From Microcaldota archaeon (lineage in GTDB: Archaea; Micrarchaeota; Micrarchaeia; Micrarchaeales; CABMGC01), in assembly GCA_021851985.1 (NCBI GenBank), contig JAJZOS010000002.1, positions 1 to 27,493 of the forward strand: a stretch of 27,493 bases of DNA, read 5' to 3'. The position numbers and the translations under genes are program-made. Numbering within the stretch: the first letter of the stretch is position 1; every line of letters starts with the position of its first letter. Positions 1-27,493 of the stretch are shown here, one piece after another. The notes under the pieces were generated by a model. It did not search any database, was not told where the DNA came from, and was given only the letters and a program-made list of their open reading frames with translations.

Positions 1-35
1 CAATGTTGTAAAGTATTCCAAAAAAGGTCGGAAAG

Positions 36-701
36 GTGCTTTCTAAAGGAAAGCCTCCCTTTATAAAAATAAATAACGAAAGTATTCTGGATTATGTTGG
101 TAATGGGATCGCATTCTACCTAAATTACACAATATACATTAAAGACGAAGAACTTACCGGAACGGGCGGTGTCAAGTACGTGCCTTGGAAAAACGAATAT
201 GTGATATCGCATGAAATGTTCCATCATATGCAGACATTAAATGGCAATATGCCCCATCTCGATCAGCGGGAAAAGGCATATAGCGAGGGCAGTGCAGACC
301 TTTTCGCGGCATCTTATACAGTGCGAAAGTTCAGCAGAAAGGAGCGCAAGAAAAATATACTTTATCAATTCGGAATTGAGGAAGCAAAGGAAGAATATAA
401 GCATTTGAAGACGCTTGTGCGCAAGGACAGGGAAGAATATTTGAATAAGGTTTTATGTGCCGAAGAAAAGCCAATATTCGCGTTCGATTCGGGCGTAGAT
501 CTTAGTATATATATCCCCGGAAGGAAATTTGCATTGATAGCTCTGGAGTCCAATAAATGGGATATCAAAAAAACCATTAAGCAATTTTTAAATTGCAGCT
601 TAGATGAGTCGATAAAGAAGATAAGTACCAGGGCAGCAAGCCCAAAAGAAAGAATGAGCGAAATGGCGCACAAAGTGGCACAGCGATTCAGAACATACTA
701 A
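36..701 (+). CDS. Putative zincin metallopeptidase (HExxH, peptidase MA-like)
   Basis: The 221-residue protein has an HEMFH motif (H59, E60, H63) followed 21 residues later by an SEG motif (E84). This is the HExxH...E zinc site of gluzincins. Further on, residues about 169-190 read GRKFALIALESN, then WDIKKTIKQFL; a small/aromatic segment followed by a hydrophobic helix is typical of the C-terminal half of peptidase MA-like folds. No signal peptide or membrane segment is visible, so it is probably cytosolic. The start is a GTG; the frame is open only back to a stop at 9-11, so a longer N-terminus would need a non-standard start. The protein at 26085-27026 has the same architecture. Substrate unknown. 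The zincin assignment is fairly sure; peptidase activity is inferred. Confidence 0.62.
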   Translation: MLSKGKPPFIKINNESILDYVGNGIAFYLNYTIYIKDEELTGTGGVKYVPWKNEYVISHEMFHHMQTLNGNMPHLDQREKAYSEGSADLFAASYTVRKFSRKERKKNILYQFGIEEAKEEYKHLKTLVRKDREEYLNKVLCAEEKPIFAFDSGVDLSIYIPGRKFALIALESNKWDIKKTIKQFLNCSLDESIKKISTRAASPKERMSEMAHKVAQRFRTY

Positions 702-814
702 AAACTGTTTTTGCGCAACGATGCCTGCCACTGCAATTAATCTTTGCATGTAACTAATCATGGCTCTGTTTTAATTTGCTAAAAAAGTGAAACTGGACGC
801 TATTAATTTACAAA

Positions 815-848
815 AATAATAAAAAAGAAAAAAAAAGAAAAAAAAGAG
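815..848 (-). terminator. T-rich terminator of the small basic protein gene
   Basis: Immediately past the stop codon of the minus-strand gene at 858-1097, the transcript would read a run of mostly T residues (the plus strand is almost pure A with a few G). Oligo-T tracts without a hairpin are the usual intrinsic terminator in archaea. The assignment rests on position and composition only. Confidence 0.6.
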
Positions 849-857
849 GAAATTAGA

Positions 858-1097
858 TTATCTCCTTTTCCTTGACATTCTGCCCTTCCTGTTCATCTTT
901 GTCCTTGCTACGTATCCGCTCTTGTCTATGAAGTACAGGAATCCTGCCTCCCTCTTCACTTTCTCGTCGGTTACGCTTGCCTTTTTCCCTCTCGGGTTGT
1001 TCTTCATTGGTGTTTTCCAGACCCTTCCATCTTTACCTAAGAAATAAAGATAGCCGTCTTCTCTTTGGACGCGTTCGCGACCTATTCTTTCGGCCAT
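858..1097 (-). CDS. Small basic protein with two tandem KREGxLYFxDKxGxV motifs
   Basis: The 79-residue, Lys/Arg-rich protein is built from two copies of a 22-residue unit, V10-M31 and V47-M68, identical at 12 positions. Shared positions include RE, G, LYF, K, G, V, T and M. The tail is strongly basic (RKGRMSRKRR). The pattern suggests a small two-lobed beta-rich nucleic-acid- or ribosome-binding protein, but that is inference. I believe similar short proteins occur in other DPANN-type archaea, though I cannot name a family. The start ATG lies about 26 nt from a TATA-like element (1118-1127), consistent with a leaderless mRNA. It is transcribed divergently from the PAC2 gene and followed by an oligo-T terminator, so it is probably a monocistronic real gene. 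Confidence 0.72.
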   Translation of the reverse strand: MAERIGRERVQREDGYLYFLGKDGRVWKTPMKNNPRGKKASVTDEKVKREAGFLYFIDKSGYVARTKMNRKGRMSRKRR

Positions 1098-1117
1098 TTA
1101 ATCACGATAATATTTGC

Positions 1118-1135
1118 GCATAAACCTTTTTATAC
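1118..1135. promoter_or_regulatory. Divergent TATA elements for the small basic protein and PAC2 genes
   Basis: On the minus strand AGGTTTATGC is centred about 26 nt before the ATG at 1097. On the plus strand CTTTTTATACT (about 1127-1135) points toward the PAC2 gene but would leave a 5' leader of about 75 nt. The two elements abut, so the genes may compete for TBP. Confidence 0.4.
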
Positions 1136-1232
1136 TCATCGTCGGCATTCCGAGATTAAAATAAACACGAAATTCCAGGAGATTCAGGTAACATTCATTA
1201 ATCATTGCAAAGATAACCATAATGATGATGTT

Positions 1233-1967
1233 ATGATTGAAATAAAAACATTCAAGAATTGCAATCTCAAGGGATACACCCTCATAGACGCTTTTCCCGG
1301 CGCAGGCCTGGTTGGGCCTATGGCCGGCAGCTACATAATAGAGAAGCTCAAGATGGAGTATATAGGGTATATAGACAGCGATGCATTCCCTCCAATAGCG
1401 GCCATACATTTCGGAATACCGATGTTCCCTGCCCGCATATACAAGGATGACAAATACAAGCTGCTAATTGCGATATCCGAGTTCGTCATACCTGCAAATT
1501 CAGTGTATGCTCTGTCCAGGGAGATACTTGCGTTTGTGAGGAAGTATGGGATAAGAAGCATAATATCAATAGGCGGCATGCCTACTGCAAAGCCTTCCGA
1601 TAATGTATATATAACTTCGCCGGATAAGGCGGTAATTGCAAAAGCAAGCAAATTGGGCGTAAAGACCATAAGCGAAGGCGTGGTTGCAGGTGTCGGGGCG
1701 ATGCTGATGACCAATTCCAAGCAATTTGATGTCATGTCAATGAACCTGCTTGTAGAAGTGAATCCGCAGATAATGGACCCAAAATACGCAGAAATAGCAA
1801 TAAAGGGGCTCAATAAGATAATAGACACGAATATAGATCTGGGAGACCTTGAAGAAGAAGCCAAGATAGTGGAATCAAAGATACGCGACACTCTGAAGAA
1901 GATGAAGGAAAGCCCGGAGCACTACGACAAGGCAGCAGAGGCCACTGGGCCTTCGATGTATGCTTGA
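1233..1967 (+). CDS. PAC2-family proteasome assembly chaperone
   Basis: This 244-residue protein has the PAC2 fold signature: LIDAFPGAGLVGPMAGSYI near the N-terminus, a YIGYIDSDAFPPIA segment, then ISIGGMP and EGVVAGVGAMLM. Homologues assist assembly of the 20S proteasome alpha ring in the cytosol. The last three residues are Met-Tyr-Ala, a good HbYX motif, the C-terminal tag by which proteasome activators and the PbaB-type chaperone dock into alpha-ring pockets. A charged helix (about 205-232) precedes it. The ATG at 1233 fits the family's N-terminus; the frame is open further upstream (to 1065), but that translation is not family-like and would overlap the divergent gene. The stop is 9 bp before tRNA-Leu, so the two may be co-transcribed. 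Confidence 0.85.
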   Translation: MIEIKTFKNCNLKGYTLIDAFPGAGLVGPMAGSYIIEKLKMEYIGYIDSDAFPPIAAIHFGIPMFPARIYKDDKYKLLIAISEFVIPANSVYALSREILAFVRKYGIRSIISIGGMPTAKPSDNVYITSPDKAVIAKASKLGVKTISEGVVAGVGAMLMTNSKQFDVMSMNLLVEVNPQIMDPKYAEIAIKGLNKIIDTNIDLGDLEEEAKIVESKIRDTLKKMKESPEHYDKAAEATGPSMYA

Positions 1968-1976
1968 TATTATGAT

Positions 1977-2081
1977 GCAGGGGTGGCAGAGCCTGGTCTG
2001 GCAATTCAGCCACAGAAAAACGCGCAGGACTTAAGATCCTGTGGCTTAGCGCCTTCGTGAGTTCAAATCTCACCCCCTGCA
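1977..2081 (+). tRNA. tRNA-Leu(TAA) with an unusually long D-loop or a small intron
   Basis: The acceptor stem GCAGGGG (1977-1983) pairs with CCCCTGC (2074-2080), discriminator A2081. The anticodon stem CAGGA/TCCTG (2025-2029/2037-2041) encloses CTTAAGA with anticodon TAA at 2032-2034. A leucine-type long variable arm (GGC...GCC, 2043-2053) and a T-arm GTGAG/CTCAC around TTCAAAT (2057-2073) follow. CCA is not encoded. The oddity is the D-arm: about 30 nt lie between the D-stem strands instead of about 12. The surplus contains a small hairpin, TGGC/GCCA (1999-2002/2009-2012). It could be an intron at a non-canonical position or a genuine D-arm expansion. Only two D-stem pairs (G1986-C2023, C1987-G2022) look good. 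Confidence 0.9.
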
Positions 2082-2082
2082 C

Positions 2083-2110
2083 ATTCAAGTTCCACTACAT
2101 GCTCTTGAAT
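2083..2110 (+). other. Hairpin just downstream of tRNA-Leu
   Basis: ATTCAAG (2083-2089) and CTTGAAT (2104-2110) form a perfect 7-bp stem with a 14-nt loop, starting one base after the tRNA discriminator. It may help 3' processing or termination of the PAC2-tRNA transcript. Function is inferred only from position. Confidence 0.35.
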
Positions 2111-2129
2111 TTACAGGTCTGTAACTAGG

Positions 2130-2139
2130 TATATAAATA
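2130..2139 (+). promoter_or_regulatory. TATA box of the HerA-like ATPase gene
   Basis: TATATAAATA is centred about 47 nt before the ATG at 2181, predicting a short 5' leader of about 20 nt. A second TATA-like element lies at about 2154-2163. No Shine-Dalgarno motif is visible before the ATG. Confidence 0.5.
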
Positions 2140-2180
2140 ATACAAAGATATATGAATATATACTTCAGTATAATATAAAC

Positions 2181-4401
2181 ATGTTTACATACATCAGAAA
2201 CAAAATTCTGGACAAAGCCAAACCAAGTAAAACCGTATGCCGCAAAACATTCTCAGTAGAATCCGTCGTGTCCGGATTTGAAGGGAGGCTCCTTCTGGAT
2301 TTTATGCTAAACAATGAATTCATTATGGTCCATAATCTTAAACACGGGAGAACATTCGTTGCGGTCGAAGATACAGAGGTGCTTGATATTGAAAATCCTG
2401 GAATAGGCCTGCGGCTTGAAAAATCCAACGAAATGCTTGAAATCAGGCCCCCGTTTACTGTCCTCGGCATAGCCACGTTTAAGAGCAAGGAGGGGGTTGT
2501 GGAAGAAAGGGATGCCATAGCGGACATGTACAGGATATTTTCGGGATCCGAATGCAAAGTGTTCACTGTTTTCCTGCGACCCGAAAAGTCTGAAATAGTC
2601 AAACTGAGCAATGATATTGAAGAAGGCATAAGCAAGATAGAAGTCCGGTACTCAAGCAGCACGAATATTGTGCATAATAAGCATACAACATCCGTACAAA
2701 ATGATTCATACTACCGGTCGTATGAAAAAAGGTTGATGGGAATGGTGCTTGATAACATCAATGATATTTTGCTTGCAAAGTTCTCCTCGTATAGAATCGC
2801 ATTCATAGTTGAAGATGGAATAGGGTCTGAAAGATTGATAAGCTATATAAAATCCAATTTTATAGTCATCTCTGAAAAAAGGCTTGATTCAGGCGCTATG
2901 AACGACCTGCGGAAAGTCAGCGCATTAGCTGTGGCTGCTCCTCCGCTCTCATACCATAATGCTTCGAATGCAATAGGATTCTCGAACAGGATTAGCAGGC
3001 CTGTTGCAGTTAATTCTGGACATCGCGTTTCAGAAGGTGACATATATCTTGGTGATTATTTCGATCCGGGAATTAACAATTTTACCGGGAAAGCGATGGT
3101 AAACAGCAAGACGCTCAATTTGGGGACCTTGATAACCGGGCTTCCTGGAGTGGGCAAAACCAACGCAGCGAAAATCATGATAGAGCAATCGCCGCGGGCC
3201 GGATGCGGCATTGCCATAATTTCGCCGACAGGCGAATGGAATTCTTTTGCAGAAAGAAATAGTCTTAAGCTTATAAAAATCGGAGATGCTAGGTTTCCTA
3301 TCAATTTTTTTAAATGTGAATCAAGCAACACTGTCAAATTCTATGAAAACCTTTCCATGCTTATATCTGCAGGATGCAACTCCGGGCCGTACAAGAATTC
3401 CATGGAAAACTGCCTCCTTGCCGCATTTTCCAAGGCATACCTCAATACAAAAAACCCTGATCCGCAGGATGTGTATGGGGAGATAGAAGAAGCTATAATA
3501 GAACAGCATGCGGTAAGGACGCCCGGCGGTGTGAAGTACACTAAACACGGCGAGAATATAAAATCTGGGCTGGAGGGGCTAAGACAGATTCTTAGTAAAC
3601 GGCAGTTTGCATACGGTGATGGCATTAGCGTGGCGTCACTTATCTCCAGCGGAGTCGTATTCGATCTTTCCGAGATTAGCAATAATATGAAGCCGTTGAT
3701 ATATGCGCTTTTGCTTAACCATATATATGGGATGTGCGATGAGTTGGACCTGAATGGAGACGACAAAATAAGGATGATGATATGCCTTGAGGAAGCGCAG
3801 CTGATATTCAATCCCGATGATGACAATGTGGCTACGGAGGATTTGAAGGCGAGGATACAGAATTTTAGAAAGAACGGGGTTGCACTGATCCTGATTGCCC
3901 ATAATGTGACGGACATAAACCCGAACATAAGGAGGTTGTGCCAAAACAAATTTTATTTCAGGCAGAGCTCTGATGTGGCAAAGTACGCGTCCAGCGATCT
4001 TATATTCAATGAATCTGAATACGGAGACATAATACGTATCTTAAAGGGGCTTGAACAGAGGGAATGCGCGATAAACTCCGTAATTGTGCATAATGGGAAA
4101 AAGATCGTGGCCGAATCCTCGTTTGCCAGAATAAAGGAATACGTACAGGAAATCCACGAGAAAAATACTGTTTACGCTATAGAGCAGCAATCTGCAACTA
4201 ATATAAAGTTTGCAGGAAGCGCATTTTTGGGGAGGAAGTTCAGCATTTTATATCTTGGAGAATGTGTGAGGAGGGGAACTGTGGACAATCCGGAAATCCG
4301 CGACTTTGGCCTGCTTGAAAACAGGAGATATGTCCTTTTAGTATATGGCAGGAAAAAGAAGGATAACATGCAGTTTGAGATAATCGGCGGGACAGACAAT
4401 G

Positions 4402-4430
<29 letters not shown>
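2181..4430 (+). CDS. HerA/VirB4-like P-loop ATPase (DUF87-type)
   Basis: The 749-residue protein has three parts. Residues 1-300 form a soluble N-terminal region of unknown type. The ATPase core spans about 305-640, with Walker A TGLPGVGKT (319-327), Walker B MMICLEEAQ (532-540, with the EE acidic pair common in DUF87 proteins), a polar LIAHN segment (571-575) and downstream Arg residues. A C-terminal domain follows from about 655. HerA/FtsK/VirB4 ATPases form hexameric rings that pump DNA or protein. HerA proper acts with NurA in DNA end resection, while VirB4-like relatives drive secretion or conjugation. No NurA, Sir2 or pilus gene adjoins it and no membrane segment is seen, so the partner is unknown. 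The 3' end overlaps the convergent nre gene by 29 bp. Confidence 0.75.
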
Positions 4431-5613
<1,183 letters not shown>

Positions 5614-5629
5614 GGATCCACCGATGCCT

Positions 5630-5640
5630 ATTATAAATTA
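5630..5640. promoter_or_regulatory. Shared bidirectional TATA element (nre / Nudix)
   Basis: ATTATAAATTA sits in a 53-bp gap between divergent starts at 5613 and 5667. Its centre is about 25 nt from the nre ATG and about 30 nt from the Nudix ATG, so one near-symmetric AT box could serve both directions with leaderless or nearly leaderless transcripts. Confidence 0.5.
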
Positions 5641-5666
5641 AAAAGAGAGTTTTTTAATATGGTTTT

Positions 5667-6143
5667 ATGGCTTCTAAATCAAAGTATAAGCTTGTACGGA
5701 GGGACGGGATCACTGCAATAGTGTTATTCAAGAAAAAGGCCCTGCTCCTAAAGAGGCGTAACGTTCCAGTAATATCAAATCCTGGGATATGGGCGTTTGT
5801 GTCTGGGGCGACTGAATCTGTCGAAAGCCACATTAGTACTGCATACAGGGAGATAGAGGAAGAAACAGGCATTAAAAAAGATTCGTTGAAGCTGGTTAAA
5901 GAGTATAAACTGCTTCTGTTTGAAGAGAGAAAGAGAATTATGTGGCCTAATCAGGTATTCATATTCAATTCTAACACCGGGAAAGTAAAACTTGACTGGG
6001 AAAACAGCGATTACAGGTGGGCTACAATCGATGAGATAGTCAGAGAGAAAAGATACACAAATATATTTATTAACAAACAGCTTATCATAAAGTCAATACG
6101 GGATGTGGCATATGGCAAAATCGGGAATGAAAAAAAAGCTTGA
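5667..6143 (+). CDS. Nudix hydrolase
   Basis: The 158-residue protein has a complete Nudix box, G-x5-E-x7-R-E-U-x-E-E-x-G-U, at residues 47-69 (G47, E53, R61-E62, E65-E66, G68-I69). The glutamates bind the Mg2+ used to hydrolyse a nucleoside diphosphate linked to another group. The substrate (damaged NTP, ADP-ribose, capped compound) cannot be told from sequence. The hydrophobic strands around residues 14-30 and 42-46 fit the family. Its 3' end overlaps the M24 peptidase gene by up to 41 bp, so the two are co-transcribed, although a functional link is not obvious. Catalytic assignment is sure; specificity is not. Confidence 0.88.
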   Translation: MASKSKYKLVRRDGITAIVLFKKKALLLKRRNVPVISNPGIWAFVSGATESVESHISTAYREIEEETGIKKDSLKLVKEYKLLLFEERKRIMWPNQVFIFNSNTGKVKLDWENSDYRWATIDEIVREKRYTNIFINKQLIIKSIRDVAYGKIGNEKKA

Positions 6144-7212
6144 AAGGATATTCGATGGATCTAAGGAAGCGGATGTCATACTCATAGCGAATACCAGCAG
6201 CAAGGATCCGAATTTTTCATACATAACCGGGATAGTTGGCGGATTATTCGAAGGCAACATACTCCTTCTTAAGCGCGATTCTGCAAAGCTCATAACAAAC
6301 CAGCTGGAATACGAGCTTGCTGCAAGCCAAAAGCCTGCAGACCTTGAACTCATCAATGCGTCAGATGCAAAGCAGATTAAGGGTATATTGGTGAGGGAAC
6401 TTCGGGGGAAGAGAGTCGGCGTGAACCAGAATGCAATCACCCTTGATCTTTATGACAAGCTCAAATCCGAATACAGGCCAAAAGAAATACTCAGATCATA
6501 CAGCGCTTTTTCGGATTCAAGGTCAATAAAGGATGATGAAGAGATATCAAAGATAAGAAAGGCTGCCGAGATAACAAAGAAGGCGATGGAGCTCATAAAG
6601 AAGGAATTCAAGGTGGGGGTAACTGAAAGGGAGATTGCCCAGAAATTCGATTACACATGCAGAAATCTCGGCTCCGAATCGCCATCATTCGATACGATAG
6701 TCGCTTTCGGGAAAAATGCCGCAATGCCCCACCACGCTCCAACAGATGATAAGCTCAGATACGGAGACATAATAAAGATAGATGCAGGCTCGAAGTTCGG
6801 GAATTACTGCTCTGATATAACCCGCACCGTGATATTCGGGGATGATAAGGGCAGAATAAAGGATTATTCAAAGAAGCTTGAGATAATTGAGATCGTAAAA
6901 AGCGCGCAGAAAGCTGCAATAAAAGCGATAAAGCCCGGAATGAAAGGCAAAGATATACACAAAATAGCCAATGATTACATAAACAACGCGGTAGGCGGCA
7001 TATACAAAGGGACGTTCATACATGGGCTTGGGCACTCGCTGGGCCTCGAGGTGCATGACAGCTCAAAGCCAAGGCTCAGCCCATTATCAGATGACATCCT
7101 TAAACCGAATATGGTTGTAACAGTGGAGCCAGGCATATACATAAGCGGATTTGGCGGAGCAAGGATCGAGGACGACATACTCATAACCAAGGATGGCGCA
7201 GAAATACTTTAA
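6103..7212 (+). CDS. M24-family metallopeptidase (Xaa-Pro dipeptidase/aminopeptidase type)
   Basis: The 369-residue protein has an N-terminal creatinase-type domain (about 1-135) and a C-terminal pita-bread catalytic domain. All five metal ligands are visible: D227 (KIDAG), D238 (SDITR), H311 (GLGHSLG), E342 (TVEPG) and E356 (RIEDD). H210/H211 in MPHH are the usual substrate-contact histidines. It should cleave X-Pro peptides in the cytosol using two divalent metal ions. The start is uncertain: ATG codons lie at 6103, 6112 and 6127, all inside the 3' end of the Nudix gene, none with a strong Shine-Dalgarno. tRNA-Pro begins at the base after its stop codon, an exceptionally tight junction. Confidence 0.88.
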   Translation: MWHMAKSGMKKKLERIFDGSKEADVILIANTSSKDPNFSYITGIVGGLFEGNILLLKRDSAKLITNQLEYELAASQKPADLELINASDAKQIKGILVRELRGKRVGVNQNAITLDLYDKLKSEYRPKEILRSYSAFSDSRSIKDDEEISKIRKAAEITKKAMELIKKEFKVGVTEREIAQKFDYTCRNLGSESPSFDTIVAFGKNAAMPHHAPTDDKLRYGDIIKIDAGSKFGNYCSDITRTVIFGDDKGRIKDYSKKLEIIEIVKSAQKAAIKAIKPGMKGKDIHKIANDYINNAVGGIYKGTFIHGLGHSLGLEVHDSSKPRLSPLSDDILKPNMVVTVEPGIYISGFGGARIEDDILITKDGAEIL

Positions 7213-7285
7213 GGGGAGTTAGGCTAGCTTGGTAGGCTACCAGGTTCGGGACTTGGAGACTCGAGTTCAAATCTCGGACTCCCCG
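7213..7285 (+). tRNA. tRNA-Pro(CGG)
   Basis: Acceptor GGGGAGT (7213-7219) pairs with ACTCCCC (7278-7284), discriminator G7285. The D-stem GGCT pairs with 7235-7238 (including G-U pairs) around AGCTTGGTA. The anticodon stem CCAGG/CTTGG (7240-7244/7252-7256) encloses TTCGGGA with anticodon CGG at 7247-7249. The T-arm is TCGAG/CTCGG around TTCAAAT. No intron and no encoded CCA. It directly abuts the M24 peptidase stop codon, so release from that mRNA must rely on RNase P. An island-like region starts just downstream. Confidence 0.93.
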
Positions 7286-7364
7286 TTTTGTGCTAGGGGT
7301 TAGCTGTTCATGGTCTTGGCGGCAATGGTTATCCACCTTAATCTAGGCAGAAGAAGATAGCGTC

Positions 7365-8111
7365 TTACTCCTTTATTCTTAACGCTTCGACCAACTTTCT
7401 TATATTTGGCAGATTCTCTGAACCGATAGTCTCTATAAGTCTGGATAACTCCTGTTCAGCTATTCTGTGAACTGCCTTAAACGTATTCAATGAAGTGCCA
7501 GATAATGTAATGGTCTCAGGCTGCTCTGATTGAGATACCTCAATTTTCGGCGTGGCCACTTCGTGTCCAGCTCGAACTCCAACCACCACCGACGCGACAC
7601 CATCCCTCTCAAACTCTGCTTGTATGACGTAACGCTCCCCCTCCCCCGCATTCAAATAGGCATAATTGTTAGAACGCACGTAGAGCGCCAGCGGCTGGGG
7701 GTCTTCGTAAACACGAACAGTTTTTTCTATATCTCCTTTTCCTTGTGTTAGTTCTCCCTCATCATTGAATGTGTAGTTTCTCAATACTGCAGAGTCTTTT
7801 CCTTCCAAGTAAAACCATTCTCCCTTCAACTGTTCCTTGAGTTCTGGACTCTGGTCTATCTTTTCTAGTGCTTCCTGATAAGTTAGTGGTCTAAAGCCAT
7901 TCTGTCGAAGCAATGCCATTGAGTTTTTGTGATTTGCTTCTGTGTCAGCGAAAAATACGCCTGTTTGACTAACCTCTCTAAACTTTACTTGTACTTTTTC
8001 TACAGTTCTGTCTCGAAATCCTGTTATAAGTATTTCTAAAGTGTTCTCTTGTACTCCTTTTACAAGTCTTGATGTATTCTTCATTTTACTATTCATTTTA
8101 CCACAGTACAA
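7365..8111 (-). CDS. Orphan hypothetical protein, probably acquired
   Basis: I do not recognise this 248-residue protein. It is soluble, with no signal peptide or membrane span. The middle (about 70-150) contains a Gln/Glu-rich helix-like part (YQEALEKIDQSPELKEQLKG) and a beta-rich segment; the C-terminal 35 residues look helical. Codon use differs from neighbours, with many CAA, CGA and CGT codons where core genes prefer AGG/AGA and ATA. Composition also changes inside the gene: about 7560-7700 is clearly GC-richer than the flanks. Three in-frame ATGs (8111, 8096, 8084) are possible. The TATA at 8128-8135 predicts transcription from about 8105, favouring the start at 8096 or 8084. It lies in an island-like stretch beside tRNA-Pro. 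Confidence 0.6.
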   Translation of the reverse strand: MYCGKMNSKMKNTSRLVKGVQENTLEILITGFRDRTVEKVQVKFREVSQTGVFFADTEANHKNSMALLRQNGFRPLTYQEALEKIDQSPELKEQLKGEWFYLEGKDSAVLRNYTFNDEGELTQGKGDIEKTVRVYEDPQPLALYVRSNNYAYLNAGEGERYVIQAEFERDGVASVVVGVRAGHEVATPKIEVSQSEQPETITLSGTSLNTFKAVHRIAEQELSRLIETIGSENLPNIRKLVEALRIKE

Positions 8112-8127
8112 TTGCTGTCTTGGATGG

Positions 8128-8135
8128 TATTTAAA
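8128..8135 (-). promoter_or_regulatory. TATA box of the orphan gene
   Basis: On the minus strand the box reads TTTAAATA. Its centre predicts transcription start near 8105, inside the longest reading frame, which is why a downstream ATG (8096 or 8084) is the likelier start. Confidence 0.45.
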
Positions 8136-8180
8136 GGCAGCGGTTAGTCGTGCGGAAGGATTATAAAGGGTTATTTAAAA

Positions 8181-8204
8181 GTCGTAAGAATTTAAGATTG
8201 TTAC
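8181..8204. repeat. GTAA...TTAC near-palindrome, copy 1
   Basis: GTCGTAAGAATTTAAGATTG followed by TTAC matches 18 of 24 bases of the copy at 8273-8296. The inner 21 bases form an imperfect dyad (GTAA-N13-TTAC). It lies between the orphan gene and the broken ORF and could be a repressor operator or an element-specific binding site. Confidence 0.45.
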
Positions 8205-8272
8205 GGAGAAATTCCGCTATTCGACAACAGGCACCAGAAAACCGCAAAACGCGCAAAAATCCTGTCCTCGAA

Positions 8273-8296
8273 GTCGTAAGATTCTTGAACTGTTAC
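8273..8296. repeat. GTAA...TTAC near-palindrome, copy 2
   Basis: This is the second copy of the 24-bp repeat, 92 bp from copy 1 and in the same orientation. The ends (GTCGTAAGA and TGTTAC) are conserved while the centre differs, as expected for a dimer-bound site. Confidence 0.45.
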
Positions 8297-8309
8297 TAAA
8301 AGTCTCTTT

Positions 8310-8636
8310 CTAGTCTTTTTCTTCAGTATTATCTTCACCCTCTTTCACTTTCTTTCTCAGATAACGTAGATTTCTTTTTGAGATTCCGATCTGTTTTGCT
8401 TGCCTTGGCGTTAGTTTCTTGATAATATCCTTTATCTTCTGCTCCATTTTGTTATCATAGATAATGTAATCGTTATCTGAAACACCGATAACCTTGCTTT
8501 CTTCAAGGTTATTCTAGTCTTTCCCGATGTGTTCAATATCATTGATATTGATTTGCTTCTTTCTTAGCCCTCCAGACTCACCGCGTTCATATTCTTTGAA
8601 TACTTCATTGAAATAAGAATTAAATTCATTCATCAT
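8310..8636 (-). pseudogene. Broken small ORF with in-frame TAG and a helix-turn-helix-like C-terminus
   Basis: Reading minus from the ATG at 8636 (preceded by AAGGGAAAG) gives 40 codons, a TAG at 8514-8516, then 67 more codons in the same frame to TAG at 8310-8312. The downstream part is protein-like and highly charged, ending in KLTPRQAKQIGISKRNLRYL then RKKVKEGE. A phrase of the type (P/Y)xxAKxLGISKxxLxYxKK resembles the short HTH-like tail of archaeal CRISPR Cas1 and some other proteins, but nothing else here is Cas1-like and no CRISPR array is present. Either one stop mutation inactivated a small DNA-binding protein, or a read-through occurs. A 67-codon restart without good start signals is less likely. 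Confidence 0.5.
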
Positions 8637-8656
8637 CTTTCCCTTGCCGAATTATA

Positions 8657-9313
8657 CTATTTATCTTTCCAGTAACTGTCAAGTATCTTTATTACTTCTC
8701 CGTCTTCGACCTGCTCAAACTCCCTGTAAAATTGTCCTATTCCAAAGAAAAGCTCAGGAACATCTAGATATATTATGTCATCAGCTTCTCTCCTGAGCTT
8801 GTCAAGTATGTCCGCTGCTATTACCGGCACAGCAACTATTATCTTTTTTGGATCATGCTTCCTTATCCACTTTATTGCAGCAATTGCAGTTGCTCCTGTC
8901 GCTATTCCATCATCAACCAGTATTACGATGCGTCCATTCAGTTTAGGATACTCTCTTATTCCTCTGTAAGCATTAAGGCGCCGCAGCGATTCATTAATTT
9001 CAAGCTCCTTTTCCTTCTCAATGTAAGCTATTTCTATCCCTCTTGCCGCTATGACCTCCTCATTAAGGAATGTGCTGCCATCGGGCATTACTGCTCCTAT
9101 GGCTAGCTCCGGATCATACTTGTCCTTAAGCTTTCTAGGAGTGACTATGTCCAATTCTGCTCCTATCCGCTTTGCAATTTCATATGCCACCATAACTCCT
9201 CCTCTTGGTATTGCAAGTATAAGCGGATTCTTAATTTTCAGATCCTTGAGCTTTTCAGCAAGAAGAAGGCCTGCCTCATTTCTATCTTTAAGCATAAACT
9301 GTCCATAACCCAT
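8657..9313 (-). CDS. Phosphoribosyltransferase-like protein (COG1926 type)
   Basis: The 218-residue protein has the type I PRTase fold. ILAIPRGGV (32-40) lies in the N-terminal strand-loop, and VILVDDGIATGATA (130-143) is the PRPP-binding loop with its acidic pair. DPELAIGAVMPDG (68-79) is characteristic of the predicted PRTases grouped in COG1926. The substrate is unknown; these are often salvage-like or stress-associated enzymes. The PRPP site looks intact. The ATG at 9313 is about 27 nt from a TATA box centred near 9340, indicating a leaderless transcript. An internal ATG (residue 7) is less likely. It stands apart from the ABC operon upstream. Confidence 0.82.
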   Translation of the reverse strand: MGYGQFMLKDRNEAGLLLAEKLKDLKIKNPLILAIPRGGVMVAYEIAKRIGAELDIVTPRKLKDKYDPELAIGAVMPDGSTFLNEEVIAARGIEIAYIEKEKELEINESLRRLNAYRGIREYPKLNGRIVILVDDGIATGATAIAAIKWIRKHDPKKIIVAVPVIAADILDKLRREADDIIYLDVPELFFGIGQFYREFEQVEDGEVIKILDSYWKDK

Positions 9314-9335
9314 GATAGAAATATACCAAATATCT

Positions 9336-9346
9336 ATTTATAAAAT
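9336..9346 (-). promoter_or_regulatory. TATA box of the phosphoribosyltransferase gene
   Basis: The minus strand reads ATTTTATAAAT, centred about 27 nt from the ATG at 9313. This spacing predicts a leaderless mRNA. Confidence 0.55.
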
Positions 9347-9369
9347 CACGATAATAGTGCTTGTTTGAC

Positions 9370-9382
9370 CTATTGCCAATAG
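9370..9382. repeat. Short perfect inverted repeat CTATTG-C-CAATAG
   Basis: Six-base arms flank a single central base, about 30 bp upstream of the phosphoribosyltransferase TATA box. It could be an operator. A 13-bp palindrome can also occur by chance, so confidence is low. The rest of 9314-9549 shows no gene. Confidence 0.25.
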
Positions 9383-9508
9383 CAAGCATTTTGGATTCTT
9401 ATCTAATGCACTTTTTCATTGAGAGTGAGTGAAGAAAAGCAAAATTTATAGTTCACCCAAATTCAATGACACACTAGATTCAGTCTTTGGAAAGTAGCTA
9501 TCAAGCAT

Positions 9509-9533
9509 GCCGGGCTTCTGCTTCTTGCCCGGT
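9509..9533 (-). terminator. GC-rich hairpin after the ABC/COG1361 operon
   Basis: CCGGGC (9510-9515) and GCCCGG (9527-9532) form a strong 6-bp stem, extended by a G-T pair, with an 11-nt loop. It lies about 17 nt past the stop of the last gene of the minus-strand operon. There is no good T-run after it, so it may protect the mRNA 3' end rather than terminate. Confidence 0.45.
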
Positions 9534-9549
9534 TTGCAATCCAAATCTT

Positions 9550-10767
9550 TCATTTCTTCTGCTTATGCTTGTTTGCTGCCCTCTTTTTATACATGTAAAC
9601 TGCAGACCCAATCACTATTATGATAATTATGATGGATATCTGGGTAGCATTTCCAGCTGCGCCTCCAACAGCGACAAAATAGTTGTTCTCTCCGGTGAAC
9701 TGCTGGTCTGCCGCCCCATTTGGCTGCTTCCACTGTTCGTATAGGCTAACAGGGTAGTTGCCTTCAACGCCCTGGCTGTCTACGCTCACCAAGAAGGTTA
9801 CATTAGTCGAAGCCCCTGCAGGCAAATCGCTTATGTAAGCGGTGCTCGCAACAGGCGCAATCGGATAAGTTGTCTCTAGGCTGAGCTGCACCTGTTCCGC
9901 TGGGCTTGTTCCAGTATTCGTGATTTTGAATGTTACTGGCACATCTGTAGCCCCTATTCCAACGGATTCCGATCCCGACGCTATGCTAAATTGCGCCGCC
10001 GGGACTACGGAGAGGCTTATATTCTGCGCGCTGCTGAATTTCTGGCCAAGCGCAGATGAGTAATAGTTTATGTTTGCAAACAATTCCGCTTGCGTTGTGT
10101 TTTCAGCTGATATTAGGATCGGTTCATCTATGGTCTGCCCCTGCGTGAGATTCGATATGAAGAAACTGGTAACTGAGCTGAGAATGTCCGTCCCTGGGCC
10201 CGTGGAGACATAAACACTTACGTTCCTTGCTGTGCCATAGCCAGTGTTTTCTACGGCAAGATCTACGGTTTGATTATGCCCTGTATATAAAGTTGCCGGA
10301 TTTGGGCTCTGGGCCGTCACCTTGATAGAAGGTTTGTTCTGAACGTAGAATGTAACTGGCATGGAAGATGTTGCTACAACAGATCCAGTCCCTGCATATA
10401 TGAAATAACGCGAAGTGAAAGTTATGGTATAGGTGCCTGATGGCAGGGTGTTTGGGATAGGGAAGGTGTAGGTATAATTCTTATTGTCAAGTCCTGGATT
10501 TACCATCCCTATTAAAACCTCATTTAATGGTGACGCGTTGATTAGCGGGTATGTTCCGCTTGGCTGCAGCGTGGTTCCATAGAGCCAGACGTCATATGCA
10601 TCGTAGAGTTTGAAATGTATTACTGCGTTGCCTCCTGCTACAACCGGATTGGGGGAGACTGATACGTTGGCCATCGAAAGCGAGTTGTCAAAAGTAGTCT
10701 GCGCACTGATTGTGCACATCAGCATTGCCAAGACAATGAACGCTGAAAAGAAATGCGCTGTTTTCAT
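9550..10767 (-). CDS. Exported COG1361-like surface protein of an ABC operon
   Basis: From the ATG at 10767 the product is 405 residues: a signal peptide (MKTAHFF, hydrophobic core, cleavage near TISA-QTT), an extracellular part with at least two CARDB/COG1361-type Ig-like domains, and a C-terminal membrane anchor (ISIIIIIIVIGSAVYMY) before a Lys-rich cytosolic tail. Ig-like hallmarks include VSVSPNPVVAGGNAVIHF, TAQSPNPATLYTGHNQTV and FKITNTGTSPAEQV. N-x-S/T glycosylation sites are frequent. It is the last gene of an operon with an ABC-2 permease and ATPase, so it may be an accessory extracytoplasmic subunit or exported substrate. The start is ambiguous because ribosome site plus ATG are duplicated (10765-10800). 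The frame extends upstream to an ATG at 10803. Confidence 0.78.
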   Translation of the reverse strand: MKTAHFFSAFIVLAMLMCTISAQTTFDNSLSMANVSVSPNPVVAGGNAVIHFKLYDAYDVWLYGTTLQPSGTYPLINASPLNEVLIGMVNPGLDNKNYTYTFPIPNTLPSGTYTITFTSRYFIYAGTGSVVATSSMPVTFYVQNKPSIKVTAQSPNPATLYTGHNQTVDLAVENTGYGTARNVSVYVSTGPGTDILSSVTSFFISNLTQGQTIDEPILISAENTTQAELFANINYYSSALGQKFSSAQNISLSVVPAAQFSIASGSESVGIGATDVPVTFKITNTGTSPAEQVQLSLETTYPIAPVASTAYISDLPAGASTNVTFLVSVDSQGVEGNYPVSLYEQWKQPNGAADQQFTGENNYFVAVGGAAGNATQISIIIIIIVIGSAVYMYKKRAANKHKQKK

Positions 10768-10800
10768 TTTTCCACCTATTTTCATTTTTCCACCTATAAT
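10765..10800 (-). repeat. Tandem 18-bp duplication of Shine-Dalgarno plus start codon
   Basis: Two adjacent 18-bp copies read, on the minus strand, ATAGGTGGAAAAATGAAA. Each carries AGGTGG four bases before an in-frame ATG (10785 and 10767). Since 18 is a multiple of three, both starts lie in the same frame and add six residues (KIGGKM) ahead of the signal peptide. Confidence 0.7.
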
Positions 10801-10817
10801 CATGATCCATTATAATA

Positions 10818-11936
10818 TCATATCTGCTGGCTTGTGTCTCTGAAGAAAAATGCTGCTAGTGCTATCATCACTCCGGTAAATATCAACAGTATGGCGGAGC
10901 TTTCCACCAGCATGCTAACGGGCAGATAACCCTTTATCATTATGTCCCTTGTGGCGTTTACTGCGTATGTCAGTGGATCTACAACTGCAACTGGCTGTAA
11001 AATGGCCGGAAGAAGGGACACAGGAACAAATGCCCCTCCGAGAAAAGACATCGGCATTGTTATTGTTTGCGTAATCAATGCATAGGTCTGCAGCTGCTTT
11101 GCCTTTGAAGCCATGGCTACTGACAACGCTCCGAAGCTCAACCCTACAAGGCCTATTATCCAGAGGAGCTCAATGAAGCCTACTATTCCAGCGGCGATTG
11201 TTGCTCCTAGAAGCAGGCCGATTATGAGACCAACGTATGCGCTGAATGTTGATTGCACTGTGCCGTATCCTATCTTGCTGAATAGCACAGCATATTTGTT
11301 AATTGGGGTTGTCAAGAATGCTTTCATGTTGCCAAGCTCCCTGTCGCTGATTACAGTGAAACCGCTGCCGAACATTGCGCCAAACGCTGCAACCATTATC
11401 ACTATTCCTCCAACCACGAAACTTTCGTAGTTGCTGCCGGCCCCATAGGCATAGTCAGTTATAACAGAGATGATGTTTGGTGCAGATCCTATGCTGCTAG
11501 TCACCAAAGAGGTGCCTAACTTTGCTGCAGCTAAAGATACAGCGCCGTTAACTACAGATGCAGACTGGGGCTGCGAATTGTCAAGATAAACATAAATGCT
11601 TGATGCGGAATCCTGCGACAAGACCGGAGGTATTACAATGACCGCTGCTACACTGCCTTGGGACAGCAAACTCATTGCCTGGGCCTGAGTGGTGGCACTT
11701 ACAACCTTTACATTGTTGTTGGACTGAATCAGGTTTATTAATTGCAGTGACATTGGGCCGTTGTTGTAGTTTACTACGGCCACAGGAACATTCTTCGGCG
11801 TGCTTCCAAAGCTTCCTAGAAGGATTATGAAAACTAGCGGGAAGATGAGCCCTCTGCTTAAGTTCTGCAGGAGATTCTTCTTGAAGATCAGCATCTCCCT
11901 TGTAAAAAGCGTTAGCGTGTCTTCTGCAAGGCCCAT
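10818..11936 (-). CDS. ABC-2 type transporter permease (DrrB-like)
   Basis: The 372-residue integral membrane protein has one membrane helix near the N-terminus (about 29-44), a large external loop (about 45-165) and a cluster of helices in the C-terminal half, including GGIVIMVAAFGAMFGSGF, LIIGLLLGATIAAGIVG and AILLIFTGVMIALAAFFF. The stretch MSFLGGAFVPVSLLP before the last helices is typical of ABC-2 permeases. It should form the channel for the ATPase encoded just upstream: one base separates the ATPase stop from its ATG, with a GAGGT ribosome site seven bases before. Cargo is unknown; relatives export drugs, lipids or polysaccharide. Confidence 0.86.
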   Translation of the reverse strand: MGLAEDTLTLFTREMLIFKKNLLQNLSRGLIFPLVFIILLGSFGSTPKNVPVAVVNYNNGPMSLQLINLIQSNNNVKVVSATTQAQAMSLLSQGSVAAVIVIPPVLSQDSASSIYVYLDNSQPQSASVVNGAVSLAAAKLGTSLVTSSIGSAPNIISVITDYAYGAGSNYESFVVGGIVIMVAAFGAMFGSGFTVISDRELGNMKAFLTTPINKYAVLFSKIGYGTVQSTFSAYVGLIIGLLLGATIAAGIVGFIELLWIIGLVGLSFGALSVAMASKAKQLQTYALITQTITMPMSFLGGAFVPVSLLPAILQPVAVVDPLTYAVNATRDIMIKGYLPVSMLVESSAILLIFTGVMIALAAFFFRDTSQQI

Positions 11937-11937
11937 C

Positions 11938-12933
11938 TTATCTACCTCTTCTCATCAATGCTGCAGCTTTGCTGTTATCAGCGCCAGTCTGGTCTCTTGT
12001 CGAAGATCCGGTAAGCTTCAGGAATATGTCATCTATCGTAGGTTCATGCATGCTTATGCCGTGTATTGGAATCTTGTTCAATGTTAGTGCCTTAATAAGC
12101 TTATCTACCTTGTCTACCGGAGCATTTCCTCCGGAAGCGATAACTTTGTTTGTGAGAACCTGCGGATCCAATCCTACTTTCTTGAAGGCTGATGCAATTT
12201 TATCCAGATAATCCTTGGCTGCTGCAACTTCCACCACGGCGCTCATTCCTATTTTCTGCCTCAGTTCTGCAGGAGTGCCAAGCGCTACGAGTTTTCCATG
12301 GTCGATTATTCCGATTCTGTTGCAGAGCTGGTCCGCTTCTTCAAGATACTGCGTGGTCAATAGTATGGTGACATTGTCTCTTTTGTTTATCTGCCTCAAC
12401 AGGTTCCATATCTGCGTCCTGTTCTGAATGTCGAGTCCTGTTGTAGGCTCGTCGAGGAGAAGCAGCTGCGGCGCATGCATCAGTGCTTTTGCAGTTTCCA
12501 GCCTGCGTTTCATGCCCCCCGAGAAAGTGCCGGCATATTTGTTCCTGAAATCGGTAAGATCCGAAAGTTCTAGCGCAAAATCTATATCCTTCTGCAATTC
12601 AGAAGCCGGAATATGGTGCAGCCTTCCGAATATCATCAGGTTCTCCTCGGCTGTTAGTTCAGGCTCCACAACGGTTTCCTGCGTAACCACTCCTATCTCC
12701 TGCTTGGCTTTGTCCGGATTTTTCTGCATGTCTATGCCGTCTACCAATATATTGCCAGATGTTGGTGGAATTAGCCCAAGCAGCATGTTTATTGTTGTGC
12801 TCTTTCCCGCTCCGTTTGGTCCCAATAGGCCGAATATCTCACCTTTCTTTATGTGAAGGGTGACACCATTGACAGCTGTGAAGTCACCAAATTTTTTCAC
12901 CAGATTATCAATTTCTATTGCGTATTCGACCAT
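11938..12933 (-). CDS. ABC transporter ATP-binding protein (DrrA-like)
   Basis: The 331-residue protein has all ABC motifs: Walker A GPNGAGKST (38-46), Q-loop Q85, signature FSGGM (137-141), Walker B LLLLDE (157-162) and D-loop GLD (166-168). In the switch position it reads ILLTTQYLEEADQL, with Gln where most ABC proteins have His; this Gln variant is characteristic of the DrrA subfamily. The extra 100 residues at the C-terminus (about 230-331) are also DrrA-like. It energises the permease encoded directly downstream. The gene follows the PadR-like regulator by 20 bp in the same transcript. The Shine-Dalgarno before its ATG is weak. Confidence 0.92.
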   Translation of the reverse strand: MVEYAIEIDNLVKKFGDFTAVNGVTLHIKKGEIFGLLGPNGAGKSTTINMLLGLIPPTSGNILVDGIDMQKNPDKAKQEIGVVTQETVVEPELTAEENLMIFGRLHHIPASELQKDIDFALELSDLTDFRNKYAGTFSGGMKRRLETAKALMHAPQLLLLDEPTTGLDIQNRTQIWNLLRQINKRDNVTILLTTQYLEEADQLCNRIGIIDHGKLVALGTPAELRQKIGMSAVVEVAAAKDYLDKIASAFKKVGLDPQVLTNKVIASGGNAPVDKVDKLIKALTLNKIPIHGISMHEPTIDDIFLKLTGSSTRDQTGADNSKAAALMRRGR

Positions 12934-12953
12934 TGAACAAGCCCGCCATATTT

Positions 12954-13340
12954 TTATTTGAACATATCTGATATTTCCTTCATGGAGGATATGAAAATTT
13001 TCTTTGTGCTGTTTAGAACGGCCTTCCCCTCTTTAGTTATTGTGTAATAGTTTGCGGGAAGATCCGGCTTGGAATGTTTTTCCTGCCCGGTATGTCTTGA
13101 TCCTGAATTTGCCAGTCTAATATAACCCGCTTTTTCAAGTACATTTATTGTATTGTATATCTCGTCCTTGATTGCATCTCTGCTGCTGAAGAATTGTGCC
13201 ATATGCTTGCTCTGTGCAATCTCCTTGACTATGGCATAGGGATATGTTCTCTTTATTCCTATTATTTTTAGCACCTTTAGCTTTACCATGACCTTCTTCA
13301 TGTCTTTTGTCAAAGCGTTTTTCTCTATCATGTTGGGCAC
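12954..13340 (-). CDS. PadR-like winged-helix transcriptional regulator
   Basis: The 128-residue protein is a single winged helix-turn-helix. TYPYAIVKEI, RDAIKDEIYNTINVLEKAGYI and the wing NYYTITKEGKAVL follow the order of PadR-family proteins. A helical tail (about 108-128) would mediate dimerisation. PadR regulators often sit at the head of efflux-pump operons and repress them until a ligand binds; here it is the first gene before a DrrAB-like transporter. The start is GTG at 13340, about 27 nt from the TATA box, suggesting a leaderless mRNA; ATG at 13331 is the alternative. A perfect dyad (CACTA-A-TAGTG, 13338-13348) covers the predicted transcription start, a plausible autoregulatory operator. 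Confidence 0.8.
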   Translation of the reverse strand: MPNMIEKNALTKDMKKVMVKLKVLKIIGIKRTYPYAIVKEIAQSKHMAQFFSSRDAIKDEIYNTINVLEKAGYIRLANSGSRHTGQEKHSKPDLPANYYTITKEGKAVLNSTKKIFISSMKEISDMFK

Positions 13341-13348
13341 TAATAGTG
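13338..13348. promoter_or_regulatory. Candidate PadR operator over the transcription start
   Basis: CACTA-A-TAGTG is a perfect inverted repeat with a one-base centre. It overlaps the start codon and predicted transcription start of the padR-ABC operon, where a repressor would block initiation. Confidence 0.4.
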
Positions 13349-13363
13349 TAGATTTAGACTATG

Positions 13364-13373
13364 AATATATAAT
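13364..13373 (-). promoter_or_regulatory. TATA box of the PadR/ABC/COG1361 operon
   Basis: The minus strand reads ATTATATATT, preceded by purines (AAAGG) that could act as BRE. Its centre is about 27 nt from the GTG start. Confidence 0.55.
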
Positions 13374-13539
13374 CCTTTGCTGTAACGAGGCGTTGTAGTT
13401 TAATTCCAGGTATCGGGAAGCACACATTTGTTTATGGTGCCAATAATCCGAAAGGATATGTCAAAACCAGAGGTTCAATAGAAACGCTGAGAAAGCCGTA
13501 AAAACCGCAATAGACAAGTCACAGCATAAACCATGCTAA
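13373..13539 (+). other. Possible frameshifted gene remnant
   Basis: One plus frame gives a protein-like string (IPGIGKHTFVYGANNPKGY, then VKTRGSIETL) ending at TAA 13499-13501. The next frame continues plausibly as EKAVKTAIDKSQHKPC to TAA 13537-13539. Joined by one frameshift they would make about 55 residues without a start codon. I cannot name a family and it could be chance. Nothing else is seen in 13374-13557. Confidence 0.15.
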
Positions 13540-13557
13540 TTCTTTTTGCAAATCCGC

Positions 13558-13929
13558 TCACTGCTGCCAACCAAGGAGGATGTTATTCACAACTGACTTG
13601 AATATGTAGCTTTTCCTTGACCTTGCGCTGTCCCTCAGCCTAATCCTTGTTCTCGTTACATTCTTTAGCACATTATAGCATTTCACGCACATGAGCCTCC
13701 TGGCCACAGCGCCCTTTCTTACGTAATTATCCCTTTCCTGTATGTATCTTGGGGGCACTATTTTTATCTCATAGGCACCGAGATGCCTGTTGCATGAAAT
13801 GCAGCTGTTCTCGACAAGATACTTGAGGTCGACGCTTTCAGCTTTTTCTACGGAATACTCCTTATCTTCAGATGCAGCAAACTTCGTATCAAATCGGCTT
13901 CTTTCCAAACAAACTTCAGGTTCGACCAT
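13558..13929 (-). CDS. Small two-CxxC (zinc-ribbon-like) protein, function unknown
   Basis: The 123-residue protein has CISC (43-46) and CVKC (81-84), 34 residues apart, the arrangement of a zinc ribbon with a long insert. The insert contains GAYEIKIVPPRYIQERDNYV. The region after the second pair is Arg/Lys-rich (RTRIRLRDSARSRKSY), suggesting RNA or DNA binding. I do not recognise a named family. It is divergent from carbamate kinase with about 115 bp between starts. The ATG at 13929 is the only upstream start in frame with a plausible context. Expression as a real gene is supported by the paired cysteines and clean ends. Confidence 0.62.
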   Translation of the reverse strand: MVEPEVCLERSRFDTKFAASEDKEYSVEKAESVDLKYLVENSCISCNRHLGAYEIKIVPPRYIQERDNYVRKGAVARRLMCVKCYNVLKNVTRTRIRLRDSARSRKSYIFKSVVNNILLGWQQ

Positions 13930-13992
13930 TCTATTACCCTAATCGGCAATCCCCAATGCCGAAATTCCCAACCCTATGTATTACAGCAGACC

Positions 13993-14001
13993 TTATATTT
14001 A
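13993..14001 (+). promoter_or_regulatory. TATA box of the carbamate kinase gene
   Basis: TTATATTTA is centred about 47 nt before the ATG at 14044, implying a leader of about 20 nt. No Shine-Dalgarno is evident. Confidence 0.4.
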
Positions 14002-14043
14002 TTAGTTGCGGTAAATCTAGTAAAACCAAATTTTTGGAATACA

Positions 14044-14928
14044 ATGCACGACAAATATGTTATTGCTCTGGGAGGCAACGCTATAGACGACATAGATTCA
14101 ATATCAAAGTCAGCGGCTGCGATAGCTAAGCTATATTCGAAGGGAAATGACATCATAATTACACATGGAAACGGGCCGCAGGTTGGCATGCTCTCGGAGC
14201 GCATGGACATGGATCTTGCAGTGCTTACTGCGCAGACCCAGGCGTGGATAGGGGCTGAGATATCAAAATGCATAGCCGATGCCCTGAATGAACTTGGCAT
14301 AAAACACAGCCATTCCATACCTGAAATAGTGATAACATATGTCGCTGTCAATAGGAATTACGGCAGGTTGGCAGCAATCAAGCCAATAGGCAGGTATATG
14401 TCAAGACTTGAGTCCCGCAGGATTGTTGGCAAAGGATTTAAGGTAAAGAAATTTAATGGTGGATACAGAAGGGTAGTTCCTTCTCCTTATCCGATAGCGA
14501 TACTCCAGAATGATGTAATAGATATGCTTACCAAAAGGAGAAAGATAGCCATAGCCTGCGGCGGAGGGGGCATACCCGTAATGATCATGTCAGGGAGAAT
14601 GGAATATGCAGATGCAGTAATAGACAAGGATAGGTCTAGCGCCCTGCTCGCAAAAGAGCTGAAGGCAAGCAGGTTTTTCATACTGACCAATGTCGATGGC
14701 GCATACAATAATTTCGGAAAAAGCAACCAGAAGCTAATAGAAAGGATAACTGCAGATGATCTTGCGGAATTAATCAAAAAGGGCGGATTTGAGGAGGGGA
14801 GCATGAAGCCTAAACTTGAATCATGCATAGATTTCGTCAAGTCATGCAAAAGAAGCGCAGGCATAGGCAACATGTCCAATCCGGACGACGTATTCTCGCT
14901 TAAACACCTAACCCTTGTTACTCCTTGA
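14044..14928 (+). CDS. arcC: Carbamate kinase
   Basis: The 294-residue amino-acid-kinase-fold protein shows carbamate-kinase signatures in order: LGGNAI (9-14), THGNGPQVG (40-48), IKPIGRY, RRVVPSPYPIAI, ACGGGGIPV, AVIDKDRSSALLA, LTNVDGAYNNFG and GSMKPKLESCIDF. It should transfer phosphate between carbamoyl phosphate and ADP, yielding ATP, carbamate then CO2 and ammonia. In archaea this often gives energy from arginine or agmatine breakdown. No arginine deiminase or ornithine transcarbamylase is adjacent, so the source of carbamoyl phosphate is unclear. The related archaeal isopentenyl phosphate kinase lacks the VPSPxP segment. Its 3' end overlaps trm1 convergently by 21 bp. Confidence 0.88.
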   Translation: MHDKYVIALGGNAIDDIDSISKSAAAIAKLYSKGNDIIITHGNGPQVGMLSERMDMDLAVLTAQTQAWIGAEISKCIADALNELGIKHSHSIPEIVITYVAVNRNYGRLAAIKPIGRYMSRLESRRIVGKGFKVKKFNGGYRRVVPSPYPIAILQNDVIDMLTKRRKIAIACGGGGIPVMIMSGRMEYADAVIDKDRSSALLAKELKASRFFILTNVDGAYNNFGKSNQKLIERITADDLAELIKKGGFEEGSMKPKLESCIDFVKSCKRSAGIGNMSNPDDVFSLKHLTLVTP

Positions 14929-15993
14929 GAGCGCCTTTATGCATTTACTTACCTCTTTTGCGGTAGCATCGGTCTTAATTCCGTTATCATCGAACTGCGT
15001 TGCAGTTGCTGTATATCCTAGATCCGACAGTGCCTCTATGACTTTATAGTGCGATATCGAGCTTAACCCAAGCCTTTTGGTCATTTTTGGCACCGAATAA
15101 AATAGTGGTGTGTCAAACTCCTTGCTTATGCATTCGGCAAGCCGGGATCCCTGGGCTTTGGCCACTTTCAATGACAATCCCTTGTCATATAAATTCCCGA
15201 GCCATAATGGTCCGAATCCCTCAACTTCCGAGCTGCAGTCTGCGCAGACGTTTCCAATAAGCGGTGACACGCCGCGTTTGAAATCAAATCTGCCGCAGCT
15301 GTGGCAGAATGTTCCTATTCCCCCAAATCTAACTGCCCCATAAGCATTTTTGGCTCCGCTCTCAAGCTTGATAAATACCCTCATGTAGTGCATGTCGGAT
15401 ATGCACATTAAAGGTACTGAGCCGAAATTAAACTGCGCAGCTATTTTCGAAATGTAACACATAAGTATCCTGATGCCTACCTCCTTGCACAGTTCATTGT
15501 GAAGCGGCTTTGAATTATACTGCTTTAGACATGCGGCTGAATGCGCACCGCACAGCACCGCAGTATCTGTCGCAGTGGCCATAAGGACTGTCCCATCTTT
15601 TGAAATCTTCATCAAGTCATAGATATCCGGGGCTGGGCTTCCGAAAGGGTCAAGGTCTATTATGTCAAACTTTTCATCGGAATTATTCGCGAATTCCTGT
15701 ATGCTTACATTTTTACAGTCTACATCAACATTATTCAAAAGGATATTCTTCCGGCATAGTTTGTAGGCATTTTTGTTTATGTCTATAGCGGTAGCGCTGC
15801 CTATTCCGCACTCCTTATAATATCTTATAGCACGCACGCCTGTTGCTGCGGTAGCGTCAAGAAGCGTCTTCCCCGCGCATCCATATGCCAAAAGGAATGC
15901 GACTGACATGTCCCTAAGCGTTGACATTTTAGGATTGAAGAATACCTTTTCGTTCGTTCGTATGTGCGCTTTGCCTTCGGAAACAACATTCAC
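14908..15993 (-). CDS. trm1: tRNA (guanine26-N2)-dimethyltransferase Trm1
   Basis: The 361-residue protein is the archaeal Trm1, which uses S-adenosylmethionine to make N2,N2-dimethylguanosine at G26 of tRNA. Seen: the N-terminal FFNPKMSTLRDMSV, the SAM loop LLDATAATGVRAIRY (44-58), catalytic DLDPFGSPAPD (113-123), TATDTAVLCGAH, and a C-terminal zinc ribbon (CHSC...CADC). The start is GTG at 15993, with a strong GGAGG seven bases before it inside the 3' end of the DUF357 gene; the two genes overlap by 4 bp and are clearly co-transcribed. tRNA-Leu and tRNA-Pro in this window carry G (2024) and A (7239) at position 26, so only the former could be a substrate. Confidence 0.95.
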   Translation of the reverse strand: MNVVSEGKAHIRTNEKVFFNPKMSTLRDMSVAFLLAYGCAGKTLLDATAATGVRAIRYYKECGIGSATAIDINKNAYKLCRKNILLNNVDVDCKNVSIQEFANNSDEKFDIIDLDPFGSPAPDIYDLMKISKDGTVLMATATDTAVLCGAHSAACLKQYNSKPLHNELCKEVGIRILMCYISKIAAQFNFGSVPLMCISDMHYMRVFIKLESGAKNAYGAVRFGGIGTFCHSCGRFDFKRGVSPLIGNVCADCSSEVEGFGPLWLGNLYDKGLSLKVAKAQGSRLAECISKEFDTPLFYSVPKMTKRLGLSSISHYKVIEALSDLGYTATATQFDDNGIKTDATAKEVSKCIKALSRSNKG

Positions 15994-16226
15994 ACGTCTC
16001 CCTCCTTTATTTTCAGCACAGCGTCAAGAAGCCCGTGAGCATATTCTATGCTCGAAAATGCGGTGACATAGTCGCCCTTTTTAATCCAGGACTCAGCGTC
16101 GCTGTGATACATCTTGGCCAGCTCAACAACTTTCAATTCTTTGCCGCTGAGCTCCAGAATGTCAATGCGCTTTATATTCTCCTTAAAAATTGCAATGCTT
16201 TTTTCTATTCTTTCATTCAATTCCAT
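15990..16226 (-). CDS. DUF357 family protein
   Basis: From the ATG at 16226 (AGGTG six bases before it) the product is 78 residues, all helical. The second helix pair contains LAKMYHSDAESWIKKGDYVTAF then SSIEYAHGLLDAVL, the family's typical DA-x-W-x-x-GD-x-x-TAF-x-x-I-x-YAHGLLDA pattern. DUF357 proteins are small archaeal helix bundles of unknown function. A TTG five codons earlier is possible but less likely. The 3' end overlaps the trm1 start by 4 bp, so the pair forms an operon, which suggests a role linked to tRNA modification or ribosome function; that is inference. Confidence 0.85.
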   Translation of the reverse strand: MELNERIEKSIAIFKENIKRIDILELSGKELKVVELAKMYHSDAESWIKKGDYVTAFSSIEYAHGLLDAVLKIKEGDV

Positions 16227-16327
16227 TGCGGCACCTTGCAAAATAACATGGCTTGTTTTATGCCTACATCATCCGAATCAAAGAACAGAATGGGGTTGCA
16301 ATACCGAAGTGCGTAATTGCCAATCAG

Positions 16328-17071
16328 CTATTCCTCCATGTAGGGGGCAAGATAGTACACTATTTCCGAATCCCCGATATTATATCCTATCTTCATAGGT
16401 TCGTTGGTCTTCAGGTCTATCTTTATTGTGCTTCCAAGCGGGCAGGACTTTACCATGCTTTCAAGGAATTCCAGGTTGAATGTTGCATCAGCATTTTTCT
16501 GCGCCTCGACCTTCTTGATTGCCGATCCTTCCTTCTCATGCTGCTCCTCAAGCTCTCCAGAGTCTCCCCTGGCATTTACCATAAACTGGTCTTTTGAAGC
16601 CCTGAACGCTATATATGAAGACATCAATGCCGCGTCCTTTATCATGTCCTTGAAAGGCTCCCCTATTATCTCTATATGCGCATCAAACTGCACATTGGGC
16701 TCCTTTTCAACGCTCTTCTTGACTTCGATCATCTGTATCTTGAATCTTCTCTTGCCTCCTGGCCCTACGAATTCAAGAAGCACTTTGTTGTCAGCATCCT
16801 TGATTATCAGTGATTCCCCGTCCCTAGTTGTAGAAAGTATCTTGCTCAAATTTTCGAGGTTTAATCCCACAGCGCTGCTCTTCTCAACAGAAAATTTTGA
16901 GAAGGACTTACTAGGCATGAAGAAGGAGACCATGCTTATGCTGGACGGATCCATGGCCTTCAGGCTTATCCCATCCTTGTTTATGTTGAATAGCCCCTCA
17001 TCGATAAGGCTGACTATGGATTCGACGCAATCCCTCCAATACTTTGCATTGTCTATCTTAAGCTCAAACAT
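16328..17071 (-). CDS. pcn: DNA polymerase sliding clamp (PCNA)
   Basis: From the ATG at 17071 the protein has 247 residues, the normal PCNA length. It begins MFELKIDNAKYWRDC and shows LKAMDPSSISMVSF, the interdomain region GKRRFKIQMIEV and the C-terminal YYLAPYMEE used to bind PIP-box partners. PCNA forms a ring around DNA that holds polymerase, FEN1 and repair proteins. A GTG at 17083 is in frame but lies upstream of the transcription start predicted from the TATA (17096-17109), so the ATG is preferred. GTGAGTGAT before it may act as a Shine-Dalgarno. The gene stands alone; the nre product at 4402-5613 is a possible partner. Confidence 0.95.
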   Translation of the reverse strand: MFELKIDNAKYWRDCVESIVSLIDEGLFNINKDGISLKAMDPSSISMVSFFMPSKSFSKFSVEKSSAVGLNLENLSKILSTTRDGESLIIKDADNKVLLEFVGPGGKRRFKIQMIEVKKSVEKEPNVQFDAHIEIIGEPFKDMIKDAALMSSYIAFRASKDQFMVNARGDSGELEEQHEKEGSAIKKVEAQKNADATFNLEFLESMVKSCPLGSTIKIDLKTNEPMKIGYNIGDSEIVYYLAPYMEE

Positions 17072-17095
17072 GCTATCACTCACAGATTAAACACC

Positions 17096-17109
17096 TCTTT
17101 TATAAAAGA
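17096..17109 (-). promoter_or_regulatory. Palindromic TATA box of pcn
   Basis: TCTTTTATAAAAGA is a perfect 14-bp palindrome centred about 31 nt from the pcn ATG. Symmetric TATA boxes need a flanking BRE to set direction; AT-rich sequence lies upstream. Confidence 0.5.
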
Positions 17110-17153
17110 ATAAAAATATATAGCTATGGCAGCTCCTTTGGAAGTTTGATATG

Positions 17154-17681
17154 CTATAATCTCTTGATATGCATATACATGTGCTCCAAGTCAATGTATT
17201 TGCCATCCCTCTTCACAAAGCCCGGAGCAACGCCGAAACTTGCAAAGCCCGCTTTCTTGTACATCTCCTTCGCCATTCTGTTGTAGCTGAAAACAGTAAG
17301 ATGAAGCGTCTCAAAGTTTCCTCTTGCCGCTTTTATCGCCGCGCCAAGAAGCGTTTTCCCTACACCCCTTCCTCTATAATCCTTATGGACAAGTATGGAT
17401 AGCGAACCCACATGGGAAAGTTCGGATTTAGGCAGGCCCCTCCTTATAAAACATTGACCTACAACGGCGCCATCAATCTCTGCAACCAGATATACCGCAT
17501 TCCCATTTCTCGCGTCAGCAAGCAGCTTTGAAAACCATTCGCGCATCCTCTTTCTGGTCGGCCTCTTAAGGAATACATAATCCCCAAATTCGGGGTTTGA
17601 TTCACGTTCAGGATATGTTGACCAGCCAAGCCTCAGGACATCATTGAAATCTACAGCAGCAGCATTGCGTATTTTTATCAT
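17154..17681 (-). CDS. GNAT-family N-acetyltransferase
   Basis: From the ATG at 17681 the protein has 175 residues. It shows the GNAT core: VYLVAEIDGAVVGQCFIRRG, then LSILVHKDYRGRGVGKTLLG with the acetyl-CoA motif R-G-x-G-V-G, and the C-terminal NRMAKEMYKKAGF (motif B). It transfers an acetyl group from acetyl-CoA to an unknown amine. The frame extends 11 codons further up, overlapping the divergent dtdA promoter, so the internal ATG is preferred. GAGTGATGAC precedes it, the same unusual ribosome-site pattern as for pcn. Not clearly RimI, since the N-terminal half is longer. Confidence 0.85.
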   Translation of the reverse strand: MIKIRNAAAVDFNDVLRLGWSTYPERESNPEFGDYVFLKRPTRKRMREWFSKLLADARNGNAVYLVAEIDGAVVGQCFIRRGLPKSELSHVGSLSILVHKDYRGRGVGKTLLGAAIKAARGNFETLHLTVFSYNRMAKEMYKKAGFASFGVAPGFVKRDGKYIDLEHMYMHIKRL

Positions 17682-17732
17682 GTCATCACTCAAACATCGG
17701 CTTAACACATGCATATTAAAATTGTTTTTATC

Positions 17733-17740
17733 TTTTTATA
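17733..17740 (+). promoter_or_regulatory. TATA box of dtdA
   Basis: TTTTTATA is centred 26 nt before the ATG at 17763. This supports that start over an in-frame ATG at 17709 and implies a leaderless dtdA-surface protein transcript. Confidence 0.55.
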
Positions 17741-17762
17741 CCTTTTTAATATAAAAGCAATC

Positions 17763-18569
17763 ATGATAGATATTGTGTTCTATTCCGGTGATGTAACTTC
17801 TGCAAATGCTGGCCATCATGCGCTTAAATGCCTTGGTGCAACAAGCACCGACTCCGGATCATTCAGCAAGGGCGAAATAGAGATTAGGAGATCAGATTGC
17901 GATCTTCTTCATTCAGAATATCTCGATGAGCTTGGCGCAGACCTTATAATATTCTTGAGCAAGCATAGCAGTTCGTCTGGGACACCTGCATTTACTGTAC
18001 ATTCGACCGGGAACTGGTCAAAGAATGCCGAATTCGGCGGAAAGCCCAAATCGTTATCCACTGCGGCACCTTATGCCATGCTCAACATAATTAAAAGGTT
18101 ATCAAAGCTTGAGATTAATGGTATTGAAAAGACATACGAAGCCACGCACCATGGCCCGCTACTTAATACGCCTTCATTGTTCTTGGAATGCGGAGGAAAC
18201 AAGGAAGCTTTAAGCAATGTGGCATTTGCTGAAAAGCTCGGTGAAATAGCCCTTGAAGCCTCGGAAGACGTCATAGGTGCCGTTGAGTATCGGGGCAAGG
18301 TCGTAATAGGCATAGGCGGCGGCCACTATCCTTCAAAATTCACAAAGTTGGCGGTCGAAAAGGGCTACGCCTTTTCCCACATCCTGCCAAAGTACGCAAT
18401 TTCAGGTGCGGATGGGGCATACAATATCGACATGCTTGAACAGGCAGTAGTAAAATCACATACGAGAGCCGAATGCGCAGTGATAGACTGGAAGAGCGTG
18501 AACTCAAAGGAAAGGGCAATGATTATAAAAAAGCTTGATGAAATTGGTATAGCGTATGAAAAGGCCTGA
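17763..18569 (+). CDS. dtdA: D-aminoacyl-tRNA deacylase (DtdA/GEK1 type)
   Basis: The 268-residue protein matches the archaeal DtdA family. It has the N-terminal IVFYSGDVTSANAGHHAL, FLSKHSSSSGTPAFTVHSTG, YEATHHGPLL and VVIGIGGGHYPSKFT. The histidines in ATHHGP and GGGHY belong to the zinc-dependent active site. The enzyme hydrolyses D-amino acids mis-attached to tRNA, a proofreading step in translation. The ATG at 17763 is chosen because the TATA centre lies 26 nt upstream and the family begins at this IDIVFYSGD strand. Its stop overlaps the start of the surface-protein gene by 14 bp, so both share a transcript, an unusual pairing. Confidence 0.93.
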   Translation: MIDIVFYSGDVTSANAGHHALKCLGATSTDSGSFSKGEIEIRRSDCDLLHSEYLDELGADLIIFLSKHSSSSGTPAFTVHSTGNWSKNAEFGGKPKSLSTAAPYAMLNIIKRLSKLEINGIEKTYEATHHGPLLNTPSLFLECGGNKEALSNVAFAEKLGEIALEASEDVIGAVEYRGKVVIGIGGGHYPSKFTKLAVEKGYAFSHILPKYAISGADGAYNIDMLEQAVVKSHTRAECAVIDWKSVNSKERAMIIKKLDEIGIAYEKA

Positions 18570-20541
18570 ATTATTATTCATATTTTTTATACTGATGCCT
18601 GCTCTGGCAAATGCTCAGTACTGGTTCCAGTCAGGCGCAAGGGCAGGTTCGCTTTCCACATACAACAACGGCGCAAAAGTCGAGATACAGACATTATCCG
18701 GGCAAAATATAAGCTCCGGATCCATAGCATTCTGGGTTGGCGAAACCCTTCAAAATGGCGCGTTCATACAGGTCGGGTATCTTGTTTTGAACGAATCTGG
18801 AAATTATCCGTCTTATTGCACAGATGTATGCCACAATTATACATACATAAAGAAGGGATCGCCATCATGGTTCTATGAATATTTCAATTCGCAATCAGAC
18901 ACTGCATTTCATGGCGCTGTGGGCGCGAACGGATCTGCAGGCGCAAACAATACGATGCATACTTACGGATTTTATTCTGCTGGGGACATATGGCATATAT
19001 TCATGGACAATACGACTCTCGGCGAAATCAATCTCGGAACAAATAATTCTGGAAACAACCCTCCTGTTGCATTTGCTGAAGCTGCAAATGTTACTGGCAC
19101 TGATGACAAAATCATACCTGTCCAGTTTAAAAATCTTTCTTTCTATAGGAACGGCACATACCTTCCTTCACGGTACGGCTATTTTTTTGAAGGCTATGGT
19201 GCCGGAAGCCTCAAATCAATACCTAACCCATATGGCGTAATTGAATTATACAACCGCACTAACTATTTTGAGGTTGGGTCCGGCATATCTAGCCCTACAA
19301 ATGGCAAAGAGTTATGGTCTTTAGGCTATTTTCTTACCATAATGTCGCAATACGGGGCTTCAAACAAGACCGAATACACTGCATATAAGGTAATCCGACT
19401 GCAGAGCCCCGAATTCATATATATAAATAACGTGACAAGGGAGGCATTTAATGGCTGGTCTGGAACAGGCGTAGGCTCTTATTCTGGCATTCTAAATGAA
19501 ACAAACATAACAATGTTTTCAAACATAACGGAGACTGCATCATGGAACACACAGTATGCCTTTAATCTATCTTCACCATATTCAAAATTATACGGAAGCG
19601 GGTGGCATAATTCCAATAGCACAGTGAATATATCTGTAAATCCAAGCATAATCTATACAAACGGCACATCAAGACTTAAATTCAAGTCTTGGAGCAATGG
19701 GATAAACAATGCGAACTTTAGCGTAAAAGCCAACGGCCCGTTAAGCATGCGCGCTTTATGGTCAAAGCAATATTTCGTAAGCGTTTCATCAGAATTTGGC
19801 GGAATAAACGGGTCCGGATGGCATGATGCAAATACAAGCATCATGCTCAGCATAAAAAATCCATACATAAATATGAGTTCCGGCCGCAGAAAATCTTTTT
19901 ATTCATGGAGCAATAACGACACAAACAGCACCATAACGCTCAATGTCACTTCTCCAATAAAAATATACGCCGAATATGCGAACCAGTCGCTTATAAATGC
20001 ATCAGGCATTGACGCATATGGAAATAAAATCCCGATATCCTACTTTTATATAGGCGGAAAGAGGACCAATAGCACATCATTTGTTTTTGACAACATCCCC
20101 TATCTGATAACTGGCGCGTACTATAAGGGCACCCTTGTTGGCACAAGCCAAAAATTGTACGTATCCTCTCCGGGCCAGATACAGATCAGCCTTCCAGTAT
20201 ACAATGCAGTGGTGCGTGCGACAGACATATTCGGAATACCAATGAATGTGTCCTTGTCAATAAGGTTTTCAAATGGAAGCACAGAAAACATCTATTCTGG
20301 GCGGAATGGCACCATAGTGATTCCGGATGTTCCATACGGCTATGCAAATGTATCTGCATATTATTCGGGTTTCAGGTTCAATACGGAGGCTTATGAAGGC
20401 AGCGAAGGGAAAATCCTACTCATATCAGTGCAGGACATTTCGGTTTTTGCTGCATTGATAATCATTGGATTTGCAATATATCTATACTCAAGCAAAAAAC
20501 TTTCCGCTCAGACAAAGGTTTCCACTTCCAAACCGCGTTAA
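18556..20541 (+). CDS. Membrane-anchored, heavily glycosylatable surface protein with InlB-like repeats
   Basis: The 661-residue protein starts with a signal peptide (MKRPELLFIFFILMPALANA, cleavage after ANA) and ends with a membrane helix (FAALIIIGFAIYLY, about 630-644) and a basic tail, so nearly all of it is outside the cell. Residues 21-210 look like a concanavalin/LamG-type beta sandwich. Three related repeats follow, each with (G/S)WS(G/N) and a strand pair: about 287-337, 345-408 and 415-477. These resemble divergent InlB B-repeats (GSGWH...FxSWSN...YAEY). More than 30 N-x-S/T sequons are present. C88 and C92 may pair. It overlaps dtdA by 14 bp. It is probably an envelope, adhesin or host-contact protein; ligand unknown. 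Confidence 0.8.
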   Translation: MKRPELLFIFFILMPALANAQYWFQSGARAGSLSTYNNGAKVEIQTLSGQNISSGSIAFWVGETLQNGAFIQVGYLVLNESGNYPSYCTDVCHNYTYIKKGSPSWFYEYFNSQSDTAFHGAVGANGSAGANNTMHTYGFYSAGDIWHIFMDNTTLGEINLGTNNSGNNPPVAFAEAANVTGTDDKIIPVQFKNLSFYRNGTYLPSRYGYFFEGYGAGSLKSIPNPYGVIELYNRTNYFEVGSGISSPTNGKELWSLGYFLTIMSQYGASNKTEYTAYKVIRLQSPEFIYINNVTREAFNGWSGTGVGSYSGILNETNITMFSNITETASWNTQYAFNLSSPYSKLYGSGWHNSNSTVNISVNPSIIYTNGTSRLKFKSWSNGINNANFSVKANGPLSMRALWSKQYFVSVSSEFGGINGSGWHDANTSIMLSIKNPYINMSSGRRKSFYSWSNNDTNSTITLNVTSPIKIYAEYANQSLINASGIDAYGNKIPISYFYIGGKRTNSTSFVFDNIPYLITGAYYKGTLVGTSQKLYVSSPGQIQISLPVYNAVVRATDIFGIPMNVSLSIRFSNGSTENIYSGRNGTIVIPDVPYGYANVSAYYSGFRFNTEAYEGSEGKILLISVQDISVFAALIIIGFAIYLYSSKKLSAQTKVSTSKPR

Positions 20542-20581
20542 AATAGTCGCCAGGTTCCCAGTTCAGATGGCCGAAACTAGC

Positions 20582-20590
20582 ATATATATT
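20582..20590 (+). promoter_or_regulatory. TATA box of the DJ-1-like gene
   Basis: ATATATATT is centred 26 nt before the ATG at 20612, giving a leaderless transcript. Confidence 0.5.
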
Positions 20591-20611
20591 CCTTGATGTT
20601 GAAACAAAATC

Positions 20612-21133
20612 ATGAAAGTTGCATTGCTCGTATCACCAAAAGATTTCAAAGACGAGTCAGTTTCAAAGCTCAAGCTAATGCTGGAAAAATGGAACATAAA
20701 CGTCGTGGTCACAACATATTCTGCAAGGGAGTGCGTAGGATACCACGGCGCCGTATATCGGATTGACACTGACGCGTCAACAATACTGCCCGAGGGTTAC
20801 GATGCATTGATACTCATAGACGGAAAAGGCGTAGATACGTACAAGCTATACGATTTCAGGCCGCTTTTGGACATGATCAAGCTTTTCTACATAAGAGGCA
20901 AAATAATAGGTGCAATCGAAAATTCAATAAAAGAGCTTTCAAGGGCCAATGTAATATCCGGAGTGAAGATATCTGCCCCTAAAGACACTGAAACCATGCG
21001 CCTCGTGCAGCTCTATCACGGCAGTCCCTCAAAAAATCCGGTAGAGTTTGACAAAAATTTGCTTACAATCGGAGATAATGGCAACACACTTGACTTTGCA
21101 GACGCACTCCTGGAAAAGCTGGGGGTCAAATAG
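20612..21133 (+). CDS. DJ-1/PfpI-like protein without the catalytic cysteine
   Basis: The 173-residue protein has the DJ-1/PfpI layout: MKVALLVSPKDFKDESV, a helix, VVVTTYSAREC, then YDALILIDGKG and KIIGAIENSIKELSRANVI. In active members the last segment reads AxCxG with the nucleophilic Cys on the elbow; here the position is Glu (E103). The acidic partner (E15) may be present. The only Cys is C41. So protease, deglycase or chaperone-type cysteine chemistry is unlikely; it may be a structural or ligand-binding relative. The fold assignment is from pattern only. The start is leaderless by TATA spacing. Its end overlaps the convergent rnp4 gene by 8 bp. Confidence 0.66.
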   Translation: MKVALLVSPKDFKDESVSKLKLMLEKWNINVVVTTYSARECVGYHGAVYRIDTDASTILPEGYDALILIDGKGVDTYKLYDFRPLLDMIKLFYIRGKIIGAIENSIKELSRANVISGVKISAPKDTETMRLVQLYHGSPSKNPVEFDKNLLTIGDNGNTLDFADALLEKLGVK

Positions 21134-21446
21134 TATTCCTGTAATTTACGTGTTTTTCCTCTCCGCATCTGCAGGCAAGGACCACATATCCATTCGTGCT
21201 TGACAATCTTACTGAGCATGTCGCTCCAGGGATAAGCACCGTTTTGCAGGCTTTGCACACCTCATTCTTCATTTCATGCCCGGGAGCTATTTTGTAATGT
21301 TTTATTATAGACTCGGCAATATCCAGATATCTTGCAGAAAGTCTGTCTGGACCGCCGCTTGACAGAACCCTGCTTTTCGAGAGTCTGAAAAGCCTTCTTA
21401 CTCTTTCTTCAGCGATAGATTTTAGCAATCTTTGGTTTTTTATCAT
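21126..21446 (-). CDS. rnp4: Ribonuclease P protein component 4 (Rpp21/Rpr2)
   Basis: The 106-residue protein has the Rpp21 pattern: an N-terminal helical half with ERVRRLFRLS and ARYLDIAESIIKHYKI, then a zinc ribbon with CKAC (64-67), LIPGATCSVRL and ACRCGEEKHV. Rpp21 pairs with Rpp29 and helps RNase P RNA trim tRNA 5' ends. The second cysteine pair is CRC (92-94) rather than the usual CxxC; C77 could substitute as a ligand. Third gene of a glyS-Rieske-rnp4 operon, with its start overlapping the Rieske stop by 4 bp. Confidence 0.86.
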   Translation of the reverse strand: MIKNQRLLKSIAEERVRRLFRLSKSRVLSSGGPDRLSARYLDIAESIIKHYKIAPGHEMKNEVCKACKTVLIPGATCSVRLSSTNGYVVLACRCGEEKHVNYRNTI

Positions 21447-21763
21447 ATATTTACCACGTATATATCTCCGGTAGTGCTGTCCACTCTCACTTTGTAAGTA
21501 TCCAAGTCAGTAACCCATGGCGTATCTGCGCTTGCCTTACCCGTATCCACATCAAATGCGCCGCCATGCCACGGGCATATCAGGTTTCCTCCGCTCACCG
21601 TCCCATCTGCAAGAGGGCCTCCCTTGTGTGTGCATTTTCCGCTAAGCGCGAATATTTTCCCATCCTTCTTTATTACGGCAATATCAAGGCTGCCGGCATT
21701 TGCATGCTTTACCTCATCATCTTTCAAATCCCCAATTTTTAAAGCCAGTTTAAATTCGGTCAT
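21443..21763 (-). CDS. Rieske-type [2Fe-2S] ferredoxin
   Basis: The protein (106 residues from ATG 21763) has both Rieske motifs: CTHKGGPL (Cys and His separated by one residue) and CPWHGGAFD, which coordinate a [2Fe-2S] cluster through two Cys and two His. No membrane helix is present, so it is a soluble NirD/BphA3-type electron carrier. An ATG at 21778 is also possible; it overlaps the glyS stop by 7 bp and lies right after GAGGT, too close for a normal ribosome site. It sits between glyS and rnp4. Its redox partner is not in the window. The operon with translation genes is likely just co-expression. Confidence 0.88.
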   Translation of the reverse strand: MTEFKLALKIGDLKDDEVKHANAGSLDIAVIKKDGKIFALSGKCTHKGGPLADGTVSGGNLICPWHGGAFDVDTGKASADTPWVTDLDTYKVRVDSTTGDIYVVNI

Positions 21764-21771
21764 AAAATCAA

Positions 21772-23259
21772 CTAACATACCTCAAAATATTTTTTAAGCG
21801 TGTTCTCAAGCTGTGATATTTGCACCCTTTCCTGGCTTTTATCGTCCCTCTTCCTTACCGTGACTGTATTGTAATCCGCAGATTTCTCATCTACCGTATT
21901 GAAGTCAACGGTTATGCATAATGGCGTTCCAATCTCATCCATCCTCGCATACCTTCTGCCTATGGAGCCGGAAACATCTGTCTCAACTTTCAAGAAGCGT
22001 CGAAGCGAATCTAATATCTCCTGCGATTTTTTCTCCAGCTTCTCATCCTTCTGAAGTGCAAATACCGCTGCCTGCACTGGCGCCAGTACAGAAGGCAGCA
22101 TGAGTATGTTTCTATCATCTACCTGCCTGTAAAATACATCTATCAGCATGAATATGTTCCTGTCAACTCCAAAGCTCAGCTCAAGTACGTTTGGGACAAA
22201 CTTTTTTCCATTAGCAACAACGGAAAGATCCTGCCCTGAACCTTTGCTGTGTGATGACAAATCATAGTCTCCCCTATAATGCAGCCCTCCCACTTCCTTG
22301 AATCCGCCCCAACTTTCAACATCCACTTCTATGTCCATATGCAGCTTGTTGTAGAATGCCTTTTCATCGCCTCCTTTTTCGAGGAATCTGAATTTTTCAG
22401 CCGGTATCCTAAGAACTTTCATGTAAAAATTTGCTATGAGGCCCATATGGTATGCATAGAATTCGGGTATGTTGAGCTTGGAAACAATTTCTTCAGCATT
22501 CATCTGATCCGGCTTCTTTGTAGAGTAAGGCACAACTGTGAATCTTATGTCATTTACCTCTGAAATATCAGACCTGAAGTTTTCCGGATCAAAGAAAAGC
22601 TGCAGCTCGGCTTGGACCAGCTCCCTCATCCTATAAAGCCCCTGCCTCGGAGAAATCTCATTCCTGTAAGCCCTACCTATTATGGCAAGGCCCATCGGCA
22701 GCGATTTTCTGAGTATGTTGAATTCCCTCTGGAAATTAAGGTATGCCGATTGTGCAGTTTCCGGCCTAAGGTACCCCTTCTCATTCTTTTCCGGCCCCAA
22801 TCCTACATCAAGCATCATGTTGAATGATTTGGATGGAAGCATCACTCCTCCGCATTTTGGGCATTTTATCCCGTTGGATTTTATGGCAGAGTCAAGTTCA
22901 TCTGATGTTGCACCTTCTGATATCTTGACTCCATTTTCTGCAACAAGGACGTCTGCTCTGAAATACGTGTGGCATTTTGAGCATCCGACAAGCACATCGT
23001 TGAATCTGGAAGCATGCCCTGAAGCAATGAGCGGCTTCTCCGGAAGCATATTAGACCCTTCTATAAGCCAGCAGTTTTTCCTCGAATCAACAAAGTACCT
23101 GAGCCACTCCCTTTCAAACCTGCTTTTCAAAAGTGAGCCCAGATGCCCATAATCAAAGATTCCAGAGGCGCCGCCATAAAGCTCCGCACTAGGCCAGAAG
23201 AAGCCTTTGCTTTTTGCATAAGCGATAATGTTGTCTATCTTCATTTCATCAACGGTCAT
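21772..23259 (-). CDS. glyS: Glycyl-tRNA synthetase (alpha2 type)
   Basis: The 495-residue class II synthetase charges tRNA-Gly. It shows the N-terminal FFWPSAELYGGASGIFDYG, a zinc-binding insert with CSKC (93-96) and CPKC (133-136), YLRPETAQ, motif 2 GRAYRNEISPRQGLYRMRE (195-213), VGGLHYRGDYDLSSHS, motif 3 PNVLELSFGVDRNI and a C-terminal anticodon-binding domain (about 385-495). Somewhat short for the family, with compact inserts, but complete. A TATA at 23291-23297 predicts transcription start about 8 nt before the ATG. First gene of the glyS-Rieske-rnp4 operon. Confidence 0.96.
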   Translation of the reverse strand: MTVDEMKIDNIIAYAKSKGFFWPSAELYGGASGIFDYGHLGSLLKSRFEREWLRYFVDSRKNCWLIEGSNMLPEKPLIASGHASRFNDVLVGCSKCHTYFRADVLVAENGVKISEGATSDELDSAIKSNGIKCPKCGGVMLPSKSFNMMLDVGLGPEKNEKGYLRPETAQSAYLNFQREFNILRKSLPMGLAIIGRAYRNEISPRQGLYRMRELVQAELQLFFDPENFRSDISEVNDIRFTVVPYSTKKPDQMNAEEIVSKLNIPEFYAYHMGLIANFYMKVLRIPAEKFRFLEKGGDEKAFYNKLHMDIEVDVESWGGFKEVGGLHYRGDYDLSSHSKGSGQDLSVVANGKKFVPNVLELSFGVDRNIFMLIDVFYRQVDDRNILMLPSVLAPVQAAVFALQKDEKLEKKSQEILDSLRRFLKVETDVSGSIGRRYARMDEIGTPLCITVDFNTVDEKSADYNTVTVRKRDDKSQERVQISQLENTLKKYFEVC

Positions 23260-23290
23260 CTATCAAGAACAGGAAAACACAGTGACATAC

Positions 23291-23297
23291 TATAAAT
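23291..23297 (-). promoter_or_regulatory. TATA box of the glyS operon
   Basis: The minus strand reads ATTTATA, centred about 35 nt before the glyS ATG. Just upstream is an imperfect inverted repeat (23303-23311 with 23316-23324, AAACATTTA/TAAATATTT), which might bind a regulator. Confidence 0.45.
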
Positions 23298-23425
23298 TCA
23301 GTAAACATTTAGTAGTAAATATTTAAAAGCTTTATAATACAATCAAAATCAGAAAGGTGTTAATTAATGTTAGTAAAAAACGGAGGGAATGGAGGATAAG
23401 CGCAGGCTTGTAATCCGCTTCCTTA

Positions 23426-24763
23426 TTATTTATAGTTGTATTCTTCTTTCAGGATCTTATATTGGTTAGAGTGGGTGTTGTCAAATAGCCTGTAACACAG
23501 CGTCCCCGCGAGCACATTCGTCACAATCATGCCATCCACATCCGCTCCTTCCACTTTTTTAAGTTCTTCATCAACTACTACTGCATCCCTCTCATTGAAT
23601 ACTGGCAGCAGGAAGAATACGCCTTCTGGCATTTCTATGTCTCCAACAAGCGCAAATTTATTTGTATGTGAGCTCTGAAAGTCGCTTATTATGCTGTTTA
23701 GAATACCTTTTCTATGCTCAGCGAATTTTATGCTGTTTATCTTCTGTAGCATTAGCACATATATGTATTTGATGTTGAGCCCAAGCATGGATATCGTAAC
23801 TCTTTTTATGACTCCAGAATCCCTGAGCTTGTAATATGTATATCTCGCACTGCCGTGCGGGAGGCCGTACTTTTCATCTATCTTTGCAAACTCTTCGCGG
23901 CCATTAGATGCCAATTCCCTCAATACTGCATACTCCCTCATAAGTATGTCTCCTTCTGCTGGCCGTGGCTTCTCTGCGCTTCTCTTCCACACTTTATCCT
24001 TCAATACTTCAAAAAAACCGTCTTTCAACGGCACAAAACAGTAGTCGAGGTAAAAAGGCACTACAAAAAGCCTAAAGTCATATTTGGCAAGTATCCTGCT
24101 CCTGAAGTTGAATAGCTGTGCCTTTATGCCCTGCGACCACGGAATTACGAGATACATGATAATATCGTACTTTCCGTACGTCATCATTACAAGATGAACA
24201 TTGGGCTCTTTTCCAAGCTCCTTCCTTATCTCCGCAAGGCTGGGCTTGTTCCTCTCAAATTTTATGAATACAAGATATGTAAGGAAGCCCAGTTTCTCTA
24301 CATCTACCTCTGCAATATATTTTATCCCGTGCTTGCTCTCGATCTTGGACAGCTGCCTTTCAGCTGCAGTGCTTCCTACGCCTATAAGTTTCCCTATTTC
24401 AGATATCGGCGTCCTTCCATCCATGCTCAGTTTCGAAAGGATCCCTTTCTCATATTTTCCAAAATTTACTGCGCTGGCACCGCTATCCCATTTAATTGCA
24501 TTCACTCCGTGCGCTTTCTTTGACGTTTCAATAAGCGCGGCTTCAAGCTCCGGTCTCCTGGGCACCGACTCCACGAACGTCCCGTCAACAGTTATCTTTC
24601 CTATATACTTGGAAATCTTCTTTACCTTCCTGTTTTCACTGTCCCACCTGCTTGTAGATTCATAGACATAGCATCTTCCGCCTATCAGTTTTATGTCTAT
24701 ATAGTGCTTTCTGTTTTTTCGCAATCCTTCAAGCGTTTTTCGTATGTTTTCCGGCAGTTCCAT
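23426..24763 (-). CDS. Double Lrp/AsnC-like regulator with a transposase-like N-terminus
   Basis: The 445-residue protein has three parts. Residues about 25-60 (GGRCYVYESTSRWDSENRKV, then KKISKYIGKI) match the N-terminal segment of IS1634/IS4-type transposases. Residues 103-150 form an Lrp-type winged helix (EKGILSKLSMDGRTPISEIG, IGVGSTAAERQLSKIE) followed by a RAM-like alpha-beta domain (about 155-245). A second winged helix (276-322) and RAM-like region (330-420) follow. Thus two Lrp units sit in one chain. It likely regulates transcription in response to an amino acid or other small ligand. The ATG is 27 nt from a TATA centre (leaderless) and overlaps a CCATATATGG palindrome, a candidate autoregulatory site. 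Confidence 0.72.
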   Translation of the reverse strand: MELPENIRKTLEGLRKNRKHYIDIKLIGGRCYVYESTSRWDSENRKVKKISKYIGKITVDGTFVESVPRRPELEAALIETSKKAHGVNAIKWDSGASAVNFGKYEKGILSKLSMDGRTPISEIGKLIGVGSTAAERQLSKIESKHGIKYIAEVDVEKLGFLTYLVFIKFERNKPSLAEIRKELGKEPNVHLVMMTYGKYDIIMYLVIPWSQGIKAQLFNFRSRILAKYDFRLFVVPFYLDYCFVPLKDGFFEVLKDKVWKRSAEKPRPAEGDILMREYAVLRELASNGREEFAKIDEKYGLPHGSARYTYYKLRDSGVIKRVTISMLGLNIKYIYVLMLQKINSIKFAEHRKGILNSIISDFQSSHTNKFALVGDIEMPEGVFFLLPVFNERDAVVVDEELKKVEGADVDGMIVTNVLAGTLCYRLFDNTHSNQYKILKEEYNYK

Positions 24764-24769
24764 ATATGG
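24760..24769. promoter_or_regulatory. CCATATATGG palindrome at the Lrp-like start codon
   Basis: This perfect 10-bp palindrome covers the start codon and presumed transcription start of the Lrp-like gene. The core TATATGGTAT recurs at 24851-24860, so both may be sites for the same regulator. Confidence 0.35.
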
Positions 24770-24783
24770 TATATTTAAAATGG

Positions 24784-24796
24784 TAAATATAAAAGG
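24784..24796 (-). promoter_or_regulatory. TATA box of the Lrp-like gene
   Basis: The minus strand reads CCTTTTATATTTA, centred about 27 nt before the ATG at 24763. Confidence 0.5.
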
Positions 24797-24951
24797 ATAT
24801 CCCTATCGGCATGCGGTTTCCGTTTTACGTCTTAAATAAAATGCCTCTTTTATATGGTATAAAATAAATACCTTAAAAACTAGGAATTAAATGAAAAAAG
24901 CCTCAATATGTTAAGGAGAGCACTAGAAAGCGGTTCAAAATGTGGCTATCT

Positions 24952-24967
24952 CCTTTTATATAAAAGG
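24952..24967 (+). promoter_or_regulatory. Perfect 16-bp palindromic TATA element
   Basis: CCTTTTATATAAAAGG is a perfect palindrome. In the divergent intergenic region it could drive a small RNA starting near 24985. It resembles the palindromic TATA of pcn (17096-17109). Shape alone does not give direction. Confidence 0.45.
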
Positions 24968-24984
24968 TATGGCGCTACTTACAG

Positions 24985-25066
24985 TATCTTTCACGCTGTT
25001 TTTTTAAACAGACCCAACATACCCAATCCCAAACGGCGCGTGTTTTTGCACGCGCCTACTATTTTT
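24985..25066 (+). ncRNA. Candidate small RNA with two hairpins
   Basis: Between the divergent Lrp-like and nop5 genes there is no ORF. About 25-30 nt after the palindromic TATA come two perfect hairpins: CTGTTT/AAACAG (24996-25001/25006-25011) with a TTTT loop, and GGCGCGTG/CACGCGCC (25035-25042/25049-25056) with a 6-nt loop, followed by TTTTT at 25062-25066. The second is far more GC-rich than its surroundings and ends like a terminator. Since both neighbouring genes point away, it does not terminate them. No C/D or H/ACA box is evident. The remainder of 24764-25141 shows only promoter-like AT boxes. Confidence 0.4.
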
Positions 25067-25141
25067 CAAAGCAATCCTGCGTAAAAAAATGTTTCTGCAT
25101 CAGCTTAAATAAACTTCCTTTCAATATCCTACTGTGATTCC

Positions 25142-26017
25142 TTGAAAGAATCTCCTGAAGAAAAGAGAATGCGCATATTGAATCTCGCCAAGGCAAGCTT
25201 GAGCAATGCCTATTCAGGAGACGAGCATTCTATTATACAAGCAATTCTGTCTTTCAATGAGCTGGATAAAACCAGGAATCTCATACATGAAAAGCTTGAG
25301 GAATGGTATGGCATATTCTTCCCGGAGCTGAAGCTTGCAAACCAGCTTACTTATGCCAGGTTCGTCCAGGAGTTTGGCAAAAACAAGAGGGAGGCAGATG
25401 CGCAGAAACTTGAGGATATGCTTGGCGCAGCTGCAGGCCAGGTAAAGACGCAGATAAGCAATTCCATAGGCAGGGATCCGACAGACGAAGAGTATGAAAT
25501 GCTCAATGGACTCGCGGGGCTTGAGCTTAGCATAGCCGAAATGCAGTCTGGCCTGGACAAATACCTTGAATCATCAACTAAAAGGATAATGCCTAATATT
25601 ACATATCTAATAGACTACAAGGTTGCCGCCGAGCTGCTTGCAAAGGCCGGATCACTTAACAAGCTTGCCTTCCTTCCTGCTGGCACAGTGCAGCTTCTTG
25701 GCGCGGAGAAGGCGCTTTTCAAGCATATCAAGTTCGGTTCAAAGCCTCCCAAATACGGCTCCATATTCAAGTTGCAGCAGATAAGCAGCGCAGAAAGGCA
25801 AGATAGGGGCCGCATTGCAAGGATGTATGCTACAAAGATAGCTATAGCTGCAAGAGCTGATGGCATATCAAAGAATTTTATAGCAGACAAGCTCAAAGAG
25901 CAGCTTGACAAGTCAATAAAACAGATGAGGCCAAGGTCAAAGAAGGCAATAGAGGCGAGAAAAGGCAATTTCTCTGGAAATAGGAGATGGAGGGACAGGG
26001 GATACAGGAAGCGCTGA
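25142..26017 (+). CDS. nop5: Nop5 (C/D box sRNP core protein) lacking the N-terminal domain
   Basis: The 291-residue protein matches archaeal Nop5 from its coiled-coil domain onward. FNELDKTRNLIHEKLEEWYG and FFPEL (38-63) start the coiled coil, PNITYLIDYKVAAELLAKAG begins the Nop domain, and LGAEKALFKHIKFGSKPPKY (186-205) is the RNA- and L7Ae-contacting Nop signature. RIARMYATKIAIAARAD and a short basic tail (RRWRDRGYRKR) follow. Nop5 bridges box C/D guide RNA, L7Ae and fibrillarin for 2'-O-methylation. Usual archaeal Nop5 has about 120 more N-terminal residues that bind fibrillarin; these are absent, and stop codons close the upstream frame. The start appears to be TTG at 25142. Fibrillarin, normally adjacent, is not here. 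Confidence 0.82.
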   Translation: MKESPEEKRMRILNLAKASLSNAYSGDEHSIIQAILSFNELDKTRNLIHEKLEEWYGIFFPELKLANQLTYARFVQEFGKNKREADAQKLEDMLGAAAGQVKTQISNSIGRDPTDEEYEMLNGLAGLELSIAEMQSGLDKYLESSTKRIMPNITYLIDYKVAAELLAKAGSLNKLAFLPAGTVQLLGAEKALFKHIKFGSKPPKYGSIFKLQQISSAERQDRGRIARMYATKIAIAARADGISKNFIADKLKEQLDKSIKQMRPRSKKAIEARKGNFSGNRRWRDRGYRKR

Positions 26018-26054
26018 ACTCTGATTTGAAGAAGGCATATTTTCGCAGAAAACC

Positions 26055-26064
26055 AATATATAGC
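26055..26064 (+). promoter_or_regulatory. TATA box of the second zincin gene
   Basis: AATATATAGC is centred 26 nt before the ATG at 26085, so the transcript should be leaderless and separate from nop5. Confidence 0.5.
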
Positions 26065-26084
26065 ATAAAACAGGAAGTTTTTCC

Positions 26085-27026
26085 ATGGAAAAGAGCATCC
26101 AAGCCAATATCGCATATGCAAATACCAAGTCGCACAAGCATGCAGCCGCAGTAATCATAAAATCGGTGTTATCGGCGAGGCATAAAGTACTGGTTGCTGC
26201 AGCAAGGGGCATTCGCAGGGACAAGCATGAATATGAAAAGCAGATTGCAGAGCAGGCAGCAGATGCAGCAATTTCAATAATAAATGACATAACCGGCAAT
26301 CCCATACCCGTGCCAAAAGTCAACATGGACCTCAGGCGAAGAAAAGCCAGGAAGTGCAGAGGATATTTCTTGCCGTATATCCCTGATAGCGTATACATTA
26401 CCAAAAATCAGTTTGATGTTTCGGATCTTGTGTTTACGGCAATACACGAAGCAGTGCATTATGCAAGGAAAGACATCTTAAATTACAGATCAAATTTCGA
26501 TCAGGTATCTGCACCGCAATCTTCAGCGGCTGCGGTGGAAGAGGGAATATCCAATTTTGTAGCAAATTACGTGATTTTAGGCGATTATTCGGCCATATGC
26601 GGAAAGATTCTACTTTCAGACCATTACGACCACAATTCACTTGAAAATGCCATACTGCTTTACGATGCAATCAAGGCGGACAATAATAAAAAACCAAAAC
26701 ACGTTTTTTCAGGCAAAACGTTCAAATTTTTAACAAGACATAATTACTACGATTCTGGATCCGCAATGACCACATTATTACTGGTATCAAACAATTTTGA
26801 TATAGATGCAATGGTCAAATACTTTCTAACTACCTCCAATTTATCAATATCAGCGCATTTAAGCGAAACGGTATTGCATGATTCAAAAAATGAGATAAGG
26901 TCAAAGCTAGAAAATATCCGCTTGCTAAAGAACATATGCGATGCAGAGGCGGACTCAAGATTTGAGAGGAACGCAATCCATGCAGACCGGATACGGTCAC
27001 TTAACGTTCTGTACAGAAAGACGTAA
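26085..27026 (+). CDS. Putative zincin metallopeptidase (HEAVH, peptidase MA-like)
   Basis: The 313-residue protein has HEAVH (H121, E122, H125), then VEEGISNFVANYVI with E153 as probable third zinc ligand, and YDSGSAMTTLLLVSNNFDID followed by AMVKYFL. This order (HExxH, EG, then a G-containing helix and a second helix) is that of peptidase MA-type gluzincins. The first 90 residues are a basic, Ala-rich helical extension absent from the relative at 36-701. No signal peptide is visible, so it is probably cytosolic, unless the basic N-terminus binds nucleic acid. Substrate unknown. Catalytic residues are seen; activity is inferred. It starts leaderless, 67 bp after nop5. Confidence 0.64.
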   Translation: MEKSIQANIAYANTKSHKHAAAVIIKSVLSARHKVLVAAARGIRRDKHEYEKQIAEQAADAAISIINDITGNPIPVPKVNMDLRRRKARKCRGYFLPYIPDSVYITKNQFDVSDLVFTAIHEAVHYARKDILNYRSNFDQVSAPQSSAAAVEEGISNFVANYVILGDYSAICGKILLSDHYDHNSLENAILLYDAIKADNNKKPKHVFSGKTFKFLTRHNYYDSGSAMTTLLLVSNNFDIDAMVKYFLTTSNLSISAHLSETVLHDSKNEIRSKLENIRLLKNICDAEADSRFERNAIHADRIRSLNVLYRKT

Positions 27027-27055
27027 ATATCATTTAATGCATAATAGATATTTGA

Positions 27056-27112
27056 GGAACTTGGAAGGTTCCGGCATACCGCGCGAAACGTATGGTTTGT
27101 TTCCTGAGCGGT
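27056..27112 (+). other. Hairpin cluster upstream of the TnpB remnant
   Basis: GGAAC/GTTCC (27056-27060/27068-27072) forms one hairpin. ACCGC/GCGGT (27078-27082/27108-27112) encloses GAAAC/GTTTC (27085-27089/27099-27103) as a second, interrupted one. Such structures could be an IS200/IS605-type end or omega-RNA remnant, or an unrelated RNA. Orientation relative to TnpB is not settled. Confidence 0.35.
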
Positions 27113-27218
27113 ACTAAAATGGTCAAAAAGCGCAAGCAAGGTCCTCTCTGCAGCTGGCGAATCCAAATTGGAATCCAAATGCCATATCCTGTGGTGATGT
27201 CGCTTCCACGCAGTTTAA

Positions 27219-27493
27219 GATGGTGAGCGGGACAGCTCAAAGATTCTCGGCACAGATGTAGGTATAAAGAACATAGTCTATTGCTCCGATGGGCATTCAA
27301 TATTCAACAAGAATCATACGAAATACTACGACAGAAAGATTGCACAGATACAGACACTTCAATCTAAATGCTCAAAAGGTTCAAGGAGATACAGCCATCT
27401 CAGAAATGTGATGAACCGATTGTATGGCGAGAAGTCAAGGAAGACAAGGGATTTCTTGCATAAGGTATCGCATACCTTATTCCATAAAGAGTT
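27219..27493 (+). pseudogene. TnpB (IS200/IS605 OrfB) fragment, 5'-truncated and cut by the window end
   Basis: The frame from 27219 reads KILGTDVGIKNIVYCSDG, with the first RuvC-type catalytic Asp in GTDVG. A charged helical stretch follows (KYYDRKIAQIQTLQSKCSKG, RRYSHLRNVMNRLYGEK) and then TRDFLHKVSHTLFHKE, all typical of the middle of TnpB, the RNA-guided nuclease of IS200/IS605 elements. A stop at 27216-27218 and the end of the zincin gene at 27026 leave no room for the 170-190 residues normally before this Asp. It is therefore an N-terminally deleted or frameshifted copy. Whether the rest is intact lies beyond the window. Confidence 0.78.

Follow-up and report, generated by a model that had tools for sequence, protein, structure and literature searches.

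In Pyrococcus furiosus, the contact of fibrillarin with Nop5 is described, in the part of PMC7089733 that deals with it, as running exclusively through the Nop5 N-terminal domain. The passages of PMC12045711 that concern Nop5 present this N-terminal part as an inactive RuvC that recruits fibrillarin, and they cite Vaysset et al. 2025 on the origins of IS110. In the open-access literature we found no report of a loss of the Nop5 N-terminal domain in Micrarchaeota or DPANN archaea, nor any treatment of Micrarchaeota together with fibrillarin. In their accessible parts, PMC9467602 contains both DPANN and ‘D box sRNA’ in its reference list alone, PMC9258230 mentions fibrillarin merely as a marker gene, and the fibrillarin survey PMC7608942 nowhere mentions DPANN or Micrarchaeota.

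The window analysed here, a stretch of 27,493 nucleotides from a micrarchaeal genome assembly (G000; 881 kb, 33 contigs, 93% complete), carries a short nop5 gene at 25142..26017 on the forward strand, which also holds all parts of the gene given below. Its 291-residue product, read from a TTG start, consists of a coiled coil and a C-terminal Nop domain, and lacks the fibrillarin-binding N-terminal domain. A sequence-only reading had proposed such a truncated Nop5, and Pfam, the NCBIfam aNOP56 profile NF011121, PDB alignments and an AlphaFold model all confirmed it. The frame read from 25109 matches PF01798 (Nop) at 181.6 bits against a cut-off of 25.4, its sole other Pfam match being DUF2179, far below cut-off (12.6 versus 22.8), and PF21572, the N-terminal fibrillarin-binding domain, is absent by Pfam, alignment and NF011121. 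The protein matches positions 124–390 of the 417 in NF011121, scoring 220 bits against an equivalog cut-off of 452 that it does not reach, and the best PDB Nop5 chains align with it from about their residue 123–136 onward. The AlphaFold model (pLDDT 91.8, pTM 0.80) finds its best PDB fold match in residues 110..377 of 3pla_A, and structure search covers the 291 residues wholly with Nop5-type folds.

In classical Nop5, a hinge helix precedes the coiled coil. Both the model (helix H5-24) and the alignment with classical Nop5 indicate that this helix is kept (residues 5–24, 25154..25213), so that the missing part corresponds to about residues 1–105/110; the truncation proposed earlier is real. 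Model helices H27-56 to H115-149 and the match to 3pla_A point to the presence of the coiled-coil dimerisation domain (residues 27–149, 25220..25588), and Pfam, the model and 3pla_A agree on the C-terminal Nop domain (residues 151–266, LLGAEKALFKH...PPKYG, 25592..25939). The chain ends in a basic, Arg-rich tail of low model confidence (residues 267–291, 25940..26014), where pLDDT falls from 74 to 47 over the last 10-residue blocks, and which has counterparts in the tails of relatives. Translation could start at TTG 25142 or at ATG 25169; since relatives conserve the stretch from 25142 onward (P0025 starts with Met in MKESPEAKRRR), we favour the former. The upstream frame is closed, as had been noted, by an in-frame TAA at 25106..25108. 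Elsewhere in the window, two open reading frames (26085-27026 and 36-701) contain HExxH-like motifs (HEAVHYA and HEMFHH) and have a zinc-peptidase-like look; Pfam gives no match for the former and one match below cut-off for the latter.

The loss of the N-terminal domain is real, recurs across the Micrarchaeota genomes sampled and is not an assembly error. We found a Nop match in 56 of 60 relatives and in 138 of 146 Micrarchaeota genomes, a sample drawn from the phylum and all of one class. In the loci collected from these searches, 131 frames matched the Nop core, 128 passed our coverage rule (three were dropped) and 110 were distinct; the N-terminal domain was recognisable in none of the 110, so that the short form is conserved across relatives, an outcome that the sequence-only reading had named as support. 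Fewer than 90 residues precede the core in 99 of these frames, and in the other 11 the N-terminal segment is Arg/Gly-rich (eight) or was judged to be a stray upstream frame (three). Sixteen of the 139 Nop frames listed from the 146 genomes reach at least 380 residues, and inspection of all sixteen rejected a hidden full-length Nop5 among them: eight bear Arg/Gly-rich segments at the N-terminus, six extend into long C-terminal tails and two have an open upstream frame that we take for stray.

The residues ahead of the core number 125 at the median in classical Nop5 (109–137, n = 119 proteins) and 25 (at most 50) in 120 short relatives, and the distance from the preceding stop to the core in 79 named loci has a median of 35 residues, reaching 100 or more in three. 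Among the 120 Nop5 proteins listed, whose given names are mostly those of Thermococcales and Sulfolobales, 119 are 388–431 residues long; the remaining one, P0233, has 292 residues and lies on a 9.5 kb contig. The 79 named short-Nop5 loci are labelled Micrarchaeota, eight of them Marsarchaeota (e.g. L034, L047 and L075), and the Marsarchaeota labels on public records with a micrarchaeal short Nop5 may be wrong.

In an assembly of 33 contigs that is 93% complete, a full-length Nop5 could be hidden by a frameshift, by a misplaced start or by the absence of a contig. We consider this extremely improbable, given that the short form recurs in genome after genome, including the closed chromosome of Micrarchaeum A_DKE (L073, NZ_CP060530.1), where the core begins at residue 27 of a 299-residue frame, and that a profile of the N-terminal domain from 119 classical Nop5 proteins found no convincing domain in 10745 open frames of at least 60 residues in the collected loci. 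The window's genome itself yields a single Nop match. Neither of the findings named beforehand as decisive against a short Nop5, a full-length copy elsewhere in the genome or a sequencing error that conceals the N-terminal domain, was encountered.

The binding partner of the lost domain has been retained. Fibrillarin is not adjacent to the short nop5 in the window, in line with its reported absence from the usual neighbouring position, and is encoded on a different contig of the same genome, which has one fibrillarin match (G000:C27:13711-14343, E 3.3e-75). It exceeds the cut-off in 140 of 146 Micrarchaeota genomes, and reading both match lists shows Nop and fibrillarin together in 134. The window genome's fibrillarin has 222 residues and matches Pyrococcus 1g8a best (204 bits), and all 52 micrarchaeal fibrillarins compared keep the catalytic tetrad (K, D, K, H). 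Fibrillarins of the window's order have AARDQ, SSREQ and similar sequences in place of AQPxQ (L259-L278, L002, L106). We rejected the idea that this change reflects the loss of the contact because it is confined to that order, and most other micrarchaeal families, which also lack the domain, keep AQPDQ or a sequence near it (L119-L148).

Besides the methylase, guide RNAs are present. We found the box C-D'-C' pattern TGATGA-N8-14-CTGA-N2-10-TGATGA in 56 of 60 relatives and its reversed form in none of the 60. The 50 loci examined gave 51 matches at 47 distinct places, and at 44 of these a CTGA, the D box, which is not part of the search pattern, follows 8–20 nt after C'. The window's genome has two box C/D sRNAs. 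One belongs to a family (family A) found by reading, near variants included, in 44 of 60 genomes, with D' guides like GA(C/T)GAGGTATTT and D guides like AAAAGAGAGTCT. In G012, G058, G011 and the window's genome, the D' guide form GACGAGGTATTT pairs over 11 nt with AATACCTCGTC of 23S rRNA; with the D' guide of the window's genome (GATGAGGTATTT) these 11 pairs form too, one of them being G-U. The D guide pairs over 9–10 nt with GACTCTCTT(T) of 23S rRNA, and in the same four genomes the two sites lie 19 nt apart on the sense strand. Shuffled guides reached the score of the 23S match in 0 of 60 trials for D' and 2 of 60 for D. The target stretch looks to us like the helix 69–71 region (E. coli numbering of helices). 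The fifth-nucleotide rule given in PMC7089733, as far as the relevant passage sets it out, would place the targets at U1901 and A1920 of the window genome's 23S fragment, and the pertinent text of PMC7994747 names helices 68–71 of domain IV as an archaeal hotspot.

The second sRNA (family B; G000:C16:12036-12064, L196, and relatives) has a strongly conserved D guide, CGATCTTGAGTG, whose best rRNA pairing is equalled by shuffled strings in 28 of 60 trials; the two guides of the window genome's own copy on C16 stand at 28 and 59 of 60, and we rejected family B as an rRNA guide. The complement of CGATCTTGAGTG may correspond to the anticodon loop of tRNA-Leu(CAA), in which case C34 would face base five of the guide. 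However, eight of the genome matches showed no tRNA, and the collected loci no tRNA-Leu(CAA). As to the rRNA genes themselves, 16S and 23S lie on different contigs in the window's genome (C26 and C18); in G058, whose only contig is C1, roughly 520 kb separates them (777818 and 255837).

With the single described coupling domain gone, the short Nop5 might instead do no more than package or stabilise C/D RNAs, or those of another L7Ae-containing RNP, with fibrillarin working by itself or beside a different partner and guided methylation weak or lost. The shuffle comparisons lend this some weight, since most of the guide strings listed do not beat their shuffles (at most 3 of 60 shuffles reach the score for 13 of 40, and the other 27 have no convincing rRNA target). 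However, the occurrence of family A, with both guides directed at neighbouring 23S sites, in 44 of 60 genomes argues that guide function is under selection, and the catalytic positions of fibrillarin are kept. The related proposal that this Nop5 serves another RNP is likewise disfavoured by a genome that combines those catalytic positions with a C/D sRNA whose guides match 23S rRNA, and by the adjacency of short nop5 and fibrillarin in 5 of 146 genomes. We therefore regard a Nop5 uncoupled from methylation as improbable.

A more serious competitor is a split Nop5, in which fibrillarin is bridged in trans to the short form by a free-standing protein diverged beyond recognition, be it the N-terminal domain or an unrelated substitute. 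Fibrillarin is conserved and the contact is essential elsewhere, which makes such a partner attractive, and the domain evolves fast while the available models are weak, so that a trans version may be hidden: PF21572 gives even P. furiosus Nop5 just 39 bits, and although it yields matches at E ≤ 10 in three archaeal controls, only one is over the cut-off. Against this, PF21572 was over the cut-off in none of the 60 relatives (E ≤ 10 in nine), and a 12-row profile of the N-terminal domain (A3) reached E ≤ 1 in 12 of 146 genomes, none of them convincing. The best A3 match of all (E 0.003) lies in the window's genome, in a potassium-channel-like frame, L215, which was also the best of the 10745 frames searched with the classical profile (whole-frame E 0.0017, best-domain E 0.096). 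In the protein database, A3 matched six proteins; none sits on a contig longer than 10.7 kb, and they are probably fragments.

As candidates for a free domain we read the eight PF21572 loci (L111–L118) and, out of ten A3 loci, the six from L215 to L220 (L221–L224 left out), and rejected them as other proteins, L116 being left without an identity. The readings included radical-SAM methylthiotransferase-like, toprim-like (twice), UvrC-like, RNA polymerase subunit L-like, ABC ATPase-like, acyl-CoA-synthetase-like and potassium-channel-like. A fusion of the domain to fibrillarin was rejected on length, the window genome's fibrillarin having 222 residues and Pyrococcus fibrillarin chains 227–234.

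Gene neighbourhoods bear on the same question. Five genomes (G061, G074, G098, G102 and G124) have their nop5 and fibrillarin matches no more than about 0.6 kb apart, and in four of these pairs no open reading frame intervenes: the two genes overlap by 4 nt in G102 (L139), their frames touch in G074 and G098, and about 160 nt separate them in G061. In G124, a 145-residue frame (L143:1053-1490) without a Pfam or PDB match sits between the two genes, as a trans-acting domain might; it is unlike the N-terminal domain (probability 0.1%) and has no relative in the collected loci, and we keep it as a lead only. No recurrent family of frames below 150 residues was found beside fibrillarin in more than three of 31 loci. 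The commonest neighbour of nop5, a 499-residue protein in 51 of 79 loci, reads like a glycyl-tRNA synthetase. In 12 of the 79 named loci (e.g. L073:9015-9599), nop5 is followed immediately, in the same orientation, by a gene for a protein family of about 186 residues; this family combines a coiled coil with a conserved C-terminal part and does not match the N-terminal-domain profile. Taken together, the separate N-terminal protein suggested earlier was searched for and not found, though the weak models allow for a strongly diverged one, and we judge a split Nop5 rather unlikely, if less so than an uncoupled one.

The terminal segments of the short proteins offer another possible route to fibrillarin. 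C-terminal tails are 46% Lys in classical Nop5, whereas those of the short relatives contain 21% Arg, 12% Gly and 11% Gln. A simple dipeptide count classes as Arg/Gly-rich 33 of the 108 C-terminal tails from Micrarchaeota and 8 of the 110 segments at the N-terminus; at least 20 of the C-terminal tails listed are shorter than 20 residues, so Arg/Gly tails are not universal. The N-terminal cases are RGG-like, run from 107 to more than 367 residues ahead of the Nop core (L241, L243-L247, L251 and L254, in G115, G108, G153, G085, G072, G064, G095 and G076) and, in families f6, f7, f13 and f17, place an Arg/Gly-rich segment at the site of the missing domain.

The domain is missing across the sampled part of the phylum, and the short protein coexists there with fibrillarin and guide RNAs. 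Since none of the three components, guide RNA, scaffold and methylase, has been given up, the sRNP probably works, and fibrillarin is probably held in Micrarchaeota otherwise than through the Nop5 N-terminal domain; among the explanations offered by the sequence-only reading, a different methyltransferase interface would be the best reading. In our model, the short Nop5, although stripped of the fibrillarin-binding domain, scaffolds a functional box C/D sRNP whose duplex fibrillarin reaches without it, an account that we consider about evenly poised between right and wrong. By homology and the structural model, two short Nop5 chains would dimerise through the coiled coil, each C-terminal domain would clamp an L7Ae-bound C/D or C'/D' k-turn, and the guide-rRNA duplex would thereby be laid out as usual. 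Fibrillarin would then approach this duplex without an N-terminal domain, most likely through weak or dynamic contacts with the hinge helix, the coiled coil, the basic and often Arg/Gly-rich tails, and RNA. We favour recruitment by these elements over a partner in trans, and we infer both that methylation itself takes place and the manner in which fibrillarin docks. A bolder version, in which guided ribose methylation proceeds without any fibrillarin-binding domain and RNA together with disordered Arg/Gly tails recruits fibrillarin loosely, is a tentative proposal that we think clearly less probable than the general model.

A lineage that has fibrillarin, Nop5 and guide RNAs but not the domain would show that the fibrillarin–Nop5 contact can be replaced, and makes the short Nop5 a natural system for asking what a minimal RNA-guided methylase needs. 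If the bolder version is right, this would be a natural minimal C/D sRNP that does without the tether for its enzyme known in organisms from archaea to humans. The loss is relevant, too, to the dead-RuvC proposal for the domain, as put forward in the pertinent part of PMC12045711, in that here the domain is gone and the effector has stayed.

Among known Nop systems, archaeal Nop5 (aNop56/58; S. solfataricus 3PLA, P. furiosus 3NMU and 4BY9) is the closest, resembling the short form in fold and sequence from the hinge helix onward; the short form differs in lacking the N-terminal domain of these proteins and, among its relatives, in tails that are Arg/Gly/Gln-rich instead of Lys-rich. The N-terminally truncated Nop56/58 of 3NVI is a laboratory construct, whereas the short Nop5 occurs naturally, as the form that a lineage carries. 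Prp31, a protein of a eukaryotic spliceosomal snRNP, scores 81 bits against the short protein, compared with 166 for Nop5, and Nop5 chains outrank it both by sequence and by fold. IS110-type recombinases (IS621, ISCro4) and TasR of the TIGR-Tas systems share the use of a Nop domain as an RNA-guided scaffold. We rejected them as closer kin, their fold matches being distant; the 50 fold matches listed include no Tas chain, which carries no weight here. These proteins have a RuvC-like nuclease domain beside Nop, which the short Nop5, with PF01798 alone over the cut-off, does not.
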